This document shows, piece by piece, positions 1-64,000 of a DNA stretch of 64,000 nucleotides; position 1 is the first letter of the stretch; every line of letters begins with the position of its first letter. The notes under the pieces are model-generated. The model was given only the letters and a program-made list of their open reading frames with translations. It was not told where the DNA came from and made no database searches. The stretch comes from Crenobacter caeni (GTDB lineage: Bacteria > Pseudomonadota > Gammaproteobacteria > Burkholderiales > Chromobacteriaceae), in the NCBI RefSeq assembly GCF_010435965.1, contig NZ_JAAGAA010000003.1, forward strand, positions 62,001 through 126,000, in the 5' to 3' direction. The position numbers and the translations under genes were made by a program.

Positions 1-93
1 ATCGAGCGGCAAGGCGGGCTGATCCGGCCGACACTCGCCGGCCAGCGTTTCCTGAACGACTTGTTAACCCTGTTCCTCAACGACAAAGCGTGA
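1..93 (+). CDS. hemW: HemW-like radical SAM protein, C-terminal fragment (5' end outside window)
   Basis: Frame 1 is open from the window edge to a TGA at 91-93 and encodes about 30 residues ending in [11 protein letters not shown]. This matches the usual C-terminus of HemW, the heme chaperone once called oxygen-independent coproporphyrinogen oxidase-like, where a GLI...LT..G.RFLND tail closes the HemN C-terminal domain. The radical SAM cysteines would lie upstream and are not visible. The next gene begins only a few bases after the stop, so the two are probably co-transcribed. The identification rests on a short tail and is therefore moderate. Confidence 0.6.
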
Positions 94-98
94 ACACC

Positions 99-482
99 AT
101 GACCAAGAAAATCATCCACACCGACCAGGCCCCGGCAGCGATCGGCGCGTACTCGCAGGCCGTGCAGGCCGGCAACACCGTCTACCTGTCCGGGCAGATC
201 CCGCTCGACCCGGCGACCATGACCGTGGTCGAGGGCGGCTTCGAGGCGGAAACGCGCCAGGTGTTCGCCAACCTGAAGGCGGTGTGCGAGGCGGCCGGCG
301 GTTCGCTGAACGACATCGTCAAGCTCAATGCCTACCTGACCGACCTCGCCAACTTCGCGACCTTCAACAAGGTGATGGCTGAATTCATGGCCGAGCCGTT
401 CCCGGCGCGCGCCGCGGTCGGCGTCGCCAGCCTGCCGCGTGGCGTACAGGTCGAAGCGGAAGCGGTGATGGTGCTGGGCTAA
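99..482 (+). CDS. ridA: RidA family enamine/imine deaminase
   Basis: A 127-residue protein of the RidA/YjgF/UK114 family, which hydrolyses reactive enamine and imine intermediates such as 2-aminoacrylate released by PLP enzymes. The N-terminus [20 protein letters not shown], the SGQIPLDP segment and the C-terminal [14 protein letters not shown] motif with the catalytic arginine are all present, at the usual family length (about 127 residues). An in-frame GTG at 90 overlaps the hemW stop, but ATG 99 gives the family-typical N-terminus and is preferred. It follows hemW closely and is followed by an intrinsic terminator at 509-537. Confidence 0.93.
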
Positions 483-508
483 ACCCGGACTCTGCCGTTT
501 TTGCCATA

Positions 509-537
509 CGCCGCCGTGCTTTTGCCGGCGGCGTTTT
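509..537 (+). terminator. Intrinsic terminator after ridA
   Basis: A perfect 8-bp GC stem (509-516 with 526-533) is followed at once by TTTT (534-537). It lies 27 bases after the ridA stop and separates it from the PhzF-like gene. Confidence 0.75.
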
Positions 538-584
538 GCCGTGTGCCGTCCGTGTGATCCAATAGACAATTTCGGGGGAAAACC

Positions 585-1430
585 GTGGCCGCACTTCCTT
601 ACTGCATCGTCAACGTATTCAGCGACGGCAGCCGTTTCGGCGGCAACCCGCTCGCGGTGTTTACCGACGCCCGCAAGCTTCGTGATGACGAGATGCAGGC
701 GATCGCGCGCCAGTTCAACCTGGCCGAGACCGTGTTCGTGCTGCCGGGCGAGGCAGACGGCACCGCCGCGCGCCTGCGCATCTTCACGCCGGCGACCGAG
801 CTGCCGTTTGCCGGGCATCCGGTGCTCGGCGCGGCGGCGGTGCTCGCCGCGCAGCGCGCGCTGGGGCCAGCGTTCACCCTTCGCTGCAACGCGGGGCCGA
901 TCGGGGTGTACGAAGCGGACGGACACTGGTTCTTGTGGGTGCCCACGGCGACACTGCGCCCGGCGGCGCTCTCGGCAAGCGACGCCGCCGCGATGCTGGG
1001 GCTGGCGGAAGGTGCGGTTTGCGGCGCGCCGCAATGGGTGAACACCGGCTCCGAGCAGTTGCTGATCCGGGTCAGCAGCCGCGACGCGGTGCGCGCGGCA
1101 AGGCCCGATCTTGCGCGGCTCATCGCCGGCGCGACGCTGCGACCCGGGCGCAGCATCGCCTACCTGTGGCACGCAGCGGAGGGCGTCGCGACGGTGCGGT
1201 ATTTCTACGTGCAAGACGGGGCGGTGCTCGAAGACATCGGCACCGGCTCGGCGTGCGCGAACCTGGGCGGTTATCTGGCGCTAGGCGGTGAACGGGACCT
1301 CGACTGGTGTGTCGAGCAGGGGGAGACCGCCGGTCGGCCGAACCGCCTGCGCCTGTGCATCGACGCGACGGGGCAGGTCAGCGTCGGCGGGCGCGTGCGC
1401 GCGATGGCAGACGGTGATTTCCGCGGATGA
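585..1430 (+). CDS. PhzF family isomerase-like protein
   Basis: A 281-residue member of the PhzF/DapF-like fold family. Family features are the N-terminal VFSDGSRFGGNPLAVF, the glutamate in NLAETVFVLP that corresponds to the PhzF catalytic Glu, TPATELPFAGHP in the first domain and GSACANLGGYL in the second. True PhzF isomerises a phenazine precursor, but no other phz genes are present here, and most chromosomal homologues have unknown substrates. The start is a GTG at 585 preceded by a purine-rich GGGGG stretch. It is a single gene behind the ridA terminator. Family is secure; substrate unknown. Confidence 0.85.
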   Translation: MAALPYCIVNVFSDGSRFGGNPLAVFTDARKLRDDEMQAIARQFNLAETVFVLPGEADGTAARLRIFTPATELPFAGHPVLGAAAVLAAQRALGPAFTLRCNAGPIGVYEADGHWFLWVPTATLRPAALSASDAAAMLGLAEGAVCGAPQWVNTGSEQLLIRVSSRDAVRAARPDLARLIAGATLRPGRSIAYLWHAAEGVATVRYFYVQDGAVLEDIGTGSACANLGGYLALGGERDLDWCVEQGETAGRPNRLRLCIDATGQVSVGGRVRAMADGDFRG

Positions 1431-1513
1431 TGCCGGTGTTCTTGACGGGAGCAGGCGGTGTTGGCATCCTCGAGCAACCACTCAAACCACCGTTTGAAAA
1501 CGAGGAGAAAATA

Positions 1514-1942
1514 ATGAAGGGGATCCTGAACAAGGGCGCGGCGGTGCTCGCCGGCGTGCTGTTGTGCGGCAGCGCCTGGGCGGCCGGCGCGGTTGGCACC
1601 TGGAAGACCATCGACGACGAGACCAAGCAGCCCAAGGCGCTGGTGCAGATCTCGGAGTCGGCTTCGGGTGAGCTTAGCGGCAAGATCGTCAAACTGTTCA
1701 ACAACCCGGACGCCGTGTGCGGCAAGTGCGACGGCGCCAACAAGGACAAGCCGGTGGTCGGCATGAACATCCTGTGGGGCCTGAAGAAAGATGGCGACGC
1801 ATGGGAAGGCGGCAAGATCCTCGACCCGAAAACGGGCAAGGTCTACAGCGCCAAGCTCAAGGTGGTCGGCGACAAGCTCGAGGTGCGCGGTTTCCTCGGC
1901 ATGGCCTTGCTTGGCCGCACCCAGACCTGGGTCAAGCCGTAA
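1514..1942 (+). CDS. DUF2147 domain exported protein
   Basis: A 142-residue protein with a clear Sec signal peptide (MKGILNKG, a hydrophobic run, then SAWA before AGAVG). The mature domain has the DUF2147 pattern: GTWKTIDDETKQPKALVQI near the N-terminus, a conserved C..C pair (CGKCDG), GMNILWGLKK, WEGGKILDPKTGKVY and a closing GFLGMALLGRTQTW. Members are periplasmic, lipocalin-like small beta proteins of unknown function. The frame extends upstream to 1427, but ATG 1514 has a GAGGAG ribosome site at 1502-1507 and gives the signal peptide, so it is preferred. A terminator follows at 1965-1995. Confidence 0.88.
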   Translation: MKGILNKGAAVLAGVLLCGSAWAAGAVGTWKTIDDETKQPKALVQISESASGELSGKIVKLFNNPDAVCGKCDGANKDKPVVGMNILWGLKKDGDAWEGGKILDPKTGKVYSAKLKVVGDKLEVRGFLGMALLGRTQTWVKP

Positions 1943-1964
1943 GCACTCTGCCCTTGCGGTACAG

Positions 1965-1995
1965 AACGGAAGGCCGGAGGGCTTTCCGTTTTTTT
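1965..1995 (+). terminator. Intrinsic terminator after the DUF2147 gene
   Basis: An AACGGAA arm at 1965-1971 pairs with TTCCGTT at 1984-1990, extended inward by GC pairs, and is followed by a run of T. It ends about 20 bases before the recG start codon. Confidence 0.75.
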
Positions 1996-2015
1996 ATTTC
2001 CGGTAGAATCGGCGC

Positions 2016-4058
2016 ATGAGTGCCGACCTTGCCCATCAGGCGCCCGCTGCCCAGGACGCCACGCTGAAGAAACTCGAGAAGCTGGGCATCCGCCGCCGCT
2101 TCGACCTCGTGCTGCACCTGCCGTTGCGCTACGAGGACGAGACCCACCTCTACCCGATCGCCGACGCGCCTTACGGCCAGCATGTGCTAGTCGAGGGCGA
2201 GGTCACCTCGTGTGAGGTGCAGTTCAGGCCGCGTCGCCAGCTGGTGGCGCGCCTGCGCGACGGCAGCGCCAGCCTGGTGCTGCGCTTCATCCATTTCTAC
2301 CCCAGCCAGCAAAAGCAGCTTGCCGTCGGCCACCGCGTGCGCGCATTGGGCGAGATCCGCCGCGGTTACTTCGGCGACGAGATGGTCCACCCCAAGCTGC
2401 GCGACGTGCACGAGGGCGACGCGCTGGCCGAGCGGCTGACGCCTATCTACCCGACGGTGAACGGCCTGACCCAGCCGGTGCTCAGGCGCATGATCGCGGC
2501 GGAGCTCAAATCCCTGCCGCTTAACGATACCCTGCCCGACGCGGTACGCGCGCGCTACCGCCTGCTGCCGTTTGCCGACGCGGTACGCCTGTTGCACGCG
2601 CCGCCGCCGGAGCTTGGCGCTTCGGCGCTCGCCGACCCGGCCTTGCCGGCGTGGCAGCGGCTGAAATTCGACGAGCTGCTCGCGCAGCAACTGTCGATGC
2701 GCCTGGCCTACCGTGCGCGCAGACAAGGGCACGCGCCGGCGATTGTCGGCGACGGCGCCTTGCGCGCGCGCCTGGCCCAGAGCTTGCCTTTCGCGCTGAC
2801 CGGCGCGCAGCAACGCGTGCTGGCTGAAATCGAGGTTGACCTTGCCAAGCCGCACCCGATGAACCGGCTGCTGCAGGGGGACGTGGGCAGCGGCAAGACC
2901 ATCGTCGCGGCGATGGCGGCGCTCGCCGCGATCGAGGCGGGCTACCAGGTCGCGCTGATGGCGCCGACCGAGATCCTCGCCGAGCAGCACTACCTCAAAC
3001 TCTCCGCCTGGCTCGCCCCACTGGGCGTCGAGGTGGCGTGGCTGTCCGGCAGCCTGAGGAAGAAGGCGCGCGAGGCGATGGCAGCGCGCATCGCCTCGGG
3101 CGAGGCGCGCCTCGCGGTCGGTACCCACGCGCTCTTCCAGGACGACGTCGCCTTCGAGCGGCTGGGGCTGGTGATCGTCGACGAGCAGCACCGCTTCGGC
3201 GTCGGCCAGCGCCTCGCCTTGCAGGGCAAGGGCGGCTCGCCGCACCAACTGATGATGTCGGCGACGCCGATCCCGCGCACGCTGGCGATGAGCTACTACG
3301 CCGATCTTGACGTGTCGGTGATCGACGAGCTGCCGCCCGGGCGCACGCCGATCGTCACCCGGCTGGTGTCGGCCGAGCGGCGGGGCGAGGTGGTCGGTTT
3401 TGTTAACAAGGTGTGCGGGGAGGGCCGGCAGGCGTACTGGGTGTGCCCGCTGATCGAGGAGAGCGAGACGCTGACCCTGCAGACGGCGGTCGACACCCAT
3501 CAGGAGCTGGGCGCTGCGTTGCCCGAGCGGCGCGTCGCGCTGGTGCACGGGCGGATGAAGGCGGCGGAAAAAGCCGAGGTGATGGCGGCCTTCGCGGCAG
3601 GCAGCATTGACGTGCTGGTCGCGACCACCGTGATCGAGGTCGGCGTCGACGTGCCCAACGCGAGCCTGATGGTGATCGAGCACGCCGAGCGGATGGGGCT
3701 CGCGCAGCTGCACCAGTTGCGCGGACGCGTCGGCCGCGGTGCGGCCAAGAGTAGTTGCGTGCTGCTGTTCGAGCAACCGCTGTCGGACCTTGCCAAGGCG
3801 CGGCTCAGGGTGATCTACGAAAACACCGACGGCTTCGAGATCGCGCGGCAGGACCTGTTGATCCGCGGCCCCGGCGAGTTCCTCGGCGCGCGGCAAAGCG
3901 GTGTGCCGATGCTGCGCTTTGCCGACCTGGAGGCCGACAGCGGGCTGCTTGAAGAGGCGCGCGCGCTGGCGCCGGAGCTGCTGTCCAGGATGCCCGAGGT
4001 CGCACACGCGCACCTGGCGCGCTGGCTCGCCGGGCGCGAGCATTTCCTGAAGGCCTGA
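2016..4058 (+). CDS. recG: ATP-dependent DNA helicase RecG
   Basis: A 680-residue RecG, the superfamily 2 helicase that remodels stalled replication forks and Holliday junctions. An N-terminal wedge/OB domain occupies roughly residues 1-250. Walker A GDVGSGKT is near residue 288, the helicase II motif DEQHRFGVGQR near 389, motif III SATPIPRTLA follows, and the C-terminal QLRGRVGRG motif is intact. Length is normal for the family. The start ATG at 2016 follows the terminator of the previous gene within about 20 bp, so its promoter must overlap that area or transcription must read through. It converges with the minus-strand phosphate genes. Confidence 0.96.
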   Translation: MSADLAHQAPAAQDATLKKLEKLGIRRRFDLVLHLPLRYEDETHLYPIADAPYGQHVLVEGEVTSCEVQFRPRRQLVARLRDGSASLVLRFIHFYPSQQKQLAVGHRVRALGEIRRGYFGDEMVHPKLRDVHEGDALAERLTPIYPTVNGLTQPVLRRMIAAELKSLPLNDTLPDAVRARYRLLPFADAVRLLHAPPPELGASALADPALPAWQRLKFDELLAQQLSMRLAYRARRQGHAPAIVGDGALRARLAQSLPFALTGAQQRVLAEIEVDLAKPHPMNRLLQGDVGSGKTIVAAMAALAAIEAGYQVALMAPTEILAEQHYLKLSAWLAPLGVEVAWLSGSLRKKAREAMAARIASGEARLAVGTHALFQDDVAFERLGLVIVDEQHRFGVGQRLALQGKGGSPHQLMMSATPIPRTLAMSYYADLDVSVIDELPPGRTPIVTRLVSAERRGEVVGFVNKVCGEGRQAYWVCPLIEESETLTLQTAVDTHQELGAALPERRVALVHGRMKAAEKAEVMAAFAAGSIDVLVATTVIEVGVDVPNASLMVIEHAERMGLAQLHQLRGRVGRGAAKSSCVLLFEQPLSDLAKARLRVIYENTDGFEIARQDLLIRGPGEFLGARQSGVPMLRFADLEADSGLLEEARALAPELLSRMPEVAHAHLARWLAGREHFLKA

Positions 4059-4067
4059 ACGACGGGC

Positions 4068-4097
4068 AAAAAAAGGCCCCGACTGAGGGGTCGGGGC
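4068..4097 (-). terminator. Strong intrinsic terminator of the small RNA, also downstream of pitA
   Basis: A perfect 8-bp stem (4076-4083 with 4090-4097) has a 6-base loop and, read on the minus strand, seven T. It is oriented for the sRNA and for read-through from pitA. It cannot serve recG in the same way because the plus strand lacks a T tract after the stem. Confidence 0.85.
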
Positions 4098-4144
4098 GAA
4101 TGGGATATTGCTGCAAACAACAAAGGAGAAACCATGATGAAGCG
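4068..4144 (-). ncRNA. Predicted FNR-dependent small RNA (AniS/FnrS-like logic)
   Basis: No protein gene lies between recG and the PiT gene, but the minus strand shows a complete small-RNA unit. A class II FNR promoter (4151-4192) sets the start near 4144. The roughly 77-nt transcript has a single-stranded 5' segment containing GGUUUCUCCUUUG, complementary to a strong Shine-Dalgarno, and just before it CAUCAU, complementary to a start codon. It ends in a GC hairpin (4076-4097) followed by seven U. This architecture is known for Neisseria AniS/FnrS, Hfq-dependent sRNAs made under oxygen limitation. Homology to those RNAs is inferred from architecture, not from alignment. On the plus strand the same bases mimic a ribosome site and tiny reading frame, as expected for an anti-SD seed. 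Confidence 0.7.
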
Positions 4145-4150
4145 GGATGG

Positions 4151-4192
4151 ATGTTAGCGCGTCATCCTGGCGGCCTTGTTGATCCAGATCAA
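4151..4192 (-). promoter_or_regulatory. FNR box plus -10 element (class II promoter of the small RNA)
   Basis: TTGAT-CCAG-ATCAA at 4179-4192 is a perfect match to the FNR/ANR consensus TTGAT-N4-ATCAA. Read on the minus strand, 22 bases separate it from TAACAT (4156-4151), a 4/6 match to the -10 consensus. With the start at 4144 the box centre falls at -41.5, the exact class II FNR geometry. The box lies in a convergent intergenic region, where no protein gene could use it. Confidence 0.75.
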
Positions 4193-4223
4193 TTTTTCAT
4201 TCGTTAGAGATTATCTACTCTCT

Positions 4224-5687
4224 TTATCCGAAGAAGCGGGCGCCGGCGATATAGAGGCCGGCGGCCAGCCCCATCGCCACCGGCAACGTGAACAGCCACG
4301 CGAGCAGGATGTTGCGGATGGTCGACATCTGCAGGCCCGAGCGGTTGGCGAGCATGGTGCCGGCGACCGCGCTGGAGAGCACCTGCGTGGTCGACACCGG
4401 GAAGCCGAACACGCTGGCCGCGCCGATGGCGGTGGCCGCGGTCAGCTGCGCCGACACGCCCTGCGCGTACGTCATGTCCTTCTTGCCGATGCCTTCGCCG
4501 ACGGTGCGCACCACGCGCTTCCAGCCGACCATGGTGCCGATGCCCAAAGCGAGCGCGACGGCGACGATCACCCAGGTCGGCGCGTACTCGGTGGTCGCGG
4601 TCAGATCCTTGCGCAGGCCGGTCAGGTGCGCCTTCTCGGCTGCGGTCAGCCCCGGCAGCTTCAGCGCGATCTTCGCGGCGTCGTCCAGGCACAGAAGGTC
4701 GGTACGCACGTCCCAGCGCTGCTGCTTGTCGAGCTTGTGGTAGTCGGTGGTGTCCAGCAGGCCGGCCAGCACGTTGGCCGTTTCGGCGGTGGCCAGCGGG
4801 TGGCACTGGAAGCGGCCGGTGTCCTTCTTCGGCGGCATCTTGGCGATCAGCGCGGAGAGTTCGGGCGCCTTGCGCTCGTAGAACTGCTGCAGGTGGACGG
4901 CGGCGTCGCGGGTGCGCTCGATCTGGTAAGGCGTGCTGTCCAGGTTGAGCACGAACTTGGCCGGCACGATGCCGATCAGCACCAGCATGATCAGGCCGAC
5001 GCCCTTCTGGCCGTCGTTCGAGCCGTGCGCGAAGCTCACCCCCATCGCCGAGACGATCAGCATGAAGCGCGACCAGAACGGCGGGTGCTTGCGCCCCTCG
5101 ATCTGCTGGCGCTGGAACGGCGTGCGGTGGATGTTGCTGTGCGCCCGAAAGCGCAGCAGCGCAAGCAGGATCAGCGCGGCGACCACCCCGCCCAACAGCG
5201 GCGAGAGCAGCAGCGAGGTGCCGACGTCGAGCGCCTTGCCCCAGTTGATGCCCTGGGTCAGCGGCGCGTTGTTCAGCCAGGCGTTGGCGACGCCGACGCC
5301 CAGCAGCGCACCGATCAGGGTGTGGCTGCTGGACGCGGGCAGGCCGAAGTACCAGGTGCCGAGGTTCCACACGATGGCGGCGGTCAATAGCGCAAATACC
5401 ATCGCCATGCCGCGTGCGCTGTTGATCGAGACCAGGAGGTCGACCGGCAGCAGGTGGACGATCGCGTAGGCGACGGCGAGGCCGCCGGCCATCACGCCCA
5501 GGAAGTTGAAGATGCCCGACGCGACGACCGCGAGCTGCGGTTTCATCGACTGGGTGTAGATGACGGTGGCCACCGCGTTGGCGGTGTCGTGAAAACCGTT
5601 GATGAATTCGAAGGCGAGGACCAGCCCCAGGGAGAGCACGAGGGTGATCGCGAGGGCGGGGCTAAGGTCGCTGAACAGTTCAAGCAT
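4224..5687 (-). CDS. pitA: PitA-type inorganic phosphate transporter
   Basis: A 487-residue PiT-family (PF01384) integral membrane transporter importing metal phosphate with protons. It closely follows the layout of E. coli PitA (about 499 residues): INGFHDTANAVATVIYTQSM in the first repeat, GTWYFGLPASSSHTLIGA, a central hydrophilic loop, then SFAHGSNDGQKG and GFPVSTTQVLSSA in the second repeat. The start ATG at 5687 has only a weak ribosome site. A consensus-like promoter lies at 5719-5747. Its neighbours are a second PiT gene and the pst operon, all on the minus strand, making a phosphate-uptake block. Confidence 0.93.
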   Translation of the reverse strand: MLELFSDLSPALAITLVLSLGLVLAFEFINGFHDTANAVATVIYTQSMKPQLAVVASGIFNFLGVMAGGLAVAYAIVHLLPVDLLVSINSARGMAMVFALLTAAIVWNLGTWYFGLPASSSHTLIGALLGVGVANAWLNNAPLTQGINWGKALDVGTSLLLSPLLGGVVAALILLALLRFRAHSNIHRTPFQRQQIEGRKHPPFWSRFMLIVSAMGVSFAHGSNDGQKGVGLIMLVLIGIVPAKFVLNLDSTPYQIERTRDAAVHLQQFYERKAPELSALIAKMPPKKDTGRFQCHPLATAETANVLAGLLDTTDYHKLDKQQRWDVRTDLLCLDDAAKIALKLPGLTAAEKAHLTGLRKDLTATTEYAPTWVIVAVALALGIGTMVGWKRVVRTVGEGIGKKDMTYAQGVSAQLTAATAIGAASVFGFPVSTTQVLSSAVAGTMLANRSGLQMSTIRNILLAWLFTLPVAMGLAAGLYIAGARFFG

Positions 5688-5718
5688 GATGGACTGCTGT
5701 TGTCATAGGAAGGCGCGA

Positions 5719-5747
5719 TTGTTGGGGGCAAGCGCGGTCGCGTCAAG
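5719..5747 (-). promoter_or_regulatory. Candidate sigma-70 promoter of pitA
   Basis: On the minus strand TTGACG (5747-5742) and AACAAT (5724-5719) are separated by 17 bp, 32 bp upstream of the pitA ATG. No Pho box is visible here, which fits constitutive expression of a Pit transporter. Confidence 0.5.
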
Positions 5748-5830
5748 GCATTTTGTAGGGGAAATTACACGATTCCGAAGGTGTACGTCGCCTATCGGTA
5801 TCAGGCGGGGAATCTGGCTGATTTTGCTGG

Positions 5831-5860
5831 AAAAAACGCTGCCGGCGAAAGCCGGCAGCG
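5831..5860 (-). terminator. Intrinsic terminator after the second PiT gene
   Basis: A perfect 10-bp GC-rich stem with a four-base loop (5837-5846 with 5851-5860) is followed on the minus strand by six T. It lies 14 bases beyond the stop of the 5875-7449 gene and separates it from the pitA promoter. Confidence 0.88.
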
Positions 5861-5874
5861 TAGGGGAATTCGGG

Positions 5875-7449
5875 TCAGAAACCCAGTTGCTGCAGCACGA
5901 GGTAGATCGCGGCCGACATCAGCGCGGAGGCGGGGACGGTGATCACCCAGGCCGCCGCGATCCGCTTGATCAGCGAGCGCTTCACCAGCTCGGTCTTGTA
6001 GACCTGGCGCAGTTCCTTGCGCTCGCGCTTGGAGAAATGCGCCGGGTCCTGCAGCGACTTCATCCGCTGCTTGAGATCCTTGAGCATCTGCCCCTTCTGT
6101 TCGATCGAGGCGGCGGTGAAAGACGTGATGAAGGCGTCGATCGCCGGCTGGTCGTCCTCCGGGTGGTGCGCCTTGATCTGCGCGATCATGATCGCGTAGC
6201 GGTTCTTCAGGTGTTCGCGCAAGAAGCCGATGCCGAACACGCCGCCGACCGCGATATGCGTCGAGCTGACCGGCAGGCCGAGTTGGCTCGCCAGGATCAC
6301 GGTGACGGTCGCCGACATCGCGATCGAGTACGCGCGCATCTGGTCAAGCTCGGTGATCTCGTTGCCGACGGTGCGGATCACCTTGGGGCCGAACAGCGCG
6401 AGGCCGACCGAGATGCCGAGCGCGCCGACCAGCATCACCCACAGCGGGATGCCGGCGGACGCGCCGATCTCGCTGCCGCTGGTCTGCAGCGCGTCGACGA
6501 TGGCGGCCAGCGGGCCGATCGCGTTGGCGACGTCGTTCGAGCCGTGTGCGAAGCTCAAGAGCGCGGCAGACATGATCAGCGGCCAGGTGAACAGCGCGTT
6601 GATCGCCTGCTTGGTGTTTTCCGAGCGCGCGGCGCGGCGCGCGATTACCGGCTTGAGCACCAGGTAGGACACCACGCCGAGGCCGGCGCCGCCGAGCAGC
6701 GCCTCGACAAAGCCGACTTTCCACAGCTTGGACAGCCCCTTGAGCATCAGGTAGGCGGCGAACACGCCGACCATCAGGCCGATCAGCACCGGCACGATGC
6801 GCGCGGCGGCCGCGCGCATGTCGCTCTGGTAGGTGATGGTGCGCTTGATGAAGTAGAGGAAGCCCGCGGCAACGATGCCCCCCATTACCGGCGAGATCAC
6901 CCAGCTGGCGGCGATCTGCACGACCTTGCCCCAGTTGGCGATGCCGAAGCCTGCCGCCATCACGCCGGCGCCCAGCAGCGCGCCGACGATGGAGTGGGTG
7001 GTCGACACCGGTGCACCGACCAGCGTGGCGACGTTCAGCCACAAGGCGGCGGCGAGCAGCGCCGACATCATGATCCAGATGAAGGCGGCCTTGTCCGGGA
7101 TCAGCGAGGGGTCGATGATGCCGCTGCGGATGGTCGACACCACTTCGCCGCCGGCGATCAGCGCGCCGGCCGCCTCGCACACGGCGGCGATCACCAGCGC
7201 GCCGCCCATGGTCAGTGCCTTGGAGCCGACGGCGGGGCCAACGTTGTTGGCGACGTCGTTGGCGCCGATATTCATCGCCATGTAGGCGCCGATCCCGGCG
7301 GCGACCATCATCGGCAGGCTGATATGGCCAAGCGTGGTGCTGTAAATGACGGCGCCGACGATGAAGAGCAGCGCCAGGCCCAGGCGGACGAAATCGTTGC
7401 GGCCGCGTTCGGCCGCCTTGGAGATTTCGCTGTAATCGTGAAGGTCCAC
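5875..7449 (-). CDS. PiT family phosphate transporter, second type
   Basis: A 524-residue PiT transporter of a different subgroup from pitA. The first repeat carries GANDVANNVGPAVGS and GAPVSTTHSIVGALLGAG, and the second FAHGSNDVANAIGPLA and GLPVSSTHIAVGGVFG. A charged cytoplasmic stretch of about 90 residues (EHLKNRYAIMIAQ to KTELVKRS) sits before the last membrane helix. Start choice: the frame is open to a TTG at 7473, but GTG 7449 has AGGA seven bases upstream and is preferred. A terminator-like hairpin stands immediately ahead of the gene. The substrate is probably phosphate, though some PiT members carry sulfate or other anions. Confidence 0.85.
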   Translation of the reverse strand: MDLHDYSEISKAAERGRNDFVRLGLALLFIVGAVIYSTTLGHISLPMMVAAGIGAYMAMNIGANDVANNVGPAVGSKALTMGGALVIAAVCEAAGALIAGGEVVSTIRSGIIDPSLIPDKAAFIWIMMSALLAAALWLNVATLVGAPVSTTHSIVGALLGAGVMAAGFGIANWGKVVQIAASWVISPVMGGIVAAGFLYFIKRTITYQSDMRAAAARIVPVLIGLMVGVFAAYLMLKGLSKLWKVGFVEALLGGAGLGVVSYLVLKPVIARRAARSENTKQAINALFTWPLIMSAALLSFAHGSNDVANAIGPLAAIVDALQTSGSEIGASAGIPLWVMLVGALGISVGLALFGPKVIRTVGNEITELDQMRAYSIAMSATVTVILASQLGLPVSSTHIAVGGVFGIGFLREHLKNRYAIMIAQIKAHHPEDDQPAIDAFITSFTAASIEQKGQMLKDLKQRMKSLQDPAHFSKRERKELRQVYKTELVKRSLIKRIAAAWVITVPASALMSAAIYLVLQQLGF

Positions 7450-7470
7450 AATCAGATCCTGTATTCGGTG

Positions 7471-7506
7471 CAAAAAAGCAAAGGCCCGCAGGAAGCCGTG
7501 CGGGCC
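7471..7506 (-). promoter_or_regulatory. Terminator-like leader hairpin ahead of the second PiT gene (possible attenuator)
   Basis: On the minus strand an 8-bp stem (7506-7499 with 7490-7483) is followed by a T-rich tail (TTTGCTTTTTT). The structure ends about 22 bases before the likely GTG start at 7449. Since pstB already has its own terminator at 7576-7602, this second structure would stop transcription entering the PiT gene unless it is overcome. Confidence 0.55.
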
Positions 7507-7575
7507 GGTCAGGTGAGCGCGAATGTTACCATCCGGTTTCTTTTTGTAGTACTGCTTAAACTGTTAAATGCAAAG

Positions 7576-7602
7576 AAAAATCCCGGCGCCAAGCGCCGGG
7601 AT
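7576..7602 (-). terminator. Intrinsic terminator of the pst operon
   Basis: A 10-bp stem (7580-7589 with 7593-7602) with a three-base loop is followed on the minus strand by a T run. It lies 36 bases after the pstB stop. Confidence 0.85.
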
Positions 7603-7637
7603 GGTCGGGTTGCCGGATGGCATGGCTGTGTAGCGTG

Positions 7638-8402
7638 TCAGCCGAACTTGCCGGTGATGTAGTCTTCGGTCGCCTTCTTGGACGGCGCGGTGAAGATGGT
7701 GTCGGTTTCGCCAAACTCGACCAGGTCGCCCAGGTACATGTAGGCGGTGTAGTCGGACACCCGCGCCGCCTGCTGCATATTGTGGGTGACGATCGCGATG
7801 GTGTAGTCCTGCTTGAGTTCGTGCACCAGCTCTTCGATATGCGCGGTCGAGATCGGGTCGAGCGCCGAGGTCGGTTCGTCCAGCAGCAGCACCTCGGGGC
7901 GGGTGGCGACGGCGCGCGCGATGCACAGGCGCTGCTGCTGGCCGCCGGAGAGCGAGTTGCCCGACTGCTTGAGCTTGTCCTTCACCTCGTTCCACAGCGC
8001 GGCCTTCTTCAGCGCCCACTCGACGCGGTCGTCCATCTCGCTGCGGCTGAGGTTCTCGTACAGCTTCACGCCGAAGGTGATGTTGTCGTAGATCGACATC
8101 GGGAACGGCGTCGGCTTCTGGAACACCATGCCGACCTGTGCGCGCAACAGGTTGACGTCAACGTCCCGGCTGAGGATGTTCTGGCCGTCCATCAGGATCT
8201 CGCCCTCGGCGCGCATGCCCGGGTACAGCTCGTACATGCGGTTGAAGATGCGCAGAAGCGTCGACTTGCCGCAGCCGGACGGGCCGATGAAGGCGGTCAC
8301 CTGCTTGCTCGGAATGTCCAGGTTGATCCCCTTGAGCGCCTGGAAATTGCCGTAATAGAAGTTGAGGTCGCGGACCTTGAGCTTGATGTTCTGTTCGGTC
8401 AT
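7638..8402 (-). CDS. pstB: Phosphate ABC transporter ATP-binding protein PstB
   Basis: A 254-residue ABC ATPase driving PstSCA phosphate import at the inner membrane. Walker [10 protein letters not shown] is at residues 40-48, the Q-loop is in [17 protein letters not shown], the signature is [16 protein letters not shown], Walker B is [13 protein letters not shown], and the switch histidine is in [25 protein letters not shown] and the length are diagnostic of PstB. It is the last gene of pstSCAB, 9 bp after pstA, and is followed by a terminator. No phoU follows, although it often accompanies pstB in other bacteria. Confidence 0.97.
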
Positions 8403-8411
8403 GGTGGGTAC

Positions 8412-9311
8412 TTAGTGGGATTGGGTTTTCTGGCGGCCAAGGTAGCGGGCCACGATGTTCAGGGTCAGGACGCTGAAGGTGATCAGCAGGGAGCCGGCCC
8501 ACGCCAGCTTGTGCCAGTCTTCGTACGGGCTCATCGCGAACTGGAAGATGACGATGGGCAGGTTGGCCATCGGCTGGTTCATGTTGCTCCAGAACTGGTT
8601 GTTCAGTGCGGTGAACAGGAGCGGCGCAGTTTCGCCCGAGATGCGCGCGACCGCGAGCAGGATGCCGGTGGTCACGCCGGCCTTGGCCGCGCGCAGCGTC
8701 ACCTGCATGGTTACCTTCCACTGCGGTGCGCCCAGCGCGAAGGCCGCTTCGCGCAGGCTGCCCGGCACCAGGCGCAGCATGTTCTCGGTGGTGCGCACCA
8801 CGACCGGAATCACCAGCAGCGACAGCGCGAACGAGCCGGCCCAGCCGGAGAAGTGGCCGACCGACAGCACGTACACCTCGTACACGAACAGGCCGATCAC
8901 GATGGACGGCGCCGAGAGCAGGATGTCGTTGATGAAGCGGGTCGCCGGTGCCAGATAGCCGCGGCTGCCGTACTCGGACAGGTAAATGCCGGCCAGGATG
9001 CCGATCGGGGTGCCGATCAGCGTGCCGAAGAAGGTCATGGTCAGCGAGCCGACGATGGCGTTGGCGAGGCCCCCGGCGGACCCCGGCGGCGGGGTGATCT
9101 CGGTGAACACCGCCGGCGACAGCCCTTCGAGGCCGTAGCGCAGCAGGGTGAGCAGGATCCACGCCAGCCAGAACAGGCCGAACGCCATGGTCGCCATCGA
9201 CGCGCCCATATTGAACAGGTTGACGAGGCGGCGCTTGCGGTAGATCGCGTTGTTGCGGGTAAAGCTTTTCACGGTCTTGGCCTTGCTAGCGTTGCTGAGG
9301 GTGTGTTGCAT
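8412..9311 (-). CDS. pstA: Phosphate ABC transporter permease PstA
   Basis: A 299-residue inner-membrane permease with about six transmembrane helices. The MetI-type core is visible ([20 protein letters not shown] and an EAA-loop region [29 protein letters not shown]), with the PstA hallmarks [13 protein letters not shown] and [12 protein letters not shown]. It pairs with PstC to form the membrane channel. It lies 18 bp after pstC and 9 bp before pstB in the same operon. Confidence 0.95.
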
Positions 9312-9329
9312 CCGTTGTACTCTCCGCGC

Positions 9330-10292
9330 TCAGGTGCCGCGGCCTTCCTGCTTCTTCAGGCGCAGTAGCAGCAGCTTGGAGCAGGCGAGGACGACGAAGG
9401 TGATGAAGAACAGGATCAGGCCCAGCGAGATCAGTGCCGACAGGTGCGCTTCGCTGGTGGCCTCGGCGAATTCGTTGGCGAGCGCCGACGCGATCGAGTT
9501 GCCCGCGTCGAAGAGGCCGGTCGAGAAGATGGTCGAGTTGCCGATCACGAAGGTGACCGCCATGGTCTCGCCCAGCGCGCGGCCCAGGCCGAGCATGATG
9601 CCGCCGATCACGCCGGTCTTGGTATAGGGCAGCACCACGTTGCGAACGACTTCCCAGGTCGTCGCACCCAGCCCGTACGCAGACTCCTTGAGCATGGCCG
9701 GCACCACCTCGAACACGTCGCGCATCACCGAGGCGATGAACGGGATCACCATGATCGCGAGGATCAGGCCGGCGGTGAACATGCCGATGCCCATCGGCGC
9801 GCCCTGGAACAGGAAGCCGATCACCGGCATCTCGCCCAGGTTGTCGATCAGCCAGGGCTGGATGTTGTCGCCGAACCACGGCGCGAACACGAACAGGCCC
9901 CACATGCCGTAAATGATGGACGGGATGCCGGCGAGCAGTTCGACCGCGATGCCCAGCGGGCGCTTGAGCCAGGTGGGGGAGAGTTCGGTCAAAAACAGCG
10001 CGATGCCGAAGCTGACCGGCACGCCGATCAGCAGGGCGATGAAGGAGGTCAGCAGGGTGCCGTAGATCGGCACCAGCGCGCCGAATTCTTCGGTCACCGG
10101 GTCCCACGCCGTGCTGGTCAAAAAGCCCAGGCCCTGCTGGCGGATGGTCGGCATCGCGCCGACCAGCAAGGAGAGCATGATGCCGACCAAGAGCGCGAGC
10201 ACCAGGAAGGCAAAGAAACGCGTGCTGTTGCGGAACAGCGTGTCGATCAGGAGCTGGCGCTTGAGCTGCGGGGTGTTCTGGTATTTTTCCAT
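9330..10292 (-). CDS. pstC: Phosphate ABC transporter permease PstC
   Basis: A 320-residue permease with an N-terminal transmembrane helix and the PstC core: [36 protein letters not shown], an EAA loop in [22 protein letters not shown], and [12 protein letters not shown]. Partner of PstA. The gene is separated from pstS by 72 bp that hold a terminator-like hairpin, which probably lowers permease expression relative to the binding protein. Confidence 0.95.
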
Positions 10293-10315
10293 GCGCGTGA
10301 CTCGGTATTTCAGGC

Positions 10316-10340
10316 AAAAGGCCGGGGGAGTCCCCCGGCC
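10316..10340 (-). terminator. Hairpin between pstS and pstC (leaky terminator / mRNA stabiliser)
   Basis: A perfect 9-bp GC stem (10320-10328 with 10332-10340) with a 3-base loop is followed on the minus strand by only TTTT. The short T tract and the position after pstS suggest partial termination, which would give excess PstS over PstCAB. Confidence 0.6.
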
Positions 10341-10364
10341 GGATTTCTCAGCGGTGTGTCCCGC

Positions 10365-11402
10365 TTATTTCCAGACGCTCTGGCCGGCGCTGGTCTTGAT
10401 GTCTTTCCACGAGGTGCGGATCAGGTTCTGCACGTTCGCCGGCAACGGCACGTAGTCCAGTTGCAGCGCCATCTGGCTGCCGTCCTTGTACGCCCAGTCG
10501 AAGAACTTCAGCGCTTCGGCGCTGCCCTCGGCCTTGTCGGTGCTCTTCTGCATCAGGATGAAGGTCGCGCTGGTGATCGGCCAGCTCTCCTTGCCCTGCG
10601 CGTTGGTCAGGATCAGGCTGAAGCCCGGCGTGCCCTTCCAGTCTGCGCCAGCTGCTGCGGCGGCGAAGGTCTTGTCGTCCGGCTGCACGAAGGTGCCGGC
10701 GGCGTTCTGCACGGCAGCGTGCGAGAGCTTGTTGACCTTGGCGTACGCGTACTCGACGTAGCCGACCGAACCCTTGATGCGGTTCACGTAGTTGGCGACG
10801 CCTTCGTTGCCCTTGCCGCCGACGCCGACCTTCCAGGCGACGGTGGTGTTGGCGCCGATGGCGGACTTCCACTCCGGCGACACCTTGGACAGGTAGTCGG
10901 TGAACACGAAGGTGGTGCCCGAACCGTCGGAGCGGCGTACCGGGGTGATCTTCTGGCTGGGCAGCTTGACGCCCGGGTTCAGCTTGGCGATCGCCGGGTC
11001 GCTCCAGTTGTTGACCTTGCCGAGGTAAATGTCGGCCAACAGCGCGCCGGTCAGCTTGAGCTGGCCCGGGGTGACGCCGGGCAGGTTGACCACCGGCACC
11101 ACGCCGCCGATCACGGTCGGGAACTGCACCAGACCCTTCTTGGCCAGGTCTTCCGCCTTGAGCGGCATGTCGGAGGCGCCGAAGTCGACCGTCTTCGATT
11201 CGATCTGCTTGATGCCGCCGCCGGAGCCGATCGACTGGTAGTTCACCTGGTTGCCGGTCTTGGCCTTGTACGCCTCGGCCCACTTGGCGTACAGCGGGTA
11301 GGGGAAGGACGCGCCGGCGCCGGTGATGTCGGCGGCGAAGGCGGGGGCTGCAAAACCGCCGCACAGGGCGATCGTGGCGGCGAAGCGGACGGTCTGTTTC
11401 AT
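10365..11402 (-). CDS. pstS: Phosphate-binding periplasmic protein PstS
   Basis: A 345-residue periplasmic phosphate receptor. The signal peptide MKQTVRFAATIALCGG...APAFA precedes ADITGAGASFPYPLYAKWAEAY, the typical PstS mature start. Ligand-binding motifs include GSGGGIKQI, DFGASDMPL and RRSDGSGTTFVFTDYLSKVSPEW. The frame extends upstream to 11540, but ATG 11402 gives the signal peptide, has CGGAG just upstream and lies 30 bp from a PhoB-type promoter, so it is preferred. First gene of pstSCAB. Confidence 0.96.
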   Translation of the reverse strand: MKQTVRFAATIALCGGFAAPAFAADITGAGASFPYPLYAKWAEAYKAKTGNQVNYQSIGSGGGIKQIESKTVDFGASDMPLKAEDLAKKGLVQFPTVIGGVVPVVNLPGVTPGQLKLTGALLADIYLGKVNNWSDPAIAKLNPGVKLPSQKITPVRRSDGSGTTFVFTDYLSKVSPEWKSAIGANTTVAWKVGVGGKGNEGVANYVNRIKGSVGYVEYAYAKVNKLSHAAVQNAAGTFVQPDDKTFAAAAAGADWKGTPGFSLILTNAQGKESWPITSATFILMQKSTDKAEGSAEALKFFDWAYKDGSQMALQLDYVPLPANVQNLIRTSWKDIKTSAGQSVWK

Positions 11403-11438
11403 GCTGACTCCGGTTGGGTGTCGGGTTGGGATGTCGGC

Positions 11439-11472
11439 ATCGTAATCGGCTTTCTTTGCAGAAATATTACAT
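11439..11472 (-). promoter_or_regulatory. Pho box and -10 element of the pst operon
   Basis: On the minus strand, ATGTAAT-ATTT-CTGCAAA (11472-11455) shows two 7-bp half sites at 11-bp spacing, resembling the PhoB consensus CTGTCAT-N4-CTGTCAT. Ten bases downstream is TACGAT (11444-11439) as -10, the distance expected when PhoB replaces a -35. The predicted start is about 30 bp before the pstS ATG. Confidence 0.6.
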
Positions 11473-11522
11473 GTTGCAAACCGGCCGGGCCAGGACCCGC
11501 GTAGCCGCACCCTGCGCGGCTC

Positions 11523-11531
11523 TGACATAAT
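11523..11531 (+). promoter_or_regulatory. Extended -10 promoter of tpiA
   Basis: TGA-CATAAT forms an extended -10 (TGn plus a 5/6 match) 36 bp before the tpiA ATG, with no convincing -35. It is divergent from the pst promoter. Confidence 0.45.
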
Positions 11532-11567
11532 ACGGCGCATCGAATATCAAGCAGGGAATCAAGGGTC

Positions 11568-12302
11568 ATGAGCGAGAAGCTGGTCATCGGCAACTGGAAG
11601 ATGAATGGACGTACCGGGCGCAACGCGGATTTGCTCCGGGCGCTCAAGGCGCTGCCCGAAGTGTGCCGCGAAGGCGTCGGCGTCGCGCCGCCTGCCGCCT
11701 ACCTCGGTCAGCTGGCGGCTGCGCTCGAGGGTACGCCGCTCGCGCTGTGCGCGCAGGATGTCAGCCGCTTTGCCGGCGACGGCGCGTATACCGGCGAGGT
11801 GTCCGCCGCGATGCTGGCGGACCTGGGGGTGCGCTACGTGCTGGTCGGCCATTCCGAGCGTCGCCAGTACTTCGGCGAGGACAACGCCGTGCTCACGGAC
11901 AAGCTCGAGGCCTGCCATCAGGCCGGACTCATCCCGGTGCTGTGCGTCGGCGAGACGCTCGCCGAGCGCGAGGCGGGGGCGGCGCTGGCGGTGATCCGCG
12001 CGCAGCTGTCCGTGCTTGAGGCTTACGCGGGGCGCAGTCTGGTGGTCGCCTACGAACCGGTTTGGGCGATTGGTACCGGAAAAGTGGCAGAAACCGGCCA
12101 AATTGAAGAAATCCACCAGGAAATCAAAAAATGGCTATTGCAATGCGGTAGGGGCGCTGATAATATTCGCGTCCTCTACGGCGGCAGCGTCAAGGCAGAC
12201 AACGCTGAAGCGATCTTTTCAGTGCCCGGGGTAGACGGGGCGCTGGTAGGTGGAGCTTCGCTGGATGCCGAAACGTTTAAATCGATTTGCAATGCCGCAT
12301 AA
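11568..12302 (+). CDS. tpiA: Triosephosphate isomerase
   Basis: A 244-residue TIM-barrel enzyme interconverting dihydroxyacetone phosphate and glyceraldehyde 3-phosphate. Catalytic elements are present: the lysine in GNWKMN (near residue 11), the histidine in VGHSERRQ, the glutamate in [11 protein letters not shown], and the phosphate-binding YGGSVK and [10 protein letters not shown] loops. Length is typical. It is followed within 12 bp by secG, then a tRNA and the nuo operon, the same order seen in many proteobacteria. Confidence 0.97.
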
Positions 12303-12313
12303 AAGTAGGTAAC

Positions 12314-12661
12314 ATGGAACTCCTGAAAACACTGCTCTGGATCGTGAATCTGCTCTCCGCAGTCGCCGTGATCGTCCTTGTTCTGTTGCAGCACGGCAAG
12401 GGCGCTGATATGGGTGCGGCTTTCGGTGGTGGTGGCGGTTCGTCCGGCAGTCTGTTTGGAGCCTCTGGTTCCTCGAATTTTATGAGTCGGAGCACTGCGG
12501 TACTCGCGGTCGTCTTCTTCTCGACCTGTCTTGCTCTGTCCTATCTGTCCATCGAGAGACAGAACGATTTGGGTGTGATGGGTGGTGTACAGCAGTCCGC
12601 GCCGCAAGTCCCGGGCGGTGCGGCTGATAATAATAAACCCGGTCCCGCAATACCGGAGTAA
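12314..12661 (+). CDS. secG: Preprotein translocase subunit SecG
   Basis: A 115-residue SecG, the small accessory subunit of SecYEG. Two transmembrane helices (LLWIVNLLSAVAVIVLVLLQ and STAVLAVVFFSTCLALSYL) flank the conserved GKGADMGAAFGGG...SGSLFGASGSSNFMSR region. The start ATG 12314 follows GTAGGT and gives a canonical N-terminus; an upstream in-frame ATG at 12287 would overlap tpiA and is less likely. The tRNA-Leu begins 17 bp later. Confidence 0.94.
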   Translation: MELLKTLLWIVNLLSAVAVIVLVLLQHGKGADMGAAFGGGGGSSGSLFGASGSSNFMSRSTAVLAVVFFSTCLALSYLSIERQNDLGVMGGVQQSAPQVPGGAADNNKPGPAIPE

Positions 12662-12678
12662 ACCAAGGTTTGTTCAGT

Positions 12679-12764
12679 GCCGACATGGTGAAATTGGTAG
12701 ACACGCTATCTTGAGGGGGTAGTGGCCATAGGCTGTGTGAGTTCGAGTCTCACTGTCGGCACCA
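12679..12764 (+). tRNA. tRNA-Leu (anticodon GAG)
   Basis: An 86-nt class II tRNA with encoded CCA. The acceptor arms GCCGAC and GTCGGC pair, the anticodon stem CTATC/GGTAG encloses a loop with GAG at 12713-12715, a long variable arm follows, and the T arm contains GTTCGAG. It reads CUC/CUU codons. Its place between secG and nuoA matches leuU downstream of secG in E. coli. Confidence 0.96.
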
Positions 12765-12771
12765 CAAAATC

Positions 12772-12813
12772 TAAAAAACAGGTCATCGGGAAACCGTTGA
12801 CCTGTTTTTTTTT
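12772..12813 (+). terminator. Intrinsic terminator after tRNA-Leu
   Basis: AACAGGTCA pairs with TGACCTGTT around a GC-containing inner stem and is followed by nine T (12805-12813). A-runs upstream make it potentially bidirectional. Confidence 0.85.
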
Positions 12814-12820
12814 GGAGCGC

Positions 12821-12842
12821 AGGAGGGAAACCTCCTTTTTTT
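12821..12842 (+). promoter_or_regulatory. Second terminator-like hairpin, in the nuoA leader
   Basis: AGGAGG-GAAA-CCTCCT (12821-12836) is followed by a run of eight T ending at 12842, 15 bp before the nuoA ATG. It is a complete small intrinsic terminator just downstream of the tRNA terminator. The stem also buries a perfect Shine-Dalgarno sequence. Confidence 0.6.
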
Positions 12843-12857
12843 AGGGGTAATCGGGAA

Positions 12858-13214
12858 ATGCTGCAAAATTATTTTCCCATCTTGATGTTTGTCGTCATCG
12901 GCCTGCTGGTCGGTGTCGGGCCTATCGTCCTCGGTAAGCTCGTCGCACCCAACAGACCCGACGCCGAGAAACTGTCTCCGTACGAGTGTGGCTTCGAGGC
13001 CTTCGAAGACACGCGCATGCGTTTTGATGTGCGTTACTACCTCGTCGCGATTCTGTTCATCCTGTTCGATCTCGAAATCGCCTTCCTGTTCCCGTGGGCC
13101 GTCGTGCTGCGGGATATCGGCATGTTCGGCTTCGGCGCCATGCTGGTCTTCCTGGCCATCCTGACGATCGGCTTTATCTATGAATGGAAGAAGGGGGCGC
13201 TGGAATGGGAGTAG
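12858..13214 (+). CDS. nuoA: NADH-quinone oxidoreductase subunit A
   Basis: A 118-residue membrane subunit of proton-pumping complex I, with three transmembrane helices and the conserved loop [28 protein letters not shown] and [14 protein letters not shown]. It is first in a 14-gene nuo operon. The ribosome site is a modest GGGG stretch. No clear promoter is visible between the preceding terminators and this start. Confidence 0.96.
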
Positions 13215-13681
13215 AAGGTATCCTCGAGAAGGGTTTCATCACCACCACGGCTGATACCCTCATCAACTGGACCCGCACGGGTTCGATGTGGCCGATGACC
13301 TTCGGCCTTGCCTGCTGCGCGGTGGAAATGATGCACGCCGGGGCGTCGCGTTACGACCTCGATCGTTTCGGCATCGTGTTCCGTCCGAGTCCCCGCCAAT
13401 CCGACCTGATGATCGTCGCCGGCACGCTGTGCAACAAGATGGCGCCCGCGCTACGCAAGGTGTACGACCAGATGGCCGAGCCGCGCTGGGTGCTGTCGAT
13501 GGGGTCGTGCGCCAACGGTGGCGGCTACTACCACTACTCGTACTCGGTCGTCCGTGGCTGTGACCGCATCGTGCCGGTCGACGTCTACGTGCCGGGCTGC
13601 CCGCCGACCGCGGAAGCCTTGCTGTACGGCATCATCCAGCTGCAGAACAAGATCAAACGCACCAACACCATCGCCCGCTAA
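13205..13681 (+). CDS. nuoB: NADH-quinone oxidoreductase subunit B
   Basis: A 158-residue hydrophilic subunit carrying the N2 [4Fe-4S] cluster next to the quinone site. Cluster ligands appear in [27 protein letters not shown] and [11 protein letters not shown]. The chosen ATG 13205 ([11 protein letters not shown]) matches the Neisseria NuoB start and overlaps the nuoA stop by 10 bp, indicating translational coupling. An in-frame ATG at 13184 lies deeper inside nuoA and is less likely. Confidence 0.96.
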
Positions 13682-13691
13682 GGGAGTAACC

Positions 13692-14279
13692 ATGGCCTCC
13701 AAACTGGAAGCGCTCAAGTCGAGCGTCGAGGGTCTGCTCGCGTCGCGTGTTGTGCATAGCACAATGGCGTATAATGAGCTGACTGTCGTATGCAAGGCTC
13801 AAGACTTGCTCGAAGTCGCCACCATCCTGCGCGATCAGGCCGGCTTCGAGCAGTGCATCGATATGTGCGGCATGGACTACAGCGCCTACAAGGACCAACC
13901 CTGGGACGGCCCGCGCTTCGCGGCCGTCTACCAGTTGCTGTCGGTCCAGCACAATGTCCGCCTGCGCCTGCGCTGTTTCGCCGAAGACGACGATTTTCCC
14001 GTCCTGCCGACGCTGACCGGCGTCTGGAACTGCCTGAACTGGTACGAGCGCGAGGCGTTCGACCTGTACGGCCTGATGTTCGAAGGCCACCCCGACCTGC
14101 GCCGCCTGCTGACCGATTACGGTTTCGTCGGCCACCCGTTCCGCAAGGACTTCCCGGTGTCAGGCTTTGTCGAAATGCGCTACGACGCGACGCAGCAACG
14201 CGTGGTCTACCAGCCGGTCACCATCGAGCCGCGCGAGATCACGCCGCGCATCGTCCGCGAGGAGAACTACGGTGGCTGA
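13692..14279 (+). CDS. nuoC: NADH-quinone oxidoreductase subunit C
   Basis: A 195-residue peripheral-arm subunit that, with NuoD, builds the quinone-binding module. The core signature [34 protein letters not shown] and the basic HPFRKDFP follow at the C-terminal half. NuoC is a separate protein here, unlike the NuoCD fusion of enterics. ATG 13692 has a GGGAG site 10 bp after nuoB; the frame is open further upstream inside nuoB but without a start context. Confidence 0.95.
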
Positions 14280-15525
14280 TATCCGCAATTACACGCTGAA
14301 CTTCGGCCCGCAGCACCCGGCCGCGCACGGCGTGCTGCGCCTGGTGCTCGAACTGGACGGCGAGGTGGTGCAGCGCGCCGACCCGCATATCGGCCTGTTG
14401 CACCGCGGCACCGAGAAGCTGGCCGAGCAGAAGACTTTCATCCAGTCGCTGCCGTATATGGACCGTCTCGACTACGTGTCGATGATGTGCAACGAGCACG
14501 CCTACTGCCTGGCGATCGAGAAGCTGACCGGCGTCGACGTGCCCATCCGCGCGCAGTACATCCGCGTGATGTTCGCCGAGATCACCCGCATCCTGAACCA
14601 CCTGCTGTGGATCGGTGCGCACTCGATCGACATCGGCGCGATGACGATGTTCCTGTACGCGTTCCGCGAGCGCGAAGACCTGATGGACTGCTACGAGGCG
14701 GTGTCCGGCGCGCGTCTGCACGCGGCGTACTTCCGCCCGGGCGGCGTCTACCGCGACCTGCCGGACACCATGCCGCAGTACACCGCGTCCAAGATCCGCA
14801 ACGCGAAGGAAATCGCGCGCCTGAACGAGAACCGCCAGGGCTCGATGCTCGACTTCATCGAGGACTTCACCCGCCGCTTCCCGGCCTGCGTCGACGAGTA
14901 CGAGACGCTGCTCACCGACAACCGCATCTGGAAGCAGCGTACGGTCGGCATCGGCGTGGTCACCCCCGAGCGCGCGCTGCAACTGGGCTTCACCGGCCCG
15001 ATGCTGCGCGGTTCCGGCATCGCATGGGACCTTAGGAAGACCCAGCCTTACGACGTGTACGCCGAGATGGACTTCGACGTGCCGGTCGGCGTCACCGGCG
15101 ACTGCTACGACCGCTACCTGGTGCGCGTCGAGGAGATGCGCCAGTCCAACCGCATCATCGCCCAGTGCGTAAAGTGGCTGCGCGACAACCCGGGCCCGGT
15201 GATCAGCGACAACCACAAGGTGGCGCCGCCGTCGCGCGAGGCGATGAAGTCGAACATGGAAGAGCTGATCCACCACTTCAAGCTCTTCTCCGAAGGCATG
15301 CACGTGCCGGAGGGCGAGGTCTACGTCGGTACCGAACACCCGAAGGGCGAGTTCGGCATCTACCTCGTCTCCGACGGCGCGAACAAGCCGTACCGCCTGA
15401 AGATCCGCGCGCCCGGCTACGCCCACCTGGCGGGTCTGGACGAAATGTCGCGCGGCCACATGATCGCCGACGTCGTCGCGATCATCGGCACGCAGGATAT
15501 CGTGTTTGGGGAGATTGACCGCTGA
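14272..15525 (+). CDS. nuoD: NADH-quinone oxidoreductase subunit D
   Basis: A 417-residue 49-kDa-type subunit lining the quinone cavity. It begins with a GTG (14272) giving [24 protein letters not shown]; the HPAAHG loop is essential for quinone chemistry. [11 protein letters not shown]-type and C-terminal [21 protein letters not shown] segments are canonical. The start overlaps the nuoC stop by 8 bp and has GAGGAG upstream. Confidence 0.96.
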
Positions 15526-16024
15526 TGCTGTCCGCACAATCGCTTGCAAAGATCGACCGCGAAGTCGCCAAGTACCCCGCCGACCAGAAGCGTTCGGCGG
15601 TGATGGCCGCGCTGAGGATCGCGCTGACTGAACGTCGGGAACTGGGCCAGACGCCGGACGCGCGCTGCCTGAACGCTGACGTGATCGAGTTCGTCGCCAA
15701 CTACCTGGGCATCGCCCCGGTGGCCGCGTACGAGGTCGCCACTTTCTACAACATGTACGACATGAAGCCGGTGGGGCAGTACAAGATCACCGTCTGCACC
15801 AACCTGCCGTGCGCGCTCTCCGGCGGCGTCTCCGCCGCCAAGTACATTTCCGAAAAACTGGGGATCGCCATCGGCGAGACCTCGGCCGACGGCAAGTACA
15901 CCCTGCTCGAGGGCGAGTGCATGGGCGCCTGCGGCGACGCACCGGTGCTGCTGGTGAACAACCACCATATGTGCAGCCACATGTCGCCCGAAGCCATCGA
16001 CAAGAAACTGGCGGAGCTCAAGTA

Positions 16025-16025
<1 letters not shown>
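15525..16025 (+). CDS. nuoE: NADH-quinone oxidoreductase subunit E
   Basis: A 166-residue 24-kDa-type subunit with a thioredoxin-like [2Fe-2S] domain. Ligands appear as CTNLPC and, about 40 residues later, CMGAC. It begins with an ATG overlapping the nuoD stop by one base (TGATG). It partners NuoF in the NADH dehydrogenase module. Confidence 0.96.
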
Positions 16026-17320
<1,295 letters not shown>

Positions 17321-17323
17321 GCG

Positions 17324-19648
17324 ATGCTTGAAATCGAAATCGACGGCAAGAAACTGACCGCCCCGCAGGGCAGCACGGTGATGGAGGCAGCCCATTCGAT
17401 CGGCACCTACATCCCGCATTTCTGCTACCACAAGAAGCTCTCGATCGCGGCGAACTGCCGCATGTGCCTGGTCGAGGTCGAGAAGGCGCCCAAGCCCTTG
17501 CCGGCTTGCGCGACGCCGGTCACCGACGGCATGAAGGTGCATACCCACTCCAGCATGGCGAAGACCGCGCAGGCGGGGGTGATGGAGTTCCTGCTGATCA
17601 ACCACCCGCTGGACTGCCCGATCTGCGACCAGGGCGGCGAGTGCCAGCTGCAGGATATCGCGGTCGGCTACGGCAAGAGCGAGTCCCGCTACCAGGAAGA
17701 AAAGCGCTCGGTGCCGGGCAAGGACATGGGCCCGCTGGTTTCCGCCGAGGAAATGAGCCGCTGCATCCACTGCACGCGCTGCGTGCGCTTCACCGAGGAA
17801 ATCGGCGGCTTTCAGGAAATCGGCATGGCCAACCGAGGCGAGTTCTCGGAAATCCTGCCCTTCCTCGGCAAGACCGTGACCTCGGAAATTTCGGGCAACG
17901 TGATCGACCTGTGCCCGGTCGGCGCGCTGACCTCCAAGCCGTTCCGCTACAGCACCCGTTCGTGGGAGCTGTCTCGCCGCAAGTCGGTCGCCCCGCACGA
18001 CGGCCTGGGTGCCAACCTGATCGTCCAGGTCAAGCAGAACACCGTGATGCGCGTGCTGCCGCTGGAGAACGAGGCGATCAACGAGTGCTGGCTGTCCGAC
18101 CGTGACCGCTTCTCGTACGAAGGCCTGAATAGCGAGCGCCGCCTGAAGAACCCGAAGATCAAGTTCGACGGCAAGTGGCACGACACCGACTGGGAAACCG
18201 CGCTCAACTACGTGGTGAAGGGCCTGAACGGCGTGTCGGCCGACCACGGCAAGGACGCGGTAGGCTTCCTGCTGGGCGCGCGCTCGACGACCGAAGAGCT
18301 GTACCTCGCGCAGAAACTGGCACGCGCCTTCGGTGTTACCAACATCGACTACCGCCTCGGCCGTAGCGACTTCTCCGCCGACGCATTGCGCCAGGGCGGC
18401 GAATGGCTGGGCCTGCCGGTGGCCGAGCTGTCGCAACTGGACGCGCTGCTGGTTGTCGGCAGCACCCTGCGTAGCGAACAGCCGCTGATCGCGGCGCGCC
18501 TGCGCCAGGCTGCGCGCAAGCGCCTGAAGCTCAGCGTCGTGCATGTGGCCGACGACGAACTCTTGATGAACGTGCACGGCAAGCTGCTCGCTGCGCCGCA
18601 GAACCTCGCGGGTGCGCTCGCCCAGGTACTCAAGGCACTCATCGAGATCAAGGGTGGCGACACCGCGATCGACCTCTCTTCCGTCGAGGTTTCGGCGGAA
18701 GCACGCGCCATCGCGCAAAGCCTCGCCGACGGCGAAAAGGGTGCGGTGGTGATCGGTGCGCTTGCGCAGCAACTGCCGAACTACGCCAGCGTCTACGCAG
18801 TCACGCAAGAAATCGCCCGCGTGGCCGGCGGCCGTTTCGGCGTGCTGTCCGACGCCGCCAACAGCGTCGGCGCGGAAGCGGTCGGCGCGCTGCCCAAGGA
18901 CGGCGGCGCCAACGCGGCCGAAATGTTCGCCAAGCCGCGCAAGGCCTACTTCCTCTTGAACACCGAGCCCGAGTTCGACGCCTACGATGCCGCCGGCGCC
19001 GTCGCCGCGCTGAAGCAGGCGCAGACGGTGATCGCGCTGACCGCGTTCGACAGCGAAGGCCTCGCCGACTACGCCGACGTGCTGCTGCCCATCGCGCCGT
19101 TCAGCGAGACCGCCGGCTCCTTCGTCAACATGGAAGGCCGCCTGCAGTTGTTCAACGGCGTGGTCAAGCCGCTGGGCGAGACCCGTCCGGCGTGGAAGGT
19201 GCTGCGCGTGCTGGGCAACCTGCTGCAACTGGACGGTTTCGGCTTCAACAGCGCCGAAGACGTGCGTGCCGAACTGCTCGCTGTGGGCAGCATCGAGTCC
19301 CGCCTGAACAACGCGCTGTCTGACGTGCGCGCGGATGTGTCCGCCAAGGCGGCCACCGTGCGCGTGGGCGAGGTGCCGATGTTCGCGGTCGACGCGATCT
19401 GCCGCAACGCGGCTTCGCTGCAGGCGACCGAGCACGCGGCCGCGCCGGTCGCGCTGCTGTCGGCCGACCTCTACGCGTCGCTGGGCGAACCAACCGAGGT
19501 GCTGCTGAAGCAGGGCGGGGCAGAGGTTCGGATGGGCGCGCGCGTCGACGCGGGCCTCGCGGCCGGCTGCGTGCGCGTGGCGGCGGCAAGCCAGGACACG
19601 CTGGCGCTGGGCGGTCGTTTTGACGCCATCGAGATCAAACGGGGGTAA
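17324..19648 (+). CDS. nuoG: NADH-quinone oxidoreductase subunit G
   Basis: A 774-residue 75-kDa-type iron-sulfur subunit. The N-terminal [2Fe-2S] ferredoxin domain has CYHKKLSIAANCRMC, followed by HPLDCPICDQGGECQLQD for the N5 cluster and CIHCTRCVRF for N4, then a molybdopterin-oxidoreductase-like domain without cofactor (SDRDRFSYEGL, RSTTEELYLAQKLA). It starts 3 bp after nuoF. Length is ordinary for betaproteobacteria. Confidence 0.96.
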   Translation: MLEIEIDGKKLTAPQGSTVMEAAHSIGTYIPHFCYHKKLSIAANCRMCLVEVEKAPKPLPACATPVTDGMKVHTHSSMAKTAQAGVMEFLLINHPLDCPICDQGGECQLQDIAVGYGKSESRYQEEKRSVPGKDMGPLVSAEEMSRCIHCTRCVRFTEEIGGFQEIGMANRGEFSEILPFLGKTVTSEISGNVIDLCPVGALTSKPFRYSTRSWELSRRKSVAPHDGLGANLIVQVKQNTVMRVLPLENEAINECWLSDRDRFSYEGLNSERRLKNPKIKFDGKWHDTDWETALNYVVKGLNGVSADHGKDAVGFLLGARSTTEELYLAQKLARAFGVTNIDYRLGRSDFSADALRQGGEWLGLPVAELSQLDALLVVGSTLRSEQPLIAARLRQAARKRLKLSVVHVADDELLMNVHGKLLAAPQNLAGALAQVLKALIEIKGGDTAIDLSSVEVSAEARAIAQSLADGEKGAVVIGALAQQLPNYASVYAVTQEIARVAGGRFGVLSDAANSVGAEAVGALPKDGGANAAEMFAKPRKAYFLLNTEPEFDAYDAAGAVAALKQAQTVIALTAFDSEGLADYADVLLPIAPFSETAGSFVNMEGRLQLFNGVVKPLGETRPAWKVLRVLGNLLQLDGFGFNSAEDVRAELLAVGSIESRLNNALSDVRADVSAKAATVRVGEVPMFAVDAICRNAASLQATEHAAAPVALLSADLYASLGEPTEVLLKQGGAEVRMGARVDAGLAAGCVRVAAASQDTLALGGRFDAIEIKRG

Positions 19649-19651
19649 GCC

Positions 19652-20698
19652 ATGGAGTTTTTCCAAAGCCTTCTGGGCAACGAGGCGGGGCTCGCCGTGT
19701 GGACCCTGCTGAAGATCGTCGCCATCGTCGCCCCGCTGATGGGCGCGGTGGCGTACCTGACGCTCGCCGAGCGCAAGGTGATCGGTTACATGCAACTGCG
19801 GATCGGCCCGAACCGGGTCGGCCCCAAGGGGCTGCTGCAGCCGATCGCCGACGGCGTGAAGCTCCTGATGAAGGAGATCATCCTGCCGACCAAGTCGAAC
19901 AAGACCCTGTTCCTGGTCGGCCCCATCCTGTCGATCGCACCGGCGCTCGCCGCGTGGGCGGTGGTGCCGTTCGGCGACGGGCTGGTGCTCGCCAACATCG
20001 ACGCGTCGCTGCTCTACATCATGGCGATCACTTCGATGGGCGTGTACGGCGTGATCGTCGCTGGCTGGGCGGCCAACTCGAAGTACTCCTTCCTGGGCGC
20101 GATGCGCTCGGCCGCGCAGATCGTCTCGTACGAGATCGCGATGGGCTTCGCGCTGGTCGGCGTGCTGATGGTGTCGGGCAGCCTGAACCTGGTCGAGATC
20201 GTCAACCAGCAGGGCGCAGGCATGGCCGGCGGTTCGATCCTGTCTTGGAACTGGCTGCCGCTGTTCCCGATGTTCATCGTCTACCTGATCTCGGGTGTCG
20301 CCGAAACCAACCGTGCGCCGTTCGACGTCGCCGAGGGTGAATCGGAGATCGTCGCCGGCTTCCACGTCGAGTACTCGGGCATGGCGTTCGCGGTGTTCTT
20401 CCTCGCCGAGTACGCGAACATGATCCTGATCGCGGCACTGACCTCGATCATGTTCCTCGGCGGCTGGCTGTCGCCTTTCCCGGCGTCGTGGGGCCTGCTC
20501 GGCGCGTCCGGCTTCTTCTGGCTCGCCGTCAAGATGGCGCTGGTGCTGTTCTGCTTCCTGTGGTTCCGCGCGACATTCCCGCGCTACCGCTACGACCAGA
20601 TCATGCGTCTGGGCTGGAAGGTGTTCATCCCGGTGACGCTGGTGTGGGTGGTGGTAGTCGGCGCGTGGATGATGAGCCCGCTGTCCTTGTGGCCATAA
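19652..20698 (+). CDS. nuoH: NADH-quinone oxidoreductase subunit H
   Basis: A 348-residue membrane subunit with eight helices, joining the peripheral arm to the membrane arm and forming part of the quinone tunnel. Signatures are [50 protein letters not shown] and [14 protein letters not shown]. It starts 3 bp after nuoG. Confidence 0.97.
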
Positions 20699-20719
20699 GA
20701 CGGGGACCGGAGAAACAAG

Positions 20720-21199
20720 ATGAACAAATTTATCAAGACCTTCTTCCTGGTCGAGCTCCTCAAGGGCCTGTCGGTGACGCTGCGCTACTTCTTCGCGCCG
20801 AAGATCACCGTGCAGTTCCCGGAAGAGAAGACGCCGCTGTCGCCGCGTTTTCGCGGCCTGCACGCGCAGCGCCGCTACGCCAACGGCGAAGAGCGCTGCA
20901 TCGCGTGCAAGCTGTGCGAGGCGGTATGCCCGGCCATGGCCATCACCATCGAGTCCGAGCAGCGTGACGACGGTACCCGCCGTACCAGCCGCTACGACAT
21001 CGACCTGACCAAGTGCATCTTCTGCGGTTTCTGCGAAGAGGCGTGCCCGGTCGACGCGATCGTCGAGACGCATATCTTCGAGTACCACGGCGAGAAGCGC
21101 GGTGACCTTTATTACACCAAGCCCATGCTGCTGGCGATCGGCGACAAGTACGAAGCCGAAATCGCCAAGAACAAGGCGGCCGACGCCAAGTACCGCTAA
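20720..21199 (+). CDS. nuoI: NADH-quinone oxidoreductase subunit I
   Basis: A 159-residue ferredoxin-like subunit with two [4Fe-4S] clusters (N6a, N6b): [16 protein letters not shown] and [16 protein letters not shown]. The ribosome site CGGAGAAAC is unusual in being complementary to the predicted FNR-dependent sRNA seed over eight bases (20709-20716). Confidence 0.97.
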
Positions 21200-21208
21200 G
21201 GGGGAAAC

Positions 21209-21853
21209 ATGAGCTTTACGATGATCGTCTTTTACGTGCTCTCCGCGATCCTGCTGTTCTCGGCGTTTCGCGTGATCACGGCGAAGAACCCGGTGCACGC
21301 CGCCCTGTGGCTGGTGCTGGCGTTCTTCACCAGCGCCGGGCACTGGTTGCTGCTGGAGGCCGAGTTCCTGGCCATCTCGCTGGTGCTCGTCTACGTCGGC
21401 GCCGTGATGGTGCTGTTCCTGTTCGTGGTGATGATGCTCGACATCAACGTCGAGCAGCTGCGCGAGGGCTTCTGGCGGCACTTCCCGCTGGCGGCCACCG
21501 TCGGCCTGATCATGGCCGCCGAGATGGCGCTGATCCTCGCCGCGCCCGAGACCCGCCTGGCCGACTACGCGCCGGCGGCGCCGCTGGCCGCCGACGCGAG
21601 CAACGTCAAGCAGCTGGGCCTCGAGATCTACACCACCTACCTGATGCCGTTCGAACTGGCGGCGGTGCTGTTGCTGCTGGCGATTGTCGCGGCGATCGCG
21701 CTGACCCAGCGCGAGCGCAAGGACGGCAAGTACGTCGACCCGGCGCGCCAGGTCGAGGTGAAGGCGGCCGACCGCGTTCGCGTGGTGAAGATGGACGCGG
21801 TGCGCGAAGAAGCGCCGCAAACCGAAGCGGCGGATGCCGCCCAGTCGCAGTAA
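21209..21853 (+). CDS. nuoJ: NADH-quinone oxidoreductase subunit J
   Basis: A 214-residue membrane subunit with five helices; [15 protein letters not shown] and [27 protein letters not shown] are diagnostic. The last 40 residues are a charged, variable cytoplasmic tail. It starts 9 bp after nuoI with an AAGGGGG site. Confidence 0.95.
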
Positions 21854-21863
21854 GGAGCGCACG

Positions 21864-22169
21864 ATGCTGACCCTGACCCACTATCTGGTGCTGGCCGCGG
21901 CGCTGTTCTCGATCAGCGTGCTGGGGATCTTCCTCAACCGCAAGAACGTGATCGTGCTCCTGATGGCGATCGAGCTGATGCTGTTGGCCGTGAACTTCAA
22001 CTTCATTGCCTTCTCGCACTATCTGTCCGACACCGCCGGCCAGATCTTCGTGTTCTTCATCCTGACGGTGGCCGCCGCGGAATCCGCGATCGGCCTTGCG
22101 ATCCTGGTCGTGCTGTTCCGCAACCAGCGCTCCATCAACGTTGAAGACCTGGGCAGCCTGAAGGGCTGA
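21864..22169 (+). CDS. nuoK: NADH-quinone oxidoreductase subunit K
   Basis: A 101-residue, three-helix antiporter-like (MrpC-type) subunit. [25 protein letters not shown] and the two membrane glutamates in [12 protein letters not shown] and [13 protein letters not shown] are conserved. ATG 21864 is preceded by AAGGAG 10 bp after nuoJ; upstream in-frame ATGs lie inside nuoJ. Confidence 0.96.
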
Positions 22170-22197
22170 CGGATACCAACAAACGAGAAGCCAGAAA

Positions 22198-24243
22198 ATG
22201 GATATGAAGAGCTTGTACCTGCTGATCGCCCTCTCGCCGCTGGCGGGGGCCATCATTGCAGGCTTGTTTGGCTGGGCGATCGGCCGGCGTGCCGCACACA
22301 TCGTGACCATCGCGGGTGTGGCGGTTTCGGCCGCGCTGTCGCTCAAGGTGCTCCACTACTTCCTCAACGGTGGAGCGGTTTTCAACGAGGCGGTCTACAC
22401 CTGGCTGACCGTCGGCGGCATGGAGTTCTCGGTCGGCTTCCTGGTCGACACGCTGACGGCGACCATGCTGGTGGTGGTGACTTCGGTGTCGCTGATGGTG
22501 CACATCTACACCATCGGCTACATGGCCGAGGACCCGGGCTACCAGCGCTTCTTCAGCTACATCTCGCTGTTTACCTTCAGCATGCTGATGCTGGTGATGA
22601 GCAACAACTTCGTCCAGCTGTTCTTCGGCTGGGAAGCGGTCGGCCTCGTCTCCTACCTGCTGATCGGTTTCTGGTTCAAGCGCCCGACGGCGATCTTCGC
22701 GAACCTGAAGGCCTTCCTGGTCAACCGCGTCGGTGACTTCGGCTTCCTGTTGGGCATTGGCTTGGTGCTCGCGCACTTCGGCGGCTCGCTCAATTACAGC
22801 GACGTGTTCGCCGCGCTGCCGCAAGTGGCCGACAAGACGATCCAGATCATCCCGGGCGTCGAGTGGTCCTTGCTGACCGTGACCTGCATCCTGCTGTTTG
22901 TCGGCGCGATGGGTAAATCCGCGCAGTTCCCGCTGCACGTGTGGCTGCCGGACTCGATGGAAGGCCCGACCCCGATCTCGGCGCTGATCCACGCGGCGAC
23001 CATGGTGACTGCCGGCATCTTCATGGTGTCGCGCATGAGCCCGCTGTTCGAGCTGTCCGACACTGCACTGAACGTGGTGATGGTCGCAGGTTCGATCACC
23101 GCGCTGTTCATGGGTTTCCTGGGCATTGTGCAGAACGACATCAAGCGTGTGGTGGCTTACTCGACGCTGTCGCAGCTGGGTTACATGACCGTCGCGCTGG
23201 GCGCATCCGCCTACTCGGTGGCGATGTTCCACGTGATGACGCACGCCTTCTTCAAGGCGCTGCTGTTCCTTGCGGCCGGTTCGGTCATCATCGGCATGCA
23301 CCACGACCAGGACATGCGCAATATGGGCGGCCTGCGCAAGTACATGCCCATCACCTGGATCACCAGCCTGCTGGGTAGCCTCGCGCTGATCGGCACCCCA
23401 TTCTTCTCGGGCTTCTACTCGAAGGACTCGATCATCCTGGCCGTCGAGCACAGCAACCTGCCGGCGTCCGGTTTCGCGACCTTCGCCGTGCTGGCCGGCG
23501 TGTTCGTCACCGCGTTCTACTCCTTCCGCATGTACTTCCTGGTCTTCCACGGCAAGGAGCGCTGGATGGACGCCAAGCACGCGCACGACCACCACGGCGA
23601 CCACGCGGACGAAGAGCCGGACCACGACCACCACCATGGCCTGGGCCCGAACGACAAGCCGCACGAGAGCCCGTGGGTGGTGACGCTGCCCCTGGTGCTG
23701 CTGGCCATCCCGTCGGTGGTGATCGGCTACTTCGCGATCGGCCCCATGGTTGGCGGCGACTTCTTCAAGGGCGTGCTGTTCACCAACCTTGAAGCGCACC
23801 CGGGCCTCGCTGCGGTGATCCCGCACGCCGAGCACGCGCTGGCGATGGGCCTGCACGCCTTCTCGACGCTGCCGTTCTGGCTGGCGTTCGCGGGTGTCGC
23901 GCTGTCGTGGTTCTTCTACATGAAGGCACCGCAGATCCCGGCGAAGATCAAGGAAACCTTCGCGCCGGTACACCGCCTGCTCGAGAACAAGTACTACCTC
24001 GACGAACTGTACTTCGCGGTGTTCGCCAAGGGCAGCCGTGCCCTCGGCACCTTCTTCTGGAAGATCTGCGACATGCTGTTGATCGACGGGCTGATCGTGA
24101 ACGGCTCGGCCGCGCTCGTCGGCAAGCTCGCCCAGAAGGCGCGCCGCCTGCAGACCGGCTTCATCTACAGCTACGCCACGACCATGATCATCGGCATCCT
24201 GGTGCTGGTCACCCTGTGGTTCTCGCAGCTGATCTTCAGATAA
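22198..24243 (+). CDS. nuoL: NADH-quinone oxidoreductase subunit L
   Basis: A 681-residue antiporter-like proton pump at the distal end of the membrane arm. Proton-path signatures include GWEAVGLVSYLLIGFW, GAMGKSAQFPLHVWLPDSMEGPTPISALIHAATMVTAG and a C-terminal long amphipathic helix region. A loop near residues 455-480 is strikingly rich in His and Asp (AHDHHGDHADEEPDHDHHH), a feature of other betaproteobacterial NuoL proteins and possibly metal-binding. An alternative ATG lies two codons downstream. Confidence 0.96.
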   Translation: MDMKSLYLLIALSPLAGAIIAGLFGWAIGRRAAHIVTIAGVAVSAALSLKVLHYFLNGGAVFNEAVYTWLTVGGMEFSVGFLVDTLTATMLVVVTSVSLMVHIYTIGYMAEDPGYQRFFSYISLFTFSMLMLVMSNNFVQLFFGWEAVGLVSYLLIGFWFKRPTAIFANLKAFLVNRVGDFGFLLGIGLVLAHFGGSLNYSDVFAALPQVADKTIQIIPGVEWSLLTVTCILLFVGAMGKSAQFPLHVWLPDSMEGPTPISALIHAATMVTAGIFMVSRMSPLFELSDTALNVVMVAGSITALFMGFLGIVQNDIKRVVAYSTLSQLGYMTVALGASAYSVAMFHVMTHAFFKALLFLAAGSVIIGMHHDQDMRNMGGLRKYMPITWITSLLGSLALIGTPFFSGFYSKDSIILAVEHSNLPASGFATFAVLAGVFVTAFYSFRMYFLVFHGKERWMDAKHAHDHHGDHADEEPDHDHHHGLGPNDKPHESPWVVTLPLVLLAIPSVVIGYFAIGPMVGGDFFKGVLFTNLEAHPGLAAVIPHAEHALAMGLHAFSTLPFWLAFAGVALSWFFYMKAPQIPAKIKETFAPVHRLLENKYYLDELYFAVFAKGSRALGTFFWKICDMLLIDGLIVNGSAALVGKLAQKARRLQTGFIYSYATTMIIGILVLVTLWFSQLIFR

Positions 24244-24283
24244 GCCGCGTGCCGGAAATAGCAAACAACAATAGGTTCGAACT

Positions 24284-25780
24284 ATGTTTTCCAATCTGTT
24301 AAGTCTGGTGATCTGGGTGCCGATCATCGCCGGCGTCCTGGTCCTGGCCACCGGCGACGACAGGCGCGCACCGCTCGCGCGCTGGATCGCGCTGGCCGGC
24401 TCCGCGCTCGGCTTCGCCGCGTCGCTGCCGCTCTTCACCGCGTTCGATACCCTGAACGGCGGCATGCAGTTCGTCGAGTTCGCCCCGTGGATCTCGGCGC
24501 TCAACATCAACTACCACCTGGGCGTCGACGGCCTGTCCATGCTGTTCGTCGTGCTCAACAGCTTCATCACCATGCTGGTGGTGATTGCCGGCTGGCAGGT
24601 GATCGAGCAGCGCGTCGCGCAGTACATGGCCGCCTTCCTGGTGATGTCCGGCCTGATCAACGGCGCGTTCGCCGCGCTGGACGCGATCCTGTTCTACGTG
24701 TTCTTCGAGGCGATGCTGATCCCGATGTACCTGATCATCGGGGTGTGGGGTGGCCCGCGCCGCGTGTACGCGTCGATCAAGTTCTTCCTGTACACGCTGT
24801 TGGGTTCGCTCTTGATGCTGGTCGCGCTGATCTGGCTCTATTTCGCCGCCGGCAAGAGCTTCTCGATCGAGGCGTTCCAAGACATCGCGCAGATCCCGCT
24901 GACCGTGCAGATCCTGCTCTTCATCGCCTTCTTCATGTCCTTCGCGGTGAAGGTGCCGATGTGGCCGGTGCACACCTGGCTGCCGGACGCGCACGTCGAG
25001 GCGCCGACCGGCGGCTCGATGGTGCTGGCCGCGATCACCCTGAAGATCGGCGCCTACGGCTTCCTGCGGTTCGTGCTGCCCATCGTGCCGGACGCCGCGC
25101 GCGAGCTCGCACCGATCGTGGTTGCGCTGTCGCTGGTCGCTGTCGTCTACATCGGCCTGGTCGCGCTGGTGCAGACCGACATGAAGAAGCTGGTCGCTTA
25201 CTCGTCGATCTCGCACATGGGCTTCGTGACGCTGGGCCTGTTCCTCTTTACCGGCTCGGAACTTAACGTGTGGGCGGTGGAAGGCGCGATCGTGCAGATG
25301 GTCAGCCACGGCTTCGTGTCCGCCGCGATGTTCTTCTGCATCGGCGTGATGTACGACCGCGTGCACAGCCGCAACATCGCCGACTACGGCGGCGTCGCCA
25401 ACCGCATGCCGATCTTCGCCGCCTTCATGGTGCTGTTCGCGATGGCCAACTCCGGCCTGCCGGCGACCTCCGGCTTCGTCGGCGAGTTCATGGTGATCAT
25501 GGGCGCGCTGCAGGTGAACTTCTGGGTGGCCGCGCTGGCGTCGCTGACGCTGATCTTCGGCGCTGCGTACACGCTGTGGATGGTCAAGCGCACCATCTTC
25601 GGCGAGGTGGCCAACCACCACGTCGACGAGCTGACCGACGTGAACAAGCGCGAGTTCCTGGTGCTGGCCGTGCTGGCCATCGCCGTGCTCGGCATGGGCC
25701 TGTACCCGCAGATGTTCGTCGACAAGATGCACCTCGCGGTGAACGACCTGATCGCGCATGTCGCGCAAAGCAAGCTGTAA
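24284..25780 (+). CDS. nuoM: NADH-quinone oxidoreductase subunit M
   Basis: A 498-residue antiporter-like pump. Conserved NYHLGVDGLSMLFV, FFEAMLIPMYLIIGVWGG with the key glutamate, FAVKVPMWPVHTWLPDAHVEAPTGGSMVLA and VAYSSISHMGFV are present. It starts 40 bp after nuoL, one of the longer gaps in the operon, with no hairpin seen there. Confidence 0.96.
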   Translation: MFSNLLSLVIWVPIIAGVLVLATGDDRRAPLARWIALAGSALGFAASLPLFTAFDTLNGGMQFVEFAPWISALNINYHLGVDGLSMLFVVLNSFITMLVVIAGWQVIEQRVAQYMAAFLVMSGLINGAFAALDAILFYVFFEAMLIPMYLIIGVWGGPRRVYASIKFFLYTLLGSLLMLVALIWLYFAAGKSFSIEAFQDIAQIPLTVQILLFIAFFMSFAVKVPMWPVHTWLPDAHVEAPTGGSMVLAAITLKIGAYGFLRFVLPIVPDAARELAPIVVALSLVAVVYIGLVALVQTDMKKLVAYSSISHMGFVTLGLFLFTGSELNVWAVEGAIVQMVSHGFVSAAMFFCIGVMYDRVHSRNIADYGGVANRMPIFAAFMVLFAMANSGLPATSGFVGEFMVIMGALQVNFWVAALASLTLIFGAAYTLWMVKRTIFGEVANHHVDELTDVNKREFLVLAVLAIAVLGMGLYPQMFVDKMHLAVNDLIAHVAQSKL

Positions 25781-25798
25781 GGCCACAAGGACAAAGCA

Positions 25799-27283
25799 AT
25801 GAATTGGGCTGATCTGAATCTGATGCCGGCGCTGCCCGAGCTGTTCCTGCTCGGTGCGCTGTCGTTCATCCTGGTGTTCGACCTGTTCGTCCCCGACGAG
25901 AAGCGCGGCGTCACCTACGTGCTGTCGCTGTTGACGGTGGCGCTGTGCGCGGTGCTGCAGGTCGCGACCTTCGAGCCGTTCGCGGTGACCACCTTCTCCG
26001 GCATGTTCGTCGACGACCCGGTCGCCGACATCATCAAGGTCGCCATGTACGGCGCGACCGCCGCCACGCTGGTGTACTCCCGCCAGTACGTCGCCGACAA
26101 CGGCATGTTCCGCGGCGAGTATTTCACGCTGAGCCTGTTCGCGCTGTTGGGCATGAACGTGATGGTGTCGTCCGCCAACTTCGTCACGCTCTATATCGGC
26201 CTCGAACTGCTGTCGCTGGCGCTCTACGCGCTGATCGCCCTCAAGCGCGACTCGGCAGCCGGCACCGAAGCGGCGATGAAGTACTTCGTGCTGGGCGCGC
26301 TCGCCTCGGGCATGCTGCTGTACGGCATGTCGATGGTGTACGGTGCGACTGGCTCGCTCGATATCCACGTGATTGCCACCGGGATCTCGCGTCCGGAAAC
26401 CAATATCGTGCTCTTGGTGTTCGGCCTGGTGTTCCTGGTCGCCGGCCTCGCCTTCAAGCTGGGCGCCGTGCCCTTCCATATGTGGGTGCCCGACGTCTAC
26501 CAGGGCGCGCCGCTGGCGGTGACGCTGATGCTGGGCGCCGCGCCCAAGCTCGCCGCCTTCGTGTTTGTCATCCGCATCCTGGCGCAGGGCCTGGGCGAGC
26601 TGGCTGCACAGTGGCAGGGCATGCTGGTGCTGATCGCCGCGCTGTCGATGCTGATCGGCAACCTGGCCGCGGTCGCGCAGACCAATATCCGCCGCATGCT
26701 CGCCTACTCGACCATCTCGCACATGGGCTTTTTGCTGCTGGGTGTGCTGGCCGGTAACGAGCAGGGCTACGCTTCGGCGATGTTCTACGCGCTCACCTAC
26801 GTGCTGATGTCGCTGGCCGCCTTCGGCGTGCTGCTCGCGCTCTCTCGCGCCGGCTTCGAATGCGACAAGGTCGACGACCTGAAGGGCCTGAACGCGAGGA
26901 GCAGCTGGTACGCCTTCCTGATGCTGCTGGTGATGTTCTCGATGGCCGGCATCCCGCCCCTGGCCGGTTTCTACGCCAAGTTCGCAGTGCTGCGCGCGGT
27001 GGTCGACCTGCCGGTGCTCGACTTCGGCTTCTTCGCGGGCTCGCCGGTGTACCTGGCGGTGTTTGCGGTGCTGATGTCGCTGGTTGGCGCGTTCTACTAC
27101 CTGCGCGTGGTCAAGGTGATGTACTTTGACGGCAGCCAGACCGACGCGCCCATCGTCGTTCGCGGCGACATGAAGCTTCTGCTGTCGGTCAACGCGCTGG
27201 CGCTGTTGGTGATCGGCCTGCTGCCGGAGCGTCTGGTGGAACTTTGCATTGACGCGATGCGTCAATCGCTGGCCAGCTTCTGA
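25799..27283 (+). CDS. nuoN: NADH-quinone oxidoreductase subunit N
   Basis: A 494-residue antiporter-like pump, last nuo gene. GLELLSLALYALIALKRDS, GLAFKLGAVPFHMWVPDVYQGAP and LAYSTISHMGFLLLG are canonical. It starts 18 bp after nuoM and is followed by an intrinsic terminator at 27303-27336. Confidence 0.96.
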   Translation: MNWADLNLMPALPELFLLGALSFILVFDLFVPDEKRGVTYVLSLLTVALCAVLQVATFEPFAVTTFSGMFVDDPVADIIKVAMYGATAATLVYSRQYVADNGMFRGEYFTLSLFALLGMNVMVSSANFVTLYIGLELLSLALYALIALKRDSAAGTEAAMKYFVLGALASGMLLYGMSMVYGATGSLDIHVIATGISRPETNIVLLVFGLVFLVAGLAFKLGAVPFHMWVPDVYQGAPLAVTLMLGAAPKLAAFVFVIRILAQGLGELAAQWQGMLVLIAALSMLIGNLAAVAQTNIRRMLAYSTISHMGFLLLGVLAGNEQGYASAMFYALTYVLMSLAAFGVLLALSRAGFECDKVDDLKGLNARSSWYAFLMLLVMFSMAGIPPLAGFYAKFAVLRAVVDLPVLDFGFFAGSPVYLAVFAVLMSLVGAFYYLRVVKVMYFDGSQTDAPIVVRGDMKLLLSVNALALLVIGLLPERLVELCIDAMRQSLASF

Positions 27284-27302
27284 ACCCGGAAAGCCCTGGC
27301 CG

Positions 27303-27336
27303 GGCGTGTCGCGGACGACCGCGGCACGCCTTTTTT
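27303..27336 (+). terminator. Intrinsic terminator after nuoN
   Basis: GGCGTG(T)CGCGG pairs with CCGCG(G)CACGCC around ACGA and is followed by six T. It ends 18 bp before the DUF2818 start, so that gene depends on read-through or on its own promoter. Confidence 0.75.
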
Positions 27337-27354
27337 CATTGATGGAGCCTGACC

Positions 27355-27663
27355 GTGCAAGAAAGTGTGATCCTGTTGACCGTCGTCGCCTGTATCGCGG
27401 CGAACCTGCCCTTTGTCAGCCGCCGCCTGTTCGGCGTGTTGCGCGTGAAGGACAAGCATTTCGGCTGGGAGGCGCTGGAGCTGGTAGTGCTCTACCTCGC
27501 AGTGGGCGGGCTCGCCCGCGTACTCGAGGCGCAGCACATGCCGGTACACGCGCAGAACTGGCAGTTCTACGTGACCACCTTCGCGCTGTTCGTAGTGTTC
27601 GCCTTCCCCGGCTTCGTCGCCCGCCACTTCTGGCGCGCGCACCCGGTGCGCAAGGCCGCCTGA
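27355..27663 (+). CDS. DUF2818 family membrane protein
   Basis: A 102-residue protein with two or three predicted membrane helices (VILLTVVACIAANLPFVSRR, ALELVVLYLAVGGLARVLE, FYVTTFALFVVFAFPGFVARHFW). The family is found just after nuoN in many betaproteobacteria; its function is unknown, and an accessory role with complex I is only suggested by position. The start is a GTG at 27355 with GGAG upstream. Confidence 0.88.
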   Translation: MQESVILLTVVACIAANLPFVSRRLFGVLRVKDKHFGWEALELVVLYLAVGGLARVLEAQHMPVHAQNWQFYVTTFALFVVFAFPGFVARHFWRAHPVRKAA

Positions 27664-27882
27664 CCCCTCACCCCCAACCCCTCTCCCGCAAGCGGGAGAG
27701 GGGGGCAAGCCTCAACCGCAAGGGTGGGTTAGCTGGCAAAGCCGGCGTAAGCCACCACGACGGCTGGCCTTGCAGTCCGCTGCGCGGAGGCTGTTTGCAT
27801 GCCGCTCCCGCGCGGTGGACTCACACACCCTTCTCCCGCCTGCGGGAGAAGGTGGCGCAGAGCGCCGGATGAGGGCGTGTGA
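27664..27882 (+). repeat. REP/BIME-type palindromic repeat, copy 1 (interrupted)
   Basis: Left half-element at 27664-27706 carries CCTCACCCCC and the stem CTCTCCCGC/GCGGGAGAG. Right half-element at about 27828-27874 carries the stem CTTCTCCCGC/GCGGGAGAAG, GGTGGCGC, AGCGCCGG and ends GATGAGGG. The same two halves recur in copy 2 at 30935-31046. Such inverted REP pairs are known mobile-derived repeats of RAYT families; no RAYT gene is in the window. Here about 120 bp of other sequence lies between the halves. Confidence 0.8.
27722..27757 (+). repeat. Second palindromic element nested inside BIME copy 1
   Basis: GGTGGGTTA (27723-27731) and TAAGCCACC (27748-27756) form an 8/9 inverted repeat around a short GC-containing centre. 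The pattern differs from the REP halves, and copy 2 lacks it, so it looks like an insertion between them. Confidence 0.5.
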
Positions 27883-27892
27883 GGCTGGCTGG

Positions 27893-27928
27893 AAATGAAG
27901 AAGGCGCCCGCGGGCGCCTTCTTCATTT
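27893..27928 (-). terminator. Perfect 17-bp palindromic terminator overlapping the acyltransferase stop
   Basis: Bases 27893-27909 and 27912-27928 are perfectly complementary with a 2-base centre. The stem covers the stop codon of the minus-strand acyltransferase (27923-27925). The T tail is poor, so it may act as an mRNA 3'-end stabiliser as much as a terminator; it could work on both strands. Confidence 0.65.
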
Positions 27929-28795
27929 CTGGTAGAACGGCGGCTCGCCCTCAGGCCGCGTCTTGAAGCGCTTGTGCAGCCAGAAGTACTGCTCGGGCAT
28001 CTCAAGCACCCGCTGTTCGAGAAACTCGTTCATGCGGCGGGTATCGGCTTCGATGTCGCCGCTGGGAAAGTTGTCCCACGCCGGGTAGACGTCGACTTCC
28101 AGTCCGCCTGCGACACGGCGGGGGATCACCGGTACCACGCGCGCCTTGGCGAGCCCTGCGATGCGGGAGAGTCCGGGCACGGTCGCCGCCTGTACGCCGA
28201 AGAAGGGCACGAAGATCGAATCGCGGCGGCCGAAGTCCTGGTCGGGCAGGTAGAGGAAGGGGGCGTGGTCGGCACGCATCGCCTTGATGATCGCGCGCAG
28301 GCTTTCCTGGCGCGACACGATGAAGGCGTTGTCGAAGCGGTTGCGGCCGGCGTAGATCATCTTGTCCATCGACTGGTTCTTCTGGTGCGAGTACACGCTG
28401 ACCAGCGGCATCTCCAGGTTGAGCCTCAGTGCGGCCAGCTCGAAGCCGACGAAGTGCGGGTAGAAGATGATCACGTCCTCGCCCGCTGCCTGCAACCCGG
28501 TCAGGCGATCAAGGTTGTGGACGCGCACCAGGCGCTTGATGCGTTCGGGGCTGGCCCACCAGCACACGCCGTACTCGAGCAGGAGCTGTGCCATATGGCC
28601 GAAGTGGCGCTTGAGCAGGCGCTTGCGTTCGGCTTGTGGCATGGCGGGGAAGCAGCGTTCGAGGTTGGTCAGGCCAACGCGGCGTCGGTTGCCCGCCGCG
28701 TAGTAGAGCAGCTGACCAAGCCCGCGGCTGATGGTTGCTATCAGCGACAGCGGCAGCCAGTGCAGCAGCCAGAGCAGGGCAAAAAAGAGTTTCAT
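27923..28795 (-). CDS. Lysophospholipid / lipid A acyltransferase (LpxL/HtrB family), second of pair
   Basis: A 290-residue member of the LPLAT family that adds secondary acyl chains to lipid A (Kdo2-lipid IVA). An N-terminal membrane anchor (LFFALLWLLHWLPLSLIA) is followed by the catalytic HX4E in YPHFVGFELAAL, with the DQDFGRRDSIFVPFFG and MNEFLEQRVLEMPEQYFWLHKRFK segments typical of LpxL/LpxM. ATG 28795 overlaps the preceding stop as ATGA; the open frame continues upstream but the overlap start is preferred. I cannot say which acyl position it modifies. Confidence 0.88.
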   Translation of the reverse strand: MKLFFALLWLLHWLPLSLIATISRGLGQLLYYAAGNRRRVGLTNLERCFPAMPQAERKRLLKRHFGHMAQLLLEYGVCWWASPERIKRLVRVHNLDRLTGLQAAGEDVIIFYPHFVGFELAALRLNLEMPLVSVYSHQKNQSMDKMIYAGRNRFDNAFIVSRQESLRAIIKAMRADHAPFLYLPDQDFGRRDSIFVPFFGVQAATVPGLSRIAGLAKARVVPVIPRRVAGGLEVDVYPAWDNFPSGDIEADTRRMNEFLEQRVLEMPEQYFWLHKRFKTRPEGEPPFYQK

Positions 28796-29685
28796 GCAGC
28801 GTCCTCCGTACCGGGCCTGGGTGGCGCGCCGGCCGGGCGTTTGTAGCGGTTGTAGCTCCAAAGGTACTGGGTCGGCGCCTGGCTAACCAGCCTTTCGACT
28901 TCGCGGTTGAGGCGGGCGGCGTCGGCGTCGCGGTCGCCGTCAAAGGGTTCTGAGAGCGGCGAGATATGCACGGCGAAGCCTTGGCCTTGCGGCAGGCGCT
29001 CGCCCCAGAACATCAGCGTGGTCACGTTCTTCATCTGCGCGAGGCGCGGCACTAGCGTCATCGTGTAGGCGGGCTTGCCGAAGAACGGCGCCCATACGCC
29101 CTCGCCGCTGCCCGGTGCCTGGTCGGGCAGGATGATGGTCGCCTCGCCGTTGCGCAAGGCCTTCATCACGATGCGCACGCCGGCCGGGGTCGCCGGGGCG
29201 GTGGCGGCGCCGTCGCGCGCGCGGCCACCCTGCATCACCGGCTCGAGGTAGGCGTACTTGGGCGGGCGGAACATCGCGGTCACCGGGAAAGGCAGGCGGG
29301 TCGCCAGGTAGCGCCCGGCGATGTCGTACGCGCCCAGGTGCGGGGTGACGAACACCAAGCCGTCGCCGCGCGCGAGCGCCGCCTCGACGTGCTGCCAGCC
29401 GTCGCAGGACTTGACCAGCGCCGCGATGTCTTTAGAATCTCGCGTCCAGGCGATCGCCAGCTCGAGCGCACCCATGCCGGTTTCCCGCGCGGTGCGTTTG
29501 ACGTATTCTTCCAACACATTGTTGTTTTCGGCGAGCCCGCTATTATTCAGATTGCTTTTTATGCGGTCTGCAAAAGCGGGCGAGGCCAGCCGGGTCAACG
29601 ACCCCAGCGCGCCTCCGAGCGCCTGCAGCGCGGCCAGCGGCAGGCGGGAGAGCGCCGCCAGCAGGATTTGTACAAGGCGTGCCAT
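28792..29685 (-). CDS. Lysophospholipid / lipid A acyltransferase (LpxL/LpxM family), first of pair
   Basis: A 297-residue LPLAT protein with an N-terminal hydrophobic anchor, catalytic HX4D in TPHLGAYDIAGRY, LPDQAPGSGEGVWAPFFG and the terminal LVSQAPTQYLWSYNRYK motif. It overlaps the next acyltransferase by 4 bp, so the two are translationally coupled and likely modify the same lipid. It is divergent from metK with about 74 bp between the starts. Confidence 0.88.
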   Translation of the reverse strand: MARLVQILLAALSRLPLAALQALGGALGSLTRLASPAFADRIKSNLNNSGLAENNNVLEEYVKRTARETGMGALELAIAWTRDSKDIAALVKSCDGWQHVEAALARGDGLVFVTPHLGAYDIAGRYLATRLPFPVTAMFRPPKYAYLEPVMQGGRARDGAATAPATPAGVRIVMKALRNGEATIILPDQAPGSGEGVWAPFFGKPAYTMTLVPRLAQMKNVTTLMFWGERLPQGQGFAVHISPLSEPFDGDRDADAARLNREVERLVSQAPTQYLWSYNRYKRPAGAPPRPGTEDAA

Positions 29686-29759
29686 GTCGCGTCCTTGTGT
29701 CCGGGTAAAGCGCCGGATTTTAACACCAAATAGACAGCCATCACTCCAGGGATCCCTAC

Positions 29760-30929
29760 ATGAGCGAATACCTCTTCACTTCGGAGTCGGTCTCCGAAGG
29801 CCATCCGGACAAGGTCGCGGATCAGGTCTCCGACGCCATCCTCGACGCCATCCTGCGCGAGGACCCGAGGGCGCGCGTCGCCGCCGAGACGTTGGTCAAC
29901 ACCGGCCTCGTCGTGCTGGCCGGCGAGATTACCACCCACGCCAACGTCGACTACATCAAGGTCGCGCGCGAGACCATCAAGCGTATCGGCTACGACGACT
30001 CCGAGCTGGGCTTCGACTACCGTGGCTGCGCGGTGATGATGTGCTACGACCGCCAGAGCCCGGACATTGCGCAGGGCGTCAACGAAGGCGAGGGCCTCGA
30101 CCTTGACCAGGGCGCCGGCGACCAGGGCCTGATGTTCGGCTACGCGTGCGACGAGACGCCGACGCTGATGCCGTTCCCGATCTACTACGCGCACCGTCTG
30201 GTGCAGCGCCAGGCCGAGCTGCGCAAGGACGGCCGCCTGCCGTGGCTGCGCCCGGACGCCAAGAGCCAGATCACTTGCGTGTACGACTCCGCCACCGGCC
30301 TGCCCAAGTCGATCGACACCGTGGTGCTGTCCACCCAGCACAGCCCGGACATCGACCACAAGACGCTGACCGAAGCGATCATCGAGGACGTGATCAAGCC
30401 GGTGCTGCCGCCGGAGATGATCACCGCCGCCACCAAGTACCTGGTCAACCCGACCGGCCGCTTCGTCATCGGCGGCCCGCACGGCGACTGCGGCCTGACC
30501 GGCCGCAAGATCATCGTCGACACCTACGGCGGCGCAGCCCCGCACGGTGGTGGTGCGTTCTCCGGCAAGGACCCGTCCAAGGTTGACCGCTCGGCCGCCT
30601 ACGCCGGCCGTTACGTGGCGAAGAACATCGTCGCCGCCGGCCTCGCGCGCCAGTGCCAGATCCAGGTCTCGTACGCGATCGGCGTCGCCCAGCCGACCTC
30701 GATCTCGGTCGATACCTTCGGCACCAATGCGATCCCGAACGAGAAGATCGTTGAACTGGTGAAGCGCCACTTCGACCTGCGCCCGAAGGGCATCGTGCAG
30801 ATGCTCGACCTGTTGCGCCCGATCTACACCAAGACCGCCGCCTACGGCCACTTCGGCCGCGAAGAGCCCGAGTTCAGCTGGGAGCGTACCGACAAGGTCG
30901 AGGCGCTGCGCGCTGACGCCGGGCTGTAA
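29760..30929 (+). CDS. metK: S-adenosylmethionine synthetase
   Basis: A 389-residue cytosolic enzyme making SAM from methionine and ATP. Motifs: [18 protein letters not shown] at the N-terminus, [17 protein letters not shown], the flexible-loop region [14 protein letters not shown] and the phosphate-binding [19 protein letters not shown]. Length is standard. It is the first of three methyl-cycle genes (metK, ahcY, metF). A BIME and a terminator separate it from ahcY. Confidence 0.97.
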
Positions 30930-30934
30930 CGCCA

Positions 30935-31046
30935 GCCCTCACCCCCGGCCTCTCTCCCGCAATCGGGAGAGGGGTGTTCGACCGGCCTCTGCCTTATTCC
31001 TTCTCCCGCACGCGGGAGAAGGTGGCGCGCAGCGCCGGATGAGGGC
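30935..31046 (+). repeat. REP/BIME-type palindromic repeat, copy 2
   Basis: GCCCTCACCCCC at the left and GATGAGGGC at the right are inverted copies. Inside are the stems CTCTCCCGC/CGGGAGAG and CTTCTCCCGC/GCGGGAGAAG followed by GGTGGCGC and AGCGCCGG. Both halves match copy 1 almost base for base. It lies in the metK 3' region. Confidence 0.85.
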
Positions 31047-31063
31047 TCAGGCAGCAACTCCCG

Positions 31064-31093
31064 AAAACGGGCCGCCTCGTGCGGCCCGTTTTT
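31064..31093 (+). terminator. Intrinsic terminator after metK
   Basis: A 12-bp stem (31064-31075 with 31081-31092) with a five-base loop ends in a T run. It lies downstream of the BIME and before the ahcY promoter. Confidence 0.85.
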
Positions 31094-31114
31094 CATGTCA
31101 GTCTCTTGAGAGTA

Positions 31115-31143
31115 ATGCCAAAAAGGTATCCGTAGGTTATAAT
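31115..31143 (+). promoter_or_regulatory. Promoter of ahcY
   Basis: A perfect TATAAT (31138-31143) lies 17 bp after ATGCCA (31115-31120, 4/6 match to TTGACA). The predicted start, about 31150, is right at the 5' edge of the SAH aptamer. Confidence 0.7.
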
Positions 31144-31152
31144 CCGGCGCAT

Positions 31153-31211
31153 TCCGGGGAGTGCTGCAAGGCTTGCGCCCCAGGCCCGGATCGCTTCAAC
31201 CGCACTCGCCC
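31153..31211 (+). promoter_or_regulatory. SAH riboswitch aptamer
   Basis: Matches the SAH riboswitch class known upstream of ahcY in beta- and gammaproteobacteria. P1 is formed by TCCGGG (31153-31158) and CCCGGA (31185-31190). The conserved GGAGTGCTGCAAG and CCAGGC core is present. GAGTGC (31159-31164) pairs with GCACTC (31202-31207) as the pseudoknot. The region 31212-31281 holds alternative hairpins and the ribosome site and acts as the probable expression platform. Confidence 0.88.
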
Positions 31212-31281
31212 ATGCAACCCGTGCCGGACACGGGATGACGGGTGAGCCGCATCCCGCCCGGCCTTCGTGAAGGACTACACG

Positions 31282-32682
31282 ATGGCTGAATTCAACGATT
31301 TCCTGGTCGCCGACATCAACCTCGCCCAGTGGGGCCGCAAGGAACTGGCGATCGCCGAGACCGAGATGCCGGGCCTGATGGCGCTGCGCGAGGAGTACAA
31401 GCACAGCCAGCCCCTGCGTGGCGCGCGTATCGCCGGCTCGCTGCACATGACCATCCAGACCGGCGTGCTGATCGAGACGCTGGTTGCGCTGGGCGCCGAC
31501 GTACGCTGGGCTTCGTGCAACATCTTCTCGACGCAGGACCACGCGGCCGCGGCGATCGCCGCGGCCGGCATCCCGGTATTCGCGTTCAAGGGCGAGAGCC
31601 TGGACGAGTACTGGGAATACTCGCACCGCATCTTCGAATGGCCGGAAGGTGAGCCGGCCAACATGATCCTGGACGACGGCGGTGACGCGACGCTGCTGTT
31701 GATGCTGGGCAGCAAGGCCGAGCAGGACATCGGCGTGATCGGCCACCCGGGCAACGACGAAGAAACCGCGTTGTTCGCGTCGATCAAGCGCCATCTGGCG
31801 CTCGACCCGCACTGGTACTCCAAGCGCCTCGCGCACATCAAGGGCGTGACCGAAGAGACCACCACCGGCGTGCACCGCCTCTACCAGCTGCAGAAGGACG
31901 GCCAGCTGCCGTTTCCGGCGTTCAACGTCAACGACTCGGTGACCAAGTCCAAGTTCGACAACCTGTACGGCTGCCGCGAATCGCTGGTCGACGGCATCAA
32001 GCGCGCGACCGACGTGATGGTCGCCGGCAAGGTGGCGGTGGTGCTGGGTTACGGCGACGTGGGTAAGGGCTGCGCGCAATCCCTGCGCGGGCTGGGTGCG
32101 ACGGTGTGGGTGACCGAGATCGATCCGATCTGCGCGCTACAGGCGGCGATGGAAGGCTACCGAGTGGTGCGCATGGACGAGGTGGCCGGTGAAGCCGACA
32201 TCTTCGTCACCACCACCGGCAACGTCGGCGTGATCACGCACGATCACATGAAGGCGATGCGCAACAACGCGATCGTCTGCAACATCGGCCACTTCGACTC
32301 CGAGATCGAAGTCGCCAGCCTGCGCCAGTACCAGTGGGAAAACATCAAGCCGCAGGTCGACCACATCATCTTCCCGGACGGCAAGCGCATCATCCTGCTG
32401 GCCGAGGGTCGCCTGGTGAACCTCGGCTGCGCGACCGGCCACCCGTCGTTCGTGATGTCGAACAGCTTCACCAACCAGGTGCTCGCGCAGATCGAGATCT
32501 TCTGCAACGGCGCGAAGTACGGCCGCGAAGTGTATGTGCTGCCCAAGCACCTGGACGAGAAGGTGGCCCGCCTGCACCTCAAGCGCATCGGCGCGCGCCT
32601 GACCGAACTGTCCGACGAGCAGGCCGCCTACATCAGCGTGCCCAAGGAAGGCCCGTACAAGCCGGCGCACTACCGCTACTGA
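31282..32682 (+). CDS. ahcY: Adenosylhomocysteinase (SAH hydrolase)
   Basis: A 466-residue NAD-dependent enzyme splitting S-adenosylhomocysteine into adenosine and homocysteine, removing product inhibition of methyltransferases. Motifs: [53 protein letters not shown], the NAD fold [18 protein letters not shown], and the C-terminal [15 protein letters not shown] 31282 has GAAGGA seven bases upstream; an in-frame ATG-less extension to 31267 is unlikely. Expression is predicted to rise when SAH binds the riboswitch. Confidence 0.97.
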
Positions 32683-32750
32683 TCCACCGCGGCAGGGCCG
32701 GCGCCACCCGCGCCAGACGGGGCCGGCCTGTCTGCGACCAGGGGGAAACC

Positions 32751-33578
32751 ATGAAGCACACCTACAGTTTCGAATTCTTCCCGCCCAAGTCGGAAGAGGG
32801 GATGGCCAAGCTGCGCACCACGCGCGCGCAGCTTGCGCAGTTCAAGCCCGAGTTCTTCTCGGTGACCTTCGGCGCCGGCGGCACCACTCGCGAGGGCACG
32901 CTCGCGGCGGTGCTCGACATCCGCGCCGACGGCCTGGCCGCCGCGCCGCACCTGTCGTGCATCGGCTCGACGCGCGAGAGCATCCGCGCGATCCTCGACG
33001 AGTACCGCGAGCACGGCATCCGCCATATCGTCGCGCTGCGCGGCGACATGCCCTCGGGCATGGTCGAGGCCGGCGAATTCCGCTACGCCAACGAACTGGT
33101 TGCCTTCATCCGCGAGACGCACGGCGACCATTTCCATATCGAGGTCGCGGCCTATCCGGAATTCCACCCGCAGGCGCGCTCGGCCGACGAGGACATCGAC
33201 AACTTCGTGCGCAAGGTGCGCTCCGGCGCTAACTCGGCGATTACCCAGTACTTCTTCAACGCCGACGCCTACTTCCGCTTCGTCGACGAGGCGCAGGCGC
33301 GCGGCGTCGACGTGCCGGTGGTGCCGGGCATCATGCCGATCAACAACTTCGGCCAGCTGGTGCGCTTCTCCGATATGTGCGGCGCCGAAGTGCCGCGCTG
33401 GCTGCGCCTGCGCATGCAGTCCTACCTCGACGACACCGCGTCGATCCGAGCGCTGGGGCTCGATGTGGTGACTGAACTTTGCGACCGCCTGATGTCGAAC
33501 GGTGCACCCGGGTTGCATTTTTACACGCTGAACCAGGCTGGGCTGGTGTCGACGATCTGTCAGCGCCTGGGTTTGTGA
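32751..33578 (+). CDS. metF: 5,10-methylenetetrahydrofolate reductase
   Basis: A 275-residue FAD enzyme reducing methylene-THF to methyl-THF for methionine synthesis. Conserved [64 protein letters not shown] and PGIMPINNF are present. ATG 32751 follows AGGGGGAAACC. That start region can form 15 continuous base pairs with the predicted FNR-dependent sRNA at 4068-4144. It follows ahcY by 68 bp with no clear terminator, so it may share the riboswitch-controlled transcript. Confidence 0.96.
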
Positions 33579-33604
33579 GCCAAAGCGGATTAGGGGGAGG
33601 AGTG

Positions 33605-34150
33605 ATGCAAGCAGGTGAAGCGGTACTGCGACACGAGGAGCGGCCGGCGATGAAGTCGCGGCTCGGCCAGCTGATTTTCTGGAGCCGCTGGCTTCAGTTG
33701 CCGATCTATCTGGGGCTGATCGTCGTGCAGGGCGTCTATGCGTGGAAGTTCCTGTCCTCGCTGTGGACGCTATTGTCGGACCTGACGGTGCTGACCGAGA
33801 CCGAGATCATGCTGTCGGTGCTCGCGCTGATCGACGTGGTGATGATCGCCAACCTGCTGCTGATGGTGACCGTCGGCGGTTACGAGACCTTCGTGTCGCG
33901 GCTGCGCATCGACAACCACCCGGATCAGCCCGAGTGGCTCGACCATGTGAACGCGTCGGTGCTCAAGGTCAAGCTGTCGATGGCGATCATCAGCATCTCG
34001 TCCATCCACCTGCTGCAGACCTTCATCAACGCAAGCAAGCTGTCCGAGCACACCATCAAGTGGCAGCTGTTGCTGCACCTGGCCTTCCTGCTGTCGGCGG
34101 CGGCCATCGCCTACACCGACAAGCTGCTCAACTCGACGCTCAAGCACTGA
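33605..34150 (+). CDS. UPF0114 / TIGR00645 family membrane protein (YqhA-like)
   Basis: A 181-residue inner-membrane protein with about four helices ([81 protein letters not shown]). The [11 protein letters not shown] and [21 protein letters not shown] regions are diagnostic of UPF0114. Function unknown. ATG 33605 has GGGGAGG upstream. It is followed by a terminator. Confidence 0.9.
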
Positions 34151-34172
34151 GCGCAGCGCGTGCGCATACTGC

Positions 34173-34196
34173 AAGGGGGCTGACGCCCCCTTTTTT
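34173..34196 (+). terminator. Intrinsic terminator after the UPF0114 gene
   Basis: AAGGGGGC (34173-34180) pairs with GCCCCCTT (34185-34192) around TGAC, with six T at 34191-34196. Confidence 0.88.
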
Positions 34197-34214
34197 GCAT
34201 GGGCGGGAGGAAAG

Positions 34215-34727
34215 ATGCGGGCGCTGACGGCGGGCGAGCGGGCGGTGGCGCGGCGGCTGTTCGGCACGTCGCTCGACGCGGACCGGGTGCGCGTGCACGC
34301 GCGCGGCTACCTGCCGTGGCTGCGCCGCGTCGCGATGGCGCCGGCGGGTGAGCTCTACTTCCCACCTGCGCTCTATCGCGCCGATTTCTCGCGGGCCGGC
34401 CCGCGCTCGCAGTGCCTGTTCGTGCACGAGCTCACCCATGTCTGGCAGTACCAGCAAGGTGTGCCGGTGAGGCTTGCCGGCGTCTGCCTGTGCTTGCAGG
34501 GGGCTTACTGGCTGCGCGACGCGTACCGTTACCCGGCAGGCGATGCGCGGCCGTTTCGTGCGTACAACTTCGAGCAGCAGGCCGAGCTCGTCGCCCGCTA
34601 CTGGGGCGCGAGGCTGGGCCTTGCCGAGTGTGCGGCAGAGGAGGCGTGGCTCGGTGAGGTGCTGGCCGGGTTCTTCGCCGACCCGGCGGCGCCGGCCTTG
34701 CTGCCGGCGCGTTGGTGGCGGCTGTAG
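34215..34727 (+). CDS. HExxH-containing putative metallopeptidase-like protein
   Basis: A 170-residue protein with HELTHVWQYQQG near residues 75-86, a zinc-metallopeptidase style HExxH motif, plus ELYFPPALYRADF before it and a downstream acidic FEQQAELVARYW that could supply a third ligand. Similar small proteins carry the label Vgr-related in other genomes; their function is not established. No signal peptide is evident. It converges with plsY (7-bp gap). No secretion genes are nearby to support an effector role. Confidence 0.65.
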   Translation: MRALTAGERAVARRLFGTSLDADRVRVHARGYLPWLRRVAMAPAGELYFPPALYRADFSRAGPRSQCLFVHELTHVWQYQQGVPVRLAGVCLCLQGAYWLRDAYRYPAGDARPFRAYNFEQQAELVARYWGARLGLAECAAEEAWLGEVLAGFFADPAAPALLPARWWRL

Positions 34728-34733
34728 CGCCGT

Positions 34734-35366
34734 TTACTGCTGCTCGTCCTTGGGCGCGGCTTTCTCGCCTATCCTGCTTTCCTGCCCGGTCAAGAGGTTG
34801 ATCAGGTTGGACTTGTGGCGGTGGATCACCAGGATCGCGATGATGATGCAGGTGCCGAAGTAGGGGCTTTGCGGGCCGAGGATGAAGTAGGCGTACACCG
34901 GCGCGAGCACGCACGCGGTCAGCGCGGACAGCGACGAGATCCTCACCACGAAGGCCATGAACAGCCAGGTGGCCACGGCCGCCAGCGCCAGCGGCAGGCT
35001 GAAGCCGAACAGCACGCCGACGGCGGTGGCGACGCCCTTGCCGCCCTTGAAGCCGAAGAACACCGGCCACATGTGGCCGGCGAGCACGGCGATGGCGACC
35101 ATCGCCACCTCGCGCGAGCCGAGGCCGTAGCGCGGGGCGAGCCAGCTGGCGAGCGCGACGGCGACCCAGCCCTTGGCGCCGTCGCCCAGCAGCGTCAGCG
35201 CGGCGGCGACCTTCTTGCCCGAGCGCAGCACGTTGGTCGCGCCGGGGTTGCCCGAGCCGTAGCTGCGCGGGTCGGCCATGCCCATTGCCTTGGAGACGAT
35301 GACGGCGAACGAGAGCGAGCCGATCAGGTAGGCCGCGGCGATAAAGGCAAAGGCTGTCGTGGTCAT
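34734..35366 (-). CDS. plsY: Acyl phosphate:glycerol-3-phosphate acyltransferase
   Basis: A 210-residue five-helix membrane enzyme making lysophosphatidic acid from acyl phosphate and glycerol 3-phosphate. Signatures: IGSLSFAVIVSKAMGM, DPRSYGSGNPGATNVLRSG, GHMWPVFFGFKGGKGVATAVG and HRHKSNLINLLTGQE. ATG 35366 is preferred over a longer frame reaching 35432. It is divergent from folB, the same pairing as ygiH/folB in E. coli. Confidence 0.94.
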   Translation of the reverse strand: MTTTAFAFIAAAYLIGSLSFAVIVSKAMGMADPRSYGSGNPGATNVLRSGKKVAAALTLLGDGAKGWVAVALASWLAPRYGLGSREVAMVAIAVLAGHMWPVFFGFKGGKGVATAVGVLFGFSLPLALAAVATWLFMAFVVRISSLSALTACVLAPVYAYFILGPQSPYFGTCIIIAILVIHRHKSNLINLLTGQESRIGEKAAPKDEQQ

Positions 35367-35437
35367 GGTGAATACACTAGAATGCGGGGTTTGGATTCTA
35401 CGGTATCGGGCGGCATTTCCCAACGCCGCCACCCAAG

Positions 35438-35797
35438 ATGGACATCATTTTCCTGCGAGAAGTGCGCGCCGCCACCCTGATCGGCGTTTACGACTGGGAG
35501 CGCCACGCACCCCAGACCCTGGAGATCGACCTCGATATCGGCATCCCGAGCGAGACGCCGTGCCACAGCGACGACATCAGCGACACCATCCACTACGGGG
35601 AAGTCGTCGAGCGGGTGCGTGCTTCGCTGTCCGAGCAGCACTTCCTGCTGATCGAGGCGCTGGCCGAGCATATCGCGCACCTGATCCGCGACGAGTTCGG
35701 CGCGGCGTGGGTGCGGGTGTCGGTGACCAAGCCGGGCATCCTGCCTGACGTCGCCAAGGTCGGCGTGACCATCGAACGCGGGCAGCGCAGCCGTTAA
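35438..35797 (+). CDS. folB: Dihydroneopterin aldolase
   Basis: A 119-residue folate-pathway enzyme cleaving 7,8-dihydroneopterin to 6-hydroxymethyl-dihydropterin. The start MDIIFLREVRAATLIGVYDWER, the DDISDTIHYGEVVERV region and the C-terminal VTKPGILPDVAKVGVTIER with the catalytic lysine are conserved. Divergent from plsY. Confidence 0.94.
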   Translation: MDIIFLREVRAATLIGVYDWERHAPQTLEIDLDIGIPSETPCHSDDISDTIHYGEVVERVRASLSEQHFLLIEALAEHIAHLIRDEFGAAWVRVSVTKPGILPDVAKVGVTIERGQRSR

Positions 35798-35811
35798 GCG
35801 GCGGAACAGGC

Positions 35812-35850
35812 AAAAAAGGCCCGGGCGCCGTACTGGCGGCCCGGGCCTTT
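35812..35850. terminator. Bidirectional terminator between folB and the truncated hemoglobin gene
   Basis: A 12-bp stem (35815-35826 with 35839-35850) is flanked by an A-run on the left and TTT on the right. It is stronger on the minus strand (six T), serving the minus-strand hemoglobin gene, and can also stop folB transcripts. Confidence 0.8.
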
Positions 35851-35867
35851 GCATGCGTCGCGTCCGC

Positions 35868-36254
35868 TTACTCGGGCTGGTTGCGCATGAAGTCGGCGGT
35901 GTTGTGGAAGGCGTCGATCAGCTTGGCCTTCAGTTCGTCCTCGACGATCAGCTCGTTCACTGCGAGACGCATGCAGTACATCCACTCGTCGCGCATCTGG
36001 CGGTCGACCGCGAACGGCAGGTGGCGCATCCTCAGGCGCGGGTGGCCGAACGCTTCCATATAGAGCGCGGGGCCGCCCAGCCAGCCGGACAGGAACATGT
36101 AGAGCTTCTCGCGGGAGCCTTCGAGCTTGTCCGGGTGCATCTGCCTCAGCTTCACCACCGCAGGGTCGCTGTCCATGATGTCGTAGAAGCGGTCGGTCAG
36201 GTAGCGCACCACGCCGGCGCCGCCCAAGAGCTCGTACGGGGTCATTTCGGCCAT
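35868..36254 (-). CDS. Group II truncated hemoglobin
   Basis: A 128-residue globin of the trHbO type. MTPYELLGGAGVVRYLTDRFYDIM begins the fold. The proximal region is FGHPRLRMRHLPFAVDRQMRDEWMYCM, containing the heme-binding histidine and the conserved tryptophan, and EKLYMFLSGWLGGPALYMEAFGHP is diagnostic. Such globins bind O2 or NO; the exact role is unknown. It starts 2 bp after the purT stop, so it is probably co-transcribed with purT. The ATG 36254 is the family start; the frame is open far upstream inside purT. Confidence 0.9.
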   Translation of the reverse strand: MAEMTPYELLGGAGVVRYLTDRFYDIMDSDPAVVKLRQMHPDKLEGSREKLYMFLSGWLGGPALYMEAFGHPRLRMRHLPFAVDRQMRDEWMYCMRLAVNELIVEDELKAKLIDAFHNTADFMRNQPE

Positions 36255-36256
36255 CT

Positions 36257-37456
36257 TCAGTTTCCCTTGACCGGGCGCACCGCAGACGCCGCAGCCTGCG
36301 CGCGTTCGCGCGCCTGATTGGTGTCGTCGCCGCTGGCGACCGCCACCCCCATGCGCCGGCGCAGGAAGCTCTCCGGCTTGCCGAAGAGGCGCAGGTCGGC
36401 GCCGGGCACCGATAGCGCTTCGGCAATGCCCTCGAAGGCGATGCCGGTGTCGTCCATGCCGCCGTAAACAACTGCCGAGGCGCCGGGTTCGCGCTGCGTG
36501 GTGTCGACCGGCAAGCCGAGCAGCGCACGTGCGTGCAGTTCGAACTCCGAGTAGCGCTGGGTGGCGAGCGTCACCAGGCCGGTGTCGTGCGGGCGCGGGC
36601 TCACTTCGGAGAACCACACCTCGTCGCCCTTGACGAAGAGCTCGACGCCGAACAGGCCCCAGCCGCCGAGTGCGGCGGTGACCTTGCCGGCGATCTCGCG
36701 CGCGCGTTCGAGCGCGACGGGCGACATCGCCTGCGGCTGCCAGCTCTCGACGTAGTCGCCGTTTTGCTGGCGGTGGCCGATCGGCTGGCAGAAGTGCGTC
36801 GTGGTGCCGCCCTCGCCGTCGCTCGCGCGAACCGTCAACAGGGTGATCTCGTAGTCGAAGTCGACCAGGCCCTCGACGATGACCCGGCCCTTGGCGACGC
36901 GGCCGGCGCTCGCCGCGTAGTCCCACGCGGCGTCGACGTCGGCGGCGGACTTGAGAAAGGACTGGCCCTTGCCGCTGGATGACATCACCGGCTTGATGAA
37001 GCAGGGGAAGCCGATGGCGCCGGTCGCCGCGCGCATCTCATCCAGCGAGCCGGCGAAGGCGTAGCGCGAGGTCGGCAGGCCCAGTTCCTCGGCGGCTAAC
37101 GTGCGGATGCCCTCGCGGTTCATGGTCAGGTTGACCGCACGCGCGGTCGGCACCACGGTGGTGTGCCCTTCGGCCTCGAGCGCGACGAGCGCCTCGGTCG
37201 CGATCGCCTCGATCTCGGGGACGATGTAGTGCGGGCGCACTTCAGCCACCAGTGCGCGCAAGGCGGCCGCGTCGGTCATGTCGATGACTCGGCTACCGTG
37301 GGCGACTTGCATTGCCGGCGCGTTCGGGTAACGGTCGACCGCGAAGGTTTCCACGCCCAGCCTTTGCAGGGCGATCACGACTTCCTTGCCGAGTTCGCCG
37401 CTGCCCAAGAGCATGACGCGGGTGGCGGAGGGGGACAACGGGGTACCGATGCGCAC
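36257..37456 (-). CDS. purT: Formate-dependent phosphoribosylglycinamide formyltransferase
   Basis: A 399-residue ATP-grasp enzyme that formylates GAR with formate and ATP in purine synthesis. Motifs: [44 protein letters not shown], and [29 protein letters not shown]. Length matches E. coli PurT (about 392). It lies 56 bp downstream of cheR on the same strand and immediately before the truncated hemoglobin gene. Confidence 0.96.
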
Positions 37457-37512
37457 GGACGGGCTCCTTAACTAAGAAATCGGCCGCATCTTAACACGCA
37501 TGGCATGACCGG

Positions 37513-38373
37513 TCAGCCGCGCGCCGCAGCGCGCGCGGCGTGCTCGTAGACGGTCTTGCCGCGCAGGTGAAAGAGGTCGGACGCGAAGTAGAAATTTTCC
37601 GAGTGGCCGACGAACAGCAGGCCGTCCGGCTTGAGCATGGGCACAAAGCGCCTGAGTACGCCGGCCTGGGTATCTCGGTCGAAGTAGATCATCACGTTGC
37701 GGCAGAAGATCGCGTCGAACGGCTTGCGCGCGGGCCACACGCTGTCGGCCAGGTTGAGGCGCTCGAAACGGATTAGGTTGCGCAATTGCGCGCGCGCCTG
37801 ATAGTTGCCGTCCGGCAGCTTGTCGAAGTAGCGCGCGGCCATGCCGGCGGGCAGGCGGGCGATCTTGTCCGCGCCGTAGACGCCGCGCCGCCCGGTCTCG
37901 AGCACGCTGGTGTCGAGGTCGGTCGCGAGGATGCTGACGCGGGCGTTGGCGCCGAGCGCCTCGAGCGCCGTGATCGCGATCGAGTAGGGTTCCTCGCCGG
38001 TCGACGAGGCTGCGCACCAGATCGACACTTCCTGGCCGGCCTTCTGTTTGAGGTGCTCGGCCAACAGCGGGAAGTGGTGGTCTTCGCGGAAGAAGAAGGT
38101 CAGGTTGGTGGTCAGCGCGTTGACGAACTGTTCGAACTCGCCGCGGCCGGCCGGGGATTCCAGCAGGTCGACGTAGGCGGTGAAGCCGGCGAGCTTGAGC
38201 TCGCGGATGCGGCGCACCAGGCGGCCGTACACCATGTCCTTCTTGCTTGGCCCCAGCGCGATGCCCGCCGTGCGGTGGATCAGCCGGCGCACGCGCTCGT
38301 AGTCGGCGTCGCTGAAGGTGAACTCGCGGGCAAAGTCGATTTTGGGCAGCTGGATCGGCGGTAGCAGGGTCAT
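37513..38373 (-). CDS. cheR: CheR-type protein-glutamate methyltransferase (orphan)
   Basis: A 286-residue SAM-dependent methyltransferase that methylates chemoreceptor glutamates. The alpha-helical N-terminal domain (DADYERVRRLIHRTAGIALGPSKKDMVYGRL) precedes TNLTFFFREDHHFP, WCAASSTGEEPYSIAI for SAM binding, and AIFCRNVMIYFD. No other che genes are adjacent; one chemoreceptor gene lies at 50944-52926. ATG 38373 gives the canonical start; a longer frame to 38409 is less likely. Confidence 0.93.
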   Translation of the reverse strand: MTLLPPIQLPKIDFAREFTFSDADYERVRRLIHRTAGIALGPSKKDMVYGRLVRRIRELKLAGFTAYVDLLESPAGRGEFEQFVNALTTNLTFFFREDHHFPLLAEHLKQKAGQEVSIWCAASSTGEEPYSIAITALEALGANARVSILATDLDTSVLETGRRGVYGADKIARLPAGMAARYFDKLPDGNYQARAQLRNLIRFERLNLADSVWPARKPFDAIFCRNVMIYFDRDTQAGVLRRFVPMLKPDGLLFVGHSENFYFASDLFHLRGKTVYEHAARAAARG

Positions 38374-38391
38374 GGTCTGGCGGCAGGCAAG

Positions 38392-38418
38392 AAAAAAGCC
38401 CGGACGCATCCGGGCTTT
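38392..38418 (-). terminator. Intrinsic terminator after erpA
   Basis: A 10-bp stem (38395-38404 with 38409-38418) with a CGCA loop is followed on the minus strand by six T. It separates erpA from cheR. Confidence 0.88.
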
Positions 38419-38437
38419 CGATGATAACGCGGCGCGC

Positions 38438-38788
38438 TTAAACCGAGAAGGAGGAACCGCAGCCGCAGGTGGTGGTCGCGTTCGGGTTGCGGATCACGAA
38501 CTGCGAGCCTTCCAGGCTGTCCTGGTAGTCGATCTCGGCGCCGACCAGGTACTGGTAGCTCATCGGGTCGACCAGGAAGGTCACGCCGGCGCGCTCGATC
38601 GCGGTGTCGTCGTCGTTGACGATCTCGTCGAAGGTGAAGCCGTACTGGAAGCCCGAGCAGCCGCCGCCGGTGACGAAGACGCGCAGTTTCAGCTCCGGGT
38701 TGCCTTCTTCGGCAACCAGTTCGCGCACCTTGTCGCAGGCGCTGTCGGTGAAGTTGATCGGGGACGGCATTTCGGTGGTGGCGGTCAT
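38438..38788 (-). CDS. erpA: Iron-sulfur cluster insertion protein ErpA
   Basis: A 116-residue A-type carrier that transfers [4Fe-4S] or [2Fe-2S] clusters to targets. The three conserved cysteines appear in [11 protein letters not shown] and [10 protein letters not shown], with the ErpA-type [18 protein letters not shown] start. It sits 93 bp downstream of argC and ends at an intrinsic terminator. Confidence 0.94.
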
Positions 38789-38881
38789 GTTCAGGGAACC
38801 TCTGTCAAACGGGTAGCCAAAAGCGGCATCAACCCAAGGATTTTACTCGGGATTGGGGCGCGCTGGCGAGTTTTCAAGTGC

Positions 38882-39910
38882 TTAGGGCAACAGCGGCACC
38901 TGCGCGAGGCCTGCCTGCTCGTCGCAGCCGAACATCAGGTTCATGTTCTGCACGGCCTGGCCGGCGGCGCCCTTGACCAGGTTGTCGATCACCGACAGCA
39001 CCACCACGGTGTCGCCGCCTTGCGGGCGGTGCACGGCGATGCGGCAGGTGTTCGCGCCGCGTACCGAGCGGGTTTCCGGGTGGCTGCCGGCCGGCAGTAC
39101 GTCGACGAAGCGCTCGTTCGCGTAGCGCGACTCGAACAGGGCCTGCAAGTCGGTGTCCTGGGTGAGGCGCGCGTACAGCGTCGCGTGGATGCCGCGGATC
39201 ATCGGCGTCAGGTGCGGCACGAAGGTCAGGCCGACCGGCGTGCCGGCAGCGCGCGCGAGGCCCTGGCGGATTTCCGGCAGGTGGCGGTGGCCGGCTACGC
39301 CGTAGGCCTTGAAGTTGTCGCCGGCCTCGGCCAAGAGCGCGTGCACCTCGGCCTTGCGCCCGGCACCGGAGACGCCCGACTTGCAGTCGGCGATTAGGCT
39401 GGCAGTGTCGACGACGCCGGCCTCGATCAGCGGCAGGAAACCCAGTTGCACCGCGGTCGGGTAGCAGCCGGGGTTGGCAACCAGTCGCGCGCCGCGGATG
39501 GTCTCGCGGTTGACTTCGGGCAGGCCGTACACGGCGTCTTCCAGCAGCTGCGGCGCACCGTGTGCCATGCCGTACCACTTTTCCCACTCGGCCTGGTCGC
39601 GGATGCGGAAGTCGGCAGCAAGGTCGATCACGCGCACGCCGGCGGCCAACAGCTGGGCGGCCTCGTTCATCGCGATGCCGTTGGGGGTGGCGAAGAACAC
39701 CACGTCGCATTCGGCCAGACGCGCGTCTTCCGGCGTGCTGAACGCGAGGTCGACATGGCCGCGCAGGCTGGGGAACATCGCCGAGACCTGGGTGCCGGCG
39801 TCCTTGCGCGAAGTGACGGCGGTGACGCGCGCCTGCGGGTGGGTCGCCAACAGGCGCAGCAATTCGACTCCGGTGTAGCCAGTGGCCCCGACAATCCCGA
39901 CCTTGATCAT
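38882..39910 (-). CDS. argC: N-acetyl-gamma-glutamyl-phosphate reductase
   Basis: A 342-residue NADPH enzyme of arginine synthesis. The Rossmann motif [16 protein letters not shown], the DLAADFRI loop, the catalytic cysteine in [10 protein letters not shown] and HRHLPEI are present. ATG 39910 with GGGAG upstream. It is the only arginine gene in the window. Confidence 0.96.
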
Positions 39911-39944
39911 GTTCGACTCCCGCGTATAGAAATTGGAAGCGAAA

Positions 39945-39974
39945 ATCTTAGGCGGGCATCCCCTTGCAATGCAA
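39945..39974 (-). promoter_or_regulatory. Candidate promoter of argC
   Basis: On the minus strand TTGCAT (39974-39969) and TAAGAT (39950-39945) are 18 bp apart, about 35 bp upstream of the ATG. A single TGAATATT half-site nearby is not enough to claim an ArgR box. Confidence 0.45.
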
Positions 39975-39992
39975 CATGAATATTAAGGGCGC

Positions 39993-40014
39993 AAAAAAGC
40001 GCGCCTGCGCGCGC
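39993..40014 (-). terminator. Intrinsic terminator after apt
   Basis: GCGCGC arms around a short centre are followed on the minus strand by six T, 27 bases after the apt stop. Confidence 0.7.
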
Positions 40015-40040
40015 CTTGTCCGGCTCGGGGTGTGGCCGGT

Positions 40041-40598
40041 TTACAGGCCGCTGAACGAGCAGATGGTGAACAAGGGCAGTCCGTCCTCGCGCACCAGCTT
40101 GCCGCCGCCAAGCTCGGGCAGCTCGATGATCGCCGCGGCTTCGATCACGTCGGCGCCGAGCTTCTGCAGCAGGTGGTAGCCCGCCATCATGGTGCCGCCG
40201 GTAGCGACCAGGTCGTCGACCAGGATCACGCGGTCACCCGGCTTGCAGGCGTCGGTGTGCATCTCGACCGTCGCGTTGCCGTACTCGAGCTCGTATTCCT
40301 CGGCGATCGTCGTGTACGGCAGCTTGCCCTTCTTGCGGATCGGCACGAAGCCGACGTTCAGCTCGTAGGCGAGCACCGAGCCGATGATGAAGCCGCGTGC
40401 GTCCAGCCCCGCGATCAGGTCGATGTCCTGGTCCATGTAGCGGTGGACGAACACGTCGATCAGCATGCGGAACGTCTTCGGGTTCTGCAAAAGCGGCGTG
40501 ATGTCGCGGAACATCACCCCCTTGTGCGGCCAGTCGGGTACGGCGCGGATCCAGCCCTTGAGGTAGCTCGCGTAGTCGATATTGCTGAGGTTATCCAT
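40041..40598 (-). CDS. apt: Adenine phosphoribosyltransferase
   Basis: A 185-residue purine salvage enzyme forming AMP from adenine and [31 protein letters not shown], and the PRPP-binding [17 protein letters not shown] are canonical. ATG 40598 preceded by AAGG is chosen; the frame extends to 40661. Together with the purine permease upstream on the same strand it forms a purine uptake and salvage pair. Confidence 0.95.
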
Positions 40599-40703
40599 GG
40601 TTTCAGCCTTGTTTTCTTGTGTCGCGGCGTATTGTACAGGCTGCCGCGCCCGCATGGGCAAGGGGCGGCCGGCCCCTTGCAGCTTAGGTCAGCGCGGATG
40701 CGC

Positions 40704-42002
40704 TCAGTGGAAGAACGCGAGCTTGAACACCCACATGCCGGTGATGGCCAGTACGGCGATGCTCAGGTCCTTGAAGCGGCCGGACAGGATCTTGACCGCG
40801 GTGAAGCTGATGAAACCGAACGCGATGCCGTCGGCGATCGAGAAGGTGAACGGCATCGCCATCGCGGTCATCACCGCCGGCGCGGCCTCGGTCAGGTCGT
40901 CCCACTTGATCTCGGCGAGGCCGCGGGTCATCAGCACCGCGACGTAGCACAGTGCGGGCGCGGTCGCGTAGGCCGGCACGGTCTTGGCCAGCGGGGAGAG
41001 CCACAGGCAGGCCAGGAAGAGCAGGGCGACGGTCAGCGAGGTGAGGCCGGTACGTCCGCCCACCGCGGTGCCGGCGGCGGATTCGACGTAGGCGGTGGTC
41101 GACGAGGTGCCCATCACCGCGCCGGCGGTGATCGCGACCGAGTCGGCCAGTAGCGCGCGCTTGAGGCGCGGCAGCTTGCCGTCCTTGTCTAGCAGGCCTG
41201 CGCGGTGCGACACGCCGACCAGGGTGCCGGTGGTGTCGAACAGGTCGACGAAGAAGAACACGAAGATCACGCCCAACAGGCCCGCGTTCAGGGCGCCTGC
41301 GATGTCCATCTGCATCAGCGTTGGCTCGAGGCTGGGCACCGGCGCGAACACGCCTTCGAAGGTCGACAGGCCCAGCGTGATCGACAGCACGGTGACCGCG
41401 ATGATGCTGAGGATGATCGCGCCGGGCACCTTGCGGTACTCGAGCGCGACGATCAGGAAGAAGCCGAGGATGGCGAGCAGGGTGGTCGGGCTGTGCACGT
41501 CGCCCAGGGTGATCAGCGTGGCCGGGTGGGCGGCGATCACGCCGGCGTTCTTCAGGCCGATGATGGCGAGGAACATGCCGACGCCGGCGGAGATGCCGAA
41601 CTTCAGCGACTGCGGGATCGCGTTGACGATGGCCTCGCGCACCTTGAACAGGCTGACCGCGAGGAAGACGATGCCCGACAGGAACACCGCGCCCAGCGCG
41701 GTCTGCCAGGGCACGCCCATGCCCTGCACCACGGTGAAGGTGAAGTAGGCGTTCAGACCCATGCCCGGCGCCAGCGCGATCGGGTAGTTGGCGACTAGCG
41801 CCATGATGCCGGTGCCCAAGGCGGCGGCGAGGCAGGTCGCGACGAAGACCGCGTTCAGGTCCATGCCGGTGGCCGACAGGATGGCCGGGTTGACCAGCAC
41901 GATATACGCCATGGTCAGGAAGGTCGTGATCCCGGCGATCACTTCCGTCTTGACCGAAGTGCCGTGCTCCTTGAGCCGGAACAGGTTTTCAAGCAGTTGC
42001 AT
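40704..42002 (-). CDS. NCS2 family purine permease (AzgA/GhxP-like)
   Basis: A 432-residue membrane transporter with 12-14 helices. ATCLAAALGTGIMALVANYPIALAPGMGLNAYFTF and FFFVDLFDTTGTLVGVS are signatures of the adenine/guanine/hypoxanthine branch of NCS2, and AVMGTSSTTAYVESAAGTAVGGRTGLTS is also typical. ATG 42002 is 10 bp after GGGGAG; a GTG at 42011 is closer than a ribosome site allows. Neighbour apt supports a purine-base substrate. Confidence 0.9.
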   Translation of the reverse strand: MQLLENLFRLKEHGTSVKTEVIAGITTFLTMAYIVLVNPAILSATGMDLNAVFVATCLAAALGTGIMALVANYPIALAPGMGLNAYFTFTVVQGMGVPWQTALGAVFLSGIVFLAVSLFKVREAIVNAIPQSLKFGISAGVGMFLAIIGLKNAGVIAAHPATLITLGDVHSPTTLLAILGFFLIVALEYRKVPGAIILSIIAVTVLSITLGLSTFEGVFAPVPSLEPTLMQMDIAGALNAGLLGVIFVFFFVDLFDTTGTLVGVSHRAGLLDKDGKLPRLKRALLADSVAITAGAVMGTSSTTAYVESAAGTAVGGRTGLTSLTVALLFLACLWLSPLAKTVPAYATAPALCYVAVLMTRGLAEIKWDDLTEAAPAVMTAMAMPFTFSIADGIAFGFISFTAVKILSGRFKDLSIAVLAITGMWVFKLAFFH

Positions 42003-42056
42003 GGTGCGCACACTCCCCGTGGTGCTTTGGTTTTATGGACAAGGCAAGCGCGTGAT

Positions 42057-42085
42057 TTTATATGATGTGACTTAGGAAGTGTGAG
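42057..42085 (-). promoter_or_regulatory. Candidate promoter of the purine permease
   Basis: On the minus strand CTCACA (42085-42080, 4/6) and TATAAA (42062-42057, 5/6) are 17 bp apart in the region divergent from gmk. Confidence 0.45.
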
Positions 42086-42167
42086 GTATCTGCCCCGGGG
42101 TGCTGTTTTCGCAAGGCTGCTTTGTGGTAACCTGAAATATTAGTTCAGGATTGTGAAGGGATTGGGC

Positions 42168-42791
42168 ATGAGTGGCGCGGCTGGCAGCATCTTCATCGTG
42201 GTAGCGCCTTCCGGCGCGGGCAAGACCTCGCTGGTGGCCGCCCTGCTGAAGGCCGAGCCCGGCGTCGAACTGTCCGTTTCCTTCACTACCCGCGCGCCGC
42301 GCCAGGGCGAGGTCGACGGCCAGCACTACCACTTCGTCAGCCGCGAGCTGTTCGAGCGCATGATCGCCGACGGCGACTTTCTCGAGCACGCCGAAGTCTA
42401 CGGCAACTACTACGGCACCAGCCGTCGCTGGATCGCCGAGCGGGTTGCCGCCGGGCACGACCTCCTGCTCGAGATCGACTGGCAGGGTGCGCGCCAGGTG
42501 CGCGCGGCGTTCCCCGAGGCGGTCGCCGTGTTCATCCTGCCGCCCAGCCTGCCCGAACTCGAGAAGCGCCTGCGCGGGCGCGGCACCGACAGCGAAGAGG
42601 TGGTTGCCCGCCGCCTGTCCGAGGCGCGTGCCGAGATCGCGCTGGCGCCCGAGTATGATTACCTGGTCGTTAACGACGACTTCGAGCGTGCGCTCGGCGA
42701 CCTGCGCGCGCTGGTGCGTACCGCCCGCCTGCGCGCGGCTCAGCAGCAAAGCCCCGTCGACGCGATCCTCGCCGAAGGCGTTTCCGCCTGA
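42168..42791 (+). CDS. gmk: Guanylate kinase
   Basis: A 207-residue kinase converting GMP to GDP. P-loop VVAPSGAGKTSL, FTTRAPRQGEVDGQHYHFV, the YGNYYGTS GMP-binding stretch and LLEIDWQGARQVR are present. The frame opens at a GTG at 42153, but ATG 42168 is eight bases after AAGGGA and is preferred. First gene of gmk-rpoZ-spoT. Confidence 0.96.
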   Translation: MSGAAGSIFIVVAPSGAGKTSLVAALLKAEPGVELSVSFTTRAPRQGEVDGQHYHFVSRELFERMIADGDFLEHAEVYGNYYGTSRRWIAERVAAGHDLLLEIDWQGARQVRAAFPEAVAVFILPPSLPELEKRLRGRGTDSEEVVARRLSEARAEIALAPEYDYLVVNDDFERALGDLRALVRTARLRAAQQQSPVDAILAEGVSA

Positions 42792-42860
42792 AGCGAAAGC
42801 GATTGCCCGGCGCATTAAAATCGCATAGTGTTTGTTACCTAACCCAAAGGTTGAATTTCC

Positions 42861-43067
42861 ATGGCCCGCATTACCGTTGACGATTGTCTTGACCGCATCC
42901 AGAACCGCTTCGACCTGACCCTGGCCGCCGCTTACCGCGCGCGCCAGCTCGCTTCCGGCGGCACCCCCTTCGTCGACAGCGGCCGCAACAAGCCGACCGT
43001 CGTTGCGCTGCGCGAAATTGCCGCTGGCCATGTCGGCCGCGAAGTGCTGACCCGCCACCAGGGTTGA
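42861..43067 (+). CDS. rpoZ: RNA polymerase omega subunit
   Basis: A 68-residue omega protein aiding RNA polymerase assembly: [30 protein letters not shown], then [16 protein letters not shown]. It lies between gmk and spoT, the conserved order; omega also forms part of a ppGpp site in some bacteria. Confidence 0.96.
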
Positions 43068-43089
43068 ACGTTCCGGAGCATCACGGCGC

Positions 43090-45249
43090 ATGCCGCAGTC
43101 TGATACAGACAGCGCGGTCGACTACCGACCGCTGATCGAAGCCGATTCGTCTTCACTGTTCGAGCTAGCGTCCCGCTACCTCAAGCCGGAAGACGTGCAG
43201 CTGCTGCGCCAGGCGTTCGAAGTCAGCCGCGACGCGCACGAGGGGCAGACCCGCAAGAGCGGCGAGCCCTACATCACCCATCCGCTGGCGGTCGCCGCGA
43301 TGCTGGTCGACTGGCGGATGGACGCGCAGGGGGTCGCGGCGGCCCTGCTGCACGACGTGCTCGAGGATACCGGCGTCAGCAAGGCGACGCTCGCCGAGCA
43401 CTTCGGCAAGACCATCGCCGACCTGGTCGACGGGCTCTCCAAGCTCGAGCGGCTCGAGTACCAGACCAAGGAAACCGCGCAGGCGGAGAACTTCCGCAAA
43501 ATGGTGCTGGCGATGGCACGCGACGTGCGCGTGATCATCGTCAAGCTGGCCGACCGCCTGCACAATATGCGCACCCTCGACTCGATGCGCGAGGACAAGC
43601 GCAAGCGCATCGCGCTGGAAACGCTGGAAATCTACGCGCCGATCGCCAACCGTATCGGCCTGAACAAGGTCTACCGCGAGCTGCAGGACCTGTCGTTCCG
43701 CCACCTCTACCCGAACCGCTACCAGGTGCTGGCCAAGGCCGTGCGCGCCGCGCGCGGCAACCGGCGCGAGGTGGTGAACAAGATCCTGCAGGCGGTCAGC
43801 CAGCGCCTCGTCGAGAACAATATCGAGGCGACCATCAAGGGCCGCGAGAAGAACCTCTACAGCATCTACAAGAAGATGCAGGAGAAGCACCTGTCCTTCT
43901 CCGAGGTGCTCGACATCTACGGCTTCAGGGTGATCGTCAACGACACGCCCGCCTGCTACCTGGCGCTGGGCGCGCTGCACAGCCTGTACAAGCCCTTGCC
44001 CGGCAAGTTCAAGGACTACATCGCGATCCCCAAGGGCAACGGCTACCAGAGCCTGCACACCACCTTGTTCGGACCGTACGGCACGCCGGTCGAGATGCAG
44101 ATCCGCACCCGCGAGATGAACGCGGTCGCCGAGGCTGGCATCGCCTCGCACTGGATGTACAAGAGCGGCGACGCGACGCTCGACGCCGCGCACCAGCGCA
44201 CCCACCAGTGGCTGCAGAGCATCCTCGACATCCAGGCCGAGAGCGACGACGCGATCGAGTTCCTCGAGCACATCAAGATCGACCTGTTCCCCGACGAGGT
44301 GTACGTGTTCACCCCGAAGGGCAAGATCCTGGTGCTGCCGCAGGGGTCGACACCAGTCGACTTCGCGTACGCCGTGCATACCGACGTCGGCCACCGCTGC
44401 ATCGCCGCCCGCGTCAACCACGCGCTGGTGCCCCTGCGCACCGTGCTGCGCAACGGCGACAGCGTCGAGATCATCACCGCGACGCAGGCCAAGCCCAACC
44501 CTTCGTGGCTGAACTTCGTCGCCAGCGGACGGGCGCGCTCGTGCATCCGCGCCTACCTGAAGAGCCTGCAGAGCACCGAGGCGTCGCTGCTGGGCGACCG
44601 CCTGCTGCGCCAGGCGCTGGGGGCGCTGTTGACGCAGCCGCTCGAGATCGACGGCGCGCTGCAGGCCGAGTACCTGAGCCGTTTCGGCGACCGCCAGGGG
44701 GCGTTCGGCGAGGTGCTGGCCGAGGTCGGTGTCGGCAAGCTGCTGCCCATCGTCGTCGCCCGCCGCCTGGTCGAGCTGGCAGGGCGCAAGCTGGGTGAGG
44801 CGGTGCGCATGGCGCCTATCGCGATCCGCGGCAATGAGAGCGGTGCGATCGCGCTGGCTTCGTGCTGCAACCCCATCCATGGCGACGAGATCGTCGGGGT
44901 GATCGCCAAGGGGCAGGGCCTGCTGATCCACCGCAGCCACTGCGCGAACCTGCGCCGGGTCGAGGCGGACAAGCTGCTCGACGTGACCTGGGACGCGCAG
45001 CGCGACCGCGTGTTCACGGTGACGGTCGGCGTCACCGCGCACAACGAGCGGGGGGCGCTGGCCGAGATCGCCGCTGCGATCTCCAACGCGGCGGCCAACG
45101 TCGAGCGTGTCGACACGCAGGACAGCCCCTCGTCCGAGGGCGTGATCGAGATCCACTTCCGGCTGCAGGTCAGCGACGTCGCCCACCTCGAGCGCGTGCT
45201 GTTCGCCGTGCTGCAGGTCGGCAGCGTGATGCGCGCCGAGCGGCGCTGA
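43090..45249 (+). CDS. spoT: Bifunctional (p)ppGpp synthetase/hydrolase
   Basis: A 719-residue Rel/SpoT protein. The HD hydrolase domain has RKSGEPYITHPLAVAAML and HDVLEDTG near residue 88, with VKLADRLHNMRTL. The synthetase domain follows (DIYGFRVIVND, KDYIAIPKGNGYQSLHTT, VEMQIRT), then TGS (VFTPKGKILVLPQGSTPVDFAYAVHT), a helical domain and a C-terminal ACT domain. Both domains look intact from their motifs. Confidence 0.95.
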   Translation: MPQSDTDSAVDYRPLIEADSSSLFELASRYLKPEDVQLLRQAFEVSRDAHEGQTRKSGEPYITHPLAVAAMLVDWRMDAQGVAAALLHDVLEDTGVSKATLAEHFGKTIADLVDGLSKLERLEYQTKETAQAENFRKMVLAMARDVRVIIVKLADRLHNMRTLDSMREDKRKRIALETLEIYAPIANRIGLNKVYRELQDLSFRHLYPNRYQVLAKAVRAARGNRREVVNKILQAVSQRLVENNIEATIKGREKNLYSIYKKMQEKHLSFSEVLDIYGFRVIVNDTPACYLALGALHSLYKPLPGKFKDYIAIPKGNGYQSLHTTLFGPYGTPVEMQIRTREMNAVAEAGIASHWMYKSGDATLDAAHQRTHQWLQSILDIQAESDDAIEFLEHIKIDLFPDEVYVFTPKGKILVLPQGSTPVDFAYAVHTDVGHRCIAARVNHALVPLRTVLRNGDSVEIITATQAKPNPSWLNFVASGRARSCIRAYLKSLQSTEASLLGDRLLRQALGALLTQPLEIDGALQAEYLSRFGDRQGAFGEVLAEVGVGKLLPIVVARRLVELAGRKLGEAVRMAPIAIRGNESGAIALASCCNPIHGDEIVGVIAKGQGLLIHRSHCANLRRVEADKLLDVTWDAQRDRVFTVTVGVTAHNERGALAEIAAAISNAAANVERVDTQDSPSSEGVIEIHFRLQVSDVAHLERVLFAVLQVGSVMRAERR

Positions 45250-45556
45250 CTGCCCATTTTCCGCTCGACGCCACCGGCGTTTTCCGGTATAAACAACCCC
45301 TTTCGCGAAGCCCGCACTCAGCAGAGTACGTGCTGCCGATGGCCGAGGCCCTTCTGGCGTCCGCGCCGGCCGCGGTTTCGTCCACAAGCAACATCAGATT
45401 CTCCGAGTGAGGGGGTGATTTCCTTAAGAGGGTTTGGCGGCCATTGCCGTGAAGAACCCACAGCGGATTCAGGACTTTATCTATCGCCTGCCCGTTGCTA
45501 AAATCGACGCCTTTCAAGCGTCAAGCTTACTGAACAATCTCAAGGATCATTAGTCG
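45250..45556 (+). other. Gene-free region between spoT and rpsU (long rpsU leader)
   Basis: No convincing gene is seen in these 307 bp. A weak spoT terminator-like stem lies at 45268-45283. Two candidate promoters are TCGACG-17-TATAAA (45265-45293) and TTTATC-17-TAAAAT (45476-45504). Between them, GGGTT and AACCC arms (about 45430-45459) enclose an internal GGCGG/GCCGT pairing, giving a possible structured leader of rpsU. Confidence 0.35.
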
Positions 45557-45769
45557 ATGCCGAACATTCGCGTTAAAGAGAACGAACCCTTCGAAGTAGC
45601 TATGCGCCGTTTCAAGCGTGCCGTGGAAAAGACCGGTCTGCTGACCGAACTGCGTGCCCGCGAGTTCTACGAAAAGCCGACCGCCGAGCGCAAGCGCAAG
45701 GCCGCTGCTGCCGTGAAGCGCCACTACAAGCGTATCCGCAGCCAGCAACTGCCGCCCAAGCTGTACTAA
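45557..45769 (+). CDS. rpsU: 30S ribosomal protein S21
   Basis: A 70-residue basic ribosomal protein: [29 protein letters not shown], then [23 protein letters not shown]. Head of the macromolecular synthesis cluster rpsU-yqeY-dnaG-rpoD. A terminator after it (45794-45816) probably lets S21 be made in excess of the downstream products. Confidence 0.97.
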
Positions 45770-45793
45770 GCTTCTCCGGCAGCTTCAGTCAAG

Positions 45794-45816
45794 ACCGCAG
45801 CTTTGCCTGCGGTTTT
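45794..45816 (+). terminator. Intrinsic terminator after rpsU
   Basis: ACCGCAG (45794-45800) pairs with CTGCGGT (45807-45813) and is followed by TTT. This mirrors the rpsU-dnaG terminator of the E. coli operon. Confidence 0.7.
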
Positions 45817-45885
45817 GCCATTTGTACTCCCGATTTTTCGCCGGCGGCCAGGCCTCCGGCGTTTCCTTCCCGTGGCAGGTGTGCG

Positions 45886-46332
45886 ATGACGCTCAAGCAA
45901 CAGATCAACGACGACATGAAACAGGCGATGAAGGCGCGCGACAGCGTGCGTCTGGGCGCCATCCGCCTGCTGATGGCCGCGATCAAGCAAAAGGAAGTCG
46001 ACGAGCAGGTCGAACTGGACGACACGGCGGTGACCGCGGTCATCGACAAGATGATCAAGCAGCGCCGCGACTCGGTCGCCCAGTACAAGGCCGGCGGCCG
46101 TGAAGACCTGGTCGAGGCCGAGAGCGCCGAGATCGACGTGCTGTCCGGCTACATGCCGCAGCCGCTGAGTGAGGCCGAAATTGCCGCGCTGATCGAGCAG
46201 GCGGTCGCCGACAGCGGCGCCGCCGGCATGCAGGACATGGGCAAGGTGATGGCCCTGCTGCGTCCCAAACTTGCCGGCCGCGCCGACATGGCGGCGGTTT
46301 CCGCGCTGATCAAGGCCCGGCTGGCCCGCTGA
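45886..46332 (+). CDS. yqeY: GatB/YqeY domain protein
   Basis: A 148-residue, mostly helical protein with the YqeY pattern: LKQQINDDMKQAMKARDSVRLGAIRLLMAAIKQKEVD, IDKMIKQRRDSVAQYKAGGREDLVEAESAEIDVLSGYMPQPLSE and a GKVMALLRPKLAGRADM end. The domain resembles the tail of GatB; function as a free protein is unclear. Its position between rpsU and dnaG is conserved. Confidence 0.92.
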   Translation: MTLKQQINDDMKQAMKARDSVRLGAIRLLMAAIKQKEVDEQVELDDTAVTAVIDKMIKQRRDSVAQYKAGGREDLVEAESAEIDVLSGYMPQPLSEAEIAALIEQAVADSGAAGMQDMGKVMALLRPKLAGRADMAAVSALIKARLAR

Positions 46333-46341
46333 CCCGCCGGG

Positions 46342-48153
46342 ATGATCCCGCAGGACTTCATCGACCAGCTACTCTCCCGCGTCGACATCGTCGACGTGGT
46401 GGACCGTTACGTCCCGCTGAAGAAGGCCGGGCAGAACTATCTGGCGTGCTGCCCCTTCCACAAGGAGAAGTCGCCGTCGTTCACCGTCAGCCCGTCCAAG
46501 CAGTTCTACCACTGCTTTGGCTGCGGTGCGCACGGCTCGGCGATCGGCTTCGTGATGGAGTATCAGGGGCTGAATTTTGTCGACGCGGTGCGCCTGCTCG
46601 CCGACAGCCTCGGCATGCCGGTGCCCGAAGAGCGGCGCGGCGACCCCGTGCGCGAGCGCGCCGCCCGCGAGAGGCGCCTGTCGCTCGAGGAAATGCTGGC
46701 TTCGGCCGCGGCGTTTTACAAGCAGCAGTTGAAATCGTCGGCGCTTGCCGTCAGTTACCTTAAGGGGCGAGGTGTTACCGGCGAGATCGCCGCCCGCTAC
46801 GCGCTGGGCTTCGCGCCCGACGCGCGGATCGATGCGGTGCAGCCGCTCGCGACCCTGTTTGACGACTATCAGGACGAGCGGCTGGTCGAAGCGGGTCTGG
46901 TGATCGCCGGCGACGACGGCAAGCGTTACGACCGTTTCCGCGCCCGCGTGATGTTTCCGATCCGCAACCAGCGCGGCGGCATCATCGGTTTTGGTGGACG
47001 CATCCTGTCGAAGGAGAAGAGCGCGCACGCGCCGAAGTACCTGAACTCGCCGGAGACGCCGTTGTTCGAGAAGGGGCGCGAATTGTACGGCCTCTACGAG
47101 GCGCGGCAGGCGATCCGCGAGCAAAACCGGGTGCTGGTGGTCGAGGGTTATATGGACGTGGTCGCGCTGGCCCAGTTCGGCGTCGGCTACGCGGTGGCCA
47201 CGCTGGGTACGGCGACCACCGGCGAGCATGTGCGCAAGCTGCTGCGCCACGCCGACCAGGTCTACTTCTGTTTCGACGGGGACGCGGCCGGGCGCAAGGC
47301 GGCGTGGCGGGCGCTGGAAAACAGCCTGCCACAGTTGGTCGACGGCAAGGCGCTGCACTTCCTGTTCCTGCCGCAGGAGCACGACCCCGACTCGTACATC
47401 CGCGCGCACGGGGCCGAAGCGTTCGAGCGGCTACTGCTCGAGGAGAGCCTGCCGCTGTCTGCGTACTTCGTGCGCGAGATGACCGCGCGGGTCGACATGT
47501 CGACCCCGGAAGGGCACGCCGACCTGATTCGCCAGGCGACGCCCATGCTCGGGCAGATCGCCGCGCCGGCGCTGGGTTTCTTGATCCGCAAGCGGCTGGC
47601 CGAGCTGACCGGTATCGACCTGTCCGAGTTCGAGCGCCTGACCGGCGTCGAGAAGCCGGTCGCGCAAGGCCGGCGCGAATACAGGCTACCCAGGCAGGCG
47701 AGCCGGGTGCTGGCGACGTCGTCGGTGCGGCAACTGGTCAAGTGGCTGCTGATGAATCCGGAATGGGCGATGCAGGTAGCCGTGCCGGACAGCCTGCCGT
47801 TTGCCGGCGACATGGCGTGTCTGGTCGCGCTGATCGACAGGGTGCAGGCGAGCGAGCAGGTACCGACCAGCGCGAGGCTGGAAGAGGCATTCCGCGGCAC
47901 GCCTTATGAAACGCAGATCGACGCGGTGCTGCAGCAGGCGCTGCGCGACCCGGCCGAGATGGCCAACCCGGACGAGCTCGACCTCGACATGTTCCGCGAT
48001 GGTGTGCGCCGTCTGCTCGAATCCTGCGACGACGAGCTGTTCAGACAGTTGTCGCAGCGCGGACTAGAACACCTGAGCGACGAAGAAAAAAGATTGATGC
48101 AGGAACTGATGCGCCGGATGGCGGCGCGCACGGTGCATAGGCCGTCCGAGTGA
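46342..48153 (+). CDS. dnaG: DNA primase
   Basis: A 603-residue primase that lays down RNA primers at the replication fork. The zinc-binding domain has CCPFHKEKSPSFTVSPSKQFYHCFGC from about residue 36. The TOPRIM domain shows VVEGYMDVVALAQFGV and the metal-binding FCFDGDAAGRKAAW. The C-terminal DnaB-interacting domain is variable. It starts 9 bp after yqeY. Confidence 0.96.
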   Translation: MIPQDFIDQLLSRVDIVDVVDRYVPLKKAGQNYLACCPFHKEKSPSFTVSPSKQFYHCFGCGAHGSAIGFVMEYQGLNFVDAVRLLADSLGMPVPEERRGDPVRERAARERRLSLEEMLASAAAFYKQQLKSSALAVSYLKGRGVTGEIAARYALGFAPDARIDAVQPLATLFDDYQDERLVEAGLVIAGDDGKRYDRFRARVMFPIRNQRGGIIGFGGRILSKEKSAHAPKYLNSPETPLFEKGRELYGLYEARQAIREQNRVLVVEGYMDVVALAQFGVGYAVATLGTATTGEHVRKLLRHADQVYFCFDGDAAGRKAAWRALENSLPQLVDGKALHFLFLPQEHDPDSYIRAHGAEAFERLLLEESLPLSAYFVREMTARVDMSTPEGHADLIRQATPMLGQIAAPALGFLIRKRLAELTGIDLSEFERLTGVEKPVAQGRREYRLPRQASRVLATSSVRQLVKWLLMNPEWAMQVAVPDSLPFAGDMACLVALIDRVQASEQVPTSARLEEAFRGTPYETQIDAVLQQALRDPAEMANPDELDLDMFRDGVRRLLESCDDELFRQLSQRGLEHLSDEEKRLMQELMRRMAARTVHRPSE

Positions 48154-48160
48154 CGGTCCG

Positions 48161-48169
48161 TGATATACT
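48161..48169 (+). promoter_or_regulatory. Extended -10 promoter of rpoD
   Basis: TGA-TATACT forms an extended -10 element in the dnaG-rpoD gap, about 40 bp before the rpoD ATG. No convincing -35 is seen. Confidence 0.45.
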
Positions 48170-48208
48170 TAACTGTTTTTTTCGGCTTTTATCCGAGCAG
48201 GAAACGAA

Positions 48209-50146
<1,938 letters not shown>

Positions 50147-50197
50147 GCGGCTTGACCGCGCATTGCGACACGATATTCTGTTACAATGCGCGGCTAC

Positions 50198-50274
50198 GGG
50201 CCTTTAGCTCAGTCGGTTAGAGCAGAGGACTCATAATCCTTTGGTCCCGGGTTCGAGCCCCGGAGGGCCCACCA
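50198..50274 (+). tRNA. tRNA with CAU anticodon, probably tRNA-Ile2 (lysidine-modified)
   Basis: A 77-nt tRNA with encoded CCA. Acceptor GGGCCTT pairs with AGGGCCC (one T-G pair), the loop CTCATAA carries CAT at 50232-50234, and the T arm has GGTTCGAGCC. C4-G69 and C5-G68 in the acceptor stem agree with the determinants used by TilS to recognise tRNA-Ile2 in E. coli, and TTGGTC after the anticodon stem resembles ileX. Elongator tRNA-Met is the alternative. Confidence 0.9.
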
Positions 50275-50279
50275 AATAT

Positions 50280-50309
50280 CGAAGGCCACCCCATGCGGGG
50301 TGGCCTTCG
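50280..50309. terminator. Hairpin after the CAU tRNA
   Basis: A 13-bp stem (50280-50292 with 50297-50309) with a short loop. The T tract is weak on the plus strand, so it may end transcription only partly, or serve the convergent small gene. Confidence 0.55.
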
Positions 50310-50331
50310 TGCATTTGGGGCCAATGCCGCT

Positions 50332-50550
50332 TCAGGCTTCAGGCTTCAGGCGCTCGATTGTCCGCTCGGCGAGCTCGGCCGGCGGCGTCAACTGGTCGAG
50401 CCGCTGCAACGCGATGGCGGCGAATTCCTCGCATAGCGGATGGCCGCAGCAGTGGATGTCGTGCCGGACAAGGCGTGAGCGGTAGCGCAGCAGCACGGTC
50501 GCCTGCCTGGCGCAGAAATCGCAACGGATGGAGGGGGAGGCGGCGGGCAC
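50332..50550 (-). CDS. Small Cys-rich hypothetical protein
   Basis: A possible 72-residue protein starting at a GTG. It has C10 and C13 (CDFC), then C34, C35, H37 and C40 (CCGHPLC), a layout that could bind one zinc, followed by an amphipathic ALQRLDQL...ELAERTIERL helix. I do not recognise the family. A heptamer (GCTTCAG) repeated three times spans its stop codon. The start has no strong ribosome site. It is divergent from the 57-residue gene, with an AT-rich patch between them. Confidence 0.5.
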   Translation of the reverse strand: MPAASPSIRCDFCARQATVLLRYRSRLVRHDIHCCGHPLCEEFAAIALQRLDQLTPPAELAERTIERLKPEA

Positions 50551-50756
50551 AAGGGTTCCAGATGGTCGTAGTCGGTAGTACTGGATTGGATAGTGAACCG
50601 ATTTCGTGCGGGTAGGGTGGACTGATTGGTAAGCTCCGCTTGCGATTCATGCAAATATCAATTAAATGACATTGAATTTTGCAATGATAATACAAGCAAA
50701 CTGGACGTGCTGTAAGCTAGGTAATAATATTAGGAAAATATTATTTAGGAAGCAAT

Positions 50757-50930
50757 ATGTCCACTGTCGAACTTACTCCGGAGTTGCTGGCTTTCGTCAC
50801 GCTCCGCCTGCGCCACGCCGTCTCCAACGGCCGCTACCTGACTCCCGAGCTGCTCAGCCAGTCGATCGAGGAATACACCGAACGCGCAGAAGTGCCGGAC
50901 GCCACACTCCCGCAGGCGTCCGGCCAGTAG
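50757..50930 (+). CDS. Small hypothetical protein (57 residues)
   Basis: ATG 50757 preceded by TAGGAAGC (good spacing) opens a 57-codon frame ending TAG at 50930. The protein begins MSTVELTPELLAFVTLRLRH and contains NGRYLTPELLSQSIEEYTERAEVP, predicted to be two helices; no cysteine, signal or membrane segment. Codon use is GC-rich like its surroundings although the upstream 150 bp are AT-rich (GTAATAATATTAGG could supply a -10). Family unknown. It converges with the chemoreceptor gene (13-bp gap). Confidence 0.55.
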   Translation: MSTVELTPELLAFVTLRLRHAVSNGRYLTPELLSQSIEEYTERAEVPDATLPQASGQ

Positions 50931-50943
50931 GTCGCCATCCGCC

Positions 50944-52926
50944 CTAGAGCCGGAAGCGCTTGATCCGGCCGTCGAGTTCGCCGGCGAGAGAGGCCAGCGA
51001 CGAGGTGGCTGTGCGGGAGGCCGCCAGTGCTTGGTCGCTTTGCTGCAGCATGCCGTGGATCTGCTCGACGTGACGGGTGATGTCCAGGCTGGCGCTGGTC
51101 TGTTCGGCCGTGGCGGCCGCGATATCGTCCATCATGCCGCGGATTTCCCGGGTGTTGTTTTCGATGTCGCGCAGCGAGCCGGCCGACCGGTCGGACTGCG
51201 TGCGGCCTTCCTCGACAAGTGCGAGCGCGTCGTCCATGTTCTGTGCCGCCTTGCCGGTCTCCTGCTGCATGGCGGCGATCGTCGAGCGGATCTCGACGGT
51301 GGCGGACGCCGAGCGCTCGGCCAGTTTGCGGACCTCGTCGGCGACGACGGCGAAGCCCCGGCCCTGTTCGCCCGCCCGCGCGGCTTCGATCGCCGCGTTC
51401 AGCGCGAGCAGGTTGGTCTGGTCGGCGATCTCGTGGATGGTCTCGACGATGCCGCCGATGCGGGTCGACTGTGCCTCCAGTGAACGGATGACTGCAGCGA
51501 CTTCGCCGACGCTGTGCGCGATGTTGCCGATGCCGGCATGGGTGACCGCGACTTCGCGGGCGGCCCGCTTGGCCAGTTCGCCCGCTGCGTGAACCTGAGT
51601 ACGGGCAGTGCCGGAGGCATCGGCGATCTGCGCGATGCTAGACGAGAGCTGTTCGATGCTGCTGGCGGTAGCGGTCGCCGCACGGCTCTGTTCGCTGCCG
51701 CTGCGCGCAAGCTCGCCGACCCGCTCGCTCAGTGCGCCGCTGTCGCGGCTCAGCGTCAGTCCGTTGTCCCGCACGTCCAGCATCATCTGCTGCAGGCCAC
51801 CGAGAAAAGCGTTGAGCGATGCGCTCGCCTGCGCGACTTCATCCCGCCCCCTGACCGGCAGGCGGAAGGTGAGGTCTCCCTGGCCGCCGGCCAGATTGGC
51901 AAGGGTTTGGTTGAGCGCGGCCAGCGGCGTGAGCTGGCGGTTCAGCAGCCAGGCGTAGACCAGTAGCAGCAGTACGGTCAGTGCGGCGCCGGTCGCCAGG
52001 TCGCGTGCCAGTGCCGCGCGCGCCGGCGCGGTTGCCGCGTCGAGCGGGGTAGACACGCGAACAGCCCACTGCTTGCCGGTCTCGCCGACGCTGACGGGAT
52101 AAATGTCGTGCATGAAGCCGGCGTCGTCTTCGTAATGCCAGGGCTTGCCGGCGGCGATGGCGTCCCGTGCTGCGGCCGGCAGCGTCGGGTCTGCCTTGCC
52201 CCTTTGCCCAGCGTCGGCGCCGGTCAGTTGCAGGCCGCCGTTCGAGTAGATGGTCATGTAGCCGTCTCCATGCGGCCTGACCTGGCCTGCAATCGCCTGC
52301 AGGGTGTCCAGCGCGATATCAACGCCGGAAACACCCGCGAAGCGGCCGGCCACGAAGATGGGAGAGGAGACCGTGGCCATCAGCACCTTGGCGTCGGGGT
52401 CGATGTAAGGCTCGCTCATCTGGCTCTTGCCGCTGGCCTTGGGGGCAGTGTAATAGCCGTCCTTGTAGCTTTCCCCTACGCCCCACTCGACGGCTGGCTG
52501 CCCTTTGTCGCGGTACCAGTAGACGCCGAACTGGCCGCCAGCCTGTCCTTGTTCGCTACCCGCCAGTTCGGCATCGCGCCCGTCCAGCCCGTCAGGCTCG
52601 GCGACGATGAAAACGCCGACCGCGTCCTGCTGCGCGTCGAGCGCGCGGCGGGTCGCGTCGGACAGCAGTGCGCGAACGTCGGTGCCTGGTGTGGCCTGGG
52701 CCGCTGCCGCGCCTTGCGCGAGGGTGGTGCTCACGGTGTACGCCGGTTGTAGCCGCTGCTGCAGCGCCATCGCCTCGCGCTCGGCGAGCAGCTTCGCCGA
52801 ATCCGCTACGTTCTGCCGTGCCTCCCGCCAGCGTTCGTAGCTGCTCAGGCCGATCAGTGTGGCAAAGCCGGCGACGATCAGCGCGCCGACCCACACCAGC
52901 AGACGGCTGCGGATGGTATTGAACAT
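50944..52926 (-). CDS. Methyl-accepting chemotaxis protein with dCache-like sensor
   Basis: A 660-residue chemoreceptor. An N-terminal membrane helix ([19 protein letters not shown]) is followed by a periplasmic double-Cache-type sensor of about 270 residues ([51 protein letters not shown]), a second helix ([20 protein letters not shown]), HAMP, and the signalling hairpin [41 protein letters not shown]. The ligand is unknown; dCache domains often bind amino or organic acids. ATG 52926 follows AGGGGGAG. Confidence 0.93.
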
Positions 52927-53028
52927 GATGACTCCCCCTTGCTTGACTTCATTTGATATCTGCCCGTTTCGACGGGTCTCGCGAAGCAGTGTAAAGGCGA
53001 GGCGGAGGGGGCGGGAGTGGCAGGCAAG

Positions 53029-53059
53029 AAAAAACCGCCATCCGGTGGCCGGTGGCGGT
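53029..53059 (-). terminator. Intrinsic terminator after murA
   Basis: ACCGCCA (53034-53040 on plus) pairs with TGGCGGT (53053-53059), with further GC pairing inside, and is followed on the minus strand by six T. A perfect 16-bp palindrome at 53066-53081 lies between the murA stop and this structure. Confidence 0.75.
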
Positions 53060-53085
53060 CTGTATGTTGAAAATTTTCAACAGGT

Positions 53086-54589
<1,504 letters not shown>

Positions 54590-54614
54590 TTTTGAAACAC
54601 CTTGGGGAAACATC

Positions 54615-55370
54615 CTAGTGGCGAAGCTTGTAGCCGACTTTGATCAACCACAAGGCCAGGGCGGACAGAATGATGAAACTGGCGGCCACCACCGACAGCG
54701 CAAGCCAGGGGCTGACGTCGGCGTGGCCGAAAAAGCCGTAGCGGAACCCGTCGATCATGTAGAACACCGGGTTCAGGTGCGACAGCGCGCGCCATACCGG
54801 CGGCAGGCTGTCGATCGAATAGAACACGCCGGACAGGAAGGTCAGCGGCAGGATGATGAAGTTCTGGAACGCCGCCAGCTGGTCGAACTTCTCCGCCCAG
54901 ATGCCGGCGATCAGCCCGAGCGTGCCGAGCACGCCGCAGCCGAGCAAAGCAAAGGCGAAAATCCACGGCAGCGAAACCGGCAGCGGCAGGCCGAAGCCTA
55001 TGGTCACCGCGATGACGCCTGCGCCGACCACCAAGCCGCGCACCACGGCGGCGGCAAGATAAGCGGCAAACAGCTGCAGCGGGCCCAGCGGCGAGAGCAG
55101 CAGGAACACGATATTGCCGGTGATCTTCGACTGGATCAGGCTGGACGACGCATTGGCGAACGCGTTCTGCGTCATTGACATCATGGCGAGGCCGGGGATC
55201 AGGAAGGCGGTGTAGCTGACGCCGGGGTAGACGTCGGCGTGGCGCGCCATCACGTGCGAGAAGATCAGCTGGTACATCAGCGCGGTCAGTACAGGCGCGG
55301 CCACCGTCTGGAAGGCGACCTTCCAGAAGCGCAGCACCTCCTTGCGCAACAGCGTGAGGAATCCCTGCAT
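54615..55370 (-). CDS. ABC-2 type exporter permease (YadH-like)
   Basis: A 251-residue six-helix permease beginning MQGFLTLLRKEVLRFWKV, with the ABC-2 features FLIPGLAMMSMTQNAFANASSSLIQSKITGNIVFLLLSPLGP and LPLTFLSGVFYSIDSLPPVWRALSHLNPVFYMIDGFRYG, as in E. coli YadH. Its start overlaps the ATPase stop by one base (TGATG). Substrate unknown. The open frame runs further upstream inside the ATPase gene but has no start context. Confidence 0.9.
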   Translation of the reverse strand: MQGFLTLLRKEVLRFWKVAFQTVAAPVLTALMYQLIFSHVMARHADVYPGVSYTAFLIPGLAMMSMTQNAFANASSSLIQSKITGNIVFLLLSPLGPLQLFAAYLAAAVVRGLVVGAGVIAVTIGFGLPLPVSLPWIFAFALLGCGVLGTLGLIAGIWAEKFDQLAAFQNFIILPLTFLSGVFYSIDSLPPVWRALSHLNPVFYMIDGFRYGFFGHADVSPWLALSVVAASFIILSALALWLIKVGYKLRH

Positions 55371-56272
55371 CAGGCCGCCCCTCCTTGCATCATGCGCATG
55401 AATACGCTCTCCAGGTCGGTCTCGATCACCGTCATTTCGCGCACCTCGACGCCGGCGGTGCGCAAGGTGGCGAGCAGGGATTCGATTGCCGCGATATCGG
55501 GCAGCCTGAGCACCACCCGTTCGCCCTCGTCGCGTACATGCAGCGCTTGCAGGGACGCCGGCAGCGGCGCGGACAGCTTGAGCGAGATGTCGCGCTTGTT
55601 GCTGTGCGCGAGCAGTTTGGCCTTGTCCTCCAGCGCGATCAGCCGCCCTTTCTTCAGCATCGCGATGCGGCTGCACAGCGCTTCGGCCTCTTCCAGGTAA
55701 TGCGTGGTCAGCACGATGGTGTGGCCCGCCGCGTTCAGTTCGCGCACGAAGGCCCACAGGCTCTGCCGCAGTTCGACGTCGACGCCGGCAGTCGGCTCGT
55801 CCAGCACGATGACCGGCGGCTTGTGCACCAGCGCCTGCGCGACCATCACCCGCCGCTTCATGCCGCCGGAGAGCGCGCGCAGGTTGCTGCCCGCCTTGTC
55901 GGCGAGGCCGAGCTTGGCGAGCAACTCGTCGATCCAGTCGTCGTTGCGGGCGATGCCGAAGTAGCCTGACTGGAAGCGTAGCGTCTCGCGCACGCTCAGG
56001 AAAGGGTCGAACACCAGTTCCTGCGGGACGACGCCGAGCTTCATGCGCGCCTGGTAGGCGTCGCTGACGGTATCGTGGCCGAGGATGCGGATGCTGCCGG
56101 CGCTCTGGCGGGTAAGGCCGGCCATGCTCGAGATCAGCGTGGTCTTGCCCGCGCCGTTCGGCCCGAGCAGGGCGAAGAACTCGCCCTGCTCAACCTGGAA
56201 GCTGACGTCATCGAGTGCGGTGAAAGAACCGTACTGCTTGCTGACCGATGAAATGACAATGGCGGGAGGCAT
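55370..56272 (-). CDS. ABC exporter ATP-binding protein (YadG-like)
   Basis: A 300-residue ATPase: Walker A LLGPNGAGKTTLIS, Q-loop VVPQELVFDPFLSVRETLRFQ, signature LRALSGGMKRRVMVAQALVHKPP, Walker B VIVLDEPTAGVD and the H-loop TTHYLEEAEALC, plus a C-terminal extension typical of YadG. With the permease it forms a two-gene exporter directly upstream of ibaG-murA; a cell-envelope role is likely but not shown. Confidence 0.92.
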   Translation of the reverse strand: MPPAIVISSVSKQYGSFTALDDVSFQVEQGEFFALLGPNGAGKTTLISSMAGLTRQSAGSIRILGHDTVSDAYQARMKLGVVPQELVFDPFLSVRETLRFQSGYFGIARNDDWIDELLAKLGLADKAGSNLRALSGGMKRRVMVAQALVHKPPVIVLDEPTAGVDVELRQSLWAFVRELNAAGHTIVLTTHYLEEAEALCSRIAMLKKGRLIALEDKAKLLAHSNKRDISLKLSAPLPASLQALHVRDEGERVVLRLPDIAAIESLLATLRTAGVEVREMTVIETDLESVFMRMMQGGAA

Positions 56273-56298
56273 GCGGCCGCTGACCGGGCAAAAGCGGC

Positions 56299-56304
56299 AT
56301 TATA
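56299..56304 (-). promoter_or_regulatory. Perfect -10 hexamer at the end of tetR, before the ABC exporter
   Basis: TATAAT read on the minus strand (56304-56299) overlaps the TAA stop of the TetR gene and lies 27 bp upstream of the ATPase ATG. The sequence 17 bp upstream is a poor -35, so activity is uncertain. Confidence 0.4.
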
Positions 56305-56962
56305 GCGTTAAACCGCCGCCCGCATGCGCCTCCGCAATCCAGCTGCGGTCGCGGAAGATGCCGCAAAAGAGCGGAGAGAGCAAGGTGGCGGCCTGGGCGT
56401 CCAGCGGCACGATGTCGGGGGCGGCCAGCCACAATTGCACGAGGCCGCGGCGCAGCGCCTGCAGGCTCAGCGCGGCTTGCTGGGCGGTCACGCCTGCCTG
56501 TAGCTGCCCCTGCGTCGCCGCGCATTCGAGCATGGCCAGCGTGCGCTGGTGCTGCTCGGAGATCCAGCTGCGGCTGTCTGCCTGCAGCGAACCCGTCTCG
56601 TCGACGTATTCGCAGCGCAGGTAGATGATGCCGAGCACCTTCGCCACGTCGTCGTGACGGGTGATGATCGAGAAGCTCTCCAGGCAGTGCCGCCACAGGC
56701 TGGCCGCGGCATTGAGTTTGGCGCTTTCGAGCATGCGCTGGTAGCTTGGCTCGAATTGGGGCGCGATCCGGTTGCACATCGCGTTGAAGATCTCGTCCTT
56801 GCCAGCGAAGTGCCAGTAGATGGCGCCACGGGTGACGCCGGCCGCGCTGGCGATATCCGACAGGGTGGCGCGGTTGACCCCCTTCGCCCAGAACACCCCG
56901 GTGGCGGCATCCAGGATGCTTTGCCGGGTTTGTTCCGCTTCTTCCTTGGTCTTTCTGGCCAT
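56300..56962 (-). CDS. TetR family repressor (AcrR/MtrR-like)
   Basis: A 220-residue regulator. The N-terminal helix-turn-helix is TLSDIASAAGVTRGAIYWHFAGKDEIF (about residues 33-59), preceded by ARKTKEEAEQTRQSILDAA as in AcrR/MtrR. The rest is an all-helical ligand-binding domain. It is divergent from an RND efflux operon with a long inverted repeat between them, the layout of mtrR-mtrCDE. Expected to repress the pump until a hydrophobic or cationic compound binds. Confidence 0.92.
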   Translation of the reverse strand: MARKTKEEAEQTRQSILDAATGVFWAKGVNRATLSDIASAAGVTRGAIYWHFAGKDEIFNAMCNRIAPQFEPSYQRMLESAKLNAAASLWRHCLESFSIITRHDDVAKVLGIIYLRCEYVDETGSLQADSRSWISEQHQRTLAMLECAATQGQLQAGVTAQQAALSLQALRRGLVQLWLAAPDIVPLDAQAATLLSPLFCGIFRDRSWIAEAHAGGGLTL

Positions 56963-57033
56963 GCTCTGTCCGTATTGATTCCATGTAAAAGGCGACTGAA
57001 TGGAACCTGTATTAAATTAGTAATTAGGATTTC

Positions 57034-57065
57034 ATTTTACATCCATGCGTGTATGTATGTAAAAT
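57034..57065. promoter_or_regulatory. Inverted-repeat operator between tetR and the efflux operon
   Basis: ATTTTACAT (57034-57042) and ATGTAAAAT (57057-57065) are perfect inverted arms; 13 of 16 positions match across the full 32-bp site. The core resembles TACATACAT-N-ATGTATGTA, the E. coli AcrR operator. It is centred at 57049.5, about 87 bp from the tetR start and 85 bp from the adaptor start, so it can control both. Confidence 0.7.
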
Positions 57066-57134
57066 TAGCGGTTTGTTATACGACCATGTCAGATCAGGGG
57101 CGCGTACTGGCGCGGCCAAATCGAGGGTGACCAG

Positions 57135-58316
57135 ATGTCTTTGTTAAAGAACACGATGAATACACATGGCAAGTGGCTGCTGCTGACCGCGCTGGCTGCG
57201 AGCCTGTCCGCGTGCGGCGGCAAGGAGGGCGGTGCCGGGCAGCAGGCCATGCAGGCGATGCCGGTGTCGGTGGTGGCGATCCAGCCGCACGACGTGCCGA
57301 TGACTTTCGAGTACGCAGGCCAGGCGGCCGGCTTCCGCGAAGTGCAGGTGCGCTCGCGCGTCGAGGGCATCCTGCTGCACCGCAACTTCGTCGAGGGGCG
57401 CCGCGTCAAGCAGGGCGAGACGCTGTTCGAGATCGAGCCGGCGACCTACGTCGCGGCGGTCGACCAGGCCAAGGCGACGCTGGCGGTACGCGAGGCCGAC
57501 TTCAACCAGGCCAAGCGCACCTACGACCGCGTGCTGCCGTTGTTCAAGGAAAACGCAGTCAGCCAGCAGGACCGCGACAACGCGCTGGGCGCGTACGAAG
57601 CGGCCAAGGCCGCGGTGGAAGCCGCGCGCGCGCAGCTCAAGCAGGCGCAGATCAACCTGGGCTACACCAAGGTGTCGGCGCCGATCTCCGGGCTGACCAG
57701 CCTCGACATCGTGTCCGAAGGCTCGCTGGTGTCGCCCAACAGCATGCTGACCCGCATCTCCCAGCTCGACCCGATCTACGTGAACTTCTCGTTCTCGGAC
57801 AACGAGGCGCAGAAGCTGCGCAAGGACATTGACGCCGGCCGCATCCGCATCCCGGCCAACAACGGCTACCAGGTCGAAGTGAAGATGGCCGACGGCTCGA
57901 TGTTCAGCCAGGTCGGCAAGATCAACTTCTCGGACAACGTGGTGAACCCGGACACCGGCACCATCAGCAACCGCGCGCAGTTCGCCAACCCGCAGGCGAT
58001 GCTGCTACCCGGCCAGTTCGTGCGCGTGATCCTCAAGGGCGCCGAGCGCGTCAACGCGATCACCGTGCCGCAGGTGGCGGTGCTGACCACCCAGCAGGGC
58101 AAGATGGTGTGGACCGTCAATAAGGACGGCAAGGCCGAGCCGCGCCCGGTCGAGGTGATCGACACGCTGGACAAGGACTTCGTGATCGGCGCCGGCCTTG
58201 CCGCCGGGGATCGCGTGATCGTCGACAACATCCTCAAGCTGCGCCCGGGCGTGCCGCTCGCACCGAAAGCGGCCGCGGCCAAGCCGTCGGCGTCGCAGCC
58301 GGCCGCGCAGGGCTGA
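57135..58316 (+). CDS. RND efflux periplasmic adaptor (MtrC/AcrA-like lipoprotein)
   Basis: A 393-residue membrane-fusion protein with a lipoprotein signal (LAASLSACGG; lipidated cysteine at residue 27). Domains in order: first beta-barrel/lipoyl half (GQAAGFREVQVRSRVEGILLHRNFVEGRRVKQGETLFEIEP), a coiled-coil hairpin (about residues 100-180, YDRVLPLFKENAVSQQDRDNALGAYEAAKA), second lipoyl half (GYTKVSAPISGLTS), and beta-barrel. ATG 57135 has GAGGGTG upstream; ATG 57156 is a possible alternative. First gene of the pump operon. Confidence 0.93.
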   Translation: MSLLKNTMNTHGKWLLLTALAASLSACGGKEGGAGQQAMQAMPVSVVAIQPHDVPMTFEYAGQAAGFREVQVRSRVEGILLHRNFVEGRRVKQGETLFEIEPATYVAAVDQAKATLAVREADFNQAKRTYDRVLPLFKENAVSQQDRDNALGAYEAAKAAVEAARAQLKQAQINLGYTKVSAPISGLTSLDIVSEGSLVSPNSMLTRISQLDPIYVNFSFSDNEAQKLRKDIDAGRIRIPANNGYQVEVKMADGSMFSQVGKINFSDNVVNPDTGTISNRAQFANPQAMLLPGQFVRVILKGAERVNAITVPQVAVLTTQQGKMVWTVNKDGKAEPRPVEVIDTLDKDFVIGAGLAAGDRVIVDNILKLRPGVPLAPKAAAAKPSASQPAAQG

Positions 58317-58331
58317 GGGAGGACGTAGCCG

Positions 58332-61300
58332 ATGTTTTCAGCCTTCTTTATCCGGCGCCCGATCTTCGCCACGGTGATCTCGCTGGTCATCATGCTGGCG
58401 GGTCTGGCCGCGATCCGCGCGCTGCCGGTCGAGCAGTACCCCGACATCGTCCCGCCGGTGGTGCAGGTCGAGGCGAACTACCCGGGCGCGTCCGCCCAGG
58501 TGATCGCCGACACCGTCGCCTCGCCGCTCGAGCAGTCGGTCAACGGCGTCGAGGACATGATCTACATGCAGTCGTCGAGCTCGAGCAACGGCCGGCTCAC
58601 GCTGAATGTCAGCTTCAAGATCGGTACCGACCCCGACCAGGCGACCATCAACGTCAACAACCGCGTGCAGTCGGCGCTGACCCAGCTGCCGCAGGAAGTG
58701 CGCCGCCAGGGCGTGACGGTGACCAAGCAGTCGACCGCGATGCTGCAGGTGATCGCGCTGTACTCGCCGGACCGCCGCTTCGACACGCTGTACACCAGTA
58801 ACTACGCGACGCTCAATATCGTCGACGAGCTCAAGCGCATTCCGGGTGTCGGCAACGTGGTCAACTTCGCGTCGCAGGACTACTCGATGCGGGTGTGGCT
58901 CAAGCCCGACCAGCTGGCCAAGCTCAAGCTGACGCCGTCGGACGTGTCCGCCGCGATCAACCAGCAGAACGCGCAGTACGCGGCGGGCAAGGTCGGCGCC
59001 GAGCCGATGCCCAAGGCCAGCGAGTTCACCTACACGGTGACCACCCAGGGCCGTCTGACCGACGTCAAGGAATTCGAGAACATCATCATCCGTTCCAACC
59101 CGGACGGCTCGAACCTGCGCCTGAAGGACGTCGCCCGTGTCGAGCTGGGCGCGCTCAACTACGACTTCAAGGGCACCTACAACGGCGTGCCGACGGTGCC
59201 GATCGGCATCTACCTGTCGCCGGGCGCCAACCAGCTGGCGGTCGCCGACCAGGTGAAGTCGACCATGGCGAAGCTCGGCGAGAGCTTCCCGTCCGGCCTC
59301 AGCTACTCGATCCCGTACGACACCACCGACTTCGTGAAGGTGTCGATCGACGAGGTCTACAAGACCTTCCTCGAGGCGATGGTGCTGGTGTTCGCGGTGG
59401 TCTACCTGTTCTTGCAGAACTGGCGCGCGACGCTGATCCCGTGTCTGGCGGTGCCAGTGTCCATCATCGGTACCTTCGCCGGCATGTACGCGCTGGGCTT
59501 CTCGATCAACACGCTGACGCTGTTCGGCATGGTGCTGGCCATCGGTATCGTGGTCGACGACGCGATCGTCGTGCTCGAGAACGTCGAGCGCATCATGAGC
59601 GAGGAGAAACTGCCGCCGCGCGAGGCGTCGATCAAGGCGATGGAAGAGGTCGCAGGCCCGGTGGTCGCGATCGTGCTGGTGCTGGTGTCGGTGTTCCTGC
59701 CGGTGGCGTTCCTCGGCGGTATCGCCGGCCAGATGTACAAGCAGTTCGCGATCACCATCGCCGTGTCGGTGACCATTTCCGGCATCGTCGCGCTGACGCT
59801 GACCCCGGCCTTGTGCGCGCTGCTCTTGAAGGAAGGCCACCAGAAACCGGCCGGCTTCTTCGTCAAGTTCAACGAGTTCTTCGACAAGGTCACCCACCGC
59901 TACACCGAGGGCGTGCGCTTCCTGCTCAAGCGGGTGCTGCTCGCGTTCGTGGTGTTCGGCGCGATGCTGGCGATCACCGCCGGCCTGTTCCGCATGGTGC
60001 CAGGTTCGCTGGCCCCCGAAGAGGACCAGGGCTACGTGATCGGCGCGGCGATCCTGCCGGACGGCGCGTCGCTGTCGCGCACCGCCGAGGCGATGGACAA
60101 GTTCGGTGCCGAGCTGCAGAAGAACCCGGCGGTCGCGGTGGTGATGAACTTCGCCGGCTTCGACATCCTCTCCGGCGGCAACAAGACCAACGCCGGCGTG
60201 AGCTTCGTGACGCTCAAGCCGTGGAGCGAGCGCAAGGGCGAGGACCAGTCTGCCTTCGCGGTGGTGAAGGACATCTTCCGCATCGGCGGCAGCATCAGCG
60301 AAGGCGTCGTGCTGGGCTTCAACCCGCCGCCGATCTCGGGCATGTCGTCGACCGGCGGCTTCGAGGCCTTCATCCAGAACCGCAGCGGCGCGTCGCCGGA
60401 AGAAATCGGCGTGCAGGTGAAGAAGCTGGTGGCCGCGGCGGCCAAGCGGCCCGAGCTGGCCGGCGTCTCGACCACCTTCTCGGCGGACGTGCCGCAGATC
60501 AACGTCAAGCTCGACCGCGAGAAGACGGTCGCCTACGGCGTGCAGATCAACCAGGTGTTCGACACCATGCAGAGCACCTTCGGCTCGCTGTACGTCAACG
60601 ACTTCAACAAGTTCGGCCGCATCTACAAGGTGCAGCTGCAGTCGGAGGCGGACTTCCGCTCGAAGATCGACGACCTGCGCAACGTCTACGTGCGCTCGGC
60701 CAGCGGCAACATGATCCCGATCACCTCGCTGGTGACCGTCGAGATGACCACCGGCCCGCAGACGCTGGAGCGCTTCAACGCCTTCCCGTCGGCCAAGGTG
60801 GTCGGCGGCCCGGCACCGGGCTACAGCTCGGGCGAGTCGCTCAAGGCGATGCAGGAAGTCGCGAAGGAAGTGCTGCCGTCCGACTACACGCTGTCGTGGA
60901 GCGGTAGCGCGTACCAGGAGCAGTCGACCAGCGGATCCTCGTTCATGGTGTTCGGCTTCGGCATGATCATGGTGTTCCTGATCCTGGCCGCCCAGTACGA
61001 ACGCTGGACGCTGCCGCTGGCGGTGCTGACCGCGGTGCCGTTCGCGCTGTTCGGCGCGATCATGGCGACCTGGCTGCGCGGCCTGCAGAACGACATCTAC
61101 TTCCAGGTGGCGCTGGTCGCGCTGATTGGCCTGGCCGCGAAGAACGCGATCCTGATCGTCGAATTCGCGGTGATGAAGTACGAGGAGGGCATGAACCTGT
61201 TCGACGCCTCGCTGGAGGCGGCCAAGCTGCGTTTCCGTCCGATCGTGATGACGTCGCTGGCGTTCATCCTCGGCGTGGTCCCGCTGGCGATCTCCAGCGG

Positions 61301-61481
61301 TGCAGGCTCCGCCAGCCGTCACGCGATCGGTACCGGCGTGATCGGCGGCATGCTGGCCGCGACCTTCATCGCGGTGTTCTTCATCCCGCTCTTCTTCATG
61401 CTGATCATGAAGATTTCCAACCGCGGCAAGCCGGCAGCGCCGGCAGCCGAAGCTGAAGACAAGGAGGCCGGCCATGCTTAA
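58332..61481 (+). CDS. RND efflux inner-membrane pump (MtrD/AcrB-like)
   Basis: A 1049-residue HAE1-type multidrug pump of normal length. It opens with [25 protein letters not shown]. The proton-relay aspartates are in [17 protein letters not shown] (about residues 409-410), GGNKTNAG and WSGSAYQEQ lie in the porter loops, and two six-helix bundles (12 TM) flank large periplasmic domains. It starts 15 bp after the adaptor gene. Confidence 0.96.
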
Positions 61482-62886
61482 GAAGTGCCTGCCGATCGCC
61501 GTCGCCCTCGCGCTGAGCGCGTGTGCGGTCGGCCCCGACTACCAGCGCCCCGCCGTCGAGCTGCCGCAAGGCTGGCAGGCCGGCGCGGTGGCGGCGACCA
61601 CGCCGGAGGTGTCGCCGACCTGGTGGCGCGCGTACGGCGACCCGGTGCTCGACCAGCTGGTCGACGAGGCGCTGGCGAACAACCGCAACCTGGCCTCCGC
61701 CGCGGCCAAGGTCGATGAGGCGCGCGCGCAGGCGGGGATCGCCCGCAGCAACCTGCTGCCGCAGCTAAGCGCGACGGCCGGCTACCAGAAGGGGCGCTCG
61801 GCGACCGAGCTGCGCACCCCGGGCGCGCCGGCGGTCACCGACGTGCGCAGCGCGAACGGCCTCTTGAGCTGGGAGCTGGACCTGTGGGGCAAGCTGCGCC
61901 GCGCCAACGAGGCGGCGTACGCGGGTTACCTGTCCAGCCAGTACGCCGAGGAAGCCGCCCGGCTGTCGATCTCGGCGACCGTCGCGCAGACCTATTTCCA
62001 GCTCAGGGCGTTCGACGCCCAGCTGGAAATCACCCGGCAGACGCTGGTGTCGCGCGAGGAATCGCTGCGCCTGAACCAGCGCCGTTTCCAGGGCGGGGTG
62101 ACTTCCGAGCTCGACTACCGCCAGGCGGAAGCCGAGGCGGCCAGCGCCCGCGCGCAGGTGCCGCTGCTCGAGCAGTCGGTGCGGCAGACCGAGAACGCGC
62201 TGGGCGTGCTGCTCGGCCGCTCGCCGCGCGCGCTGGTCGACGCCAAGGTGGTACGCGGCAAGGCGCTGGAGAATCTGGCGCTGCCGCCGGCAGTCCCGAC
62301 CGGCTTGCCGTCCGACCTGTTGACCCGTCGTCCGGACCTGCGCGCGGCCGAGCAGCAGCTCAAGGCTGCCAACGCCAATATCGGCGTCGCGCGCGCGGCC
62401 TACTTCCCGAGCATCGGGCTGACCGGCGCGCTCGGCTCGCAGAGCCTGGCGCTCGACACGCTGTTCAACGGCCCGAACCGGACCTGGAACTTCGCCGCCA
62501 ATCTCGCGATGCCGATCTTCGACTGGGGCAAGACCGGTTACGGCGTCGACGCGGCCAATGCCCGCCAGAAGCTGGCGCTGGCCGGCTACGAGCTGGCGAT
62601 CCAGAACGCGTTCGGCGAGACGCTGAACGCGCTGAGCCTGACCGGTACCTCGGCGGCCCGCCAAGCGGCGCAGCTCACGCAGTACAAGGCGCTGCAGGAA
62701 GCGCTGCGCCTGGCGCGCCTGCGCTACGACAACGGCTATTCGAGCTACCTCGAGGTGCTCGACGCCGAGCGCGGCTTCTACCAGGCCGAACTGCAACTGG
62801 TCGACGCCCGGCTGTCGCAGCTGCAGGCGTCGATCGACCTCTTCAAGGCGGTCGGCGGCGGCTGGCAGGCATCTCCGGCGAGCTGA
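61474..62886 (+). CDS. RND outer-membrane channel lipoprotein (MtrE/OprM/NodT family)
   Basis: A 470-residue outer-membrane efflux protein. The signal ends [15 protein letters not shown] (lipidated cysteine at 17). Two repeated helical domains follow ([74 protein letters not shown]), as in OprM. It overlaps the pump gene by 8 bp. It ends at a strong terminator. Confidence 0.94.
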
Positions 62887-62905
62887 ATGCAGTACGAGGC
62901 AAGAC

Positions 62906-62936
62906 AAAGCCCCGCGTGCGAACGCGGGGCTTTTTT
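62906..62936. terminator. Intrinsic terminator between the efflux operon and alr
   Basis: A 12-bp stem (62906-62917 with 62922-62933) with a GCGA loop runs into six T on the plus strand. The weaker TTT on the minus strand may also terminate alr. Confidence 0.88.
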
Positions 62937-62955
62937 CGCTTCAGGCGGGCGGGGT

Positions 62956-64000
62956 TCAGCCGCGCGCGTCGTGGTGGTGGCGCGGCACTCGCGGCGCGAC
63001 GGCGCACATCAGCTCGTAGCCGATGGTGCCGGCGGCGGCGGCGATGCGTTCGATCGGCAGGCCTGCGCCCCACAGCGTGACTTGGCTACCGACGCCGGCC
63101 GAGGGCAGGGCGGTCAGGTCGACCACCAGCATGTCCATCGAGACGCGGCCGACGGTGCCGGAAGCCTGGCCGTCGACCAGCACCGGCGTGCCGGAGGGGA
63201 CGATGCGCGGGTAGCCGTCGGCGTAGCCGCAGGCGACCACCCCGATGCGCATGGCCTGGGAGGCGGTGAAGGTCGCGCCGTAGCCGACGGTCTCCCCTGC
63301 GGCCAGCGTCTGCGTCGCGATCACGTCGGCCGACAGCGTCATCCCCGGGCGCAGGCCGAGCACCTCGCCTTCAACTTCGGCGAACGGCGAGCAGCCGTAC
63401 AGCGTGATGCCGGGACGCACCGCGTCGCCGTGGGTGTGCGGATGGCGGAAGGTCGCCGCCGAGTTGGCCGCGCTGACGGCCAGGCCACTGCGTTCGGCCA
63501 GCGGCTGGAAGCGCGCCCATTGCTGGCCGACGCCGCGTTCGTCGTCGGCGGTCGCGAAGTGGGTCATCACCGTGCTCACCCTGACCGAAGGCAGGGCCTG
63601 CAGCCGCGCGAGCGCGCCGTCGAATTCGCCGGGCTGGAAGCCCAGCCGGTTCATCCCGCTGTTGACCTTGAGCCACGCCTCGACGGGGCGCTCGCTGTCC
63701 AGGCGGGCAAGCCAGTCGATCTGCTGCGGGCTGTGCACGGCGCCGGCGATGCCGTGCTCGGCCATCAGCACGGTTTCCTCGAGGTCGAACGCGCCTTCGA
63801 GCATGGTCATCGGGTGCCTGATGCCCGCGCGGCGCAGGCGGATGGCGTCCTCGATGTTGAGCAGCGCGAAGCCGTCGGCGACATCGGCGAGCGCACGGGC
63901 GACTTCCAGGCTGCCGTGGCCGTAGGCATCGGCCTTGATCACCGCGTAGGTACGGCCAGCGCTGGTTTGCGCGCGGGAGACGAGATAGTTGTGACGGATG
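62956..64000 (-). CDS. alr: Alanine racemase, 5' end outside window
   Basis: About 348 residues of a PLP-dependent racemase making D-alanine for peptidoglycan. The PLP-lysine motif YAVIKADAYGHG is near the visible N-terminus, followed by VKVNSGMNRLGF, HFATADD, RPGITLYGCSPF, GYGATFTASQAMRIGVVACGYADGYPR and GRVSMDMLVVDLT. The frame stays open to 64000, so roughly the first 10-15 residues are missing. An internal GTG at 63942 lies inside the PLP motif and is not the start. Confidence 0.95.
   Translation of the reverse strand, partial: IRHNYLVSRAQTSAGRTYAVIKADAYGHGSLEVARALADVADGFALLNIEDAIRLRRAGIRHPMTMLEGAFDLEETVLMAEHGIAGAVHSPQQIDWLARLDSERPVEAWLKVNSGMNRLGFQPGEFDGALARLQALPSVRVSTVMTHFATADDERGVGQQWARFQPLAERSGLAVSAANSAATFRHPHTHGDAVRPGITLYGCSPFAEVEGEVLGLRPGMTLSADVIATQTLAAGETVGYGATFTASQAMRIGVVACGYADGYPRIVPSGTPVLVDGQASGTVGRVSMDMLVVDLTALPSAGVGSQVTLWGAGLPIERIAAAAGTIGYELMCAVAPRVPRHHHDARG

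Follow-up and report, generated by a model that had tools for sequence, protein, structure and literature searches.

What does a perfect FNR-type box control when it lies between the convergent genes recG and pit? A locus of Crenobacter caeni raises this question, and we analysed it within a stretch of 64,000 nucleotides (hereafter the window), for which a reading made from the sequence alone had proposed an FNR-controlled small RNA (sRNA) with an anti-Shine-Dalgarno seed. Judging from the comparative data described below, we consider it very probable that the locus carries the gene of a trans-acting sRNA of ~77 nt, which would be activated by Fnr at low oxygen.

The recG-pit Locus in C. caeni

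The features of the locus, in order of coordinates, are the following.

2016 to 4058, plus strand: recG, the convergent neighbour (NCBIfam RecG, above cut-off)
4068 to 4144, minus strand: putative small RNA gene, ~77 nt, with a predicted start at 4144 (covariance model, orthologues, and fold; transcription predicted from these)
4076 to 4097, minus strand: intrinsic terminator stem-loop, with its U run at 4074-4068 (terminator scan and stem covariation)
4108 to 4123, minus strand: small hairpin UUGUUG-UUUG-CAGCAA, which most copies of the recG-pit type have (folds of the aligned RNAs)
4121 to 4133, minus strand: anti-Shine-Dalgarno seed GGUUUCUCCUUUG, inside the near-invariant part 4144-4107 (alignment and pairing probability)
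4151 to 4156, minus strand: -10 element TAACAT, TAATAT in most orthologues (sequence; orthologues share 84% pairwise identity in this region)
4179 to 4192, minus strand: FNR-type box TTGATCTGGATCAA, perfect consensus, centred at -41.5 relative to the predicted start (orthologous boxes conserved)
4224 to 5687, minus strand: pit-type phosphate transporter gene, upstream of the sRNA on the same strand (NCBIfam PitA, 635 bits, which falls under the strict cut-off of 800)

The elements described in the sequence-only reading all lie where it had placed them, with recG and pit converging around the sRNA. The box is the only perfect TTGAT-N4-ATCAA in the window (shuffled sequences lead one to expect 0.01) and one of nine in the 3.4 Mb of the genome, and TAACAT stands exactly 22 bp downstream of it, giving the -41.5 geometry for a start at 4144. 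Near the predicted 5' end, GGTTTCTCCTTTG occupies 4133-4121 on the minus strand. The terminator consists of an 8-bp stem (7 G-C) with a loop of 6, followed by C and seven T, and is the only terminator-like site within 3900-4400 (0.3 in shuffles). The predicted 77-nt RNA starts with CGCUUC, and its folding energy of -22.1 kcal/mol is lower than that of any of 200 shuffles (z -3.9); the fold has no 5' stem-loop. A SAH riboswitch aptamer (RF01057, 43.6 bits) was also found in the window, at 31150-31214 (plus strand).

A sigma-70 scan of 3900-4400 returned no promoter, the -10 being weak and the -35 missing, as is predicted for an activator-dependent promoter of class II. The window's -10 alone, without comparative data, would prove little, and its weakness and the missing -35 would fit a chance alignment of a palindrome, an A+T-rich hexamer, and the recG/pit terminator. 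We give practically no credence to such a coincidence, which is refuted by comparison: at 26 distinct loci every element is conserved, and the spacers have diverged.

Conservation of the RNA

A covariance model (R1) of the 77-nt RNA (4144-4068, minus strand) was built from 23 copies. The window copy, which belongs to the training set, scored 92.1 bits (E 6.8e-22). The covariance and nucleotide searches of relatives suggested by the sequence-only reading were productive: R1 found strong orthologues (≥73 bits) in 27 genomes, including the window's own, from 6 of the 10 genera of the family (Crenobacter, Craterilacuibacter, Aquitalea, Chromobacterium, Paludibacterium, and relatives), and a DNA search for the 125-bp segment gave matches in 24 of 61 genomes, that of the window among them. 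A second tier of R1 matches, mostly shorter copies, scored ~48-64 bits, and among 300 genomes sampled across the order no match outside the family rose above 33 bits. Crenobacter intestini, placed by NCBI in the Neisseriaceae (Neisseriales), is the nearest named relative, and its copy (L003/G002) is 95% identical over 137 bases; two Craterilacuibacter genomes fall in the same genus group of the genome collection. A scan of the whole collection for the box together with the seed returned the family and scattered hits in unrelated phyla, which we take for chance. The seed was not found in a search of viral contigs, and a phage origin of the sRNA was rejected on this ground.

Within the alignment, the 5' part GCTTCATCATGGTTTCTCCTTTGTTGTTTGC, which includes the anti-Shine-Dalgarno seed, hardly changes between copies, and the terminator is variable. 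The variation of the terminator preserves its stem: all six counted pairs changed on both sides, and 91.5% of the stem cells are paired vs. 77.7% in shuffles, none of 500 shuffles reaching the observed value. As judged from these aligned sequences, comparison shows the seed, the promoter elements, and the terminator to be under selection on the minus strand.

The reading would have been in difficulty had the box or the hairpin been lost in relatives that conserve the flanking genes. Instead, the RNA and its seed are kept in all 26 distinct upstream regions together with the terminator and the FNR-type box, also at the four loci that lack recG or pit as a neighbour. Both genes flank 22 of the 26 loci; recG is not adjacent in L007, L011, and L012 (a kup-like gene is present in L011 and L012), and an aquaporin-like gene replaces pit in L013. 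Because the RNA and box persist beside these other neighbours, the sRNA is not merely the end of recG or pit. The same observations bear on the proposal that the minus-strand terminator belongs to pit and that the RNA arises by processing of the pit 3' UTR, with no gene of its own. It is true that pit ends 80 bp upstream of the sRNA start on the same strand, that the scan shows no other terminator-like site between the two, and that read-through could raise the level of the RNA; nevertheless, a conserved -10 and an FNR-type box precede the RNA in 26 of 26 loci, L013 included with its different upstream neighbour, and we consider a pit 3' UTR quite improbable.

Still less probable, in our judgment, is a short protein-coding gene in the conserved stretch. 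Read on the plus strand, AAAGGAG-N5-ATGATGAAG looks like an excellent ribosome-binding site with its start codon, opening a frame of 7-10 codons in most species, but the codons that follow ATGAAG are variable, the spacing between the Shine-Dalgarno (SD) sequence and ATG differs by one base in L004/L005, and ATA replaces ATG in the Chromobacterium copies. On the minus strand, the frame MVSPLLFAAI inside the RNA is conserved, but in most species it meets no stop codon before the terminator, and its 9-nt leader is devoid of an SD sequence. Variation is no greater at third codon positions than at the other two, and the promoter and U run indicate the minus strand. The short-frame readings of both strands were therefore rejected on codon variation, start/stop, and SD evidence.

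Conservation of the FNR-type Box and Promoter Layout

Each upstream region was scored for TTGAT-N4-ATCAA, a box being counted with at most two mismatches at the expected place. The best box of each of the 26 distinct regions is within this limit, compared with 0.4% of shuffled regions. These regions are from related species and do not represent independent trials, but the flanks have diverged nearly to saturation, and they are the relevant control: the ten specified box positions are 89% pairwise identical between species, against 34% for the 18 bases before, 31% for the 18 bases after, and 37% for the box's own N4.

The class II arrangement proposed from the window sequence holds for C. caeni and C. 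intestini, the only two species with the box centre at -41.5, but it is not the norm of the family: in the other 24 regions the centre lies at -60.5 to -63.5, that is, a class I layout near -61.5. The class I promoters have a -35-like TTG with the conserved -10 region, and a -35 is missing from both class II promoters; each arrangement is what its class predicts. Some two helical turns separate the two box positions, which is explained most simply by a deletion in the Crenobacter lineage, and we infer that this deletion shifted the box from class I to class II on the same face of the helix.

Regulators Encoded in the Genome

The window's genome encodes Hfq and a genuine Fnr (NF008365, 251 bits vs. 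a cut-off of 228), with CSNC-X5-C and a further Cys, making four cysteines, and an ETVSR recognition helix of the ExxSR type. It also encodes a second protein of the CRP/FNR type (L168) with an ETFSR helix, likewise ExxSR-type, and no Fe-S cysteines, which passes no curated cut-off. L168 could compete with Fnr for the box, perhaps as part of a response to nitric oxide. The box might then be read mainly by a Dnr-like, nitric-oxide responsive activator, and a real sRNA would signal denitrification and not the lack of oxygen itself. To our knowledge, boxes for Fnr and Dnr are indistinguishable by sequence, which counts for this view. The genuine Fnr and the occurrence of several perfect TTGAT-N4-ATCAA boxes speak against it, and we regard it as unlikely, though less so than the other alternatives. 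With Fnr as the preferred activator, the interpretation as an FNR-controlled sRNA is supported, its transcription, oxygen response, and Hfq binding being predicted from conserved features. Perfect FNR boxes also lie ~60 bp upstream of a nitronate-monooxygenase-like gene (L166, C32:29285) and of a gene for an ABC-transporter substrate-binding-like protein (L164, C30:162755) in the same genome.

Sibling and Tandem Copies

A sibling sRNA with the same seed is found at C31:40909-40974 of the window's own genome (L002/L127), where it has good -35/-10 elements and no FNR box; siblings of this kind are also present in three congeners (L026-L028). The sibling adjoins a ProQ/FinO-domain gene (PF04352), and a glutathione peroxidase-like ORF lies on the other side of L002. 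Tandem copies occur between recG and pit in G005 (L006, 1501-1576 and ~1674-1757) and in G014 (C35:22964 and 23137); the second tandem-copy type carries UUCUCCUUUUUG and lacks a recognisable FNR box. A genus of the Chromobacterium type (g8; L022, L024, L025, and L121) has a further copy at another locus, adjoining GNAT and periplasmic-binding-protein-like genes, with a TTGTTTCAAATCAA-like box at -41.5; these copies have lost the opposite-strand ATG and kept the seed.

Putting promoter and sibling together, we tentatively suggest an undescribed sRNA family in which oxygen control was kept while the promoter was rebuilt in Crenobacter (a shift of the box from the class I to the class II position, over about two helical turns, with loss of the -35), and in which the congeneric same-seed sibling beside the ProQ/FinO-domain gene, being devoid of an FNR box, would provide an oxygen-independent supply, so that one anti-Shine-Dalgarno seed would answer to two inputs. 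This wider picture is possible, though we would not call it probable.

Proposed Mechanism and Candidate Targets

From the conserved sequence elements, we propose that reduced Fnr would bind the box and recruit RNA polymerase. In C. caeni it would act from -41.5 (class II); elsewhere in the family it would act from about -61.5 (class I) in combination with a -35 element. The transcript would begin near 4144 and end at the hairpin and U run. Its single-stranded 5' end GCUUCAUCAUGGUUUCUCCUUUGUUG would, with Hfq, pair with target mRNAs at their ribosome-binding sites and start codons and so repress translation. The 5' end of the sRNA is perfectly complementary to CAACAAAGGAGAAACCATGATGAAG, which comprises an entire ribosome-binding site and start codon, and the CUCC core of the sRNA is predicted to be unpaired with a mean probability of 0.88 in the window RNA and of 0.59-0.96 over all aligned copies. 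An intrinsic terminator with a U run and an accessible seed are both features of Hfq-dependent trans-acting sRNAs, and both are found here; the sRNA probably acts in trans with Hfq.

The best candidate target is prpE, in Crenobacter only, where a near-exact site has one mismatch in 18 in the window's genome and two mismatches in C. intestini (predicted duplexes of -33.8 and -31.0 kcal/mol in these two Crenobacter genomes). As a conserved target prpE was rejected, the mean duplex energy being -21.6 kcal/mol in species that have the RNA vs. -20.9 kcal/mol in species that lack it. No conserved target was found among the species compared, and we claim no regulon.

Comparison with Known sRNAs

Short RNAs of the Betaproteobacteria toxic sRNA family RF02278 (the Burkholderia ncS/bdhR1 set, with the related Bordetella S17) have a C/U-rich anti-Shine-Dalgarno sequence near the 5' end and a strong terminator (PMC5688073, PMC11722255), and the Crenobacter sRNA resembles them in these respects. 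It scores 27.4 bits (E 0.0014) against a gathering score of 50, and the RF02278 5' consensus UGUCUCCUCCA...CUCCUUUGGUGGAUU, present in the L031-L060 matches, is absent from the sRNA alignment (A1). Membership was rejected on this low score, true RNAs of the RF02278 type (UGUCUCCUCCA...) being separate genes in the same genomes. Such S17/bdhR1-like genes are L047 (C22:40189) and one at C31:30969 in the window's own genome, and L046 (C45:39344) in C. intestini; those in the window's genus score below the Rfam gathering score.

The Neisseria sRNAs NmsRA/B (NgncR_162/163 in the gonococcus) are also anti-Shine-Dalgarno RNAs, which down-regulate metabolic genes (PMC5362039). They are two sibling RNAs with two anti-SD motifs each, whereas the Crenobacter sRNA has a single motif and an FNR-type box. 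In other families of the order, L123, L124, and L125 are NmsR-like double anti-SD RNAs (GCUUC..GUUUCUCCU..UUUCUCCUUUG), possibly distant relatives of the Crenobacter sRNA.

Enterobacterial FnrS is induced anaerobically by FNR from a class II site at -41.5 (PMC3032703), a layout shared with the Crenobacter sRNA. Neither the window nor the sRNA region has a match to this family in Rfam, even at E 10, and identity with it was rejected because no match was listed. The sRNA has no entry in the RNA-family catalogue, and our search of the open-access literature turned up no description of it or of any FNR-controlled sRNA of Chromobacterium or its relatives. If expressed as predicted, it would add a family of oxygen-responsive riboregulators in Neisseriales outside Neisseria, provide natural promoter variants in which class I and class II FNR sites drive the same RNA, indicate that FNR-to-sRNA wiring can persist through a change of promoter layout, and offer a defined gene for work on Chromobacterium, Aquitalea, and Crenobacter.

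The nearest parallel in control is AniS/FnrS of Neisseria. AniS is reportedly under FNR control (Fantappie 2011). Gonococcal FnrS is FNR-activated from a class II box at -41.5 and has an intrinsic terminator (PMC3032703). Judging from the published descriptions, the Crenobacter sRNA appears to share with them the order Neisseriales, an upstream FNR box in a position suited to activation, at the class II distance of -41.5, and a terminator. Unlike gonococcal FnrS, which is 108 nt long, starts with AUG, forms a 5' stem-loop, and lies beside bfrA/bfrB (PMC3032703), it has 77 nt, a CGCUUC start, no 5' stem-loop, and a recG-pit locus. In a pattern search for Neisseria FnrS (FNR box, -10, and ATG), the recurrent matches inspected lead into protein-coding genes. 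The resemblance is one of control logic only, an analogy, and the Crenobacter sRNA as predicted would be a further case of an established logic, that of an FNR-controlled, probably Hfq-dependent anti-Shine-Dalgarno sRNA, and not a new kind of system.
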